From Bacillota bacterium (lineage in GTDB: Bacteria; Bacillota; Dethiobacteria; DTU022; UBA8154), in the NCBI GenBank assembly GCA_012798755.1, contig JAAZMP010000009.1:1-64000 (forward strand): a stretch of DNA of 64,000 nt. The letters run 5' to 3'. Position 1 is the first letter of the stretch; each line of letters opens with the position of its first letter. The notes under the pieces were generated by a model. It searched no databases. It saw nothing but the letters and a program-made list of their open reading frames with translations, and was not told the DNA's origin. A program made the position numbers and the translations under genes. Positions 1-64,000 of this stretch are shown here, one piece after another.

Positions 1-590
1 CCACAAATTCCGGAAATTTTGGAAGGATTCAAGGACAGATTTTGATCCTTGGCCATGCGGATGGAAACCGGCCCAAAATCGCCCAGAAAAGTAGTACAAC
101 ATAGGCCTCTCCCACAGGGGCCCAGTCCTCCTATCATTTTGGCTTCATCTCTTACGCCGATCTGGCGCAATTCGATGCGGGTGCGAAAAACTGCGGCCAG
201 GTCTTTTACAAGTTCCCGGAAATCAACACGCCCGTCAGCCGTGAAATAAAATATAATCTTGTTGTGATCGAAGGTATACTCTACATCCACTAATTTCATT
301 TCCAATCTATGCTTTTCTATTTTTTCCAGGCAGATCTGCACGGCTTCTTTTTCTCTTCGCCTGTTTTCTTTAAGCTGTTCGTAGTCAACCTCCGTTGCTA
401 TTCTGCGAACCAATCTTAAAGGGGGCACTATATCTTCTTCCGGGACGACCTTGTTGGGCTGCACCACCTCACCGAATTCCAACCCGCGGCTGGTTTCCAC
501 AATCACACCCTGGCCCACAGCAAGCACTAAACTGCCAGGTTCAAAATAATATATTTTTCCGGCCCGCCTAAAGCGGACCCCAACAACCAT
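1..590 (-). CDS. ricT: PSP1-domain protein (RicT/YaaT-like), partial at window edge
   Basis: Manual minus-strand translation from ATG at 590: MVVGVRFRRAGKIYYFEPGSLVLAVGQGVIVETSRGLEFGEVV...GGLGPCGRGLCCTTFLGDFGPVSIRMAKDQNLSLNP, with the PSP1 Cys-rich motif; sits after tmk-holB. Absent from the ORF track because it runs off the edge. Confidence 0.9.
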   Translation of the reverse strand, partial: MVVGVRFRRAGKIYYFEPGSLVLAVGQGVIVETSRGLEFGEVVQPNKVVPEEDIVPPLRLVRRIATEVDYEQLKENRRREKEAVQICLEKIEKHRLEMKLVDVEYTFDHNKIIFYFTADGRVDFRELVKDLAAVFRTRIELRQIGVRDEAKMIGGLGPCGRGLCCTTFLGDFGPVSIRMAKDQNLSLNPSKISGIC

Positions 591-598
591 AGGCAACC

Positions 599-1645
599 TT
601 AAACAACTCCTCTCATTTTCAAAAACAAAGCCTCCAAAGCAAGACGAGAGTTAATATTATAATATAATTCCTTTTTTAATTGTATTATAGCCCGGCAAAT
701 TTTTTCTAAGAAAAGGGAACTTTTTTGTTCCTCAACTCTTTCTATTGTTCCAGCTTCGCAATTCGCCATTCCCGCCCCGTTGCTCCACTGCACAAAATTG
801 TGGGCAAAGGTTTCCGGGCCGCCCAGTTTCAAAAAAAGCCTGTTGCGATAGATGAGCAGCCAGAGATCCAGAATTTCCTGCAAATCTTCTTTCCGGGCAT
901 ATTCCTCAGCCTTATGCAAAACATCTTCCGCCGGGCCGCTTTCAATGCTTTTTAGCAACGACACTGCTTCATTGTACTTTTTCCGCCAATCCCCCTGCAG
1001 GGCCATTTCCAGACCCTTACCGGGGTTACCCCCGGCCAGAGCGATAATGATTTCTTTTTCTTCGGGAGCGACAAAGTCATGCCTGCCCAAAATTTGCCCC
1101 ATTTTCTCTCCCGTCAAAGGCGTTAGAGTATACCGGGCACACCTGGAAACAATGGTTGGAAGCAGATCCCACAACCTTGCCGTTAAGATAATGAAAACCA
1201 GATCTTTTGGCGGCTCCTCCAGGATTTTTAGCAGGCTGTTCGCAGCGGGCAAGGTCATAAGTTCCGCATCATGGATGATACAGACTTTTTTGCGGCCCTC
1301 CATGGGAAGAAAATAAAGGTTTTCTTTTATTTCCCGCAGTTGCCCTATTTTCAGGGAGGTGCCCTGAGGTTTTAATACATAAAGATCCGGGTGATTACCG
1401 CTGAGGATTTTGCGGCAAGACAAACACTGTTGGCAGGGGTTTTTATCTTTGCCGGAGCAATTCAAAGCTTGGGCAAACAGAAAAGCAAGGGTTTTTTTAC
1501 CGCTTCCGGCAGGGCCGGAGAACAAATAAGCATGACTTATTTCTCCACCCTTAATAGTTTTTTTTAAAGATTCCAGCACAGGTTCCTGACCGACAATCTT
1601 TTCAAAACCCACCCCATTTTCACTCCTTAATAAGCCAGCCGGCAA
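599..1645 (-). CDS. holB: DNA polymerase III delta' subunit
   Basis: Walker A GPAGSGKKT, Cys4 zinc module CSGKDKNPCQQCLSC, next to tmk. Confidence 0.93.
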   Translation of the reverse strand: MPAGLLRSENGVGFEKIVGQEPVLESLKKTIKGGEISHAYLFSGPAGSGKKTLAFLFAQALNCSGKDKNPCQQCLSCRKILSGNHPDLYVLKPQGTSLKIGQLREIKENLYFLPMEGRKKVCIIHDAELMTLPAANSLLKILEEPPKDLVFIILTARLWDLLPTIVSRCARYTLTPLTGEKMGQILGRHDFVAPEEKEIIIALAGGNPGKGLEMALQGDWRKKYNEAVSLLKSIESGPAEDVLHKAEEYARKEDLQEILDLWLLIYRNRLFLKLGGPETFAHNFVQWSNGAGMANCEAGTIERVEEQKSSLFLEKICRAIIQLKKELYYNINSRLALEALFLKMRGVV

Positions 1646-1669
1646 AATTTGGGTGGGGGTATCCAGGCA

Positions 1670-2323
1670 TTATAAAAATTTTTGCATCTTGTTCCAAATT
1701 TTCTCATGCACTGTTTCGGGCCTGTCCTCCGCCCGAATAACAAAAAATCGATCGGGACTTTGGGCAGCTAATTGCAAAAACCCCTGGCGCACCTTGCGGT
1801 GAAATTCCAATTCCTTTTGTTCCATGCGATCGCCCCACCGGCCTTGTGCATCTTTTTTTTCTTTCTGTAAACGAAAAAGCCCCGACTCCGCATCTATATC
1901 CAAAACAAAAGTTGCTGCGGGAAGAAGTTTCCTTGTGGCCCATAAATTGATCGTTTCCACAATTTCCGGTTTTTCTCCACCGGCCAGCCCCTGATAGACT
2001 ATACTGGAATCAAGGTACCTATCACTAATCACTATAAATCCTTTTTCTAAATAAGGCAATATATACTGGTCTACCAACTGTGTTCGGGCCGCACTGTAGA
2101 GTAAGACCTCACAAAATACGGTCATTTCACGAAAATCAGGGTTCAACAGTATTTCCCTGATTTTTTCCCCGATTGGGGTGCCCCCCGGTTCCCTGGTTAG
2201 GACAACCTTGCAGCCCAATTTTTGCAAACGATCTTTTAATAGCTGTGCCTGGGTCGTTTTCCCAGCACCGTCGGGCCCCTCGATGCTTAAAAAAAGGCCG
2301 CTTTTTAGTTTATTGTGTAACAT
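1670..2323 (-). CDS. tmk: thymidylate kinase
   Basis: LSIEGPDGAGKTTQ P-loop, DRYLDSSIVYQG motif. Confidence 0.97.
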   Translation of the reverse strand: MLHNKLKSGLFLSIEGPDGAGKTTQAQLLKDRLQKLGCKVVLTREPGGTPIGEKIREILLNPDFREMTVFCEVLLYSAARTQLVDQYILPYLEKGFIVISDRYLDSSIVYQGLAGGEKPEIVETINLWATRKLLPAATFVLDIDAESGLFRLQKEKKDAQGRWGDRMEQKELEFHRKVRQGFLQLAAQSPDRFFVIRAEDRPETVHEKIWNKMQKFL

Positions 2324-2419
2324 AGCGCACCAACTTCGGCCCCTTATTATAATATTGTAACTTTCCCCGAAAACAACAAGGATATTCTTTACAAAGACAA
2401 TAGATCGGCTTAGTAAACT

Positions 2420-2620
2420 TTACAAAACTTTTTCTTCTTCCCGCAACACTTCCCAAAATCTTTTTATTTCCCTTACATAATTGCAGTATTGGGGATCATC
2501 GAAAGAAAGGGAGGCTATTTTTTCTTCACAATCAAGACAAATAAAGGCTGTCAATACGTTAAATCCGTTTTTTTTAGGTGCCTTACAGAAAATACAATTT
2601 TTTTGCTCATTAATCGACAT
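2420..2620 (-). CDS. Gin-like inhibitor of sigma-G (CsfB family)
   Basis: 66 aa with CIFC...ICLDCE zinc-knuckle; small-ORF family next to tmk in spore formers. Confidence 0.7.
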   Translation of the reverse strand: MSINEQKNCIFCKAPKKNGFNVLTAFICLDCEEKIASLSFDDPQYCNYVREIKRFWEVLREEEKVL

Positions 2621-2697
2621 GTTTTCACCTGCTTTGTTGGCATTACTTTATATTATGCAGGTAAAATTCATTTTGCCTCCATAAATGAGAAATGATA

Positions 2698-2722
2698 ATA
2701 AAACCGCCGGGAGGCGGTAGGA
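2698..2722 (-). terminator. rho-independent terminator after guaB
   Basis: Minus strand ACCGCCTCCCGGCGGTTTTATT hairpin plus T-rich tail. Confidence 0.65.
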
Positions 2723-2758
2723 TCAGAATGAAATATCTAGCCCAATGCAGTCTGGTAT

Positions 2759-4291
<1,533 letters not shown>

Positions 4292-4325
4292 TTACGAAAA
4301 ATTTAGAGGGCGCGCACCTTTATTA

Positions 4326-5159
4326 TTATTTTCCGATAAAAAGCTGGGTAAACATTTTTCCGTACGGCCCGCCGTCTATAATACCAATTCCTAGATGCGT
4401 AAAGTTAGAACTCAGTATGTTGGCCCGGTGCCCCGGACTGTTCATTAAGGAAGTATGGGCACGGGAAACAACAGGTGCACCGGCAAGATTTTCTCCGGCA
4501 TAGCCAAATGTAATCCCCGCCTTTTGCATCATCTCAAAAGGTGAACCATATGTGGGAGATTGGTGGGCAAAGTAACCCTTCTCAATCATATCTTTACTTT
4601 TCAAACGCGCCAGCTCTACAAGTTTTTCATGGATCTTTAGCTCGTTCAAACCCATTTTGGCACGTTCTTCGTTGATCAAGTCTAACATCTCCTTTTCTTC
4701 AACCGTCAATACAGATGAAGAAGATGGAAGTTCCGGTTCAGGTGCAGGCGGCTTGGGCCTGGATACAGGAGGTTCCGGTTTTTCTATTGGGGGTTGTGGT
4801 TTGGGTACAGAAGGTTTGGGCTTTGGCTTTGGCGGACAGGGTTTGGGAAACACCGGTTTTGGTTGCGGCAGTGGTTCAAAGGCCGGCGGTTCTAAAACCT
4901 GCGAACCGGGGTAGAGATTCTTTAAATTAATTCTGTACTGTATTGTAACCTTACCGTTATTTTCTAGATCCTGCCAGGGGATCTCCAATTTGTAGGTGGA
5001 CCGGGTTCCTTCTTTCCCCTGGATAACATTTACGGGAACCTTTTTGCCATTAACAATTGCAGTTACGGTTAGCTGGTTTGCAGCTGCTATAGAAGCAAAA
5101 GAAAAAGCAAGAAGCAATACCAAAAAGATCGTTAGGAAAAGACGTTTTCGTGAAAACAT
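4326..5159 (-). CDS. secreted CAP/SCP-domain protein with proline-rich linker (YkwD-like)
   Basis: Signal peptide; PKP-rich linker; C-terminal EMLDLINEERAKMGL...YFAHQSPTYGSPFEMM...AGENLAGAP...MNSPGHRANIL. Confidence 0.9.
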   Translation of the reverse strand: MFSRKRLFLTIFLVLLLAFSFASIAAANQLTVTAIVNGKKVPVNVIQGKEGTRSTYKLEIPWQDLENNGKVTIQYRINLKNLYPGSQVLEPPAFEPLPQPKPVFPKPCPPKPKPKPSVPKPQPPIEKPEPPVSRPKPPAPEPELPSSSSVLTVEEKEMLDLINEERAKMGLNELKIHEKLVELARLKSKDMIEKGYFAHQSPTYGSPFEMMQKAGITFGYAGENLAGAPVVSRAHTSLMNSPGHRANILSSNFTHLGIGIIDGGPYGKMFTQLFIGK

Positions 5160-5400
5160 ATTTTTCAGATCTCCTTCCCTGTTATGACTGTTAATTTATG
5201 ACTATAATTATAAACTTATAACAAATTTTACTCAAACTGCATATTTTGCCCTCCACTTCCTCTTAATAGCTTCATGTCAAGGAATAACTGCTTAGCCAAC
5301 TCCGGGGTTTTTTTCTAAATTTTTGCAAATAAACCCTGCCTCATAACAAATAATACCAAGTAAACATCCAAAGGTGCCCGTGCGCCGCCAAAATAGTGTA

Positions 5401-5418
5401 AGGACAAGAACTTGTCCT
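5401..5418. repeat. perfect 8-bp-arm palindrome AGGACAAG-AA-CTTGTCCT
   Basis: Direct reading. Confidence 0.75.
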
Positions 5419-5438
5419 GGACTTGCCGCAAAATAAAG

Positions 5439-5496
5439 GGACTGTTCCAAAGAATATCTAACTACTTGGTTTTATAGCTTTGGAACAGTCCTTTTT
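5439..5496. terminator. inverted repeat / probable bidirectional terminator
   Basis: GGACTGTTCCAAAG (5439-5452) pairs with CTTTGGAACAGTCC (5478-5491), followed by TTTTT on +. Confidence 0.65.
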
Positions 5497-5513
5497 GTGT
5501 ACTCATCCCTTGT

Positions 5514-7241
5514 TTAAGGAATATATACTATATCCCCCGGATAAATAAGATCGGGGTTTTTAATTTGTGGGTTAGCCCGGATAAGTGCCTCCAAAGAAAC
5601 ACCGAAACGCTTGGCAATGAGATAGAGCGTATCGCCTTTTTGCACGGTTACTTGGCGTACCGGCGGCCTGGGATGTGCCGGCGCCAGCGGAATAAAGACA
5701 ACATCCCCTGGGAAAATAAGATCGGGGTTTTTGATTTGCGGGTTAGCCCGGATAAGTGCCTCCAAAGAAACACCGAAACGCTTGGCAATGAGATAGAGCG
5801 TATCACCTTTTTGTACAATATACTTTTTTCCTACCGGCGGCTTGGGCGGTTTCGGCGGGAACGGCGGTTTCGGTGGTTTGGGCGGCTTTGGCGGGAACGG
5901 TGGTTTAGGTGGCCGGGCCGCTTTTTTTACATCCACAACTACTTCCATCTGCACGGTCCGCGTCACTTTGACAAAAATCTCCAGGATCGCTGTTTGATCA
6001 ATCTTTTTGCCTTTAAGCCTGTGCATGATATCACCAACGAGGCGCGCTCGCACCTGCGCATTCATTCCCGGCCGTGCCCCGTGTGCTGCCTTGACTACAC
6101 GGAAAGGAACATCTTCCCGGTAATGGCGCAACAAGTCACCGGCTTCGTCTACAAAAAAGATTTGTTTGTGCAGTATGCCTTTTACCATTACCTGATCTTT
6201 ACGGACTTCGGCCTCCAAACCAACAACTTCGGCAACAATTTCCAAAATCTTTGTCGGTTTTTGGGGTAGATTCGCTGTCGCACGTATTGTTTCCTGCTGT
6301 AACACATCCACCACTACGCTTTCGACTTTCAAAAGCCTTCTGATAACCTTTATGCCGGGGCCTTTCGCATCCACTACAACTTTCAATTGTAATGTTTCTG
6401 TTACTTTGACAAAGGCTTCCACTACCAGCGTTTGCCTTAACTTTTTCCCGGGTGTTCTGTGCAGTTCAAAATCTTCCATCGCAACACTTACATCTACCTG
6501 AGCATCCATACCGTGCCTGGCACCGGGAATATCCACGGTCCTGGTAAAAGAAATATCTTCTGAAGCATGGCGAACAAGATCGCCTTCGTCCACAAGGAAA
6601 ACCTGCTTGTGGATCGTTCCCCGCACAATGACGGTATCATCACGTACCTCGGTTGTTACATCCCGAACTGAAGGTATGACCCGAAAAATTTTTTTGGCTG
6701 TAATCGGCAAAATCGCTGTCGGTGTTAATGTAAAATATTGGGTATCTTCACCAACCACGCTGTCAACTTTTAATAGCTCTTTTTTGACGGTGATCCCCGG
6801 GCCTTTGATATCTGTAACTATTTCTATTTGTTCTGTAATGGTAACTTTGACAAAAAACTCCAAAACCGCTGTTTGCTTCAGCCGGTTTCTTTTCAACTCT
6901 GTATCGACTGTTAGCACACGAATGTTTACCTGCGCATTCATATCGCGCGAGACACCGCGAACGCCTATAAATTCCTCAAAAGGAATGTCTTCGGGCACAT
7001 GGCGGACCACATCCCCGTGATCAACCACAAAAAGCTGTTTGTGGAGGACCCCGGATACTACAACACCGTCTTCTTTTGCCTTCGATTTTACATCTGTAAC
7101 ACTGGCAATAACTTCATAAACTTTTGTGGCCTTAAACGGCAGGTCAATTTCTTCTTCTATAGTTCTGCTTACCGTAGTTTCACCGATAACTTTTTCCACT
7201 TTAAGCAGATGTCGATCTACAATCAAACCTTTAGACAACAA
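5514..7241 (-). CDS. SPOCS (DUF3794) x3 + proline-rich linker + LysM x2 protein, SipL-like spore-associated
   Basis: Three repeats of the type KxFxVxxxVxDVxxxxxDxxVxVxGxLHKQxFxVDxGDLxRH; (PPKPPFPPKPPKPP)n; two near-identical LysM VQKGDTLYLIAKRFGVSLEALIRANPQIKNPDLI. Confidence 0.85.
   Translation of the reverse strand: MLSKGLIVDRHLLKVEKVIGETTVSRTIEEEIDLPFKATKVYEVIASVTDVKSKAKEDGVVVSGVLHKQLFVVDHGDVVRHVPEDIPFEEFIGVRGVSRDMNAQVNIRVLTVDTELKRNRLKQTAVLEFFVKVTITEQIEIVTDIKGPGITVKKELLKVDSVVGEDTQYFTLTPTAILPITAKKIFRVIPSVRDVTTEVRDDTVIVRGTIHKQVFLVDEGDLVRHASEDISFTRTVDIPGARHGMDAQVDVSVAMEDFELHRTPGKKLRQTLVVEAFVKVTETLQLKVVVDAKGPGIKVIRRLLKVESVVVDVLQQETIRATANLPQKPTKILEIVAEVVGLEAEVRKDQVMVKGILHKQIFFVDEAGDLLRHYREDVPFRVVKAAHGARPGMNAQVRARLVGDIMHRLKGKKIDQTAILEIFVKVTRTVQMEVVVDVKKAARPPKPPFPPKPPKPPKPPFPPKPPKPPVGKKYIVQKGDTLYLIAKRFGVSLEALIRANPQIKNPDLIFPGDVVFIPLAPAHPRPPVRQVTVQKGDTLYLIAKRFGVSLEALIRANPQIKNPDLIYPGDIVYIP
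5535..5645 (-). repeat. 111-bp intragenic LysM-coding duplication, copy A
   Basis: Near identical to 5706-5816. Confidence 0.9.
5706..5816 (-). repeat. 111-bp intragenic LysM-coding duplication, copy B
   Basis: Near identical to 5535-5645. Confidence 0.9.
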
Positions 7242-7529
7242 CGTTACTCCCCTCCTTTCATTACTTTTAAAAGCTTACTATAATATATACGTATGGCTCC
7301 CGTAATGTTACAGGGGCCAAAAACAAATCCCAGGAGATCTTTAAAAAACAAAAAGATCATTTTTTATAAGCTGCATAGTAAAAAGCTTAACCTTAAAAAA
7401 AGGAAATTCCTGTTTTTTAGAGAAAATTTATGGTGGAGGGAATTGATATTCTTTTAACCGGCAAGAAATTGAAAAATTGAGGTTATCGAAAAACCGCGTT
7501 AAGGAAGGAGTTTTATCACTTCGGGCTTA

Positions 7530-8276
7530 ATGGAATTTCTCGAAATATTTTACTTGAGGAGGCACAAATCTTTGAGTTCTGCTAAAACAGTTGCTCTTGT
7601 TCCTGCTTACAATGAAGGGCCACGCCTGGCCAAAGTTTTAGAGGTGATCATTTCCAGTCCCCTTGTGGATGAAACAATTGTCTTGGATGACGGCTCCACG
7701 GATAATACAGCGGAAGTGGCCGCAACTTTCCCTGTGAGACTTTTGCGCTGGGAGAAAAACAGGGGCAAAGGAGCCGCTCTGCAATCCGGGCTGGAGGAGG
7801 CCGCTGACGCCAGCCGTTTTATTTTCCTTGATGCTGACCTGATCAACCTGAGAAATGAACACATTGAAGCATTGCTTTCCCCATTAAGCGGATCACAGCC
7901 CCCGGCCATGACTGTCGGGGTTTTTCGCCAAGGCCAAAAAAACAGCGTTAATTTGGCGCAACATTATTTCTCCATCCTTAACGGGCAGCGTGCCTTATCC
8001 AGGGAATTTGTCGATATCCTCCCTGATCTTAACTGGTCGCGTTTCGGAGTGGAAATATTGCTTTCCAAATATGCCGGGTTAGCCCAAAAAAAGATAAGTT
8101 TTCCGGAACTTCATGGCTTAACTCACGTTACAAAGGAAGAGAAACTGGGTTTTTACAGGGGTTTTATCTATCGTTTGCAGATGTTCAAAGAATGCCTTTA
8201 TTCCCTGGCGAATCACCGAAAAATGATCAGGCGCTACCCGGGGAAAGTGCCGCCGGAAATTTTAGACAGAATATAA
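7530..8276 (+). CDS. family 2 glycosyltransferase
   Basis: ALVPAYNEGPRLAKVLEVI...ETIVLDDGSTDNTAEVA...NRGKGAALQSGLEEA...FLDADL. Confidence 0.93.
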   Translation: MEFLEIFYLRRHKSLSSAKTVALVPAYNEGPRLAKVLEVIISSPLVDETIVLDDGSTDNTAEVAATFPVRLLRWEKNRGKGAALQSGLEEAADASRFIFLDADLINLRNEHIEALLSPLSGSQPPAMTVGVFRQGQKNSVNLAQHYFSILNGQRALSREFVDILPDLNWSRFGVEILLSKYAGLAQKKISFPELHGLTHVTKEEKLGFYRGFIYRLQMFKECLYSLANHRKMIRRYPGKVPPEILDRI

Positions 8277-8293
8277 TAACCTGAACAGCTATT

Positions 8294-8776
8294 TTAGCGT
8301 TTATCTTTTTTGATATTATGCGGGCGGGGAAAAAGTTTTTGTTCATTAAAAACAGGAATTTTGTTCTCCTGCAGAAGAGCGGCCGCAACGCCGGTGCCGG
8401 GTAGGCGTTTTCCCGAGAAACTTCCGTCATAGATATAACAGGAACCGCAGGAAGGGCTGCCGTCTTTTAAAATGGCGCCTTTAACCCTGTAAAGTTTGGC
8501 CAAATACAGGGCATTCGCCGCCCCGCGGAGAAAATGTTCTGTCACATCTTGTTGTGCTGAATTTAAAACTTTTGCTTCTCCCTTTATTACATCTTCGCCC
8601 CGGCCGTCAACAATTTCCGAGGGAAGCCGCGGCGTAGAGAGTCCCCCAAGCTGTTCCGGGCAAACAGGGATAAGTTTTTCTAAGGGTACAGTTATAATAT
8701 TTTCACAAAACGGCCCAAACCCGGCAGCATCAAAACGTGTTTTCAAACCTAAAAGGCAGGCACTGACAAGGTACAT
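8294..8776 (-). CDS. DUF523 family protein
   Basis: MYLVSACLLGLKTRFD...PVCPEQLGGLSTPR...AILKDGSPSCGS. Confidence 0.93.
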   Translation of the reverse strand: MYLVSACLLGLKTRFDAAGFGPFCENIITVPLEKLIPVCPEQLGGLSTPRLPSEIVDGRGEDVIKGEAKVLNSAQQDVTEHFLRGAANALYLAKLYRVKGAILKDGSPSCGSCYIYDGSFSGKRLPGTGVAAALLQENKIPVFNEQKLFPRPHNIKKDKR

Positions 8777-8880
8777 TTTATTTCCTCCCGGTCAAAAAAA
8801 TAATATTTTCCTTATTTGTTGATGTTATGGTACAATGTTCTTATATTTATTTATTATAGATACCTGCAGGAGGGAAGACA

Positions 8881-9513
8881 ATGAAAGAAAAATTAAGTGA
8901 AAGAGAAAAGTTCAATCTCGGTGTAACGCTGGATAAAGCCATTGCCGAACTGTCGCAGGCAGATCCCAAAAACATTTGTTTAAACAGCGCCGTAATATTT
9001 AACAGGGAACAAAACAGTTTTATTTTGCCATATTTGAACAGAAAGTATCTTGTTAACCACCGCACCGGTGAGGTAAAGTCTATCGTTGACGGCAAAGGAG
9101 TCTCTATCCAGATGCAAATTTTGTTTTTGCATTACCTATCTCAAGCCCAAGGCAGCGAGCTACAGGAAAAATGGATAACTTTCAAGGAACTTCCCGGCGG
9201 CCAGATTTATGTTGAACCCTATCAAAACAGGACGATCCGGCCCCTGCTAAAATATTTTGGGGAAAAGCCGGAAAAATTTGCAGAGCTGGCTGTAGAACTG
9301 GGCGGAAAAGCCTCTTCTTTCGGAGACATTTCCATGATCATGCGTCCATTGCCGCGCGTACCTATCATGTTCGTTCTCTGGGAAGGAGATGAAGAATTTC
9401 CCGCTTCGGCCAATATACTCTATGACGCCGTTGCTCCTGATTATCTTCCCACTGAGGACTATGCCCTTTTGCCCGGCCTGATTATCTTTGAAATGGCGGC
9501 CATGCTGTCTTGA
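8881..9513 (+). CDS. DUF3786 domain protein
   Basis: Family resemblance (FNREQNSFILPYLNRKYLVNHRTGEV ... GDISMIMRPLPRVPIMFVLWEGDEEFPASANILYD); RBS AGGAGG upstream. Confidence 0.8.
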   Translation: MKEKLSEREKFNLGVTLDKAIAELSQADPKNICLNSAVIFNREQNSFILPYLNRKYLVNHRTGEVKSIVDGKGVSIQMQILFLHYLSQAQGSELQEKWITFKELPGGQIYVEPYQNRTIRPLLKYFGEKPEKFAELAVELGGKASSFGDISMIMRPLPRVPIMFVLWEGDEEFPASANILYDAVAPDYLPTEDYALLPGLIIFEMAAMLS

Positions 9514-9540
9514 TTGTTTCTGCAAACACATAAATAAAAT

Positions 9541-10140
9541 CTAACCGGCATCGGATTGTTCCCTAACCATACCCCAATCCGGTTCGACCGGTTCCGAAAT
9601 ATCGAGGTGGCCTACCAGGGTTTCCACCTCATCCCCTTCCACGAGGAATCTAACCTGTTCCACACCGGGAAGCTGAGCCAGTGTGTTTACCACAGAATAG
9701 ACAGTCACGATCTCCCCAAAGGAACCTCCCCAATGGCCGGTGATAATTTCTTCGGAAAAGTTCACTGTTACCAGGCCTTTTTCCTTTTCTTCGTTTACAC
9801 CAAGTACCTTTGTACCGGCAGGAATTGTAATACTCAGCCCCGGCTTTTGCGGGCCCTTAATTAGTTCTTGCAAAAGGGCAACCTTGAGATCCGGACCGCT
9901 TTTTGCCGGTATTTCTCTTTCTTCCCCGATAAGCATATTATTGTCTGTGTTTGTAAAAAAAAGGACAAAAACTTCATCCGGAGCTTTTTCGGTCGTTTCG
10001 CCCCCATTTCCACTTTCCTTTTTTTCAAGTTGCTCCGGGACGGGCTGTTCATTGCCCCACCCACATCCCGGTATCAATAGGACTGCCGCCAATACTGCCA
10101 AACCGAAAAAAAGGCCTATAATTTTTTTCTTTTTCGCCAA
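9541..10140 (-). CDS. GerMN-domain lipoprotein
   Basis: Lipobox LLIPGC; LLQELIKGPQKPGLSITIPAGTKVLGVNEEKGLVTVNFSEE...VYSVVNTLAQLPGVEQVRFLVEG. Confidence 0.92.
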   Translation of the reverse strand: MAKKKKIIGLFFGLAVLAAVLLIPGCGWGNEQPVPEQLEKKESGNGGETTEKAPDEVFVLFFTNTDNNMLIGEEREIPAKSGPDLKVALLQELIKGPQKPGLSITIPAGTKVLGVNEEKEKGLVTVNFSEEIITGHWGGSFGEIVTVYSVVNTLAQLPGVEQVRFLVEGDEVETLVGHLDISEPVEPDWGMVREQSDAG

Positions 10141-10374
10141 AGGACCACCTCCTGATTTAGTACGATATTGCCCCCCGTGCTTAAGCTATGGTATGATCTC
10201 ATTTGAGGTATCAGGGATCATGGCTGCTGACAATAGCAGTCGCCCGGAGGAGAAATCGTGTCTTTATTTTAACCACAACAGAACAAAAGAGCAAACTGGC
10301 AGATTTTTTTGCGCTGTACCTGCAAAAAACAAGTGCCTTCAAGGCGACTAATTTTCGTGAGGGGAAAACACTAA

Positions 10375-11010
10375 ATGGGAATAACATTCATCACCGGCGG
10401 AGCACGCAGCGGTAAAAGCAGCTTCGCTCAAAAATTGGCAACGGAAAAAAATAAAGATCGTGTAGCGGAAATAGCAGAGGTGGCCTACCTGGCTACTTCT
10501 CTAATCGGCGATGCGGAAATGTTGCGAAGGGTAAAAATACACCGGGATTCCCGGCCGACGGATTGGATCACCGTTGAAGAACCTTACGAACTGTCCCGGG
10601 CGTTGGACAACCTGCCGCCTACCGTCGATATTGTTCTGGTGGATTGCCTGACCGTCTGGTTGTCGAACCTGCTTTTCCGATACCTTGAAAAAAAGGACAG
10701 TTCCTGGGCAAACAAAGAAGAACATTGGCAGGAAGCGGAAAAACCCTCCCCCTGGGATGCTTCCATAATTAAAGAAGAAGCATTGGAAAAACATCTCTTT
10801 ACCCAGGTAAAACAATTTACGGAAACAGCCGAAAAATTTCCAGGAACGCTTATACTGGTAAGTAACGAGGTCGGCTCCGGCATTGTCCCAGAACATTACC
10901 TTGGCCGGCTGTTCAGGGATATTGCCGGAAAAACCAACCAAATTATAGCTGCAAAAGCAGAGAAAGTTTATTTGGTTGTGGCCGGCATCCCCTGGAAAAT
11001 TAAAGGCTGA
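10375..11010 (+). CDS. cobU: adenosylcobinamide kinase / guanylyltransferase
   Basis: MGITFITGGARSGKSSFAQ, HRDSRPTDWITVEEP, DCLTVWLSNLLF, VSNEVGSGIVPE. Confidence 0.96.
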   Translation: MGITFITGGARSGKSSFAQKLATEKNKDRVAEIAEVAYLATSLIGDAEMLRRVKIHRDSRPTDWITVEEPYELSRALDNLPPTVDIVLVDCLTVWLSNLLFRYLEKKDSSWANKEEHWQEAEKPSPWDASIIKEEALEKHLFTQVKQFTETAEKFPGTLILVSNEVGSGIVPEHYLGRLFRDIAGKTNQIIAAKAEKVYLVVAGIPWKIKG

Positions 11011-11037
11011 AAATGACTACACTAAGCGGAGGCGAAG

Positions 11038-11814
11038 ATGAACCCTTTTTTTGCCGCTCTTACTTTTCTCACCAAAATTCCTGCCCCCGGGCAAGAAAAA
11101 ATTAATCAGGCTTCTCTTAGCAAAAGCTGCACTTTTTTCCCGGCTGTAGGGCTGGCTATCGGGGGCATCCTGTTGCTGGCCCGCAAATTTTTACATTTAC
11201 TGTTTCCCTTAAATCCTTCTGTAGCCGCCATACTTCTTTTAGTCCTTTGGGTTTTTTTAACAGGGGCACTGCATTTGGACGGTTTGGCCGATACTTTTGA
11301 CGGCATCGGCGGGGGAGCCAGCAAAAGCGATCGCCTGCGCATCATGCAAGATCCCTATATCGGAACCTTCGGCCTGGTAGCTTTGGTATTGTTGTTGTTG
11401 CTTAAATATAACCTTTTGGCCAACCTGGAGGGGGTCAGACTGACAAGTGCCCTTTTCTACAGTCCCCTGCTAAGCCGCTGGTCTATGGTCGTTCTAATGT
11501 ATACCACCCCCTATTCGCGCAAAAGTGAAGGGCTGGTAAAACCATTTATTGCGCAACCAAAAAGCTACCGGTTGCTTCTTGCCACGGCGATAACTTTGGC
11601 CGCCGGGATTTTCTCCCCCCATCTGTTTTTCTTTTTCCTCCTCCCAATTACAGCATTGGCCATAACGGTAGCCCGTGCTTTCTTCTTAAATAAATTAGGG
11701 GGAATTACAGGCGACTGCCTCGGCGCCATTAACGAACTGATCGAACTTACTGTTTTACTCTGTCTAATCTTCCCTTTTCTGCCGGACTCTTTCTTACGTT
11801 TTCTCATTGCATGA
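11038..11814 (+). CDS. cobS: adenosylcobinamide-GDP ribazoletransferase
   Basis: FFAALTFLTKIPAP, GALHLDGLADTFDGIGGG, RLRIMQDPYIGTFG. Confidence 0.96.
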   Translation: MNPFFAALTFLTKIPAPGQEKINQASLSKSCTFFPAVGLAIGGILLLARKFLHLLFPLNPSVAAILLLVLWVFLTGALHLDGLADTFDGIGGGASKSDRLRIMQDPYIGTFGLVALVLLLLLKYNLLANLEGVRLTSALFYSPLLSRWSMVVLMYTTPYSRKSEGLVKPFIAQPKSYRLLLATAITLAAGIFSPHLFFFFLLPITALAITVARAFFLNKLGGITGDCLGAINELIELTVLLCLIFPFLPDSFLRFLIA

Positions 11815-12057
11815 TTATTTTATGCAACCTGAATAACAAAACCCCTTTATCATCCAAAAAGCACATCGCATCCAAAGCTTATATACGGCATAGAACGTGC
11901 AGATCGTATCATTTTAAAGCAAATTGCTGTTTCTGACTATCTAAGGTTTTCAGCCCGGTGAGAGCTTTGGCTGTTCATTCATTAAGCTGGATGCTGGATT
12001 TTACTTTAATTCGGGTTTATGTTAGACTCAAGACGTTAAAAAAATCGTTTTCCTTAA

Positions 12058-12195
12058 AACGCTTAATCCTTTACATGTAAAGGAGCGGGGGAACCACTTC
12101 CTGGGGTGAATCTTTTAACCGGCGGCAATAACAGCCGTTTAGAAGTAGGGTTAACTTTCGATCCGAACCCGTCAGCTAACTTCGTAAGCGTGGAA
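12058..12195 (+). promoter_or_regulatory. c-di-AMP riboswitch (ydaO-yuaA class)
   Basis: ACGCTTAATCC...GGAGCGGGGGAACC...TGGGGTGAATC...AGGGTTAACTTTCGATCCGAACCCGTCAGCTAACTTCGTAAGCGT; P1 ACGCTTA/TAAGCGT closes the motif. Confidence 0.9.
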
Positions 12196-12260
12196 AGAAA
12201 AGTACGATGCTGTTTGTGTATTGTTTTTGTGGTATTGTGTTTGTTTTTTCACGCTTATTT

Positions 12261-12294
12261 AGCCCCAGGAGTAAACCCTGGGGCTTTATCTTTT
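12261..12294 (+). terminator. intrinsic terminator of riboswitch expression platform
   Basis: AGCCCCAGG-agtaaac-CCTGGGGCT followed by TTATCTTTTT. Confidence 0.88.
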
Positions 12295-12425
12295 TAAACC
12301 CCAAACAGGGGCTGCCCTGCCGGTTCGGCATTATCCCGTTTGCAGGCCTGCATCTAGGGAAATTAAGCAAAATAGGTAAAAGCGATCACTTTTAAATCTT
12401 AAGATAGAGGAAGGGGTTAAATTAC

Positions 12426-13304
12426 GTGAAAAAACGGTTCTTGTTCATTACAACGTTATTATTGGTTTCGACATTGGTATTTGTTTTAAACGGCTGCGGC
12501 CAACAGGAAAAGGAGACAACTTTAGAAAAAATTAAAAGGCAAGGATATGTCACGGTAGGTTTTGCCAATGAAAGTCCTTATGCATATGCAACTACAGACG
12601 GCAAATTGACGGGAGAATCAGTAGAGGTGGCCCGCACTATATTAAAAAATATGGGCATCGGAGAAATGGATGGGGTCCTGGCAGAGTTTGGCGCTTTAAT
12701 TCAGGGGCTTCAGGCCGGACGTTTTGATATGGTAACAGCCGGCATGGCCATACTTCCTAAACGGGCGGAGCAGGTCGATTTTGCCAATCCGGATTACAAG
12801 GTTGGGGTAGCTTTAGCTGTAAAAGCAGGTAATCCGAAAAACTTATGCGGTTATGAAGACATTGCAGCCAATTCTGACGCTACAATCGCTGCAATGGCAG
12901 GCGGCATGGAGGTTGATTTCCTGCGATCTGTCGGCGTCTCTGAAGAACAAATTGTTATAGTTCCGGATCAACCCTCCGGTGTGGAGGCCCTACAGGCGGG
13001 GAGGGTAGATGCTACTACTATGACAGGTCCTTCCCTGCAAACCTTGTTGGACAACAAAAACGATCCCGGCATTGAAAGAGTTGCTGATTTTAAACAACCG
13101 ATCGTGGACGGCAAAAGTGTTATATCCTACGGGGCTGCCGTTTTCCGTAAAGGAGATGATGAATTTCGCTCCGCCTTTAACGATGAGCTGGAAAAATTAA
13201 AAGCATCCGGGGAGCTGCTGGAAATAATCAGGCCTTTCGGATTTACGGAAGAAAATTTGCCCGGCGACATGACTGCAGAAGATGTAATCGCAGATCAGTT
13301 ATAA
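12426..13304 (+). CDS. ABC transporter substrate-binding protein, EhuB-like
   Basis: Lipobox VLNGCG; polar amino-acid-type SBP; ESPYAYATTDGKLTGESVEVARTILKNMGI, LIQGLQAGRFDMVTAGMAILPKRAEQVDFANPDY resembles EhuB. Confidence 0.8.
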   Translation: MKKRFLFITTLLLVSTLVFVLNGCGQQEKETTLEKIKRQGYVTVGFANESPYAYATTDGKLTGESVEVARTILKNMGIGEMDGVLAEFGALIQGLQAGRFDMVTAGMAILPKRAEQVDFANPDYKVGVALAVKAGNPKNLCGYEDIAANSDATIAAMAGGMEVDFLRSVGVSEEQIVIVPDQPSGVEALQAGRVDATTMTGPSLQTLLDNKNDPGIERVADFKQPIVDGKSVISYGAAVFRKGDDEFRSAFNDELEKLKASGELLEIIRPFGFTEENLPGDMTAEDVIADQL

Positions 13305-13344
13305 ATGTTTACCGTTATTTTTTGCATGTGTACTCACAACCAAC

Positions 13345-14010
13345 ATGCATCTGAAGGAAAGGATGAAGAAAATGCTTGAGCTTCTCCCGGCGCTTTTGCG
13401 GGGGCTGGGAATAACCGTTCAGCTAACTGTGCTGGCGGCGGTTTTGGGCTTTGCTTTGGCTTTTATCTCCGGCCTGGGAAGCCTTTCTAAAAGCTCTATT
13501 ATACGCTTTGTAACCGGTGTTTATGTGGAAATTTTCCGGGGAACCTCTTTGTTGGTTCAGCTGTTCTGGATGTTTTATGCGCTGCCGCTTTTCGGAATAA
13601 GGCTGCCGGGAATGGTTGTCGGGGTTTTGGCCCTGGGAATGAATTTTGGTGCTTACGGATCAGAAGTTGTACGCAGTTCCATTATAGCCGTTCCCCGGGG
13701 GCAGATAGAGGCAGCAATCGCCCTTAACATGTCCCCCGGGCAACGGTTGTGGCGCATCATTTTGCCCCAGGCCTGGCTAACAATGATTCCCCCTTTGGGA
13801 AACCTACTCATTGAACTGCTCAAAGGAACGGCCTTGGTTTCGCTGATCACTTTGGCCGATCTTGCATTTCAAGGTTTTTCACTGCGGGAGACTACAGGTC
13901 GGACGACGGAAATTTATAGTTTGCTGCTGATGATCTACTTTGTTCTGGCCTTTTTTATTACTGCCGGAATGCGTTGGTTGGAGCGGCGGGCAGCTATGGG
14001 GAGGTCTTGA
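13345..14010 (+). CDS. amino-acid/ectoine-type ABC permease, EhuC-like
   Basis: LRGLGITVQLTVLAAVLG..., GMNFGAYGSEVVRSSIIAVPRGQIEAA (EAA loop). Confidence 0.85.
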   Translation: MHLKERMKKMLELLPALLRGLGITVQLTVLAAVLGFALAFISGLGSLSKSSIIRFVTGVYVEIFRGTSLLVQLFWMFYALPLFGIRLPGMVVGVLALGMNFGAYGSEVVRSSIIAVPRGQIEAAIALNMSPGQRLWRIILPQAWLTMIPPLGNLLIELLKGTALVSLITLADLAFQGFSLRETTGRTTEIYSLLLMIYFVLAFFITAGMRWLERRAAMGRS

Positions 14011-14013
14011 CCT

Positions 14014-14667
14014 ATGTGGGACTGGGAATTTGCCTTCTATGTTATGCCCGATATTTTAAAAGCCATCCGGGTCACAATTGCCGCTACTTTGGCTGGCTTC
14101 GCTTTGGCATTGGCAGTAGGCCTGGCACTGGCCTTGCTGCGCCGCTCTGCTTTCAAACCGTTGTCTTTAGCAACGATTGGGTTTATAGAATTTGTCAGGA
14201 GTACGCCTTTGCTGATCCAGCTTTTCTTTATCTTTTATGCATTGCCACTGTCTACAGGCATTTCTTTTTCTGCTTTTCAAGCCGGAACCATAGGACTGGG
14301 CTTCCATTATGGCACCTATTTATCTGAAGTATATCGTTCCGGAATTGATGCTATTCCCCGCGGGCAGTGGGAGGCAGCTACAGCCCTGAATTTTTCGCGG
14401 CTGCGCACTTGGACCAAAATTATTTTGCCGCAGGCAATACCGCCTACCGTTCCCGTTATGGGCAATTACCTGATTGCCATGTTTAAAGAAACACCTTTAT
14501 TGTCCGCAATCACACTGGTGGAGATGCTCCAAACCGCCAAAATTATCGGTTCTGATTGCTACCGTTACCTTGAACCTTTTACTTTGGTAGGTATTTTTTT
14601 CCTGCTGTTAAGTTACCCGGCCTCCGTATTGGTGAAACGTTTGGAGTTCCAACTAAAACAGCAGTAA
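14014..14667 (+). CDS. amino-acid/ectoine-type ABC permease, EhuD-like
   Basis: EFVRSTPLLIQLFFIFYALP, YGTYLSEVYRSGIDAIPRGQWEAATALN. Confidence 0.87.
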   Translation: MWDWEFAFYVMPDILKAIRVTIAATLAGFALALAVGLALALLRRSAFKPLSLATIGFIEFVRSTPLLIQLFFIFYALPLSTGISFSAFQAGTIGLGFHYGTYLSEVYRSGIDAIPRGQWEAATALNFSRLRTWTKIILPQAIPPTVPVMGNYLIAMFKETPLLSAITLVEMLQTAKIIGSDCYRYLEPFTLVGIFFLLLSYPASVLVKRLEFQLKQQ

Positions 14668-14734
14668 CACGTGACAACAGGTGCTGTTCCTTATTTATTA
14701 TAAGATCGTAAGTTTGGGCTAAAAACCACATTTA

Positions 14735-15598
14735 TTGCAAAAAAAAGGAGAGTTAAAAAAAATGGGTATGCCTTCAAAGGTTGAAATTGAAACCGAAACT
14801 GACAGTATGACAGATGAACCTATAGTCCGCTATCGAAAAGTTGCTAAAAATTTCGGCGAACTTCAGGTTTTAAAGAAAGTCGATTTGGACATTGCCCCCG
14901 GCGAAAAAATCGCAGTCATCGGCCCCAGCGGCTCCGGCAAAACCACCCTGGCCCGGCTGCTGATGACCTTGGAAAGACCCAGCAGCGGAACTATTGAGAT
15001 AGACGGAGAACTGCTCTGGCATGAAAAAGTAAACGGCAAGCTGGTGCCGGCCGGCGAAAAGCACCTGCAGCATCACCGCGGCAAAATAGGCATGGTCTTC
15101 CAGCAATTCAATCTTTTTCCTCACATGACAGTCTTGCGCAACGTTGCAGAAGCCCCCATTCAGGTTCTCGGGCTTTCCCAAAAAGAGGCCCAAAAAAGGG
15201 CAAAGCAGATGCTGGCCAAGGTCGGACTCGCTGATAAACTGGACGCCTTCCCATCCCAACTTTCAGGCGGCCAGCAGCAACGGGTGGCTATTGCCCGGGC
15301 CCTGGTAATGCGCCCCAAAGTAATGCTGTTCGATGAAGTTACTTCAGCCCTTGACCCGGAGCTGGTCGGAGAAGTACTAACCGTAATTAAAGAAATAGCT
15401 GCAGAAGGAGAAATGACCATGCTCTTAGTAACCCATGAAATGGATTTTGCCCGGGAGGTAGCGGATCGGATTATATTTATAGATGACGGCAAGATCGTTG
15501 AACAAGGGACACCAAAGGCCCTTTTCAAACACCCCCGGAATCCCCGCACGCGTTCTTTTCTCAGTCGTTTTAGAAATAATAATTGGAAAGACAGCTAA
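14735..15598 (+). CDS. amino-acid/ectoine-type ABC ATPase, EhuA-like
   Basis: [10 protein letters not shown] Walker [16 protein letters not shown] signature. Confidence 0.93.
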
Positions 15599-15766
15599 CA
15601 AACATGGAAAAATAGTTATTAAGTAAACACAAAAAATGATTCCACTGCACCACTGTAAACCTATAGTTAACACAGTGAAATCAAAAATTAAAAAAATATG
15701 CTAGGATATGCTTTTCCAACCCGGACCTTATACATTAGTTCAAAACAATTGCCTTCATCAAGCCGG

Positions 15767-16039
15767 CTATCCGGTCAGGTACTGCAGTATCAATAAAAGC
15801 AAAATTCCCGGCACTCCAAGCAGCCCAACAATTATTGCGGTAACGATATTTAAACCGATCTGCAAACCCCACAAGGCTCCAAAATAATTAAAAATGGCCA
15901 GTAGCACACCTCCTGCGATAGAATTGAGCAAAAAGCGGAAGAAAATTCGCAAAGGAAAGTATAAAACCCTGGCCAAGAGATAAAGAACGAAAATACCGAA
16001 CAAAAACGCAAGGATGAAGTTTATGTCGAGATCAAACAT
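15767..16039 (-). CDS. bofA: pro-sigmaK processing inhibitor BofA family
   Basis: Small hydrophobic protein; LLNSIAGGVLLAIFNYFGALWGLQIGLNIVTAIIVGLLGVPGILLLLILQ. Confidence 0.9.
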   Translation of the reverse strand: MFDLDINFILAFLFGIFVLYLLARVLYFPLRIFFRFLLNSIAGGVLLAIFNYFGALWGLQIGLNIVTAIIVGLLGVPGILLLLILQYLTG

Positions 16040-16051
16040 GACTACCCTTTT

Positions 16052-16348
16052 CTAAGGTTCCTCCTCTCTGCCAAGAATGTTACTGCATTTTTTTTTCCGG
16101 TGTGCCTCCTTTAACAAAAACACATAGCGGCGTTCGGCGGCATTCAAATTAAAAATAGCGTGATCAATAAGATCTTTTTCACTAACATTATTAAAAAGCA
16201 CCAGCGCCGCCAGCCATTCTTGTTTGGCCTTTTCGATCATCGTTAAATAGTCAAAATCTGTTTCTTTGGGGATAACTTCAGATTTTTCTCCTAATAATTT
16301 TCGGGAAAATTCCGTGAGATAGTAGGCTATGTCTTTTATCTCCTTCAA
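16052..16348 (-). CDS. DUF2508 family (YaaL-like) protein
   Basis: Position before bofA; FDYLTMIEKAKQEWLAALVLFNNVSEKDLIDHAIFNLNAAERRYVFLLKEA. Confidence 0.85.
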   Translation of the reverse strand: MKEIKDIAYYLTEFSRKLLGEKSEVIPKETDFDYLTMIEKAKQEWLAALVLFNNVSEKDLIDHAIFNLNAAERRYVFLLKEAHRKKKCSNILGREEEP

Positions 16349-16483
16349 GAGTATTCCACTCCTACTTTTTCCCTATATTATATTTCATGGCACGAAAGAA
16401 TATGCACGGGCTTGAACAAAATACGGCAGAATCATTAGTCATACAGGCACGCTCTACCGAAAACAGACTATAAAATAATCAAA

Positions 16484-16513
16484 AAAATGGCTTCTTTTGA
16501 AGGAGCCATTTTC
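16484..16513 (-). terminator. intrinsic terminator after the DUF2335 operon
   Basis: Minus strand AAAATGGCTCCTTCAAAAGAAGCCATTTTTTTGATT. Confidence 0.75.
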
Positions 16514-16673
16514 AAGACAAGAAGCAGTTAATACTAAGGCCCGGTCTTTCATGCTTAAAAAAGACGGCCCCGAAGAGGCTGTTTACGGTGTTAAATTCTT
16601 ACACTCCCAGCAAATTTAATCTAGGATATAATAATGTCATTTTCTATTTAGATCAATATTATCTGTTTATTCT

Positions 16674-17174
16674 CTACATTGTGAGGTTTTTACCCCTTGC
16701 CTCGCGGCCATTAAGATCGTTCCTGATTTTTTTCGCCCTTTCGACCCCAACGCGAATGAAATTGCCGATCCCTCCCAATAAACTTGTACCCAATAAAGCA
16801 TACCCTTGAATATTTTTTCCTATGGCTAGTAATACAATAGCTCCCAGACCAAATATCATGAAAAGAATAAATCCCAAAGTCAATCCCCTGTTTGCTCTTA
16901 CAATGTCACCTTTAATGACATTTTTTTCTAGATTAAAACGATGTTCTTGTTGTTTTTCAGCCATAGCAATTATTCGCTCCGGTGCATCGGGCAAGATCTC
17001 TTTGTACTGGGCTAATATTTTTGGATGGGGAAGAGGCCCTGAGAAACTTTCGGCAATTGCAATAATTTTAGAAGCAACCTCTTTGTCCCCAACCTTTTCA
17101 ATAAGCTCTTCTATTTCCTTTGAAATTTTTTTGTTCCCGTCTTCGGGTCTTGCTTTCATTCCATCCTCAGTCAT
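16674..17174 (-). CDS. DUF2335 two-TM membrane protein
   Basis: GPLPHPKILAQYKEILPDAPERIIAMAEKQQEHRFNLE plus two TM segments. Confidence 0.85.
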   Translation of the reverse strand: MTEDGMKARPEDGNKKISKEIEELIEKVGDKEVASKIIAIAESFSGPLPHPKILAQYKEILPDAPERIIAMAEKQQEHRFNLEKNVIKGDIVRANRGLTLGFILFMIFGLGAIVLLAIGKNIQGYALLGTSLLGGIGNFIRVGVERAKKIRNDLNGREARGKNLTM

Positions 17175-17457
17175 GGGCTATTTCCAAATAAGCATCTAAT
17201 TTTTGAATGGCAACACTAATATCTTCACCAACATGCTGCCAGTCCGAGGAAATAGCTCGTAAATCCGCTTCCCGGCCGGAACGCGAATAGTTATAATCAA
17301 TGAGATAGCCAGGAAAATCAAACAATCTGGCCAACCCCTCGAAAAAAGATGGCCTCAAATATAAACAAAATATATTTCTTTTACAGATAAATTTTAAATT
17401 CTTTTTACTAAACACCACACCTTCCTCCCTGCATATCTTTATTTTATATTCATACAC
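17167..17457 (-). CDS. small protein translationally coupled to DUF2335 gene
   Basis: Overlaps the DUF2335 start by 8 bp; core ARLFDFPGYLIDYNYSRSGREADLRAISSDWQHVGEDISVAIQKL; true start may be internal. Confidence 0.6.
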   Translation of the reverse strand: MYEYKIKICREEGVVFSKKNLKFICKRNIFCLYLRPSFFEGLARLFDFPGYLIDYNYSRSGREADLRAISSDWQHVGEDISVAIQKLDAYLEIAHD

Positions 17458-17780
17458 CTTTATTTATTATTTATGCATGAAAAAGGTAACCCCTACCTAA
17501 AGGTTAAGTTTTAAACATTATGGATTTCAACCTAATATTACTTGTAAACTTAATATATGTCAAATAAAACGTACAAGTCACTGTGTCAATACCCAGCGGG
17601 TCAATTTCTCATTCCAGAAAATAATTAAATAACCATCATATGGGCGTTATTTTAATTCAAAAATAATATCTTTTTAAATAGGAAGAACCGGAAATTAAAT
17701 TTTGCCTGAAGAAGATATATAAAATCGGACCCCATCCATTACTATTGAATATTTACGATGAAGCCTTTCTGATTACATTT

Positions 17781-18413
17781 TTAAATTTGGTTGACAGCTT
17801 CATACAATAAAGCATTACAAATCGCAGCTGCTACGGTACTGCCGCCTTTTCGCCCCTCGGCAATTATGCAGGGAAAGCCGGCTTTTTTGATTATTTCCTT
17901 GCTTTCCACAACATTGACAAACCCAACCGGCACACCGATAATAAGAGATGGTGCAATATGCCCCGCTTCCAGCAGCTCGCTTAGGCGCAGTAATGCCGTA
18001 GGGGCATTGCCCACAGCTATCAGCAGGGAATAATTCAAGGTGCATGCTTTTTCCATACTGACGGCGGCTCGCGTTATACCGCGCTTTTTCGCGGCCGCGG
18101 CAACATCCGAATCGGCCATAAAACAATGCAGCGAACCACCCAGCCTGCCCAGTGCCTTTTGGTTGATTCCCGCCTGCGCCATGCGTGTATCGGTAACAAT
18201 ATGTGCGCCGGATAAAAGAGCATCCAGGCCTGCCTTAACTGCGCCCTTTGAAAAATAAAGGTTATTAACATAATCATAATCCGCCGTGGTATGGATCACT
18301 CGCTTAAGGACAGGCAGCTGTTCTGCAGGTATAGCCGTTTGTGCCAATTCACGGCTGATGATTTCAAAACTGCGTTTTTCAATTTCAAGTGGCGGTAATT
18401 TACGCCAAACCAT
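17781..18413 (-). CDS. cbiC: precorrin-8X / cobalt-precorrin-8 methylmutase
   Basis: RVIHTTADYDYVNNLYFSKGAV, TDTRMAQAGIN, VGNAPTALLRL, GVPVGFVNVVESKE. Confidence 0.96.
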   Translation of the reverse strand: MVWRKLPPLEIEKRSFEIISRELAQTAIPAEQLPVLKRVIHTTADYDYVNNLYFSKGAVKAGLDALLSGAHIVTDTRMAQAGINQKALGRLGGSLHCFMADSDVAAAAKKRGITRAAVSMEKACTLNYSLLIAVGNAPTALLRLSELLEAGHIAPSLIIGVPVGFVNVVESKEIIKKAGFPCIIAEGRKGGSTVAAAICNALLYEAVNQI

Positions 18414-18609
18414 TTTTATAGCTTCCCTTCTACTTAATAGGGCCTTTTCCCGCCCAATTGGTTTTTGGTCTAATCTTTGCTGCCAAGCTTTACAATTTTG
18501 ATTGCAAAGGGAAATTAAAAAGCATGCGCCTTAAATATAAATAAATACGACCTTAATCTTCTAACTTCGACTAATTTCGACATTTAATTTACATAATATC
18601 TTCCCAGCG

Positions 18610-19800
18610 TTATGAGCTAATTATGAATACCGGGTTTTGTGCTGTCAGCAGATGATGTTTCCCCAAATGCTTTGCACGGTTGACGGCGATCTGTACTATT
18701 TCCATATTCCGTGAAGGAAGATCTGTCAATGCCGTCGTTACTGCTGTAAGTGTTTCCAGTGTTATGGCAGTTAAAACCAGGCGTATATAAGGGTTGATCT
18801 GCAGCAACTTTTCCAGTATCACAGCTAGCCTGCCACCGCTACCGCCAATAAACACAGCATCCGGAACAGGCAACCCGGCAAAAGCCTCGGGTGCCCTGCC
18901 CTCAATGCAAGTAAGGTTAGAAAGAGCAAATTTTTTGGCGTTTTCTTTTATTAGGCTGCAGGCTTCAGATCGACACTCGATAGCATAAACATGCCCGGAT
19001 CCGACCAGCAGCGCCGCTTCAACAGAAACAGAGCCGGTACCGGCACCGACATCATAAATAATATCGCCTTCACTCAACCGCAGCTTAGATAAAACAATGC
19101 TGCGCACTTCGCTTTTGGTCATGGGGCTGCCACCACGCAGAAAAACATCATCGGGCAGACCATAGGAAACCATCCTGCGGGGGCTGGGGTTTTCTACCAG
19201 CATAACGGCAAGCACGCCGGTATCCGATTGTGCCAGTTCAAATACCGTCCCCACCCTGATCCGCTCACAATCAGATCCCAGGTTTTCACCTACCGTCACC
19301 GTGCAATCTCCTAACCCTGCCTGGCTTAATTGCCCGCACAACGCCGGCACCGTCCAGGCACCGCCTGTTAAAAAGAAAGTTTCGGCGTTGCGTTGTACCA
19401 GACCTGCCGCATCACAGCTTCGGCCATGGGCACTTACAAGCTTCCAGTCCTGCCAGGGCCGCTTTAGTTTGGCCGCAAAATATTGTACGCTGGAAATTCC
19501 GGGCAAAACAGTAACTTTATAGCTTTCCAAAAACGGCAATAACCTTTTTGTCCCGCTATAAAAACCAGTGTCGCCGCTTAACAGAATACAAGTTGATCGG
19601 GTCGGGGCGTTCATTTCAATCAACCGGATAATTTCAACCGGATCGACTGCCGCAAAACACCTGCCGGAGTAATCCTCCGGCAGCGCTGCCAGCAGGCGTT
19701 CGGCCCCGATAACAATTTCCGCACCCAAAATAGCTTCTTTGGCCTCTCCGGTCAGCGTCCCATAATTTCCCATGCCCAGGCCCACGATATAAACGCTCAA
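18610..19800 (-). CDS. cbiET: cobalt-precorrin-7 C5-methyltransferase / decarboxylating C15-methyltransferase fusion
   Basis: CbiE half (VGLGMGNYGTLT...LSGDTGFYSG) plus CbiT half (GGSPMTKSEVRSIVLSKLRLSEGDIIYDVGAGTGSVSVEAA). Confidence 0.95.
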   Translation of the reverse strand: MSVYIVGLGMGNYGTLTGEAKEAILGAEIVIGAERLLAALPEDYSGRCFAAVDPVEIIRLIEMNAPTRSTCILLSGDTGFYSGTKRLLPFLESYKVTVLPGISSVQYFAAKLKRPWQDWKLVSAHGRSCDAAGLVQRNAETFFLTGGAWTVPALCGQLSQAGLGDCTVTVGENLGSDCERIRVGTVFELAQSDTGVLAVMLVENPSPRRMVSYGLPDDVFLRGGSPMTKSEVRSIVLSKLRLSEGDIIYDVGAGTGSVSVEAALLVGSGHVYAIECRSEACSLIKENAKKFALSNLTCIEGRAPEAFAGLPVPDAVFIGGSGGRLAVILEKLLQINPYIRLVLTAITLETLTAVTTALTDLPSRNMEIVQIAVNRAKHLGKHHLLTAQNPVFIISS

Positions 19801-20558
19801 TTTTTTTCCTCCATTAACGTAAGAACCCTAAAGATGATTTCGTTTAAGAAAAAACCTGTTTCCGGTGGACGCCGCAAGACAATAAGCTGAACACCCAACT
19901 CGCGGGCCGCTTCTTTTTTTTCGGGAAAACCGCCGGCGCTGCCGCTTTCCTTGGTTACCAGTATTTTGATATCAAATTGCCGCATCAGTTCCCTGTTCAA
20001 TTCCTTGGAAAAAGGCCCTTGCATGGCAATAATCCGGCTGGCTGCAAACCCAAGATCCAGGCAAGTTTGAATGGACTTTATCCTGGGAAGCACCCGGGGA
20101 TAGAGCCGCCTTGCAAAATCCGGTATCCGTGTAAAAGCAGCAAGCCCTTTACTTCCTGTCGTGATTAGGGCCGCACCGCTTAGTTTACCAACCATAACCG
20201 CCGCCTCATCGGGCGAAGAAACCAGAATACCATCGCCAGTTTCGCTTTTTTCCCGCAACAGGCGCAGGTAGGGAATCCTCATCTTGGCTGCTGCCGTTTT
20301 GATATTTGCCGTTACCTCTGTAGCATAGGGGTGAGTAGCATCTACAATGCAGAAAAAATTTTCTCTGCGGATCATGTCGATCATTTGCTTTGGTTTGAGG
20401 CGGCCGACACGAACAGACAGCTTTTCATTATTTTCAGGCAGCAAGGCCCTTCCATAGGCACCGGCAACGCACAGCGTGATCGCTATAGGGTAAACTTTTA
20501 ACTGCTGGATCAGCGCATGTTCTTCACTTGTACCGCCAAACAACAGTAATTTTTTCAA
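19797..20558 (-). CDS. cbiJ: precorrin-6A / cobalt-precorrin-6A reductase
   Basis: LLFGGTSEEHALIQ, VDATHPYATEVTANI, TGSKGLAAF. Confidence 0.94.
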   Translation of the reverse strand: MKKLLLFGGTSEEHALIQQLKVYPIAITLCVAGAYGRALLPENNEKLSVRVGRLKPKQMIDMIRRENFFCIVDATHPYATEVTANIKTAAAKMRIPYLRLLREKSETGDGILVSSPDEAAVMVGKLSGAALITTGSKGLAAFTRIPDFARRLYPRVLPRIKSIQTCLDLGFAASRIIAMQGPFSKELNRELMRQFDIKILVTKESGSAGGFPEKKEAARELGVQLIVLRRPPETGFFLNEIIFRVLTLMEEKN

Positions 20559-20574
20559 TTTAAATTATCTTTTT

Positions 20575-21315
20575 TCACTTTCTTTTTTTCTTTCTTGCAT
20601 AACCGCGCGGCGTTACCATCTTATCGTTGTACAAACGGGTTTGGCTGTTGCCAATGAAGACGGTGGAAAACATATCCACTGCTGTGCCGTGCAGCTCTCC
20701 CAACGTAAGGATACGGCTTTGTTCGCCCTTTCTGGCAATATTTCTAACGATTCCACAAACCGTTTCCGCGCTTCGATTTTCCAGGACAATTTCGCAGGCA
20801 CGCTGCAAATGTCCCTTTCGCCTGCGGCTCGCCGGGTTATAAAGCACGATAAAAAAATCTCCCCGGGAGGCACCCTGCAGCCTTTTTTCGATTGTAGGCC
20901 AGGGCACCAATAGATCAGAAAGCGAAATCACGGCATAATCCAGCATCAGCGGTGCCCCTAAAACAGCCGCTCCGCTTTGTGCCGCCGTCACCCCGGGCAC
21001 GACTTCAATTTCCACGGAGGGGTAATCGCCAGCCAGTTCATAAATTAGCCCGGCCATGCCGTACACGCCGGCATCACCGCTGCTAACCAAGGCTACTGTC
21101 TGCCGCCCGGCTTCCTGCAGTGCCATTCGGCAACGTTCGATTTCACGGCGCATCCCCGTAACCAGATATTTCTTATTAGGATAGAGCTGTCGAACCAGCT
21201 CGATGTATTTGGTATAACCGCAGATCAGTGTAGATTGTTCCAAAGCCAGATGAGCCCGGCCGGTCATGCCTGCAGAATCGCCGGGGCCCAGCCCCACTAC
21301 AAAAAGTTTGTTCAT
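20575..21315 (-). CDS. cbiH: precorrin-3B C17-methyltransferase
   Basis: VVGLGPGDSAGMTGRAHLAL, VSSGDAGVYGMAGL, ILYNPASRRRKGHL. Confidence 0.95.
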   Translation of the reverse strand: MNKLFVVGLGPGDSAGMTGRAHLALEQSTLICGYTKYIELVRQLYPNKKYLVTGMRREIERCRMALQEAGRQTVALVSSGDAGVYGMAGLIYELAGDYPSVEIEVVPGVTAAQSGAAVLGAPLMLDYAVISLSDLLVPWPTIEKRLQGASRGDFFIVLYNPASRRRKGHLQRACEIVLENRSAETVCGIVRNIARKGEQSRILTLGELHGTAVDMFSTVFIGNSQTRLYNDKMVTPRGYARKKKRK

Positions 21316-21323
21316 TTTTCCTC

Positions 21324-22418
21324 CTAAAAACGCAGCGTATAAGGGGCCAGCGCCAGCGCCAGCGCAACCCCGTTTTCCACATTTTTGGAAACGAAAAGTT
21401 CTCCTTTGCTACCCAACACGGCGCTGCGTTCACAGACATTATCAACCCCCGTAATTTCTTGCACAAATGAAGAGGCCGTAAAACGGCCCGGCAAAGCACG
21501 CAGCTGCTCGACAGAAAATGTCTGCAACGGCAAACCAAGTGCAGTGCAAAAAGCCAGCAACCCCTGTTCCCGGGCTTTCAAATCAATACTGCAAACACGG
21601 CCGACCGCCTCCTTATGGCAGCCGGCTTTTTTCAGCATTTTTTTAAATGCCTTTTGGATCTCTTCTTCCGCCACGCCTTTGCGGCAACCAACGCCTAAGG
21701 TTAAAACGGGTGGAACGAGCTGCAAGGCTTCTTTTTTGGCCCCTGTTTTTACGGTAACGACTACATCAGGCTTATAAGTAAAAGCACTTGATTTTCTGGA
21801 GATCATATCTATATCTTCCAGGCATTTACCGGCAACAACGCTTAAACCTCCGGGTAGCTTCCTTTCCACACCGGCATCAAAGACAGCAGTAAACCCCCCG
21901 GGCAGTGCACCTTCCACAGGAAACATACTGTACAGGTAAATATTTTCGCCGGCAAGAAGGCGCGCCGAAACAGATTTAATCCGTTCCGGGTTCAAAATGC
22001 TGATTTTGTTCTTGGCAGCCCAGCTGTCAATAGCAAAAACACCGCTACTTTCCGTAGCAGTCGTTATAACGGCAGTTGCCGCCAACATTTGGGAAATATC
22101 CGCCGCCAGGCGGTTTGCCCCGCCGATATGTCCTGAAAGGAGTGGGATAACAAACCTCCCCCCTTCATCGATCACTATAACGGCTGGATCAGAAGTTTTG
22201 GACTGCAAATATGGAGCAATGGCGCGCACCGCTATGCCTGATGCCCCAATAAAAATCAAAGCATCGGCAACGGCAAAATGCCGGCCGGTCCAGTCATGAA
22301 GCGCCCCGGCCCGGCAACGCTGCTTTTCTGTTTTCATCCCGGCTGCGTTTAAGCAGGCTTGCAGCCGTGTTGCCAGAACATATCCTGTTGCCGTAAAAGC
22401 GATGATGCTAACCTTCAT
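21324..22418 (-). CDS. cbiG: cobalt-precorrin 5A hydrolase
   Basis: FIGASGIAVRAIAPYLQSKTSDPAVIVIDEGGRFVIPLLSGHIGGANRLA; LGVGCRKGV. Confidence 0.95.
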   Translation of the reverse strand: MKVSIIAFTATGYVLATRLQACLNAAGMKTEKQRCRAGALHDWTGRHFAVADALIFIGASGIAVRAIAPYLQSKTSDPAVIVIDEGGRFVIPLLSGHIGGANRLAADISQMLAATAVITTATESSGVFAIDSWAAKNKISILNPERIKSVSARLLAGENIYLYSMFPVEGALPGGFTAVFDAGVERKLPGGLSVVAGKCLEDIDMISRKSSAFTYKPDVVVTVKTGAKKEALQLVPPVLTLGVGCRKGVAEEEIQKAFKKMLKKAGCHKEAVGRVCSIDLKAREQGLLAFCTALGLPLQTFSVEQLRALPGRFTASSFVQEITGVDNVCERSAVLGSKGELFVSKNVENGVALALALAPYTLRF

Positions 22419-23172
22419 TGTCTGCTCCTTTACGAAAGCCAGTAGTAAAAGCCGGATCGTACAGCCTGGAACGATCGTAGTTCCGGCCTAAAAAATGGCC
22501 TACCAGGATTAAAGCTGTACCCTTTATTCCGTTCTTTTGAGCAGCCTGGTGCAATGTACCCACGGTACAGCGCACTGTTTTTTCCTGCGGCCAGGTAGCC
22601 TTGTAAACAAGTGCCGCCGGGGTATCAGCCGCCAGGCCCCCACCCAGCAGCTCCTCTTGCAAGGCTGCAGTCATGCCGGCACTCAAAAAGATGACCATAG
22701 TACAATTATGGGCAGCAAAACTACGGATGTTTTCTTCCTGTGGCACCGGTGTGCGCCCCGCCATTCTGGTGATGATCACGCTTTGGCTAATTCCCGGCAG
22801 CGTATATTCAGCGCGCAGGGCCGCTGCAGCGCCGCAAAAACTGGAGACGCCCGGAATGTTCTCGTAGGGGATCTGGGCCTCATCGAGCGCCTCCATCTGT
22901 TCACGAATAGCGCCGTACAAGCTGGGATCACCGCTATGCAAACGCACTGTCGTCAACCCGGCAGCTTCGGCCTCCCGCATCACTTGCAGCACTTGTTCAA
23001 GCGTCATTTCAGCGCTATTATGTACCACACAACCTTCCTTGGCATAACTAAGCAAGTCAGGATTAACAAGGCTGCCCGCGTAAATGATCACATCAGCCTC
23101 TTGTAAACGCTTTGCGCCACGCACCGTGATCAGATCGGGTGCGCCACTGCCGGCGCCAACAAAATAGACCAT
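22408..23172 (-). CDS. cbiF: precorrin-4 C11-methyltransferase
   Basis: MVYFVGAGSGAPDLITVRGAKRL, LHSGDPSLYGAIREQ, PGVSSFCGAAAAL; trimmed to MVYFVG start. Confidence 0.95.
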   Translation of the reverse strand: MVYFVGAGSGAPDLITVRGAKRLQEADVIIYAGSLVNPDLLSYAKEGCVVHNSAEMTLEQVLQVMREAEAAGLTTVRLHSGDPSLYGAIREQMEALDEAQIPYENIPGVSSFCGAAAALRAEYTLPGISQSVIITRMAGRTPVPQEENIRSFAAHNCTMVIFLSAGMTAALQEELLGGGLAADTPAALVYKATWPQEKTVRCTVGTLHQAAQKNGIKGTALILVGHFLGRNYDRSRLYDPAFTTGFRKGADNEG

Positions 23173-23206
23173 CCCAATTTCCTCCTCATCATTGTTGGAA
23201 AAATGC

Positions 23207-24343
23207 TTATTGGAATGAAGCAATCAACCCTGCCGCTGTTTCCGTCTGGCCCAAAAAGCCATGCGCATTGCTGAACAACATCGCCCCAATGGCGATCCCC
23301 TCTCCCACACGTCGCTCCAGGTGCGACTGCATATTAGACAACAAAGAAAAAAACACATCCGTTCGCAAGCCGTTTGCCTGCAAAATTTCGATGCAAGCTT
23401 CTGTTGATGCAGCCCGCATCAGTTCCGCAACAGTTTTTTTTCCCGCGCCGGCCAGCGCTGCATGAGCAGCCAACAGTTCCCGACGGCAATCTGCCATACC
23501 GGAATGGGTATTCATGATCCCGCCGGCAAGTTTGACAAATTTGCCCAGATGGCCGACCAGCAAAATTTTATCAAAACCGTTGGAAGCGGCAAAATCCAGC
23601 GCTTCGCCGACATAATTCGAACATTTTACCACCGGTACGCTCGTTGCCGCCAAAGCTGCCTGCGCCGCGATAAAAGCCCGGCCATAATTACCCGGAGTAA
23701 AGATCACGCTTTTATGCCCTTCCGCCGCCAATATCCGCAGTTCCAGCCCGAACGAATCGATGAGCGCCTGCCTGCTTTGCGGTTCCACGATTCCACTCGT
23801 TCCCAGAACAGAAATACCCCCCTCGATACCGAGCCGGGCATTGAATGTGCGCCGGGCAAGACGGCTTCCCAGCGGTATGCTGATCACTGCTTCCAGGCCG
23901 CCCGTATAAGCATAGCGATCGCAGATCGCTTGCAGCTCCTTTGTTATCATCTGCCGCGGCACGCGATTGATGGCAGCAGCACCAACAGGCTGGTCAAGGC
24001 CGGGGCGCATAACACGGCCAATGCCGGCCCCGCCATCGATCCGGATACCTGGCGCACTGGTTTTGCAAAGTTTGGCATAAACCAACACACCATCGGTCAC
24101 ATCGGGGTCATCTCCGGCATCCTTTCGGACGGCACAGCAGGCATGGCCGCAGGTTAGTTCTGCCTTTAGCACCGGAACTTTCAGCGGTATTCCTTTCGGT
24201 GTTGTGATCTCCACAGTAGCCACGCGCTCACCGCCAAGCAACATCTGCGCCGCTGCTTTGGCTGCAAGAGCTGCGCAGCTTCCCGTGGTGAAACCCCGCC
24301 GCAATTTTTGCCGGCCCCTAAAAATATAATGTTCAAAAGACAT
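23207..24343 (-). CDS. cbiD: cobalt-precorrin-5B C1-methyltransferase
   Basis: LRRGFTTGSCAALAAKAAA, GTSGIVEP, VGHLGKFVKLAGGIMNTHS; start trimmed to MSFEHY. Confidence 0.95.
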   Translation of the reverse strand: MSFEHYIFRGRQKLRRGFTTGSCAALAAKAAAQMLLGGERVATVEITTPKGIPLKVPVLKAELTCGHACCAVRKDAGDDPDVTDGVLVYAKLCKTSAPGIRIDGGAGIGRVMRPGLDQPVGAAAINRVPRQMITKELQAICDRYAYTGGLEAVISIPLGSRLARRTFNARLGIEGGISVLGTSGIVEPQSRQALIDSFGLELRILAAEGHKSVIFTPGNYGRAFIAAQAALAATSVPVVKCSNYVGEALDFAASNGFDKILLVGHLGKFVKLAGGIMNTHSGMADCRRELLAAHAALAGAGKKTVAELMRAASTEACIEILQANGLRTDVFFSLLSNMQSHLERRVGEGIAIGAMLFSNAHGFLGQTETAAGLIASFQ

Positions 24344-24347
24344 CGCC

Positions 24348-25037
24348 TTACTCCTTAAGTAAAATCGTGGCGAAATACCCTTCCGCTGCACCGGCATCTT
24401 CAATATTTTGGTATACTCTTTGTGCCGGAAGGCCACAATTTGCCACCAGCATAGCCTTATCGTTCAGACCTTTTTTGTGCAAAATTTCCTTTACCTCCGG
24501 CAATTTACTGCCTGCTTTCATGAGCACTTTTGTGCCCTTCAGTTCAAGGTAGCCTGCAAAATCCCCATAACCCACCGGAATAATATGCAGTGGCTCTTGC
24601 ATCGTGGTCAGGCTGATACCAAGCGCCGCAGCTACAGCGCAAAAGCTGGGCACTCCTGCAATAGCCTCTGTCTCATAACCCAAATCTTTGACAATTTCGT
24701 TGATATAGGCGAAAGTCGAATAGATGGATACATCGCCGATATTCACCATAGCCACATCCCGGCCCCGGTCAAGTTGCTTCGTAACATGCTGCGCTTGCCG
24801 CCTATGGTTTGCGGCAAGTGCAGCTTGGTCGGTGCTCATCAAAAACTTTAACGGTAAAACAATCTTCCGAGAAATATCAAGTGTTCTTTTGACGATATCC
24901 AAGGCCAGTGTATTTTGGCCTCTAGTTTGCGGCATGGCAATTACAGGACATTTTTCCAGAATGCGCTTGGCTTTCAATGTCAGAAGCTCCGGATCACCCG
25001 GCCCCACGCTTACGCCGAAAAACTTCCCTTTTGGCAT
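24348..25037 (-). CDS. cbiL: precorrin-2 C20-methyltransferase
   Basis: GVSVGPGDPELLTLKAKRIL, NIGDVSIYSTFAYI, AGVPSFCAVAAALG. Confidence 0.95.
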   Translation of the reverse strand: MPKGKFFGVSVGPGDPELLTLKAKRILEKCPVIAMPQTRGQNTLALDIVKRTLDISRKIVLPLKFLMSTDQAALAANHRRQAQHVTKQLDRGRDVAMVNIGDVSIYSTFAYINEIVKDLGYETEAIAGVPSFCAVAAALGISLTTMQEPLHIIPVGYGDFAGYLELKGTKVLMKAGSKLPEVKEILHKKGLNDKAMLVANCGLPAQRVYQNIEDAGAAEGYFATILLKE

Positions 25038-25068
25038 CAGTTAAAACCCCGCTTCCCATTAGCAAAAT

Positions 25069-25100
25069 AAAAAAAGCCTTCCCGGCAAACGGTAAAGGCT
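25069..25100 (-). terminator. riboswitch-linked intrinsic terminator upstream of cbiL
   Basis: Minus strand AGCCTT-taccgtttgccggg-AAGGCT-TTTTTTATT. Confidence 0.65.
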
Positions 25101-25139
25101 GAAAAAAACAAAGATTGATGCTTTGCATTTGATCACGCC

Positions 25140-25326
25140 GGCTAAAGGTCCGTCAGCCCGTGATTAACTTGCCACGCCCGGTATTCTGGCTCAAACGTCA
25201 TGGCCTTGTTTCGCCTTCCCATAAGAAACAAACTTACAGTGGCATTTAGAAACAGGCTCGGCTTTTACAGCGGCGGCTCCGCGTGGGCTTTGAACCCAAC
25301 TTCCCGCAAGCGCAACAAGCAAATTC
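25140..25326 (-). promoter_or_regulatory. cobalamin riboswitch upstream of the cbi operon
   Basis: Minus strand: GTTCAAAGCCCACGCGGAGCCGCCGCTGTAAAAGC...ATGCCACTG...TGGGAAGGCGAAAC...TGAGCCAGAATACCGGG. Confidence 0.92.
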
Positions 25327-25594
25327 AATTTTAGATTGTACATAATTTTAGGCACAAAAAACAATTCCTGTCAAGAGAAAGAAACCTATTTCTGAAGTTC
25401 TGATATAATATTTTAGGAAAGAATTGTAGTTGAAAGCCAGAAAAGAAAAGCAGGCCACCTTTTCTGGCCCACTTACTGCGTTAAAATATCCAAGGCCCTC
25501 CGGGATAAAATAGCGTAGCGGTCGCTTCTTGATTTGGAAGGCCGGACATAAAAAAAGTTGTTGGTTGCACAAAAACATGATACGATAAGCATAG

Positions 25595-25662
25595 TGGCAG
25601 TACCTCACATGTGGCTTGTTTTGTGACAACATAACAATACCCTATATGTGGACGTACTGCCA
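25595..25662. repeat. inverted repeat upstream of the Rpn-like gene
   Basis: TGGCAGTAC (25595-25603) vs GTACTGCCA (25654-25662), with partial extension of the stem. Confidence 0.6.
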
Positions 25663-25755
25663 TACTAAAATATAAATAACTTGAATGAAAAAGGTTTTAA
25701 GCTATCGCTTTAGCGATTTTGTTCAATAATATAAACAAGCAAGGAGAAATAAAAG

Positions 25756-26683
25756 TTGCCAAAGGTAGATATACCATTGAAACGATTGATGCAGCTCAGG
25801 CCGAAAGACTGGATAAAGTATCTTTTACCTGAACTTTCAGGCGAAGAATTTGCGGAAATAAAATCGGAAAAAGTTCCTAAGGCTGAATCCAGGATGGATG
25901 CACTTTGGCAGATTGGTGTAGGTACAAAGCTTACTTATTTGCACCTAGAACCGCAAGGATACCGGGATACAGCTTTGCCGGCCAGAATGTTGCGCTATAG
26001 AGCTGATATTTGGGAATATACAATGTCTAAAGGATTAGGAGCTCCGTCTATTCGTCAGGCCGTTCTCTTTTTGTATCCTGAACATGATAATGGTATAAAC
26101 CGGCTTAAGGACGCTTGGGATGAAAAAACAACTATTGATTATAATTACAAGGTCTTGCGTGCCTGGGAATTGGAAAAAACCACCGTTTTAAAACAAAAGC
26201 TGGTAGCGCTGTATCCCCTGTTACCCTTGATGCAGGAACTCCCGGGAGAAACCCCTGAAAATGTGCTACAGGCAGCAATAAACGCTATAAAAGAAATAAA
26301 AAAACAGTTCCCTTCGTGCGGATCTACTTGCTATCGTTTCTATCCTGGCGGAAAAGCGCTATACAACAGCGCTTGTTAAAATGTTTGTAAGGAGGGAAAT
26401 GCTGATGGAATCGGAATTGCTTAAGGAATGGACTGCGGAAGAAAGAAAAGAAGCGGCGGAAAAAGCTACGAAAGAAGCGACAGAGAAAGCTACCTATAGT
26501 ACATTACAGACAAACATACATGATCTATTGGAAGTAAAATTTAACATAGTATCCGAACATATCAGTGCCAAACTGCAAAAAATTCAGGATGCGGAAGTTT
26601 TGAGATCTTTATCAAAAACAATCATTAAGGCAGACACGATAGAAGAATATGAACAACATTTAGATAAAGCCCTGCATGAATAA
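25756..26683 (+). pseudogene. Rpn/YhgA-like PD-(D/E)XK nuclease (transposase-like) gene, frameshifted at A7
   Basis: Frame 1 (TTG start) MPKVDIPLKRLMQLRPKDWIKYLLPELSGEEFAEIK... loses similarity after IKEIK; the shifted frame continues NSSLRADLLAIVSILAEKRYTTALVKMFVRREMLMESELLKEW... into the 26381-26683 ORF. A7 at 26298-26304. Confidence 0.8.
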
Positions 26684-26691
26684 GTCTTGAG

Positions 26692-26785
26692 CACACGGGA
26701 ACACGCGGGAACACGCGGGGACGTACCTATTGTGTACTTTGGCTTGGAGCACGCGGGGACGTACCTATTGTGTACTTTGGCTTTG
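26692..26785. repeat. short direct-repeat cluster (ACGCGGGGACGTACCTATTGTGTACTTTGGCTTGG-like units)
   Basis: Near-identical 35-nt units at 26713-26747 and 26751-26785, preceded by ACACGSGGA iterations. Confidence 0.8.
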
Positions 26786-26914
26786 GCTTTGAAATGACAA
26801 TAAGATGGCGCTTCCGTAATTCAGCCGTTCTTTTTTCATAATAAAATTTGTTTTTCTTCCGGTGGTATGGTAAGATATTTTTGCAGTAAAAAGATAACAA
26901 AAAATTAAATAGCA

Positions 26915-27118
26915 ACACGGGCGATGTGAGTGAACGGAAAGTGGGTACAAAGCCCACACAGTCACCGCTGCTGTAAGCATGGCAGGCGCTTGCCATCAGG
27001 CCACTGGGGTAAGGAAGTAGGTACACCCTGGGAAGGCGACAAGCGTAATATGCAAGTCAGAAGGCCGGCTCACATCGGTTTTGTCAGACCTTTCGGTGCA
27101 AAAGGACTGTCAGGATAA
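26915..27118 (+). promoter_or_regulatory. cobalamin riboswitch upstream of btuCD-cbiK operon
   Basis: GGGTACAAAGCCCACACAGTCACCGCTGCTGTAAGC...GCCACTGGGGTAAGGAAG...TGGGAAGGCG...GCAAGTCAGAAGGCCGGC. Confidence 0.93.
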
Positions 27119-27190
27119 GAATATTTCCCTAATCGGAAATAATATGCGTGCAGCCGCCGGGCGACAGGCTGCAGTTTACGATAAAATATT

Positions 27191-27232
27191 AAAATCCTGC
27201 TTTCTTTGAGCAAAAGAAGGCAGGATTTTTCT
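27191..27232 (+). terminator. intrinsic terminator of riboswitch expression platform
   Basis: AAAATCCTGCtTTCTTTgagcAAAAGAAgGCAGGATTTTT. Confidence 0.85.
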
Positions 27233-27286
27233 TTATTTTCCCCTGTCTAGGCCTCAGACTGTTTTGGAAAAGAGGATCTGTTTCGT

Positions 27287-28330
27287 ATGGATAGTATCCA
27301 AGAACGGAAAAAAAATCGCTACAAGTACCTATGCCTGGGATTTGCATTTTTTGTCTTGATCTTGCTCACCCTGGTTTTCACCGTTGGTGTGGGCGCCATG
27401 CAGATCGGCTTCGGCCAATCACTGTATATCCTTTGGGGAAAAATCTGCGGCAGCGCTTTACCGGATGTCAAGGCCAACGCTGTCGCCGTTGTATGGAAGA
27501 TTCGCCTACCGCGTCTTTTGTGTGGCCTGTTCGTGGGCATGGGGCTGGCCATTGCGGGGACCATATTTCAATCAATTCTTGGCAATCCCCTGGCCGATCC
27601 TTATACGTTAGGCGTCTCCACCGGTGCCGCTTTCGGAGCCTCGCTGGCCATCCTTTTTAACATTTTGTTTGCCACAATGCTCTCTACAACCGCCTTCGCC
27701 TTTGCCTTTGCTTTTTTAACACTGCTTTTGGTGTTGCTAATTGCCGGGCGCGGCGGGGGGCTTACGACCGGCAACCTGATCATCTCGGGCATTATCATCA
27801 GTGCCATCTTATCCGCCGGCATCAGTTACATTAAGATGGCTGCCGGGGAAAATGTCAGCGCCATCGTCTTTTGGATCATGGGCAGCCTCGTTTCCCGCCA
27901 ATGGGGTCATGTATTTTTGGTCATGCCTACAGTGCTCCTGGCCGGTATTTTCGCCTATGCCTTTGCCGATGACTTAAACGTGATGACCCTGGGTGACGAA
28001 GAAGCCCGGGGGTTGGGAGTAAACACAAAACAGGTACGCCTGCTCTACTTGATTCTGGGTTCCTGCTTGACTGCCGGATGTGTATCGGTTAGCGGCGTAA
28101 TCGGGTTTGTAGGGCTTATTGTTCCACATCTTTTAAGAATGTGGCTCACTGCTGATAATCGCATCCTCATCCCGCTTTCCGCACTCTTAGGGGGGCTTCT
28201 TTTGCTACTTGCTGACAATGCTACCCGCTTGTTTTCCGGCGGTGAGATCCCTGTCGGCGTGCTGACAACGTTGCTGGGCGGGCCTTTTTTCCTATACGTA
28301 TTTTCCAGAAAACCACGGAGGCAGCTATGA
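27287..28330 (+). CDS. btuC: FecCD/BtuC-family corrinoid ABC permease
   Basis: RLPRLLCGLFVGMGLAIAGTIFQSILGNPLADPYTLGVSTGAAFGA; GLIVPHLLRM. Confidence 0.92.
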   Translation: MDSIQERKKNRYKYLCLGFAFFVLILLTLVFTVGVGAMQIGFGQSLYILWGKICGSALPDVKANAVAVVWKIRLPRLLCGLFVGMGLAIAGTIFQSILGNPLADPYTLGVSTGAAFGASLAILFNILFATMLSTTAFAFAFAFLTLLLVLLIAGRGGGLTTGNLIISGIIISAILSAGISYIKMAAGENVSAIVFWIMGSLVSRQWGHVFLVMPTVLLAGIFAYAFADDLNVMTLGDEEARGLGVNTKQVRLLYLILGSCLTAGCVSVSGVIGFVGLIVPHLLRMWLTADNRILIPLSALLGGLLLLLADNATRLFSGGEIPVGVLTTLLGGPFFLYVFSRKPRRQL

Positions 28331-29115
28331 ACGAAACAAACAATCCCTTACCGCGCCTTAAAGCGCGAAATCTCGATTTCTATTATGGAAATCGTCAGGT
28401 CCTCAAAAATATCAACCTTGCCGTTTATGCCGGAGAATTTTTTTCACTAATCGGGCCTAACGGCAGCGGGAAAAGCACTTTGCTTAAAATATTAAGTGGG
28501 TTGTACGCCCCGCGAAAAGGGGAGGTTTTCTATGAAAATCAAGTTTTACAAAAGATAAACGCCCGCCAGCGCGCCCGGCATCTGGCAATCGTGCCACAAA
28601 ATACGGTCCAGGCCATGCCTTTTACCTGTCTGGAAAGCATCTTACTGGGTTTACATCCTCACCGGGAACGCTTTGCGGCAATCAGCGACAGCCAATACAA
28701 AAGAGTAGAACAGCTAATGGAACTAACGGGTACTTTGAGTTTGTCCGCGCAGCCGATCACACAGCTTTCAGGCGGCGAACGGCAGCGCGTCGCTTTGTGC
28801 CGCGCCCTGGCGCAAGAGCCGCGGGTGCTGCTGTTGGATGAAGCCATGTCCGAACTGGATGTCGCTGCACGCATGCAAATGTCCGGGCTGCTGAAAAAAC
28901 TATGTACGGATTGCGGGCTCACCGTGCTGGCAATTTACCACGACTTAAATCTTGCCTATCGTTTCAGCGATAAAGTCCTTGTGCTCAAAGAAGGCGCCTG
29001 TGTTTCCCATGGAACACCGAAAACGGTAATGACAAAAGAGCTTTTCCGCCATGTTTTCCAGGTAGAGGCAGAGATCTTTGCGGATAAAGGTTTTTTCATC
29101 CAAAATACAATCTGA
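28327..29115 (+). CDS. btuD: corrinoid ABC ATPase
   Basis: GPNGSGKSTLLKILSG, LSGGERQRVALCRALAQEP; ATGA overlap with the permease. Confidence 0.92.
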   Translation: MNETNNPLPRLKARNLDFYYGNRQVLKNINLAVYAGEFFSLIGPNGSGKSTLLKILSGLYAPRKGEVFYENQVLQKINARQRARHLAIVPQNTVQAMPFTCLESILLGLHPHRERFAAISDSQYKRVEQLMELTGTLSLSAQPITQLSGGERQRVALCRALAQEPRVLLLDEAMSELDVAARMQMSGLLKKLCTDCGLTVLAIYHDLNLAYRFSDKVLVLKEGACVSHGTPKTVMTKELFRHVFQVEAEIFADKGFFIQNTI

Positions 29116-29137
29116 ATCATAAAGGGGGATTTCCAAA

Positions 29138-30025
29138 ATGGAAAATACAGCTATTTCTTTTTTTGCCTTGCCGGCATCATTGGGCCTTGGCACTTACACC
29201 GGAACAAATAAAACTAAAACAGGTGATCCCAGCAAAAAAGCAATCCTCGTGGTTAGTTTTGGCACCAGTTATAATGATACACGTGCCCGGACCATCGATG
29301 CAATCGAAGCAGCAATTGGTAAGGCGTACCCCAAATATGAGATACATCGTGCTTTTACAAGCCAAATAATTATTGACAAACTGAAAAAACGTGATGGGCT
29401 TGAAATCAAAAATGTTGAAGAGGCTATGCAACATCTGGCTGCCAAAGGTATCGGCACTCTCGTCGTCCAGTCCACACACATCATAAACGGTTTAGAGTTC
29501 AATGAAACGGTAGCAAAAATTGAATATTATAGGGATCGTTTTGCTTCCATCTTTTTTGGAGCCCCCTTGCTTTCTACAACAAAAGACTACCTGGCGCTAA
29601 TCGATGCTTTTAAAACACAGATCTCACCTAACAACCTTGCCGGTGATACCGCTCTGTTGCTTATGGGGCATGGCTCAGAGCATTTTGCCAATGCGGCCTA
29701 CGCTGCCCTGGATTATATGTTTAAGGAACAAGGTATGAAAAACGTGTTTGTCGGCGCCATCGAAAACTACCCCGGCCTTGATAACATCTTGCCTTCCTTA
29801 AAAGCCGGCGGCTATACAAAAGTTATCCTCCAACCGTTCATGATCGTAGCCGGCGATCATGCTATTAATGATATGGCTGGCACGCAAAAGGATTCTTGGA
29901 AAACTGTTTTGGAATCTGAGGGTTTCACAGTAGAGTACATTCTAAAAGGGCTGGGTGAATTTCCGGCCATACACAATTTGTACATCAGACACATCGCCAC
30001 TGCCATCAATACAAATGCAAAATAG
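29138..30025 (+). CDS. cbiK: sirohydrochlorin cobaltochelatase CbiK
   Basis: AILVVSFGTSYNDTRARTIDAIE, VVQSTHIINGLEFNE, LLLMGHGSEHFANAAYAALD, VILQPFMIVAGDHAINDMAG. Confidence 0.96.
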   Translation: MENTAISFFALPASLGLGTYTGTNKTKTGDPSKKAILVVSFGTSYNDTRARTIDAIEAAIGKAYPKYEIHRAFTSQIIIDKLKKRDGLEIKNVEEAMQHLAAKGIGTLVVQSTHIINGLEFNETVAKIEYYRDRFASIFFGAPLLSTTKDYLALIDAFKTQISPNNLAGDTALLLMGHGSEHFANAAYAALDYMFKEQGMKNVFVGAIENYPGLDNILPSLKAGGYTKVILQPFMIVAGDHAINDMAGTQKDSWKTVLESEGFTVEYILKGLGEFPAIHNLYIRHIATAINTNAK

Positions 30026-30125
30026 CAATTTCCACTTGCCAAAGAGCTGTTTATGACTATTGAAGATATAGTTTTACAGTTGGTTTAGCAGGTGTTTCAA
30101 TACTATTTTACAAGGAGGTTGGCCC

Positions 30126-31103
30126 ATGTCCGTTTACATTCAAAAAAAATTTATGCTTTTGGTTCTAGCCCTGCTGCTGGCAATAACACTGTCGGGGTGT
30201 GCGCAGGTGGAAATACCTGGTGCGGAAATGCAGCTATCGGAAACAGCTATCCAATTTACGGACGATGACGGGCGGAAAATTTTGCTTGATTCCCCCTGCA
30301 CCCGCATCATTTCGCTTTACAGCGCCCATACGGAAAACCTTTTCAGCCTGGGGGCAGGCGCTATGCTAATCGGTGATCATCATACATCTACCTACCCCCC
30401 TGATACACAGAAAATACCCAACTATGATTATAATGATGATCCCGAAACCATCATCGCTGCTGAACCGGATCTTGTTTTAATCCGCCCCTATATTACCAGG
30501 AGGGTGCCCGGGTTTGTCCAGGCTATAGAAATGGCCGGTATTCCCGTTGTTTCCCTGTACCCCGAAAAATTTGCCGGATTTAAGGATTATATCAGCAAGC
30601 TTGCCCTTTTAACGGGTACAGAGGATGCTGCAACAGAGCAGTTGGACTTATTTTATAGAAACTTGGAAGAAATCATGGCATTAACTAAAAACAGGGCGAA
30701 CAAACAAAATGTTTTTTTTGAAGCGACGGAGGTAAACCTGCGCACAATTACAGAGGACTCTATGCCGGCTATCGCCATCGCTTTTGCCGGGGGCATCAAC
30801 ATAGCTGCAGGTGCCAAACCCATCCAGGAAAAAAGCTCTATTGCTTCTTTCGGAGAAGAGCGCATTTTGGCGCTTGCAGATGAAATCGATGTCTATGTAG
30901 CCCAGCGCGGTGCCATGAATGCAAACATCAACCTACAAACAATTTTGGCACGGCCCGGTTTTGAAACGATCAAAGCAGTCCAAAACGGACGTGTCCATAT
31001 CATCAGCGAAAAAATTATCTCTTCCCCAACATTCCGTTTTTACAAAGGTGTGCAAGAGATGGCCCGGTTTCTTTTCCCGGATATAGCAGAGGTAAAAGAA
31101 TGA
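30126..31103 (+). CDS. corrinoid-type periplasmic binding lipoprotein (BtuF/FepB-like)
   Basis: Lipobox LSGC; DDDGRKILLDSPCTRIISLYSAHTENLFSLGAGAMLIG; in btu operon. Confidence 0.85.
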   Translation: MSVYIQKKFMLLVLALLLAITLSGCAQVEIPGAEMQLSETAIQFTDDDGRKILLDSPCTRIISLYSAHTENLFSLGAGAMLIGDHHTSTYPPDTQKIPNYDYNDDPETIIAAEPDLVLIRPYITRRVPGFVQAIEMAGIPVVSLYPEKFAGFKDYISKLALLTGTEDAATEQLDLFYRNLEEIMALTKNRANKQNVFFEATEVNLRTITEDSMPAIAIAFAGGINIAAGAKPIQEKSSIASFGEERILALADEIDVYVAQRGAMNANINLQTILARPGFETIKAVQNGRVHIISEKIISSPTFRFYKGVQEMARFLFPDIAEVKE

Positions 31104-31930
31104 AACAGATACGGATAGCATTGGTACAAATGAGATCTCCGTTTGCCGATCTTAAAAACAATCTGAAAAAAATAAGCCGCTTGGCCCGGGATGCCGCAGC
31201 ACAAGAAGTGGATATTATTTGTTATCCGGAACTCTGCTTACAAGGCTACAGCCGGACCGAATCATGCCTTCATGCCCAACCAATACCGGGTCCTTATACC
31301 GAAAAAATTTTGGCCCTGGCTCAAACTTATAAATTGACCATGCTGGTTGGTCTGGCTGAACAAACGGAATACAACAAACCATATATTACCCATTTTGTAG
31401 CCTATCCTGATGGAAAGTGGGATCTCTATAGAAAAACACATTTGGGTTCCAGGGAGAAACCATATTTTTTACCCGGCCAAGAACTGCCTGTTTTCCGGCA
31501 CAAAAAAGCCAATTTTGGGATTTTGATCTGCTGGGACCTCCGTTTCCCCGAAGCAGCTACGATATTATCCTTGAAAGGAGCGGAGATTATCTTTGCACCC
31601 CATGCTTCGCCCATGGTGTCCGGCAACCGGCGCCGCAGCACCTGGCTAAAATATTTGCCGGCCCGCGCCTATGATAACACCGTTTTTATTGCCACCTGCA
31701 ATTTAGTGGGAAGTGATGGGACCGGGCGCACTTTTTGCGGTGGTGCCCTGATCATTGATCCGAAGGGCAACGTCCTGGCGGAATCATTTCAAAAAAATGA
31801 TCACTTGCTGGTGACAGATTTGTATCCACGGTTAATTAATTCTATCCGCCGTGGAAAATCCACTTCCATGCGCTCCATCTTTTACCTCAATGTCAGGCGG
31901 CCTGAGCTGTACACTGATCTGGTGCGTTAA
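31100..31930 (+). CDS. carbon-nitrogen hydrolase (nitrilase superfamily)
   Basis: VDIICYPELCLQGYS, YRKTHLGSREKPYFLPG, FGILICWDLRFPEAATIL (Glu-Lys-Cys triad); ATGA overlap with SBP gene. Confidence 0.93.
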   Translation: MKQIRIALVQMRSPFADLKNNLKKISRLARDAAAQEVDIICYPELCLQGYSRTESCLHAQPIPGPYTEKILALAQTYKLTMLVGLAEQTEYNKPYITHFVAYPDGKWDLYRKTHLGSREKPYFLPGQELPVFRHKKANFGILICWDLRFPEAATILSLKGAEIIFAPHASPMVSGNRRRSTWLKYLPARAYDNTVFIATCNLVGSDGTGRTFCGGALIIDPKGNVLAESFQKNDHLLVTDLYPRLINSIRRGKSTSMRSIFYLNVRRPELYTDLVR

Positions 31931-31990
31931 GGACACAAAAGTAAAAATCGGCACAAAAGTGCCGTTATCTTTTTCCGTTAAACCCATAAT

Positions 31991-32018
31991 CAGAGCCGGC
32001 TTTCCCGGCTCTTCTTTT
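31991..32018 (+). terminator. intrinsic terminator between convergent operons
   Basis: AGAGCCGG-ctttc-CCGGCTCT followed by TCTTTTCT. Confidence 0.7.
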
Positions 32019-32025
32019 CTATAGC

Positions 32026-32811
32026 TTAGGCCACTACATCCCTGGTAGATCTGATCGCAGAAATAGCAGGCCTGCCATTTTTATCATAATTGACGGAAGC
32101 CACCACGCCGTAGACCTCCCGGAGCATCTTCTCAGTAACAGTTTCCCGGGGACTGCCCGCTCCATAAAGTTTCCCCTTGCCATTGAGAACTACTATATGG
32201 TGGGCAAATTGCACCGCCAGATTTAGATCATGGAGCACCGCTATTATACTGGTTCCTTCCTCCAAGCACCTTAAAAGATGGCAAAGCTCCAGTTGTTTTT
32301 GCAAATCCAGAGAATTGACGGGCTCATCCAGCAGTATTACTTTGGGGTTTCGGACCAAGGCCTGGGCTACCAGCACCATCTTTTTTTGCCCCCCGCTTAG
32401 TTCTGTAAAGCGCCTGGGAGCCAGGCGTTCGATGTTAAGGGAAGCCAAGATTTCCATCACGCTATGCAGATCCTCATCTTTTACTTTACGGCCAAGTTCC
32501 GGCAGGCGTCCCAGAAGCACCATTTCCAGCACTGTAAGTACAGAAAAAGATGTATCCATCTGGGGAAGATAAGACATAAGTTTTGTTTTGTCGTCGATGC
32601 CCATAGCTGTCACATTTTCTTTTTGATACCAGACAGTGCCCTCGTATGGAAGCAGCCCGAAGATGGATTTGAGCAAAGTAGATTTTCCGGACCCATTGGG
32701 ACCCAGCACCACATTAAACCCAGGGCTAAAAGAAACGTTTAGGTCTTGAAAGACCGGAAGAGGGCCCTTTTTTGTCTTGTAGGAAAAAGACAGGTTTTCG
32801 GTTCTTAACAT
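32026..32811 (-). CDS. FepC/BtuD-like ABC ATPase
   Basis: GPNGSGKSTLLKSIFG, LSGGQKKMVLVAQALVRNP. Confidence 0.92.
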   Translation of the reverse strand: MLRTENLSFSYKTKKGPLPVFQDLNVSFSPGFNVVLGPNGSGKSTLLKSIFGLLPYEGTVWYQKENVTAMGIDDKTKLMSYLPQMDTSFSVLTVLEMVLLGRLPELGRKVKDEDLHSVMEILASLNIERLAPRRFTELSGGQKKMVLVAQALVRNPKVILLDEPVNSLDLQKQLELCHLLRCLEEGTSIIAVLHDLNLAVQFAHHIVVLNGKGKLYGAGSPRETVTEKMLREVYGVVASVNYDKNGRPAISAIRSTRDVVA

Positions 32812-33866
32812 TACATGACCTCCCTTTCGCGGAAGATGATGCTTAAAAACACCGGAATGCCTACGACAGCCGTTACCAGCCCGATGGGCAATACCACCCC
32901 CGGGATGATCAGTTTACTGACCGTAAAAGAAAGCGCCACCACAACAGCGCCGATAAGGGCCGAAAGGGATAGAAAAAAGCGTTGATCTTCTCCCACCAGT
33001 TGCCGGGCAATATGCGGCGCGATGATCCCCACAAACCCAATGGAACCAACAAAAGACACCGCAAAAGCCGTTACTAAGGAAGTCAGGATGATCACCATCC
33101 GCCGGATTTTTTGCGCGTCTACTCCCAAACTTTTCGCCTTGGTATCGTCCAGGGTCATGGCTGTCAGTTTCCAGGCATTCCTATGGAAAATCAGGAAACA
33201 AAAAAGCAACGCCCCAAGGACAATGAAAAGTTTAGTCCAGTTTGTCTTTAGCAAACTGCCCATGTTCCAAAATACAAGGCTTTTTAGATCTTCGCTGTCG
33301 GAAACATATTGTAAAATCATGGTCAAAGCGGTAAAGAAAAAATTTAAAGCGATGCCAAAAAGCACGATGCTGCTTTTACCGGCACGGGCACGAGAAGAGA
33401 AAGCATAGATGCACACTGAGGCCAACAGGGCAAAAACAAAAGCGTTAGCGGTGACCATGATGGATTCAGATACTTTTAACAGATTGGCATTAAGAATCAG
33501 CCCCAGGGCTGCACCAAAGGTGGCGGCATTGGTAATGCCCAAGGTAAAAGGGCTGGCGATGGGGTTTCTTAAGATGGTTTGAATTTCACAGCCCCCGATC
33601 CCCAAAGATGCCCCCACCACCAGTGCCATAAGAGACATGGGCAGACGGATGTCTCTTATGATCATCACATTGTTCCCCTGGCCTTTTCCTATAAACAAAA
33701 CCTTGAATATTTCTCCTAAAGGGATGGGGGAGGAGCCCAATGAGATGTTCAAAAGAAACAGGACTGCAGCCAATCCAAGGAGTACCGCTATAATAACGGT
33801 TCTTCTTTTAAGCATAAGATCATAAAAGAAATGATCCGGCACCGGGGTCTTTGCTTTGACAGGCAT
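32811..33866 (-). CDS. FecCD-family ABC permease
   Basis: DIRLPMSLMALVVGASLGIGGCEIQTILRNPIASPFTLGITNAATFGA; GIIAPHIARQLVGEDQR. Confidence 0.92.
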   Translation of the reverse strand: MPVKAKTPVPDHFFYDLMLKRRTVIIAVLLGLAAVLFLLNISLGSSPIPLGEIFKVLFIGKGQGNNVMIIRDIRLPMSLMALVVGASLGIGGCEIQTILRNPIASPFTLGITNAATFGAALGLILNANLLKVSESIMVTANAFVFALLASVCIYAFSSRARAGKSSIVLFGIALNFFFTALTMILQYVSDSEDLKSLVFWNMGSLLKTNWTKLFIVLGALLFCFLIFHRNAWKLTAMTLDDTKAKSLGVDAQKIRRMVIILTSLVTAFAVSFVGSIGFVGIIAPHIARQLVGEDQRFFLSLSALIGAVVVALSFTVSKLIIPGVVLPIGLVTAVVGIPVFLSIIFREREVM

Positions 33867-35387
33867 CTATTTTAGCACCTCGGAGGATCTGTATGTCCAT
33901 CCCGTGATATCACTGTCCACCAGCATAAACTTTTCGAAAAACTCGTCCATGATTGCATCGGCATCTACACCCTTAAACTCTGCCGGGTAAAATATGCCGG
34001 CCAACTTTAAGGCTGCATAAAACCCGAAAATAGACCTGCTGGTGGCGTGGGCCATCTCATAGACTTGATCGTTTTGGACCGCTTTCAGCCGGTTCCAGCC
34101 AGTCCTTTTTAAAATGTCGAATTTCGGCACTTTGGGAGTGGATCCTGCAAAGTTATCCATCCAACCCGCCCCGGAACCGCTTAGAATAATAAAATCAGGA
34201 TCTGCTTGTAATACATATTCGGGATCCAGGGTATTGCCACTGCCTTTGCCGGCAGCAGTTTCTAAAAGTACGGGATCGGCTATGTTTTCGCCACCGGCAA
34301 CAGCAATGACAGTGCCCCAACCGGTTAGGCTTGTGCTGGTAGAACCATAGATCTCTGCGTAACCGGATTTTTCGTAGTAAACAGTAGGCTTGTCACTGCG
34401 TTGGCTCAATTTCTTGGAGGTCAAAAGCTTGTACTGGTTATCAATAAAAGATATTACCTCAGCGGCGCGTTCTTCCTTTTGGAAAATATCTCCCAGCAGT
34501 TTAAGTGTTTCTTGCACTGAGGTAGTAAAGGACTCTCCGGGGACATCGATCATGACCAGAGGAATCCCTACTCTGGTAAGCTGGGGTTCGATTTCCAAAG
34601 CATACCGGTGGGCTCCCATGGCTGAATTTACGATAAGCACATCGGGTTCCAAGGCCAGGATCATCTCTAGATCGAAAGGAGCATTGTGATCGGATATTTG
34701 GCCAACATGTTTCATGTAATTCCCTACAATGGGTGTATACAATTTGGCGTAACCTTGCAGACCGCCACCGCCATCCTGACCGGAGCCTACCAATTTAGAA
34801 AAGGCCTCCTTTCCTAAAAGCGGGATGATAAAGTCTACAACATCCATGGTGCTTATGGCATAGGTGGAAATAGGAAGGTTGAGGGTCACTTCACGATCCT
34901 TTACATCCCTTACCGTAACGGAACCGGTCACAGGCTCTTTGACCGGTAGGGAGTCTATATCCAGGGCCTGAATTTCCCCGCCTTCAGCACTTTCGCAGGC
35001 TTCGTATCCATAGGCAAAAGGATCCAGATCTGCACCGGCCAAAGCATCGGCCACCGCGGCAAGAATGGCATCGCTGGTTACCGTAGCGCCGCTAATCACA
35101 TCAACATCAAGAGATTGTGAAGATACAATGGCAGCCGGTAGTTTTTCCACGGGAATCGTCCCTATTCCCGGAGTTTCCTTATGACTACCAATATTGACAG
35201 CAAGGATGGTCCCTTTTTCATCCAAGGTGATCTCCACTTTGATATCGCCATGATATCCCGGGGCGCTGCCTTTGTATACTTTCTCTGCAGCCCCGGACTG
35301 GTTTAAAGACGGCGTTGTAGAGGTGCAGCCGGCCAGCATGACGATTATGAGTAACATTGTAATTAATAGTAATACGGTTTTTCTCAT
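33867..35387 (-). CDS. lipoprotein fusing an N-terminal FMN-binding domain to a TroA/FepB-type periplasmic binding domain
   Basis: Lipobox LAGC; FMN_bind VYKGSAPGYHGDIKVEITLDEKGTILAVNIGSHKETPGIG...DVISGATVTSDAILAAV; then periplasmic binding fold ISTYAISTMDVVDFIIPLLG...LEPDVLIVNS...GGENIADPV. Confidence 0.9.
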   Translation of the reverse strand: MRKTVLLLITMLLIIVMLAGCTSTTPSLNQSGAAEKVYKGSAPGYHGDIKVEITLDEKGTILAVNIGSHKETPGIGTIPVEKLPAAIVSSQSLDVDVISGATVTSDAILAAVADALAGADLDPFAYGYEACESAEGGEIQALDIDSLPVKEPVTGSVTVRDVKDREVTLNLPISTYAISTMDVVDFIIPLLGKEAFSKLVGSGQDGGGGLQGYAKLYTPIVGNYMKHVGQISDHNAPFDLEMILALEPDVLIVNSAMGAHRYALEIEPQLTRVGIPLVMIDVPGESFTTSVQETLKLLGDIFQKEERAAEVISFIDNQYKLLTSKKLSQRSDKPTVYYEKSGYAEIYGSTSTSLTGWGTVIAVAGGENIADPVLLETAAGKGSGNTLDPEYVLQADPDFIILSGSGAGWMDNFAGSTPKVPKFDILKRTGWNRLKAVQNDQVYEMAHATSRSIFGFYAALKLAGIFYPAEFKGVDADAIMDEFFEKFMLVDSDITGWTYRSSEVLK

Positions 35388-35582
35388 TTTGATAATTCCC
35401 TCCTTTTAAATACGCTGTAAATTTAAGGCATCTTTGCGATTCCAAGCTTTTAACTTATCCTTTAAAACGCCTGCTTTGTAAACGGTTATGCTTGCCGTAA
35501 CAACCATTCTTTTGTAATGTCTTGTCATTTTAGGCACAAAAAATAAATCACCTTCCCCTTGAAAAATGAATTTTATTTTTCC

Positions 35583-35722
35583 CCCGTTAGGCAGGTCTCC
35601 TGACTTACACTTCCTGATGCTGCCTTCCCAGCTTGCGCCAGTGGCTTTGTAGCATCGGATTTAAATGTGATTACAGTAGCAGGGCTGTTATGGATTTGCA
35701 CCATATTCCCTTTTAATTGTGC
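35583..35722 (-). promoter_or_regulatory. cobalamin riboswitch upstream of FMN-bind SBP/ABC operon
   Basis: Minus strand: GGTGCAAATCCATAACAGCCCTGCTACTGTAAT...AAGCCACTGGCGCAAGCTGGGAAGGCAGCAT...GTAAGTCAGGAGACCTGCC. Confidence 0.93.
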
Positions 35723-35863
35723 ACACAAACCTAGGGGTTAGCCATATTAAATTTTGTGGTAAAGCAAATTTTCAAAGGTTATTCACCAGAGGAATTTGCC
35801 CCTTGTTGCATCGTGCCCGCGGGCATCCTTTTCAGTCCCGTCCTCCCTTTGGTATTACCCGTA

Positions 35864-36325
35864 TCACCGGGGAAAATCCCGCTCACTGTTTCCCATATAA
35901 GATACTATGTTCTTGCGCATCCTATAAAAGAAAGAACGCACCAGTTTTAACTCCTCCGGTGTAAAGCCGTCTACTAATATTTTGTTCAGATCTTGATACA
36001 ACTTGTGATAATCATCCTTAATAGCGATCGCTTTTTCCGTGACATAGACATTTTTCTTGCGAGCATCCCGTAAATCCGGCTTTCGAAAAACAAACCCGCC
36101 ATCCTCCAGCTTTTTTACAGCCCGTGCCGTATGGGCGCTATCTACAAAAAGTTCCTTGGAAAGCTGCTCTTGAGAAATCCCGTCGCGGCCAAACAAAAGA
36201 TGGTTGATAAAATACCACTGGCCCCGCCCAATACCAAATTGCGCAACCCTGGAGCTTATATAGGCCAGGCTGTTTCGATAGATGTCGAAGATTGCTTTGG
36301 TTAAAAAAAACTTGCGCTTTTTCAT
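35864..36325 (-). CDS. MarR-family transcriptional regulator
   Basis: wHTH ISQEQLSKELFVDSAHTARAVKKLEDGGFVFRKPDLRDARKKNVYVTEKAIAI; start trimmed to MKKRKF. Confidence 0.9.
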   Translation of the reverse strand: MKKRKFFLTKAIFDIYRNSLAYISSRVAQFGIGRGQWYFINHLLFGRDGISQEQLSKELFVDSAHTARAVKKLEDGGFVFRKPDLRDARKKNVYVTEKAIAIKDDYHKLYQDLNKILVDGFTPEELKLVRSFFYRMRKNIVSYMGNSERDFPR

Positions 36326-36378
36326 GAAAATCCCGCTCCCCCGGAAAGCTCGCAGATCATGTTGTGGCACGCAAATAA

Positions 36379-36410
36379 ATACTATCATAAATTAGTTGAC
36401 TAATCAACTA
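36379..36410 (-). promoter_or_regulatory. candidate marR promoter with palindromic operator
   Basis: Palindrome TAGTTGA-CTAA-TCAACTA (36393-36410) contains minus-strand -35 TTGATT, 17 bp from -10 TAGTAT. Confidence 0.65.
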
Positions 36411-36420
36411 TATTTTCAAA

Positions 36421-36602
36421 GGTGAAAGTATTATTATTGCCAGGCATGGTGTTCCTATTGCCGTGTGGCAACCTTTTTCGCCCACTAAAAAAAAATTGAT
36501 ACCGGATCAGTTATTAATGAATTACGAAAGTTTCGTGAAGACACAAACGCAAAATTGGCGGGGCTTTCACTACAGAAGATGATCGGGGAAGGCAGACGGT
36601 AA
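36421..36602 (+). pseudogene. decayed Phd/VapB-type antitoxin remnant (5' truncated and frameshifted)
   Basis: GESIIIARHGVPIAVWQPFSPTKKK in one frame, then IDTGSVINELRKFREDTNAKLAGLSLQKMIGEGRR* after a 1-nt shift at A9 (36487-36495); ends just before the vapC ATG. Confidence 0.75.
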
Positions 36603-36603
36603 A

Positions 36604-37023
36604 ATGAACGATTCTTTCGTCATTGATAATTCAGTTGTGATGTCTTGGTATTTTAAGGATGAAACAAATCACTATGCTGATAAGGTTTTGGACAGGTTAT
36701 TAAATACTGAAGCATTCGTTCCATCCATCTGGCCCTTGGAGGTTGTAAATGTACTTTTAGTGGCAGAACGGCAAAATAGGCTTAAGCATGCAAATTCTTT
36801 ACGCTTTTTGGAATTACTGTTACAACTGCCAATTGTTGTTGAACATGGCTTTTCTAAAACAACTATGAAGGAGGCACTGGCTTTAGGAAGAACAACAAAT
36901 CTTTCAAGCTATGATACGGCTTATTTGCTTCTTGCTATCAGAAAAAATCGTCCGCTGGCAACATTAGATAAAAAACTTATAGAGGCAGCCGAAAATATCA
37001 ATGTCAAAGTTCTGTATGGTTAG
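36604..37023 (+). CDS. vapC: PIN-domain toxin (VapC family)
   Basis: FVIDNSVVMSWYFKDE, FVPSIWPLEVVNVL, LSSYDTAYLLLAIRKNRPLATLDKKL. Confidence 0.9.
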   Translation: MNDSFVIDNSVVMSWYFKDETNHYADKVLDRLLNTEAFVPSIWPLEVVNVLLVAERQNRLKHANSLRFLELLLQLPIVVEHGFSKTTMKEALALGRTTNLSSYDTAYLLLAIRKNRPLATLDKKLIEAAENINVKVLYG

Positions 37024-37060
37024 CACTAGAGCCAGGGCAGTTTACCCATTGAATAATTTT

Positions 37061-37152
37061 AAGTGACAGGGGGACGGTTCTCTTGTCATCAAAGCCAGGT
37101 ATGCACTTTCCGCTATTTTTTAGGTGACAAGAGAACCGTCCCCCTGTCACTT
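37061..37152. repeat. perfect 28-bp inverted repeat, REP-like (GTGACAGGGGGACGGTTCTCTTGTCA)
   Basis: Left arm 37061-37088 is the exact reverse complement of right arm 37125-37152; 36-nt loop; T-run follows. Confidence 0.93.
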
Positions 37153-37178
37153 TTTAGCGGTAACAGCAACAAGCTAAT

Positions 37179-37823
37179 TTAAACCTTGGCTCGCACGATG
37201 TCTTTGATTTTCATCAATCTAGTCAGCGCAGCGCGTTCATTTTCATCCAGCTTCATGGTGATATAGCGGACGGTTTCCTGCATTCTGGGGATCAAGACAT
37301 ATTCCAGTGCATTGACCCGCCGGCGTGTTTTTTCAATTTCATCCGCCAGTAGCTGGACGGCTTTTTCCAGTTCGGCCAGCTCCATTAATTTGGGCAGGAT
37401 CTTTGCCAGCGTTTCGATCGAAGAATCCAGCTCGGCGGAGGTTCCCACAAATCCATAGGGATAGATACTGCTTTCTTCCCCCCGGGTGCTGGCTTCTTGT
37501 TTCCAGGACAGACGCGGGGCATAGACGCTCATGATGTTCTGCTTTTCCACTGTTAGAGATAAGCGCGTCGTTGGGTACATCAGCGCTTCTTCTAACATTT
37601 CAGCGGGCATAACGGCACGTGCCAGCAAAAATTTAGCCATGGCCGCCGTGAGTTCTGCTTCGATTTCTTCGCGTAATTCCTTATTTTTCCTCACCCGCTC
37701 CAAAAATTGGCTGATAAGTTCATCTCGTTTATCCTTGAGCAGTTTGTGCCCGCGCAGGGCCATCTGCAGCCTTTTTTTGAGCTGGTTAAGCTCCATCCGC
37801 GTCGGATTTACCCTAATTTCCAT
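37179..37823 (-). CDS. atpD: V/A-type ATPase subunit D
   Basis: [46 protein letters not shown]. Confidence 0.95.
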
Positions 37824-39210
37824 CCTCTTGTTCCTCCTCCAAAAGCGGCAAGTACTTATCTAAATACTCGTCCCGGATACGTTTCAACTCAGCACGCGGC
37901 AAGAGAGAAAACAATTCCCATCCCAGATCAAGCGTTTCCCCAATCGTGCGATCTTGCTCCTCTCCCTGGGCAACATAGCGGTATTCGAACTCATCGGCAA
38001 ACTGGGAAAACTTCTTGTCAATTTCCGTCAGGGCTGCTTCCCCCAAAATAGCGGCCAGCTCTTTGGCTTCTTTTCCCCGTGCATAGGCTGCATAGAGCTG
38101 GTTCATCGTATCGGCGTGATCTTCCCTGGTCTTACCGGCCCCAATTCCTTTGTCTTTCAACCTGGAAAGCGAGGGGAGGACATCGATCGGTGGATAAATC
38201 CCTTTGCGGTGCAAATCGCGGCTGATGATTACCTGCCCTTCGGTGATATAGCCGGTAAGGTCAGGAATAGGATGTGTTTTGTCATCTTCCGGCATGGTTA
38301 GGATCGGCAGCTGGGTGATAGACCCACGCCTTCCCTTGATCCGGCCGGCCCTTTCGTAAATACCGGAAAGGTCTGTATAAAGATAGCCGGGGTACCCTCT
38401 CCGGCCCGGCACTTCTTTCCGGGCGGCGGAAATTTCCCGCAAGGCTTCGGCATAATTTGTCAAATCCGTCAAAATCACCAGAACATGCATATCCTGTTCA
38501 AAAGCCAGGTACTCGGCCGCTGTAAGCGCCATCCTCGGCGTGGCGATCCGTTCAATGGCCGGGTCATCAGCCAGGTTGATGAAAATCACCGCCCGCTCAA
38601 TAGCACCGGTCCGGCGAAAGTCGCTGATAAAATACTCGGCTTCTTCAAAGGTTATACCCATGGCTGCGAAAACAACGGCAAATTTTTCTTCCGTGCCCAA
38701 AACCTTGGACTGCCGGGCAATTTGTGCGGCAAGCCGGGAATGAGGAAGCCCCGATCCGGAAAAAATCGGCAGTTTCTGGCCCCGCACCATAGTATTCATA
38801 CCATCAATGGCCGAAATGCCTGTCTGTATAAACTCTGAAGGATAGTCCCGGGCATAGGGGTTGATGGGAAAACCGTTAATATCCAGTCTTTTATCCGGAA
38901 TTATTTTGGGCCCATCATCCCGTGGAAGCCCCATACCATCGAAAACACGGCCCAGAATATCCATGGATACGGGAAGTTCAATTCCCCGGCCCAGAAAACG
39001 TACTTTGGCCTCCTGAATGTTGATGCCGCTGGTACCTTCAAAAACCTGGACTAAAGCCTTATCACCATCCACTTCCAAAACCTGTCCACGGCGAATTTCG
39101 CCGCCGGGAAGTTCAATTTCGGTTAGTTCTTGGTAAGTAATCCCTTCCACGTTTTCTACCAACATCAGCGGTCCGGCTACTTCGGCGACAGTTTTATATT
39201 CTTTAAGCAA
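37813..39210 (-). CDS. atpB: V/A-type ATPase subunit B
   Basis: [21 protein letters not shown]...[16 protein letters not shown]. Confidence 0.97.
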
Positions 39211-41044
39211 TTTCTTCTTCCCCTCCTTCCCCGCTGAATTGGCCTATCTGTTGCTTGATCTCGGTATCAATTTCTTGCAACATGGCAAGATCCTCTTCCT
39301 CCACATATTTAGCCCTGGCAATACGCTCGCGGACCGGCAGGGCAAAAAGTTTTTCCAGATCCAGATCCAGCTCGCCTTTTTCCACTACTTTCAGGGCCTC
39401 GTGGTGGAAATTCAAAATGAGCTCCATCATACGAAATTGTTTGTCGATAGAAGTATAGGTATCCACATCGTGGAAAGAGTTCTGGTGGAGAAAATCTTCA
39501 CGCAGAGATTTGGCTGTCTCCAGCGTCAGCCTTTCTTCGGGAGAAAGGGCATCTATTCCTACCAAACGCACAATCTCCTCCAGTTCTGCTTCTTCCTGCA
39601 AAATACGCATGGCTTCGCGTCTCATTTCGATCCATTTTTCGCCCAATAATTCGCGGAAATAAGGATCGACGTTTTCTTGGTAGAGCGAATAGCTTAAAAG
39701 CCAGTTGATGGCCGGGAAGTGACGGCGGTAAGCCAGCGTAGCATCCAGGCTCCAAAAAACCTTCACCACGCGCAACGTAGCTTGTGTCACCGGTTCAGAA
39801 AGGTCACCACCGGGAGGTGAAACCGCTCCCACAACCGTTAGGGCACCGTCTCTGTTATCACTGCCCAAACAGATAGTCCTGCCGGCCCTTTCATAAAATT
39901 CCGCTACCCGTGAACCAAGGTAGGCGGGATAGCCTTCTTCACCGGGCATCTCTTCCAAACGCCCGGAAATTTCTCTGAGGGCCTCCGCCCAACGGGAGGT
40001 GGAATCGGCCATCAGAGCCACACTATAGCCCATATCCCGGAAGTACTCGGCAATGGTAATTCCTGTATAAATAGAGGCTTCCCGGGCCGCCACGGGCATA
40101 TTGGAGGTATTGGCAATCAGAACCGTTCTTTTCATTAAAGGCTCATCTGTTTGCGGATCCAACAGCTCCGGAAATTCCATGAGCACATCGGTCATCTCAT
40201 TACCGCGTTCCCCGCAGCCGATGTAAACAACTATTTCGGCATCGGCCCATTTGGCAAGCTGGTGCTGCGTTACGGTTTTACCGCTGCCAAAAGGCCCCGG
40301 AATGCAGGCAGTCCCGCCTTTGGCCACCGGGAAAAGGGTATCCAAAATACGTTGCCCGGTGATCAGGGGAATATAGGGCCCCAGTTTTTCCTTATAGGGA
40401 CGTCCCTCCCTCACCGGCCATTTTTGCATCATGGTAAGTTCTATGGTACCATTTTCTGTTTCCAGGCGGGCAATAATATCGGTCACCGTTGCTTTCTTTT
40501 GGGAAATCTCGATCACTTTGCCGGAAGCAATTTGAGGGGGCACCATGATGCGGTGTTCCACCGGAATCGTCTCCTGCACCGTCCCCAGTATATCCCCGGC
40601 CTGCACCGTATCGCCTATTTTAACACGAGGCACGAATTCCCACTCGCGCTCCCGGTCCAAGGCTACGGCCTCCACTCCTTTGGTAATATAGTCACCGGCC
40701 TTCTTCCAAACAACATCCAGTGGGCGCTGGACTCCATCGAAGATGGCCTCGATAAGGCCCGGCCCCAGCTCAACGCTTAAGGGCATACCCGTATTGTAGA
40801 CCGGTTCTCCCGGGCCAAGCCCGGCTGTCTCCTCGTAGACCTGGATGGAAGCTTGATCCCCGCGCACCTCAATGATCTCACCCAGCAGGCCGGTATCGCT
40901 GACCTTGACCATATCGTACATGCGGGCCTCGCCCATATTTTCAGCTATGACAAGCGGACCAGAAACTTTAATTACGCGACCTACCTCCAAGTTATCAACC
41001 CTCTTTCCTGAATAAGATATCTGCACCAATTGCTTTTTCAACAC
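39203..41044 (-). CDS. atpA: V/A-type ATPase catalytic subunit A
   Basis: [35 protein letters not shown]; start may be internal. Confidence 0.97.
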
Positions 41045-41327
41045 TTTCTTTAACCTTGCTGATACCGATACCTAAAGTTCCTTTGTTATTGGGAATGGGA
41101 AGAACGACCGGCAAAAAACGTTTGTTCAGCTCCGCAATGGGATCCTCCAGATGCTGAGCAAGTTCTTCCGTGATAAAAAGCACAGCATATTTTTCCCTTG
41201 ATACCTGCTTTAGCACCGCCAGCGCGGCCCCGGCATCGACCACGGGAAAAGTTGTCACACCCAGGGTTTTAAACCCCAAGATGGAATCTTTGTCACCGAT
41301 CACCGCGATTTTATACATAGACATCAC
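40995..41327 (-). CDS. V/A-type ATPase subunit F
   Basis: [25 protein letters not shown]. Confidence 0.93.
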
Positions 41328-42318
41328 GCAATCTCTCCCTGATCAGTTCGGTGGGCAATCCATTAATTTTTCCAACCAGTATCATGCGAATATTTTTAAT
41401 CTCAACTTCTTTGGCATATAGATAGCCGATCAAAGGCTCCAAGCCAAAAGGCCTTAGTTTCCCCTGCTGCAAATAAGCGGTGAGAAGATCATCGGCTTGT
41501 TTTTCGAAATGTGTAATGCTTCCTTTATCCTGCCATTCACGTACCCCTTCGCTGACCGCCGCAGCATAGTCGCTCATAGACAGGCGATCCTCTAAAAGCT
41601 CCAACGGCTCATCAAGAAGATCTAAGAACAGATCGGCGGGAAGCCGGCCATAGGGAAGAAGTGCCTTTTGTAAAAATTCCTTATCGAAGCCGATGCGTTT
41701 CACACGTAAAAAAGTCTTGATATTCGTTAAATCCGCCTCTCTTATGAACAAACCTTCCAAAATTGCAGAACGCAATTTACGTGCCGTGCCAATAAGCATG
41801 GCATACAAAGTCCGATCCAGGTAGAGATCTATCATCTGGGGATCTCCGGAAACTATGAATTCTTCTGCAATTTGCTCTACAGAGGCACGTAGGGCCCCGG
41901 GCAGTTCCTGAAAATTTTCCTCGGAAACTATAGAACGTAATTTGTCAATGGGTATTGTGCCTACAGGAATCAGGAGCGTATCGGCATTCTCCTCCAGATA
42001 TTTGGCTTTTAACAGCACCTTTAAATTATGGAAATCATATTTTAAGGAAATTAAATCCGTAAAATGGGCTTCGGGATTGATTTTCCGGACCAGCAGATAG
42101 GTGCGTTGGATTTCTTCCTGCAAAATATCTTCAAAATCATGGACGCTGTCCAGTTCGGCCACCATATTGGCATAATCTGTTTCGGCCAACACCTTCAGCG
42201 CCTCGTCCGCTGTAGAAGCCTCGACCATTCTTTCCAGTTTGCTTTTATCTAAAAGGCGTGTTTCTAATACTCTGATTCGCCCCACTGCATAGGCATAGAT
42301 TGTCTCGCTAACAGGCAT
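41311..42318 (-). CDS. V/A-type ATPase subunit C
   Basis: YAYAVGRIRVLETRLLDKSKLERMVEA; operon position. Confidence 0.93.
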   Translation of the reverse strand: MPVSETIYAYAVGRIRVLETRLLDKSKLERMVEASTADEALKVLAETDYANMVAELDSVHDFEDILQEEIQRTYLLVRKINPEAHFTDLISLKYDFHNLKVLLKAKYLEENADTLLIPVGTIPIDKLRSIVSEENFQELPGALRASVEQIAEEFIVSGDPQMIDLYLDRTLYAMLIGTARKLRSAILEGLFIREADLTNIKTFLRVKRIGFDKEFLQKALLPYGRLPADLFLDLLDEPLELLEDRLSMSDYAAAVSEGVREWQDKGSITHFEKQADDLLTAYLQQGKLRPFGLEPLIGYLYAKEVEIKNIRMILVGKINGLPTELIRERLRDVYV

Positions 42319-42354
42319 CTCTTTTTGCCCCCTTCCGATCCCGCGCTAAAAAAA

Positions 42355-42972
42355 TCATCTTTCTCCAAAGAGCAATGAGGCTACTTCCGGCTCTAACTCG
42401 TCTCTTTGCATCTCTAAAAGTGCCTGGAATGTGTTGTTGATCTCCACCCCGCCGGATTGTAAAATAAAGCCGCCTTTTATATCCGGGGCCTCCGGCCCCA
42501 AGGAGGGCTTGCCTTTCCGCCCTGTAGCAGTAAGTTCACGCCTAAGGTTTTTCCAAAATTTGGCGGGGATTTTATCTTTATCCCGCGGCGAAAGAATGAC
42601 TGTCTCCTCGCCTGTTTTCATCGAAGCAAGGAGCATTTTTTGTAAATATTCCAAGTATGCATCCTTTTCAAGGTTTGTTAATTCGGCAAGTGCCTGCTCG
42701 AAAGCCTTTTCAATCATTTCTTGTTTGGCCGCCAACATGTCTTTACGCGCATCCAGCTGGGCCATGCCCAGGATACGCCGTTTTTGTTCTTCCGCTTCTT
42801 TTTGCGCGCGTTCCAGGATCCGTTCTTTTCTTTCAGCGGTTTCTTTTTCCGCACCGGCACGAATGCCGTTGGCTTTTTCAGTTGCCTCCGCCACAATTTT
42901 TTCGGCTTGGGCCCGGGCATCATTTAGTATGCGCCGGCTGATCCTTTCCGCTCCCTCTGACATAGTGAACAC
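42355..42972 (-). CDS. V/A-type ATPase subunit E
   Basis: Alanine/charged coiled coil, ISRRILNDARAQAEKIVAEATEKAN; operon position. Confidence 0.9.
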   Translation of the reverse strand: MFTMSEGAERISRRILNDARAQAEKIVAEATEKANGIRAGAEKETAERKERILERAQKEAEEQKRRILGMAQLDARKDMLAAKQEMIEKAFEQALAELTNLEKDAYLEYLQKMLLASMKTGEETVILSPRDKDKIPAKFWKNLRRELTATGRKGKPSLGPEAPDIKGGFILQSGGVEINNTFQALLEMQRDELEPEVASLLFGER

Positions 42973-43002
42973 TCCCTTCGAAGCTATACCTGTAAGGCAA
43001 TC

Positions 43003-45413
<2,411 letters not shown>

Positions 45414-45427
<14 letters not shown>

Positions 45428-45752
45428 TGATTTTCACAACCTTCCCGGCAATCATAGCTACTGCCTCCGGCAGCCGGGCCGCGGCCTTTGATTTAATAGC
45501 CTCGATTTCCCCTTGATGAGCATCTGCCTGGGCGGCAGCTTCCTTTTTTGCTTCCGCCTCCGCTTTGGCCAGCATCTCTTTAGAGCGGTTCCCGGCAGCT
45601 GCAATACCTTCCTTTACCAATTGCGCAGCTTCGTTTTCGGCCTCCCTGATAATTTGTCGTGCTTTTTGCCGCGCCTCCCGTATCAGTTCATCTGCCTGTC
45701 GCTCTGTTTCCTTAATCGACTCCAGAAGCCTTACCGTCAAACGCCTCACCAC
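45414..45752 (-). CDS. V/A-type ATPase subunit G/H-like
   Basis: LLESIKETERQADELIREARQKARQIIREAENEAAQL coiled coil; first gene of operon. Confidence 0.85.
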
Positions 45753-45870
45753 CCTCCAGATCTGTTTTTACCGAAATTCATCTTTAAAATAAAAAAAATT
45801 AAAAGCAAGGTTTTAAATTTTATTACGCTACGCTCACCCCCGTAAACGCCTTCTTGTCCCCTGCAGTACC

Positions 45871-45918
45871 CGAGTAAGCCTTCATTCAACCTTACGAGTA
45901 AGCCTTCATTCAATCTTA
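45871..45918. repeat. 24-bp x2 tandem repeat upstream of V-ATPase operon
   Basis: CGAGTAAGCCTTCATTCAACCTTA / CGAGTAAGCCTTCATTCAATCTTA, one mismatch. Confidence 0.9.
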
Positions 45919-45987
45919 AAGAATAGTATTCGACAATCATTTTAAAATACCTTTTACCTTTTTTAAAAACAAAGTGTAAAATTATGT

Positions 45988-46497
45988 TTAAGGAAGCATT
46001 ACCACTTCTATTCCGGCTTCGGCAAATAATTGTTCGGCCAGCCCATCAGGATAACCTTCCTTCAAGACAACTTTTTCAATAGCAGAATTGATAAGCATTT
46101 TGGCGCATAGGGAACAAGGGTAATGAGTGCAATAAAGGATCGCCCCCTGGATAGAAATCCCATGCAAAGCACCTTGGATAATGGCATTTTGTTCAGCGTG
46201 CAATCCCCTGCACAGCTCATGCCGTTCCCCGGAAGGTACATTTTTTTCCCGGCGCAGGCAGCCTACCTCCCGACAATGTTTAAGCCCGCTGGGGGCTCCG
46301 TTATAGCCTGTTGTTAAAAGCCGCCTGTCCTTGACTAAGACAGCCCCTACTTTTCTGCGCAAACACGTTGAACGCCCGGCAACCACTGTAGCAATTTCCA
46401 TAAAATAGCTATCCCAGGACGGCCGTACCAATCTCCCCAGCTCCCTCTCATCGTAGTTGCAATCTAAAGATCCTCGTATAATGGAAAACGGGCACAA
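45988..46497 (-). CDS. comEB: dCMP deaminase family protein (ComEB-like)
   Basis: [45 protein letters not shown]. Confidence 0.93.
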
Positions 46498-47729
46498 AGC
46501 CTTTTGACTTCCCGCTCAACCCTGGTGAGCATAATAGGGTTTCGACGTTCCTCAATCGCTTTGTTGATCAGTTCAGCTATGATTTCCATTTCACCTTCCT
46601 GCATACCACGGGAAGTTATTGCCGGTGTCCCCAATCTAATCCCACTGGTAACAACAGGGCTTTGGGGATCGTTGGGAACAGGGTTTTTGTTCACGGTGAT
46701 GCCTATTTTATCCAATATGCTTTCCGCTTCCCGACCGGTTATTTTTTTATTCCGCAGATCTGCCAGCATGAGGTGATTGTCAGTACCGCCGGAAACAAGT
46801 TTAAAATCCAGCTTACGCAGTTTTTTTGCCAAAACATCAGCGTTTTTAAGAACCTGCTTTTGGTAAAGACGGAATTCTTCTCCCTGGGCCTCCTTAAAAG
46901 AAACCGCTTTGGCAGCAATGGCATGCATAAGCGGCCCCCCTTGTACACCGGGAAAAACAGCTCTGTCAATGGCCTGGGCGAACTCCCGGCGGCAAAGAAT
47001 CAGTCCGCCTCTGGCACCTCTAAGAGTTTTATGGGTCGTACTCGTTATAAATTCTGCATGTGGAACAGGATCAGGGTGCAAACCTGCTGCCACCAGTCCG
47101 GCGATATGGGCCATATCTACCATAAGATAGGCTCCGGCCGCTTTGGCTATCTCCTCAAAAGCAGCAAAATCAATTTTCCGCGGGTAGGCGCTGGCACCGG
47201 CAATAATCAAGCGGGGCCGGTGTTTCAGGGCCAGTTTTTTTACTTCCTCCATATCGATATAGCCCGTCCCGGAATCCACCCCATAGCTATGAAACTTGTA
47301 AAAATTACCCGAAATATTTACCGGGCTTCCATGGGTCAGGTGGCCCCCGTGAGCCAGTCTCATGCCTAAAACAGGATCGCCGGGCTTCAAAACGGCCAAA
47401 TAAACAGCTGTATTGGCCTGTGTGCCGGCGTGAGGTTGGACGTTGGCGTGTTCGGCCCCAAAAAGGTCCATGGCCCTCGTAATCGCCAGGTGTTCTACAA
47501 CATCAGCATATTCACAACCGCCGTAATAACGCTGTCCCGGGTAACCCTCGGCATATTTGTTGGTCAACACCGAACCTTGCGCTTCCAGCACTCCCCTGCT
47601 GGCGTAGTTCTCGGAGGCAATCAATATTATTCTTTCCTGCTGCCTGTGTTTTTCATTTTCCAAAGCCTTGGCTATCTGGGGATCTATCATATATAGTATG
47701 CTTTTTCTTTTGCTTCTTTTCAAGGTCAT
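46464..47729 (-). CDS. glyA: serine hydroxymethyltransferase
   Basis: [55 protein letters not shown]. Confidence 0.98.
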
Positions 47730-47792
47730 TACCTAAACCCGGCCCATCTTAAAAAGCCGGGGCTATGCCCCCTTTCAACTTCTCGGCTTGTA

Positions 47793-48254
47793 TTAAGTTT
47801 CTCCCAGAAAGTTTTTTTCTTCCAGTTCAGCGATCTTTTTTATTCTTTCCAGATGCCTGCCGCCCTCAAAATTTGTCTCTAAAAAAACATCAACTATTTC
47901 CAGAGCCAACCTCTTTTCCAAAACCCTGGCACCAAGCGTTAAAATATTGGCGTCATTGTGCCTCCTGGCACAGCTTGCCGAAAAACGATCAAAGCACAAT
48001 GCGGCCCTGATCCCTTTTAATTTGTTGGCTGTAATTGCCACCCCAATGCCGGTTCCACAAACAAGAATCCCTGTTTTACAATTGCCTTTCTGCACGGCAT
48101 CTGCAGCCTTATAGGCAAAATCCGGATAGTCTACAGGATCGCTGTTAAAAGTGCCAAAATCTTCATATGGTACGCCTTTTTTGGCAAGGTGGCTCTTGAT
48201 ATGTTCCTTCAACACAAAACCGGCATGATCGCAAGCCAAAGCAATTTCAGACAT
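47793..48254 (-). CDS. rpiB: ribose 5-phosphate isomerase B
   Basis: IALACDHAGFVLKEHIK, GILVCGTGIGVAITANK. Confidence 0.96.
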   Translation of the reverse strand: MSEIALACDHAGFVLKEHIKSHLAKKGVPYEDFGTFNSDPVDYPDFAYKAADAVQKGNCKTGILVCGTGIGVAITANKLKGIRAALCFDRFSASCARRHNDANILTLGARVLEKRLALEIVDVFLETNFEGGRHLERIKKIAELEEKNFLGET

Positions 48255-48312
48255 GATCTTCCCCTCGTTTTTTTATTTAGTTCTCCCTAATCAGTCTTTT
48301 TCCTGCAAAGAC

Positions 48313-48813
48313 TTATTTTTGGGGTGACACTGTACCTTTGTTCTCGATAACATCCAACTTGGCGATTACTTTTTTTAGGGCCTCCTTCAGTTCCCCGGCG
48401 ACCTTTCGATAGCTGGCCAGGCCCCGGCCATAAGGATCGGATATCCCTTTATTGGCTTTTTCGGCATATTCCAGCAAAAGACATACTTTTTCTTTGGCCT
48501 GGGGATAAAAATCCAGAAGAAAATCCTTCTGTGCAGTGGTCATCGCAAAAACAATATCTGCTTTTTCGAGCAACGTTGCAGTAACCATGGTAGAACGGTG
48601 GTCGCTTAAATCAATACCTTTTTCATAAAGAATTTCCAGTGCTTCTTCACTGGCGCCCAGTCCCTCCAAAGCCCCTACTCCGGCGGAATAAACTTTAACA
48701 TTTATATTTTTTCGCGGGGAATCGCACCACATTTTTTCAAACAGGCCCTTTGCCATCACACTGCGGCAAGTATTGCCGGTACAGACAAAAAGAACGTTTA
48801 GGGTTTTGGGCAT
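48313..48813 (-). CDS. ywlE: low-molecular-weight protein phosphatase (YwlE-like)
   Basis: VLFVCTGNTCRSVMAK, DPYGRGLASYR. Confidence 0.93.
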   Translation of the reverse strand: MPKTLNVLFVCTGNTCRSVMAKGLFEKMWCDSPRKNINVKVYSAGVGALEGLGASEEALEILYEKGIDLSDHRSTMVTATLLEKADIVFAMTTAQKDFLLDFYPQAKEKVCLLLEYAEKANKGISDPYGRGLASYRKVAGELKEALKKVIAKLDVIENKGTVSPQK

Positions 48814-48909
48814 GTTATATCACATCCTACCTTATTTAAAAGCCCGCATCAAACTAATTTGGATCCGGTTTTCCAATTTTCCCCTGCGTATCGCAGTATA
48901 CAGGAGCTT

Positions 48910-50001
48910 TTAAGGAACTATGATCTTTGTAGCTGCTTTACGCAAACGGTTCATCACAGCATGGCCTATCTCCTTTTCCTCCAAACCTTCGGCAATAATC
49001 ACATCCACATCCAGGAAATCTTTGCTGCGCAGCACGGCAAAAAGCCGTTCCGCAGCAAGACACGGATCCTTTTTAGAGCTTAACACTTTGATCACCGGCG
49101 CCGCGTAAAAATCCCGCGATTCCTCAAAAAGAATGAGGCCCACCTTATAGCCTTCTTGTGCCAACTTTTTGTTTAAATCCGCCAGCTTTCGCCTCTGGTC
49201 TGCCCCCTCACCTTCAACGAGGTACAAAGGCGTTTGGGGAGCATAATGCCTGTATTTCATTCCCGGGGATGAGGGAGTGCCCTTAAAATCCTTGCTTTGC
49301 TGCCTCCTAGCAAAATCCATAACTTTGCTTTGCAAAACATCCTGCAGCATTTCCAAGGTTATACCTCCGGGCCGCAGCAACGCCGGCGGATCGGAGAGAA
49401 AACTAAGCACCGTGGATTCCACACCTATGGAACAGGATCCCCCATCCAGCACGGCATCAATACTGCCGGCCATATCATCCAAAACGTGCCCGGCCGTAGT
49501 CGGGCTGGGATGCCCGGAAAGGTTGGCACTGGGTGCAGCTAAAGGAATACCTGCTTTGGCCATAAGTTTCAAAGCCAAAGGATGCGCGGGAACGCGTACA
49601 GCTACCGAAGAAAGCCCGGCTGTAATTATATCGGGAACATGCTTTTTTTTTGCCAAAACCAGGGTTAAAGGACCCGGCCAAAATTTTTCAGCTAATAAAA
49701 CAGCCTCCCGGGGGATGGAGCACACAAGATCCCGGGCCTGTTCTATTCCGGTAATGTGAACAATAAGAGGATTGTCCGGCGGTCTTTTTTTTACCCTGTA
49801 GATTTCCTTTACAGCCTGGAGGTTTAAAGCATTGGCCCCCAAACCATAAACCGTTTCCGTGGGGAAAGCAACAAGGCCGCCGTTTCTAAGAATTTCCGCT
49901 GCATATGCAAGGGCACAATCTTCCTCTGAAGGATTTTTTGCTTTTAGTATGATCGTTCCTTTAACACAAGGCCATGCCAAATCCTTTGCGCACCTCCGCA
50001 A
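48910..50001 (-). CDS. tsaC: threonylcarbamoyl-AMP synthase (Sua5/YwlC)
   Basis: GGLVAFPTETVYGLGANAL, KRPPDNPLIVHI, PAHPLALKLMAKAGIPLAAPSANLSGHPSPT; C-terminal Sua5 domain. Confidence 0.96.
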   Translation of the reverse strand: MRRCAKDLAWPCVKGTIILKAKNPSEEDCALAYAAEILRNGGLVAFPTETVYGLGANALNLQAVKEIYRVKKRPPDNPLIVHITGIEQARDLVCSIPREAVLLAEKFWPGPLTLVLAKKKHVPDIITAGLSSVAVRVPAHPLALKLMAKAGIPLAAPSANLSGHPSPTTAGHVLDDMAGSIDAVLDGGSCSIGVESTVLSFLSDPPALLRPGGITLEMLQDVLQSKVMDFARRQQSKDFKGTPSSPGMKYRHYAPQTPLYLVEGEGADQRRKLADLNKKLAQEGYKVGLILFEESRDFYAAPVIKVLSSKKDPCLAAERLFAVLRSKDFLDVDVIIAEGLEEKEIGHAVMNRLRKAATKIIVP

Positions 50002-50153
50002 AAACCATAACTTTGAATCCCATTTTAAAATATTACCACAAACTCATGTTATTTGATATAATAATCTGGCGGGATATTTATTTTTCCGGTATTTACAATC
50101 ATAACATATCCCTTATCTTTTGTAACATCCTGCTGAAAGGAGATAAATTTTCC

Positions 50154-51368
50154 ATGCAGGTATTGCATTTAGAATGTCCCTCCGGTGCTGCCGGAGATAT
50201 GATCCTGGCTGCTTTACTCGACTGCGGCCTTTCATTTAAAATGCTGAAAGAACAGCTGTCTTTGCTGTCGTTGGAAGGCTATACTTTAAAAAGTGAACGC
50301 GCAGATAAAAAAGGGCTCTCCGCTTTGCAGATAAAAATTTGCGTAACAGAAAAACAGCCCTACCGCAATTTTCCCGAAATCACGAAGCTGATCACAAAAT
50401 CAGGGCTGTCAAATCCGGTCAAAGAAAAAAGTATCGCCGTTTTCCAAACCCTGGCGGAGGCTGAAGCCAAAGTCCACGGGATTCCTGCGGATAAAGTTCA
50501 TTTTCATGAGGTAGGGGCCGTAGATTCTATTATAGATATCGTGGGCAGTATTATTGTCCTGGAGATGTTGGCTGTGGATAAGATTTCCTGTTCGCCCCTT
50601 CCCCTGGGAAAAGGCTGGATAAAAGCAGGGCATGGCTGGATCCCTTTACCGGCACCGGCCACTATGGAAATAATAAAAAAATGTCGAATCCCCTGTTATG
50701 GGCTATCCTTGGAAGAAGAAACCGTAACCCCTACGGGAGCAGCCCTTCTGGGTACCCTTTGTTCTGATTTTATACCGCTGCCTCCCATGATTGTCGAAAA
50801 AATAGGTTACGGTGCGGGCACCAAAGATTTTGATCGTCCCAACATTATCAGGGCCTTCAAGGGCATGTTGACCGACGCTTCAACATCCTTGTCCGATGAT
50901 GATGCCTTTACACTGGAAAACCTCCGGGCCGAACCGCTGGAGATAATCGAAGCCAATATAGATGACCTTAACCCTGAAATTTATGGCTACGTCCTGGAAA
51001 AACTTTTTTCCTCCGGCGCTCTGGATGTTTATTTTACCCCTATCCAGATGAAAAAAAACAGGCCTGCCGTTAAGATTACCGTCCTGGCAAACCCCCAAAA
51101 ATCCCATCAGTTGGGCAAAATCCTGCTCCGGGAAACCACCACAATAGGGTACAGGCGCCAAAGTGCCGAAAAAATCATGCTGCCCAGGACAAAGTCCTCA
51201 GTGGAAACACCCTGGGGACCGGTAAAAGTTGTTACTGCCGGACAGCCCCCGCATTACCACAACATTGCCCCGGAACATGACGACTGCCTACGCATTGCAC
51301 GCAAACATAACATACCCCTGAAGAATGTCTACCGGCACGTCTGGAAAGCCTTTGGGTATTCCACCTGA
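50154..51368 (+). CDS. larC: LarC-family nickel insertion protein
   Basis: ECPSGAAGDMILAALLDCGL, VHFHEVGAVDSIIDIVGS, IEANIDDLNPEIYGYVLEKLFSSGALDVYFTPIQMKKNRPA; RBS AAAGGAGAT precedes ATG. Confidence 0.94.
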   Translation: MQVLHLECPSGAAGDMILAALLDCGLSFKMLKEQLSLLSLEGYTLKSERADKKGLSALQIKICVTEKQPYRNFPEITKLITKSGLSNPVKEKSIAVFQTLAEAEAKVHGIPADKVHFHEVGAVDSIIDIVGSIIVLEMLAVDKISCSPLPLGKGWIKAGHGWIPLPAPATMEIIKKCRIPCYGLSLEEETVTPTGAALLGTLCSDFIPLPPMIVEKIGYGAGTKDFDRPNIIRAFKGMLTDASTSLSDDDAFTLENLRAEPLEIIEANIDDLNPEIYGYVLEKLFSSGALDVYFTPIQMKKNRPAVKITVLANPQKSHQLGKILLRETTTIGYRRQSAEKIMLPRTKSSVETPWGPVKVVTAGQPPHYHNIAPEHDDCLRIARKHNIPLKNVYRHVWKAFGYST

Positions 51369-51424
51369 TCAAACCACCGCAGCGTGCCTAAATGTTTGTC
51401 TGCAGTTTTTTTCACGCCAGGCTT

Positions 51425-53038
51425 TCAAAATTCACCAACAACCATCTGCGCCAGGTTGGTGCAGTGATCGGCAATCCTTTCCAGGTTGCTTAAAACATCG
51501 AGATAGATAACCCCCGCTGCCGGAACACATTCTTTGCGGTTGACCCGATCGATATGGCTTTTTCGTAAGATCCTTTCCATTTCATCAATAAAGTCATCTT
51601 CACGTATTATCTCCATGGCCAGCTGAACATTTTCCTCCGCAAAGGCTTTAATAGCTTTGGAAAGCATGCAGTCAACCCTTTCAAAAAAACCATATATCTC
51701 CTGCTTGGCAACCTCCGAAACCTGAAGTTTGCCCTCCATAACCAGTTCCGCACAATGGACAATATTTTGGGCATGATCCCCGATACGTTCCAGATCATTG
51801 GCCGCACTCATCATCCCTGAAATACTAGTCGTCTGCTGGCGGATCAAAGAATGCTGTGACAGTTCCTGAAGATAAAGATTAATCTCCCTTTCCTGCCCAT
51901 CCAAAAGATCTTCCACTTGCAAAACATGTGGTATTTTCTTCCTATTTAGATTGCAGAAAACATCCACTGCCTCTACGACCATATCGTGAGCCATATTGGC
52001 CATTCTTAAGATTTCCTGTCGACAGGAGTTTATAGCTGCTGCCGGCGTTCTCAAAATTCTTTTATCCAGATACTTTGGTCCCATTTCCACAATCTTTTCT
52101 TCACCGGGAGCAATTTGGTTTATAAAAGTAACAAAATACTTGAAAAAAGGAAAGACAATGATTGTATTTAGAACGTTGAAAAGTGTATGTGCATTGGCCA
52201 CCTGCCGGGCAACGATATGGGCAGACTGCAAAACCAAAAAGGTGAAAGGCTTTAAAAAAACTAGGGCCAACAAAACACCGAAAACATTGAAGATAATATG
52301 GGAAAAAGCGGCCCTTTTGGCGGACAATGAAGCCCCTACGCTGGCTATAAGAACAGTGATACAGGTGCCAACATTAGTACCAAGAATCAACGGAATGGCC
52401 GATTCTATACCAATCAGATTCTGCAGGGCCAAAGCGATAATGATACCGGTTGCCGCACTGCTGCTTTGGATAACCGCTGTAAAAAGAGCCGAAAACAAAA
52501 CACCAAGTAAAGGACGGTGTCCTGCCTTTACCAACATACTAAGAAAAAATTCGCTTTCCTTCAAAGGCAGTACAGCCTCAGACATGGTAATCATGCCCAA
52601 AAACAATAACCCAAAACCAAGAATGGTTTGACCCATATAACGATATACTTTGCGACGACCAAAAAAATTGATAAGTCCACCAACGCCAATAAAGGGGAAA
52701 GCCAAACTTTCAAGTTTAAAAGATATTATTTGTGCTGTAACAGTTGTCCCGATGTTAGCACCCATGATAGCGCTGACAGCTTGAGAAAGGTTCATTAGAC
52801 CGGCATTTACAAAACTAACCAGCATCACCGTCGTAGTGCTGCTGCTTTGAACTAAAACGGTTACCAGAATCCCTGTAAAAACCCCGATGACAGGCTTGCC
52901 GGTTAGCACCTTTAGAATATGTCTAAGTTTATCACCGGCCACTTTTTGCATCCCTGAGGCCATCATTTGAATTCCAAAAAGAAACAGGCCAAGACCGCTG
53001 AGCATGCCCACGGCAACAAGCCAGGCGTTCAAAAGCAA
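51425..53038 (-). CDS. Na/Pi symporter family protein with C-terminal PhoU-like domain
   Basis: GLGLFLFGIQMMASGMQK, VQSSSTTTVMLVSFVNAG, QSSSAATGIIIALA; PhoU-like ANDLERIGDHAQNI. Confidence 0.94.
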   Translation of the reverse strand: MLLNAWLVAVGMLSGLGLFLFGIQMMASGMQKVAGDKLRHILKVLTGKPVIGVFTGILVTVLVQSSSTTTVMLVSFVNAGLMNLSQAVSAIMGANIGTTVTAQIISFKLESLAFPFIGVGGLINFFGRRKVYRYMGQTILGFGLLFLGMITMSEAVLPLKESEFFLSMLVKAGHRPLLGVLFSALFTAVIQSSSAATGIIIALALQNLIGIESAIPLILGTNVGTCITVLIASVGASLSAKRAAFSHIIFNVFGVLLALVFLKPFTFLVLQSAHIVARQVANAHTLFNVLNTIIVFPFFKYFVTFINQIAPGEEKIVEMGPKYLDKRILRTPAAAINSCRQEILRMANMAHDMVVEAVDVFCNLNRKKIPHVLQVEDLLDGQEREINLYLQELSQHSLIRQQTTSISGMMSAANDLERIGDHAQNIVHCAELVMEGKLQVSEVAKQEIYGFFERVDCMLSKAIKAFAEENVQLAMEIIREDDFIDEMERILRKSHIDRVNRKECVPAAGVIYLDVLSNLERIADHCTNLAQMVVGEF

Positions 53039-53211
53039 CCCTCCCCGTTATCGTATTCAATACAAAAGCAATTGTAGGATTCTGTATTATGTTGTATTTT
53101 CCCTTTTTATATGACAACAAAAAATTAAATCCGCAATACTTTAAATTATGAGTTAAATTGCGGATTTCCACGATCCTCCCCGCTAATTCTTAAAATTATC
53201 GGGATCATGGC

Positions 53212-53904
53212 TTAATTAAAGCGCTGTACTGCCTTAAGCAAAAATTCCAGCAGAAAAAAGCGGTATGAGGGTTCTTTAGAGCTATCTTTATCTGTTTTCT
53301 GTTTAGCCATTTCCTTTTTTTCTTCCGTGGAAAAGCTGGTTTCTTCTTCATCAGGCACCTCTGGGATGACATTAAAACAAAGGGGCGGAAACAACACACA
53401 CCACCAATTTTCACCATTTCCATCACCGATAATTATATACAGCGCCTCATATTTTCCGGGCGGAAAAAATTTACCTCCGTAGAAGCGTGCCGGGAAAGTG
53501 CTTTTTTCCAGCAAAACCTTCACATCTTCCGCAACACCTTTTTCTTTGAGAGTATTGCGGACCATGGCCTCCAGATTTTTTTGATCTTTGGAAAGCATCC
53601 CTTTAAGTTCTTGTTTATTGCAGCAACCGTTCCAGCGCGAACCATATAAGCATATCGTTTTTTGGGCCAGGTGGTTTTTAACTTCGATATCTTCAGGTCT
53701 GTTGCTATGAGCCTTGACGTGAAAACGAATAATGTTTTCCGGAGAAACCACCTCATATTGTTCGCCCAGCATCAAGTCCAAAGGCCCCGGCTTTCCCCAT
53801 AAATCAGATCCAGCAAGTAAAAACAGCCAGACGGAACAAATGTAACAAAATAAGCAGAGCAGTGCCCTAATCCTTTTAGTGGTACTATTATTTGCAGATT
53901 TCAT
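53212..53904 (-). CDS. spoIIR: stage II sporulation protein R
   Basis: IIRFHVKAHSNRPEDIEVKNHLAQ...PARFYGGKFFPPGKYEALYIIIGDGNGENWWCVLFPPLCF; start trimmed. Confidence 0.94.
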   Translation of the reverse strand: MKSANNSTTKRIRALLCLFCYICSVWLFLLAGSDLWGKPGPLDLMLGEQYEVVSPENIIRFHVKAHSNRPEDIEVKNHLAQKTICLYGSRWNGCCNKQELKGMLSKDQKNLEAMVRNTLKEKGVAEDVKVLLEKSTFPARFYGGKFFPPGKYEALYIIIGDGNGENWWCVLFPPLCFNVIPEVPDEEETSFSTEEKKEMAKQKTDKDSSKEPSYRFFLLEFLLKAVQRFN

Positions 53905-54751
53905 TTTTTTTGGGAGCACCCCCCGGGCCTTGTTTTCCTTCCGCAAGTTGTTCAGTAGCCGAAGCAAGTTGGCCCCGGTAAAATTTGCGGATAAAGCGTA
54001 AAGCCGCCTTCTCAATCCTGGATATCTGCGCCTGGGAAATGCCCACTTTTTGTGCTACTTCTATCTGGGTCCTCCCCTGAAAAAAACGGGCCACAAGGAT
54101 ATACTTCTCCCTGGGGCTTAATTTTTCCAAAGCCTCTTTAAGCGCAATGGTTTCCAGCCATTTTTCGTCTTCGTTCTGTTCATCTTGCAAAAGATCAACT
54201 ATATGCAACGGATCCGTGCTGTCATTAAAAACAGGTTCAAAAAATGAAATTGGCTCCATGCAGGCATTATGGGCCATGACGATCTCCTCCGGCGTAAACC
54301 CTGTTTCTGCAGCAATCTCACTTAAAGTAGGTTCTTTATGATTTTTTTGCAGAAAATTGCTCCTTGCGCCCTGGATCCTTTGGGCCTTTGTCTTTAAGGA
54401 ACGGCTGATATGAATATAGTTATTGTCCCTGAGATAGCGTCTTATTTCTCCAAGAATCATGGGGACAGCATAGGTGGAAAAATTGACTCCCCGTTCCAAT
54501 TGGAAATTATCTATGGCCTTCATCAACCCAATACACCCAATTTGAAAAAGGTCGTCCATGTTTTCGCCGCGATTAGCAAAATTTTTGAGAACGCTTAACA
54601 CTAGCTTTAGGTTGCCGCTGATGAGCTCCTCCCTTACCTCTGTTTCACCTTCTTGCATGCGCCGGAACAGTTCCTTCATTTTTTCCCAAGGTATTGTGGG
54701 GAGCTCATAAGTATTTACACCGCTGACTTTGACTTTTTTATAGTTATACAT
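53888..54751 (-). CDS. sigG: RNA polymerase sporulation sigma factor SigG
   Basis: VKVSGVNTYELPTIPWEKMKELFRRMQ, NRGENMDDLFQIGCIGLMKAIDNF, STYAVPMILGEIRRYLRDN, SQAQISRIEK. Confidence 0.94.
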   Translation of the reverse strand: MYNYKKVKVSGVNTYELPTIPWEKMKELFRRMQEGETEVREELISGNLKLVLSVLKNFANRGENMDDLFQIGCIGLMKAIDNFQLERGVNFSTYAVPMILGEIRRYLRDNNYIHISRSLKTKAQRIQGARSNFLQKNHKEPTLSEIAAETGFTPEEIVMAHNACMEPISFFEPVFNDSTDPLHIVDLLQDEQNEDEKWLETIALKEALEKLSPREKYILVARFFQGRTQIEVAQKVGISQAQISRIEKAALRFIRKFYRGQLASATEQLAEGKQGPGGAPKKNEICK

Positions 54752-54853
54752 AAGTCCTTTCCCCCTGAAAATGTGTCTTTCCTATAGTATGAGCTATATT
54801 TCCATTTTTTAGACATTACGGCGGAAAATAATTGGGAATGTAGTATAATGGAG

Positions 54854-55090
54854 GTGATGCAGCATTTTGCTGGAGGCAAAAGCGGGGAAGTTCAGCTTGG
54901 AAAGTTCTACGACTCACTGGGAGCTTGCGATGACCTGCCCGGCCAAATGCCCGTCCATGGGCATAGGCCGGCTGACGGCGTCCGGCCGTCAGGAACATCT
55001 CCAGCCCCCATATCGTCGTGAACTTGCCGCCAAGCCTCACGACCCGTTTTGACTACAGCAAAATGCTGCCTGCACGGATCGGTAGCGGGG
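54854..55090 (+). repeat. ~215-bp palindromic MITE-like repeat, copy 1
   Basis: Ends GCAGCATTTTGCTGGAGGCAAAA ... TTTTGACTACAGCAAAATGCTGC (inverted terminal repeats); core hairpin CTGACGGC-GTCCG-GCCGTCAG. Confidence 0.9.
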
Positions 55091-55163
55091 GGAGGCAAAA
55101 CGGAAATTCTGATGGAGCAGGGTTGTAAGCTGTATTGTATACAGGCAATTACAGCTTCCTAAA

Positions 55164-55381
55164 TGGAGGCAAAAGCGGGAGGTTCAGCTTGGAAAGTTCT
55201 ACGACTCCCTGGAACCTTGCGATGAACTGCCCGGCCAAATGCCCGTCCATGGGCATAGGCCGGCTGACGGCGTCCGGCCGTCAGGAACATCTCCAGCCCC
55301 CATATCGTCGTGAACTTGCCGCCAAGCCTCACAACCCGTTTTGACTACAGCAAAATGCTGCCTGCACGGATCGGTAGCGGG
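55164..55381 (+). repeat. palindromic MITE-like repeat, copy 2 (left tip truncated)
   Basis: Nearly identical to copy 1 from TGGAGGCAAAAGCGGG through CACGGATCGGTAGCGGG. Confidence 0.9.
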
Positions 55382-55423
55382 AAAAAACAAAACGAAAAAC
55401 CCTGATGGAGGGGGTTACCAGGG

Positions 55424-56302
55424 ATGGGTGTCAGCATTGAACAAGTTTTACAGGGGGGCACTTCTTTTTTGAAACAAAAAGGTCTTCGCTTTCCACGCCA
55501 GGAAGCTGAGATATTGTTGGCCTTTCTTCTAGGCAGGGAAAGACCGTATTTATACGCCCATGGGGAAGAAAAAGTTGCCCCGGAACTGGAAAAGACGTAC
55601 AAAAAAATACTGCAGCGCAGAGGCGCAAGAATACCCTTGGCTTATATTACTGGGAAAAAAGAATTTATGGGGCTTGGCTTTTCCGTTAACAAAAATGTGC
55701 TCATCCCTCGTCCAGAGACGGAACACCTCGTAGAGGCTGTAATTGCCTGGGGTAAGAAATTTTATGCACAATCAGAACAAAAAGAAACCCTGAAAATTTT
55801 GGATCTGGGTACCGGCTGCGGAAACATTGCCGTTGCCCTGGCCCATTACCTGCCCTTTTCTTTTGTAACAGGAGTGGATTTAAAAAAAGAAGCCGTGGAA
55901 CTGGCTTGTCAAAACGCCCAAAATGTAGGGGTTAACAAACGCACCCGGTTCCTATGCGGTGATTTCTGGGAACCTCTTGTCCCCGGGGAAGATACATTCA
56001 ATGTCATTGTTTCCAACCCGCCCTACATTCCACGGGAAGAATTATTTACACTTTCCCCTGAAGTACAAAATGAACCCCGCCTGGCCCTGGACGGTGGCCC
56101 CGATGGACTTACGGCCTACAGGCATATATTTGATAATGTACAAAAATTCCTGACCTGTCCGGGGCTTCTGGCGGTGGAAATTGGCGACAAACAAGCTAAA
56201 AACATCTGGGAAATGAGCAGCAGACTTGCATTTTTGCGGAATATCGAAATTATAAAAGATTACGCGGGAATAAGCCGTGTGATCTCAGGCAGTACCATTT
56301 AA
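55424..56302 (+). CDS. prmC: peptide chain release factor N5-glutamine methyltransferase
   Basis: ILDLGTGCGNIAVALA, VSNPPYIPREE (NPPY), GGPDGLTAYRHI. Confidence 0.96.
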   Translation: MGVSIEQVLQGGTSFLKQKGLRFPRQEAEILLAFLLGRERPYLYAHGEEKVAPELEKTYKKILQRRGARIPLAYITGKKEFMGLGFSVNKNVLIPRPETEHLVEAVIAWGKKFYAQSEQKETLKILDLGTGCGNIAVALAHYLPFSFVTGVDLKKEAVELACQNAQNVGVNKRTRFLCGDFWEPLVPGEDTFNVIVSNPPYIPREELFTLSPEVQNEPRLALDGGPDGLTAYRHIFDNVQKFLTCPGLLAVEIGDKQAKNIWEMSSRLAFLRNIEIIKDYAGISRVISGSTI

Positions 56303-56438
56303 AAATCCCCAGAAAAATAGCATGCTGCTTTTTCGGCAACTTGTTAAAAGCTGTGCCTAATGATTGAAACCAGCATCCGTTTTGCCGGGAGGGTAAGATG
56401 TTTATAAGAAAAATTGGTTAAAAATAGGGAGGTACTAC

Positions 56439-57038
56439 ATGGTAGGCAATATTTTGGCCATTTCCTCCAGCCCCCGCAAAAACGGCAACAGCGAACTGTT
56501 GCTGCAGTCATTTAACCGGGGCGTGCAAAAAGGAGGGGAAAATGTTGAGATTGTACGAATCTGCAACCTTGGGTATGGCCCCTGCAAGGCCTGTGATCAG
56601 TGTGCGGCTACCGGAGAATGCATTTTGCAGGATGACATGCGCAGTATTTACCCGCTGGTTGCTTCTGCCAAGGCCATGGTTATCGCTACACCGATTTATT
56701 TTGGCAGCCTGTCTGCGCAGCTAAAAATGTTTATTGATCGTTTTCAATGCTGGTGGTATGCTAAATACAGGCTGGGTAAACCCCAGGTAAAACCTGGAGA
56801 AGAAAGACCGGGTTTTTTTATTTCCGTGGGTGCTTTAAAAAATGAGGAACATGCAAAAAATGCTTTATCAATAGCTAAAATTTATTTTCGATCCATTAAT
56901 TATCGCTATGCCGGTTCCCTTTGCTGCTCCGGCATAGATGAAAAAGCTGCGGTTAAGAAGCATCCGGACCAATTACAAAATGCTTATATCGCCGGCCGGA
57001 ATTTTGCCGAAACCATAAAACAGGCCGGAACATCATAA
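56439..57038 (+). CDS. flavodoxin-fold NAD(P)H-dependent reductase / iron-sulfur flavoprotein family
   Basis: ILAISSSPRKNGNSELLLQSF, CKACDQCAATGECILQDDM, ATPIYFGSLSAQLKMFIDR. Confidence 0.93.
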   Translation: MVGNILAISSSPRKNGNSELLLQSFNRGVQKGGENVEIVRICNLGYGPCKACDQCAATGECILQDDMRSIYPLVASAKAMVIATPIYFGSLSAQLKMFIDRFQCWWYAKYRLGKPQVKPGEERPGFFISVGALKNEEHAKNALSIAKIYFRSINYRYAGSLCCSGIDEKAAVKKHPDQLQNAYIAGRNFAETIKQAGTS

Positions 57039-57111
57039 AAGTTGCAAACAAACCTTGTTTTCCAAAGAACTGCTCCCGGCATTGTGGAATTATTAATGGC
57101 TTTTGTTCCGG

Positions 57112-57531
57112 CTAAGATAAAAATTTTCCGGTGGAGGTTATAGTTAATTTTCCGTGTTTTACACCCTTAACACTGATGATATGTTCCGCCAGTTCGTGCA
57201 CCTCTTTTGCTGTTCCCTTTACAGCCAACACTTCCAAACAGTTTTCGTGATCAAGGTGCACGTGCATTGTGGAAAGGATTAAATCATGGCAATCATGCTG
57301 CAGCTCCAGCAATACTTCGCTTAACCCCCTGACGTGGTGGTCATAGACAAGCGTTACCGTTCCGGCCACTTCTTGATCATCTCTTTCCCACTGCATTTCT
57401 ACCAGTTCATTGCGAATTAAATCGCGGATTGCCTCTGAGCGGTTTTGATATCCTTTTTGTGCAATAAGTTTATCAAATGCTTCCAGCAGGCCTTCGCTGA
57501 TGGAAACCCCAAAGCGAACCAATTGCGACAT
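57112..57531 (-). CDS. nikR: nickel-responsive regulator NikR
   Basis: RHH N-terminus [35 protein letters not shown]; metal site [28 protein letters not shown]. Confidence 0.95.
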
Positions 57532-57548
57532 ATAATCCCTCCTTCAAG

Positions 57549-57807
57549 TAGAACTTCCCAAGCTGAACCCCCTCGCTACCGATCCGTGCAGGCAGCATTT
57601 TGCTGTAGGCAAAACGGGTTGTGAGGCTTGGAAGCAAGTTCACGACGATATGGGGGCTGGAGATGTCCCTGACGGCCGGACGCCGTCAGCCGGCCTATGC
57701 CCATGGACGGGCATTTGGCCGGGCAGGTCATCGCAAGCTCCCAGGGAGTCGTAGAACTTCCCAAGCTGAACCTCCCGCTTTTGCCTCCAGCAAAATGCTG
57801 CATCACC
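57549..57807 (-). repeat. palindromic MITE-like repeat, copy 3 (inverted) plus fragment of a second unit
   Basis: Reverse complement matches copies 1/2; the GTTCAGCTTGGGAAGTTCTAC segment recurs at 57549-57569. Confidence 0.9.
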
Positions 57808-57813
57808 CCAGGT

Positions 57814-58881
57814 CTATTTAGCCGCCTTAAGCTGCTCAGCCCGGTCAAAAGTTACCAAGGCTTCAATAACCTGATCCAATTCCCCATCCAAAACTTGATC
57901 CAGCTTATGCAGTGTTAAATTGATCCGGTGATCGGTAACCCTGTTTTGCGGAAAATTGTACGTGCGGATACGCTCGCTGCGATCACCGGATCCGATCTGG
58001 CTGCGCCTCTTTTGTGCCTGTTCCTCTTGTTGCTCCGAAGTAATTTTATCCAGAAGCCGTGCCCGGAGAACCCTCATTGCTTTTTCCCGGTTTTTCAACT
58101 GGGATTTTTCGTCTTGGCAGGAAACGACAGTATTTGACGGAACATGCGTAACACGTACAGCTGACTGTGTAGTGTTGACACTTTGTCCCCCGGGCCCCGT
58201 GGAACAAAAAGTATCTATCCTTAAATCTTGGGGATTGATCTTCAGTTCTATCTCATCGGCCTCCGGCAAAACAGCCACCGTGGCAGCCGATGTATGGATC
58301 CGCCCGCTCGACTCGGTGGTAGGAATCCTTTGCACGCGGTGTACCCCTTTTTCAAATTTCAACTGGCTGTAGGCGCCGCGGCCTTTCACGGAAAATACTA
58401 TCTCCTTAAAACCTCCGATATCCGTAGGGCTGGAACTTAAAATTTCCGTACCCCATTGTTTCTTTTCTGCATAACGCAGGTACATGCGCAACAAATCAGA
58501 GGCAAAAAGTGCCGCTTCGTCCCCGCCGGTTCCGGCCCGAAGTTCTATAATCACATCTTTTTCATCATTGGGATCTTTTGGTATCAGCAGTACTTTTAAA
58601 TTTTCTTCCAGTTGTTCTTTGCGGGAATCTAAACCGGCAATTTCTTCTTTGAGGAAAAGGATCATTTCTTCTTCCGGTTTTTCCCGCAGCATTTCTTTCG
58701 CGTCCATGATTTCTTTCTCTATTTTTTGTAGTTCGCGAAAATTTTCTATGATTTCCATGAGATCAGCATGTTCTCGGGTATATTTCAGCCATTGTTGCTG
58801 ATCCTTGATTATCTCCGGATCGCTTAAATTTTCCTCCAGAAACAGGAAATGCTCCTCTAACGCTTTTAGTTTTTCCCTCAT
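57814..58881 (-). CDS. prfA: peptide chain release factor 1
   Basis: [42 protein letters not shown] (GGQ); start trimmed. Confidence 0.98.
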
Positions 58882-58912
58882 CTTTTTGTAAAACCTCCAG
58901 ATATTGGCTCTT

Positions 58913-59812
58913 CTAGGAATATGATCGGCCGGGATCCGGCACTTCTTCGGGTAAAACTGCTTGCAAGGCTGAAAGAGCAACCTCTACCTGATCATCAGTT
59001 GGTTTTTGGGTCGTCAACAGCTGCAACCATAGACCCGGCTGTGAAAGAATTCTGGTAAACAAATTGTCTTTCGTACCGGCCAGCCTGATAGCTTCGTAGG
59101 AAAGCCCCGCAACCAATGGCAACAGCAAGAGCCTGATCACAATTCGCTGCCATAGCCCGGGCCAACCAAATAAAGAAAAAAGTAGAATACTGGTGACCAT
59201 AACAATCAGTAAAAAGCTGGTGCCACAACGCCGGTGCAGAGTACTGCAATCATGGGTGTTTTCCACTGTTAAAGGGCGGCCGGCTTCAAAACAGGCAATG
59301 GCCTTATGTTCGGCACCATGATACTGAAAAACGCGCCTGATCTCTTTCCAACGGGATATTGCAAAAATGTAGCTGAGGAAAATAACCATCCGCAGCAGGC
59401 CTTCGGCAAGGTTAAGCAAAAGTGGCATTTCCAAGCCCTGTTTTAAAAATTTCATCAGCACGGTAGGCAATAGCATAAAAAGACCTATCCCTGCCGCCAG
59501 GGAAATTACCAGGGTCAGGGGCAGCTCCCAACCTCCCAGCTCTTCCTCTTCATCTTCCAAAACTTGTTCAGCGGATAAAGTCAAAGATTGGTACCCAAGG
59601 ATCAGGGCCTCCACAAAGGCAACAACACCTCTTAAAAGAGGCCATTTTAAAAAAGGGTATTTTTCACCGATAGACCGAAAATGTTTTTTATGCACGGATA
59701 TGGTCCCTTTATCTTGGCGCAAGGCAATGGCAACAGCACTTTTGTTGCGCATCATCACACCTTCTATTACTGCCTGGCCACCAACAGTGAAATTTTCTCT
59801 GCCCATCAACAC
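58913..59812 (-). CDS. DUF1385 family membrane protein
   Basis: [48 protein letters not shown]. Confidence 0.95.
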
Positions 59813-59890
59813 ACCTGCTCTCTAATTAATGAGCAATTAAGCCCCTTGGCAGATAACCCCACGGCTGAAGCAGATGGGATCCTGCATTTT

Positions 59891-59925
59891 TTTAAAAAAG
59901 CAGGGCCTTTTTTAAGAGCCCTGCC
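59891..59925 (-). terminator. intrinsic terminator after rpmE
   Basis: Minus strand GCAGGGCTCTTAAAAAAGGCCCTGCTTTTTT. Confidence 0.85.
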
Positions 59926-59940
59926 CCCGATATGTCATTT

Positions 59941-60138
59941 CTATAGGCCATATTTGCGTTTAAACCGCTCTACGCGGCCCCCGGAATCCACAAATTTTTG
60001 TTTTCCTGTAAAAAATGGATGACAATTAGAGCAAATTTCCACCCTCATTTCTTTTTTGGTGGATCTTACCTCATATTTAGAACCGCAGGCGCAGGTAATT
60101 ACACTTTTTACATATTCCGGGTGTATTCCTTTTTTCAT
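59941..60138 (-). CDS. rpmE: 50S ribosomal protein L31 (Zn-binding form)
   Basis: MKKGIHPEY...[46 protein letters not shown]. Confidence 0.98.
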
Positions 60139-60472
60139 TTGAAGCTCACCTCTTTTCTTAAATCCGCCGCCCTGTAAAAACCAAAAACTTGTGCGGCGGA
60201 TTTAATAATAACACAAAAAGGGGTCCTTTTGCAATATAAAAAGGCCCCCTGGAAAGATAGTGGCGATATTTTTGCAAAGCACTGCTACTCAAAGCAAATA
60301 TATACAGGGCACGGGAAACGGCAGGTGCGCCGGGGATCATAGCATGAAAGACGACAGCTGCAGAAAAACACGGAATAACAGGCGCCATGACTTAGGATGA
60401 TAACAGCTTTAAAGGCATCCGGCGCAGCAAACTTTTTTCAGCTTTTTTAATTTGGTTGATGCATAACAAAGA

Positions 60473-61495
60473 TCACAAAGTTGGCAGAAAAAGCAGGGGA
60501 TCAAGTGGCCGTTCATTGTAGATAATCTCCAAGTGAAGATGCGGCCCCGTAGCATTTCCCGATTCCCCGATTTGGGCTATCGGCTGCCCGGCGGAAACTT
60601 TTTCGTTCTTCCCGGCCAGAAGACGTGAGTTGTGGGCATAAAGCGTACTCCAGCCCCGCCCGTGGTTAATAATAAGTACAAGGCCGTAACCTTGCTTGAT
60701 TCCGTTAAAAATAACAACCCCTGAAGCTGCGGCCCTGACATTGCTTCCATGGGGGGCAGCAATATCAAGCCCCTGGTGAAATTTACCGTTGCGCCAACCA
60801 AAACGTGAGGTTATTTCTCCTTTAAGCGGCCATTTAAACTGGGGGCTGTTGTTGATAACCTGTGTAGAGACGCTTCTTACTATGTTTCGCGAAGCAATAA
60901 GTCTATCTCGTACTGCTTTTTTTTCCTCCGGGGGTATTGTAGCCCCTGGAACGACTATTTTCTTACCTATTGCAAACCTTGCAGAATCCGGCAAAAGATT
61001 AAAAGCAGAGAGGGCCTGCGGCTCGATTTTGTAACAGGCCGCTATAGAATTGACCGTATCCCCTTCACATATTTTGTGCAACGTACCCTCAATGGTAAGA
61101 ATGTCAAGTGTTTGACCGGGAAAGATCAGGTGAGGGTTGGAAAGTTCATTCCAATACAGAATTGAAGCGACATCTATTTGGTAAAAAGCTGCTATTTGCG
61201 TTAAATTGTCACCTTTTTGGACTACATGGCGGATCAAGGCCTTTTTCAAGGTTTCTTCCCTTTTAAGCCTCTCCTGTTCAGCCCTGTTTTGCTCGATCCT
61301 GGCCCGGTAACTTTCCAGCTGCCTATAATAAGATGGTTTTGCGGAATTTTTCGGAACGATCATAGCTTGTGTTTTAGGGGGAAACACAAGAAACATGCTT
61401 ATTCCAATTGCCGCTCCCATTACTATTTTACAGGCATATGGTTTCAAAAAAGAGAAAACCTTTCTGCCGGAAAAATTGGAGAGTGGACAAAGCAT
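60473..61495 (-). CDS. LysM x2 + M23 peptidase
   Basis: Two LysM; FGWRNGKFHQGLDIAAPHGSNVRAAASGVV, YAHNSRLLAGKNEKVSAGQPIAQIGESGNATGPHLHLEI. Confidence 0.95.
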   Translation of the reverse strand: MLCPLSNFSGRKVFSFLKPYACKIVMGAAIGISMFLVFPPKTQAMIVPKNSAKPSYYRQLESYRARIEQNRAEQERLKREETLKKALIRHVVQKGDNLTQIAAFYQIDVASILYWNELSNPHLIFPGQTLDILTIEGTLHKICEGDTVNSIAACYKIEPQALSAFNLLPDSARFAIGKKIVVPGATIPPEEKKAVRDRLIASRNIVRSVSTQVINNSPQFKWPLKGEITSRFGWRNGKFHQGLDIAAPHGSNVRAAASGVVIFNGIKQGYGLVLIINHGRGWSTLYAHNSRLLAGKNEKVSAGQPIAQIGESGNATGPHLHLEIIYNERPLDPLLFLPTL

Positions 61496-61599
61496 TCGTA
61501 TCGGCCTCCCTAATATGCACTGCTGTTATTCTTTGTTATTCTTTACTGTGAAATAACAAAATATTCACTGCTGTGCAAAATGCAGGGAGATTTTGGTGC

Positions 61600-62850
61600 T
61601 TACAGATTGTGAAGATTGGAAAGGAAGGAGGCATTATTTTTGGTTTTCTTTAACCGTTCCACCAGTGCTTCCAAAAAGTCTGAGGAGGAAGTGGTATCCA
61701 TAGAACGCCGCAAGGCCCACATCAATTCAATGGTATCGCCATCCAGCATGAGCTCTTCGCGCCTGGTTCCGGAACGAAGTATATCAAAAGCCGGGAAATA
61801 CCGGCGATCAGCCAACTTACGATCCAGGTGCAGTTCCATATTGCCGGTTCCTTTAAATTCTTCAAAAATAACATCATCCATGCGACTGCCTGTTTCAACC
61901 AAAGCAGTAGCAATAATTGTTAGGCTGCCTCCTTCTTCAATATTGCGTGCAGCACCAAAAAAACGTTTAGGTTTATAAAACGCTGCGGGATCAATCCCGC
62001 CCGAAAGGGTCCTGCCACTGGGCGGAATAACCAAGTTATAGGCTCTGGTAAGCCTGGTAATGCTGTCCAAAAGAATGGCAACATCGCGCCCTTGTTCCAC
62101 CAAGCGTTGGGCTCTTTCCAGGACCAGTTCGGCCAAGCGGATATGGTTCTCCGGCCTTTCATCAAAGGTGGAACTTAAGACCTCCCCCCGAACCGAGCGG
62201 CGCATATCGGTTACTTCCTCCGGCCTTTCATCGATTAAAAGAACGATAAGTGCCATTTCAGGATGATTTACAGTTATACTATTGGCAATTTTTTTCAACA
62301 GGATTGTTTTTCCGGCCTTAGGAGGAGATACAATCATACCGCGCTGTCCTTTTCCGATGGGGATAAGCAGATCTATGATCCGTGTAGAGTAATCATCCGG
62401 GGAATTTTCTAGAATGAGCTGTTCCTTGGGGTGTATGGGGGTAAGCTCTGCAAACAACGGCCGGCTGGAGGCTTTTTCCGGATCTTCGCCATTAACCGCC
62501 GCTACATGTAAAATAGCAAAGTACCGTTCATTTTCTTTGGGAGGCCGTACCTTCCCGGAGACCAAATCCCCCGTACGCAGGCCAAAACGCCTGATCTGGG
62601 ATGCGGAAATATAAATATCATCCTCATGAGGGAGATAGTTTACCTGTCGCAGAAAACCATAGCCATCCGACATGATTTCCAAAACTCCCTCATTAAAAAT
62701 AAGGCCTTCAGATTCTGTTTCCTGCTTTAGAATAGCAAAAATTAAATCCTTTTTTTTCATCGTGCTCGCCGCTTCAACTTCAGTTTCGTCGGCTATGCGG
62801 TGCAATTCTTCCAGATTCATTGCTTCCATTTCGCTTAAATGCATAAACAT
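61600..62850 (-). CDS. rho: transcription termination factor Rho
   Basis: [53 protein letters not shown]. Confidence 0.98.
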
Positions 62851-63270
62851 CTCTCACTTTCTATCTTATTGATATGTTAAAAAGGGGAAACTTGCACCCG
62901 GCCAATTTTTTCAGTAAAACGGGAAGGTAGTCCCATGTAAATTTTACTTAAAAACGGCTGGCTGAATAACTAAATTGTACTGAAACATACCAGTACAAAG
63001 GGCATATGATGATTATATAAGGCTGACTATCAGTTTCAGGGTGGAGGAAAAATTTGTTCAAATGGGGAACATCAAAGTGGAAAACAGCGGTATAATCCGC
63101 AATGATCGGTTATGGCCTGTTCCGTAAAAACAAAACATGAAACCTTTTTTGCAAAGTACATCGGCAATAATTGTTCCTGATGTATTATACCCTATATTTT
63201 GTCAGCACATAAATTTTCGGCGTATGTGCCGCTGCCTTTAAGTAAATGGCAAGGCAAGATAAATGAATTT

Positions 63271-64000
63271 TTATTCCTGAGGTTCCTCCGGGGCAACAGC
63301 ACATTCCCTGGCTACAACAAAATGGGGTTTTATATCTAAACGATGTGTAGCCTGTACAAAGCGAACTGTACCGGTCATGCTTCTCATAACGACAGAATGA
63401 GTGGAAGCCTCGTTTCCGGCATACCTTACTCCCTTGAGCAGATCTCCGTCGGTAATGCCGCTGGCTGCAAAAATCACATCGTCGCCTTTGACAAAATCAT
63501 CCATGAAAAGCAGCTGTTCCGGTTCTTTCAAACCCATTTCTTTAATTCTGTTTCTATCCTGTTCATTATCCGGAAGAAGCCTTCCCTGCAATTCTCCGCC
63601 GAGACATTTTAACGCCGCCGCCGCCAGGACTCCTTCCGGGGCTCCCCCGATGCCTAGCAGAATATCCACGCCAGCCCATTCCACCGCAGTGGCAATTGCA
63701 GCAGAAACATCGCCATCACTGATCAGTTTTACACGAACACCAAGATGTCTGAGTTCTTTGATAATATGTTCGTGCCGGGGCCTATCCAAAAGGATAGCCA
63801 CAATATCCTCTGTTTTTTTCCCCAAAGCCGAGGCTACCTGCCGAATGTTTTCCTCCACGGAGGCATCCAGGTCAATATGCCCCGCCGCCTTGGGGCCCAC
63901 AGCAATTTTATCCATGTAAATGTCTGGGGAATGCAAAAGACAATTCCGAGGAGCTACGGCCAGAACGGACAGGGCATTGGGAAGACCTTTGGCAACCAAG
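63271..64000 (-). CDS. glpX: class II fructose-1,6-bisphosphatase (GlpX), partial
   Basis: YMDKIAVGPKAAGHIDLDASVEENI, LLGIGGAPEGVLAAAALKCLGGELQGRL, SGITDGDLLKGVRY; N-terminus beyond window. Confidence 0.94.
   Translation of the reverse strand, partial: LVAKGLPNALSVLAVAPRNCLLHSPDIYMDKIAVGPKAAGHIDLDASVEENIRQVASALGKKTEDIVAILLDRPRHEHIIKELRHLGVRVKLISDGDVSAAIATAVEWAGVDILLGIGGAPEGVLAAAALKCLGGELQGRLLPDNEQDRNRIKEMGLKEPEQLLFMDDFVKGDDVIFAASGITDGDLLKGVRYAGNEASTHSVVMRSMTGTVRFVQATHRLDIKPHFVVARECAVAPEEPQE

Follow-up and report, generated by a model that had tools for sequence, protein, structure and literature searches.

In an uncultured Dethiobacter-like bacterium, a block of about 2.4 kb that carries nikR and prmC has been flipped as a unit between sigG and prfA. 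Comparison with the corresponding loci of 25 relatives confirmed, at the level of sequence, that the block is inverted and that the inversion is derived in this lineage. The best explanation, which we consider probable, is that the block was flipped when copies of a palindromic repeat lying in inverted orientation underwent ectopic homologous recombination. The locus lies in a stretch of 64,000 nucleotides (the window) on contig C220 of a metagenome-derived assembly of 2.33 Mb in 225 contigs; the features discussed below are listed in Table 1.

Evidence for the inversion came from tblastn, which was used to locate the window proteins around prmC in 25 relatives from the same genus, family and order. 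The order in the window genome (G000), sigG(-) prmC(+) flavoprotein(+) nikR(-) prfA(-), is unique in this comparison. In all 25 relatives prmC adjoins prfA, downstream of it and on the same strand, although for one of them (G003) adjacency could only be inferred because prfA and prmC are on separate contigs, each ending inside a repeat; in another (G004) the locus was read across two overlapping contig ends. On its other flank, prmC is met by a convergent nikR in 22 of the 25, and in those 22 nikR is divergent from sigG wherever sigG is present. No nikR was found near prmC by tblastn at the prmC loci of the remaining three. The genes farther out keep their order in the window and the relatives (glyA-rpiB-ywlE-tsaC on the left, DUF1385-rpmE-M23-rho on the right), indicating that only the nikR-prmC block moved. 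A sequence-only reading of the same DNA had proposed that reversing the interval between two repeat copies would return prmC to prfA. The prfA-prmC order of all 25 relatives agrees with this proposal, and 22 of them have nikR at the place and in the orientation to which the reversal would return it. The separation of prmC from prfA that it described was likewise borne out, and nikR now stands where prmC used to be. It was mistaken in stating that prmC alone faces the other way, since nikR flipped together with prmC.

The direction of the change follows from the phylogeny. In a nine-protein tree, the window genome branches first in its genus, outside the other four members, with 98% bootstrap support. 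The old order is common to relatives inside and outside the genus and the window genome is basal, which makes the ancestral state unambiguous and assigns the inversion to the window lineage. A prmC already divergent in relatives lacking the repeat would have spoken against the sequence-only reading; in three same-genus genomes (G001, G002 and G004) the repeat is absent at both sites, and all three have the ancestral orientation. In Bacillus subtilis, prfA, prmC and ywkF are co-transcribed, and altered PrmC expression affects fitness (PMC8073009). The ancestral order in the relatives resembles this operon in that prmC lies directly 3' of prfA, whereas in the window prmC is outside the prfA unit and nikR has taken its place.

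The names given earlier to prmC, prfA, nikR, sigG and spoIIR proved correct when compared with NCBIfam models. The PrmC and NikR proteins pass their models, SigG passes NF006071 while failing the TIGR cut-off, and SpoIIR falls below its cut-off yet is collinear. The excess divergence of prmC and nikR from outgroups is no greater in the window genome than that of neighbouring genes. Loss or decay of prmC was ruled out, as the gene is intact and not accelerated. The flavoprotein gene is absent from the locus in all relatives examined, and its best relatives (61-63%) are found in genomes of the same order. Given that it is present at this locus only in the window genome, it is a lineage-specific addition inside the block.

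Table 1. Features at the inverted block and at the matching sites in G003. Positions refer to the window unless a locus is named.
Feature	Position	Strand	Remarks
sigG	53888..54751	-	fixed left flank of the inversion; PRK08215 above cut-off; place and strand as in relatives
TATAAT, old nikR -10 box	54844..54849	+	conserved from the ancestral sigG-nikR spacer; now points towards prmC
repeat copy 1	54853..55092	+	5' end complete; a diverged 3' tail reaches about 55123
spacer between copies 1 and 2	55125..55163	+	55142-55158 matches prmC-internal 55733-55749 in reverse complement (16 of 17 positions)
repeat copy 2	55164..55381	+	lacks about 12 nt at the 5' end; related to copy 1 in tandem (period 292)
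prmC	55424..56302	+	intact, 292 aa; opposite in orientation to prmC of all relatives
flavoprotein, NADPH-dependent FMN reductase-like	56439..57038	+	between prmC and nikR
nikR	57112..57531	-	intact, 139 aa; flipped together with prmC; now follows prfA on its strand
copy remnant, 25 nt	57548..57572	-	internal positions of a further copy; adjoins the nikR ribosome-binding site
repeat copy 3	57574..57807	-	complete 5' end; right inversion junction
prfA	57814..58881	-	fixed right flank of the inversion
G003 repeats	L071 (reverse complement 2198-2563); L161 1-520		both breakpoint intergenic regions

The breakpoints are the sigG-nikR and prmC-prfA intergenic regions, and both coincide exactly with inverted copies of the repeat. 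Copies 1 and 2 lie beside sigG on the left; on the right are copy 3, which fills the gap between prfA and nikR, and the remnant next to nikR. Consistent with the sequence-only reading, copies 2 and 3 bracket prmC, the flavoprotein gene and nikR, forming 216-nt arms (55164-55379 and 57574-57789) that are 96% complementary and 2194 nt apart. The boundaries given there held for copy 2 and not for the left edge of copy 3, outside which the remnant is a separate piece. Copy 1 (54885-55092) is likewise 96% complementary to copy 3 (57569-57776), over 208 nt, and these two share an extra, exact 5' end of 34 nt (54853-54886 and 57774-57807) that copy 2 is without. Pairwise identity among the three copies is 94-96%, as compared with at most 80% to any other copy in the genome, and the longest exact run is 106 nt between copies 1 and 2, 77 nt between copies 1 and 3, and 59 nt between copies 2 and 3. 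With the covariance model used to find copies, three of the seven detected in the 2.33-Mb assembly fall within a span of 2.95 kb, a clustering with a probability of about 1e-4 for seven random places. Copies 1 and 2 are strongly folding, copy 2 with a z-score of about -3.5.

Some smaller features accompany these copies. The 3' flank of copy 1 was considered as a duplicated prmC leader, an idea that was dropped given that a related 3' tail is present in other family members. The inverted match between the spacer and the interior of prmC may be a templated insertion or may be due to chance. Elsewhere in the window there is a direct repeat of two 128-nt copies (5518-5645 and 5689-5816), 91% identical with a spacing of 171.

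The upstream sequences show what stayed in place. The sigG-side block of the ancestral sigG-nikR spacer, TAGTATGAGC...TTTAGACATTA...TATAAT, remains on the sigG side in the window, where the conserved spacer TAGTATGAGC...TTTTTTAGACATTA...TATAAT ends three bases before copy 1. The -35 (TTAGAC) and the extended -10 TG of same-genus relatives are not kept, and a consensus scan found no sigma-70 promoter upstream of prmC. The retained TATAAT is a candidate that may serve as the -10 for prmC, which is preceded by about 570 nt including the two strongly folding copies. Neighbours and upstream regions have thus been swapped, with prmC behind the old nikR -10 box and nikR behind prfA. Both proteins are intact, pass their models and lack excess divergence, suggesting that the inversion re-routed the expression of the two genes and did not abolish it.

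The repeat belongs to a genus-level family that is undescribed in the literature and databases searched. An alignment of 21 copies folds into a stem carrying two hairpins, in which 12 of 35 pairs have compensatory changes and 96% of cells pair. These values exceeded those of all 500 shuffles and were far above slid controls; the shuffles are a lenient control for copies that are related, and the structure was derived from the same alignment. The covariance model detected 7 copies in the window genome, at least 11 in G001, at least 84 in G002, at least 102 in G003 and at least 20 in G004, and in the rest of the family fewer copies or none in most genomes; not every candidate was scored, so all of these counts are lower bounds. 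Terminal inverted repeats (GCAGC...GCTGC) occur in copies from G002 and the window, and the family combines them with many similar non-coding copies, two of the features by which MITEs are recognized. A search of the 46-64 kb stretch against Rfam 15 gave no match, with a single sub-threshold and unrelated hit, and the repeat matched nothing in a plasmid collection. Elements of the REP/RAYT type are associated with a Y1 transposase (PF01797). Among these incomplete genomes, matches to this transposase were not seen to track copy number: none was found in G002, one partial match in G003 and six in G004 (20 copies). An origin of the repeat as a REP/RAYT element is therefore unsupported.

The proposed sequence of events starts from an ancestral arrangement sigG(-) nikR(+) prmC(-) prfA(-), in which the block would have been bounded by inverted palindromic repeats of about 240 nt. 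Crossover of a left copy (1 or 2, beside sigG) with the right copy (3, beside prfA) would have inverted the block. prmC would thereby have left the prfA transcription unit and come to lie behind the old nikR -10 box and a folding leader of about 570 nt, while nikR would have taken the former place of prmC behind prfA. Homologous recombination would explain where the repeats lie, why they face each other and why the block was reversed so cleanly, and repeats as mediators of the inversion are the best explanation of what is seen. The sequence-only reading had also invoked recombination, between copies 2 and 3. The inversion itself stands and we infer a causal role for the repeats, but copy 3 need not have recombined with copy 2, since copies 1 and 3 share the complete 5' end and a longer exact run than copies 2 and 3. 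As the left partner, copy 1 or its precursor is no less likely than copy 2. The sole well-polarised shared site, among few that could be polarised with outgroup copies, unites copies 1 and 2, in keeping with a tandem duplication on the left side. The informative sites of copies 1-3, too few of them polarised, show no clear crossover mosaic, and no genome among those compared has the repeat subfamily of the window at both sites together with the old orientation.

G003, the nearest genome to the window by prmC identity, combines the old gene order with related repeats at the two breakpoints, inverted as they are in the window. At first sight it resembles a pre-inversion state, but it does not establish the order of events: its sister G004 lacks both insertions, the two breakpoint copies of G003 are not each other's nearest copies, and the window genome is basal in the nine-protein tree. 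The two breakpoint copies of G003 are 86% alike, each is closer to other copies in G003, and they belong to another subfamily than those of the window. These repeats are most likely independent insertions, which a genome with more than 100 copies would favour. G003 shows that both sites accept such repeats and that possessing them does not in itself force inversion. The G003 prfA-prmC gap contains two different palindromic repeat types, and G004 has a short repeat-like insertion between nikR and prmC at overlapping contig ends (L072, end of C59; L162 1-107, start of C16).

Other explanations have to be weighed against recombination between repeats. If the inverted copies flipped the block repeatedly, prmC and nikR would alternate behind prfA within the population. 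The repeats retained at both junctions are long enough for recombination of the RecA type, with 77 nt of exact identity, and the similarity among the three copies far exceeds that of any other copies in the genome, as repeated exchange or conversion would give. Set against this, there is no recombinase gene among the named neighbours, prmC is relevant to growth with no evident benefit from switching, 24 of the 25 relatives give no sign of a flippable arrangement, and G003, with inverted repeats at these sites, is unflipped. A reversible switch is therefore improbable, and a slow form independent of a recombinase, with prmC and nikR trading places behind prfA in part of the population, slightly more so; if real, it would tie release-factor methylation in those cells to what was once the promoter of a nickel regulator. 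Invertons are phase-variable segments flipped by site-specific recombinases at short inverted repeats. The window resembles them in having a segment between inverted repeats and a promoter-like sequence outside, but its repeats exceed 200 nt, in contrast to short recombinase sites, and no invertase is adjacent. Neither short sites nor a nearby invertase were found at this locus, and the surrounding block is a conserved housekeeping set. The inverted state is most likely fixed.

The block may instead have turned by double-strand break repair or replication template switching, with the repeats created by the event or inserted after it. The tandem of copies 1 and 2, the remnant at nikR and the spacer-prmC match resemble a complex replication-based rearrangement, and repeats probably entered both G003 sites independently. 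However, copies 1 and 3 share their outer ends, occupy the two breakpoints and are oriented as recombination would require, and later insertion at both sites, inverted, from a family of only seven detected copies would be an extra coincidence. Such a route seems unlikely, about as much so as a reversible switch. In a metagenome assembly, a misjoin or a mixed population may also underlie the window locus. A false join across the repeats that reversed the block could be suspected in an assembly of this fragmentation, in which two related copies elsewhere lie at contig ends. The exact shared runs are nevertheless short (at most 106 nt), and the assembler resolved the 292-bp tandem that holds the longest of them, making this the least probable account. 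Homologous recombination between the repeats remains the preferred reading.

Events of this kind are well known and ordinary, and the present case is a clean, new example. In Wolbachia, inversions have arisen by ectopic recombination between the terminal inverted repeats of insertion sequences (PMC3004938). There too, inverted repeat copies bound the flipped segment and a simple inversion results, whereas the window repeats are short palindromic intergenic elements for which no transposase was identified, and the segment includes two housekeeping genes. In Atlantic cod, tandem MITE copies lie at inversion breakpoints (PMC12368964); as in the window, the inverted form has palindromic elements of high similarity arranged in tandem at its breakpoints. 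The cod case is eukaryotic, large-scale and hAT-derived, as opposed to 2.4 kb in a bacterium with no parent transposon known.

The locus offers a natural and well-polarised case in which small palindromic repeats break the otherwise invariant prfA-prmC pair with both genes spared, and in which a single inversion exchanged both the neighbours and the upstream regions of two genes. The repeat family, with its covarying structure and 7 to more than 100 copies across one genus, is an uncharacterised driver of genome change. PrmC activates translation release factors, and RF1 is one of its substrates. The case makes tolerance of uncoupling PrmC from its substrate RF1 testable.
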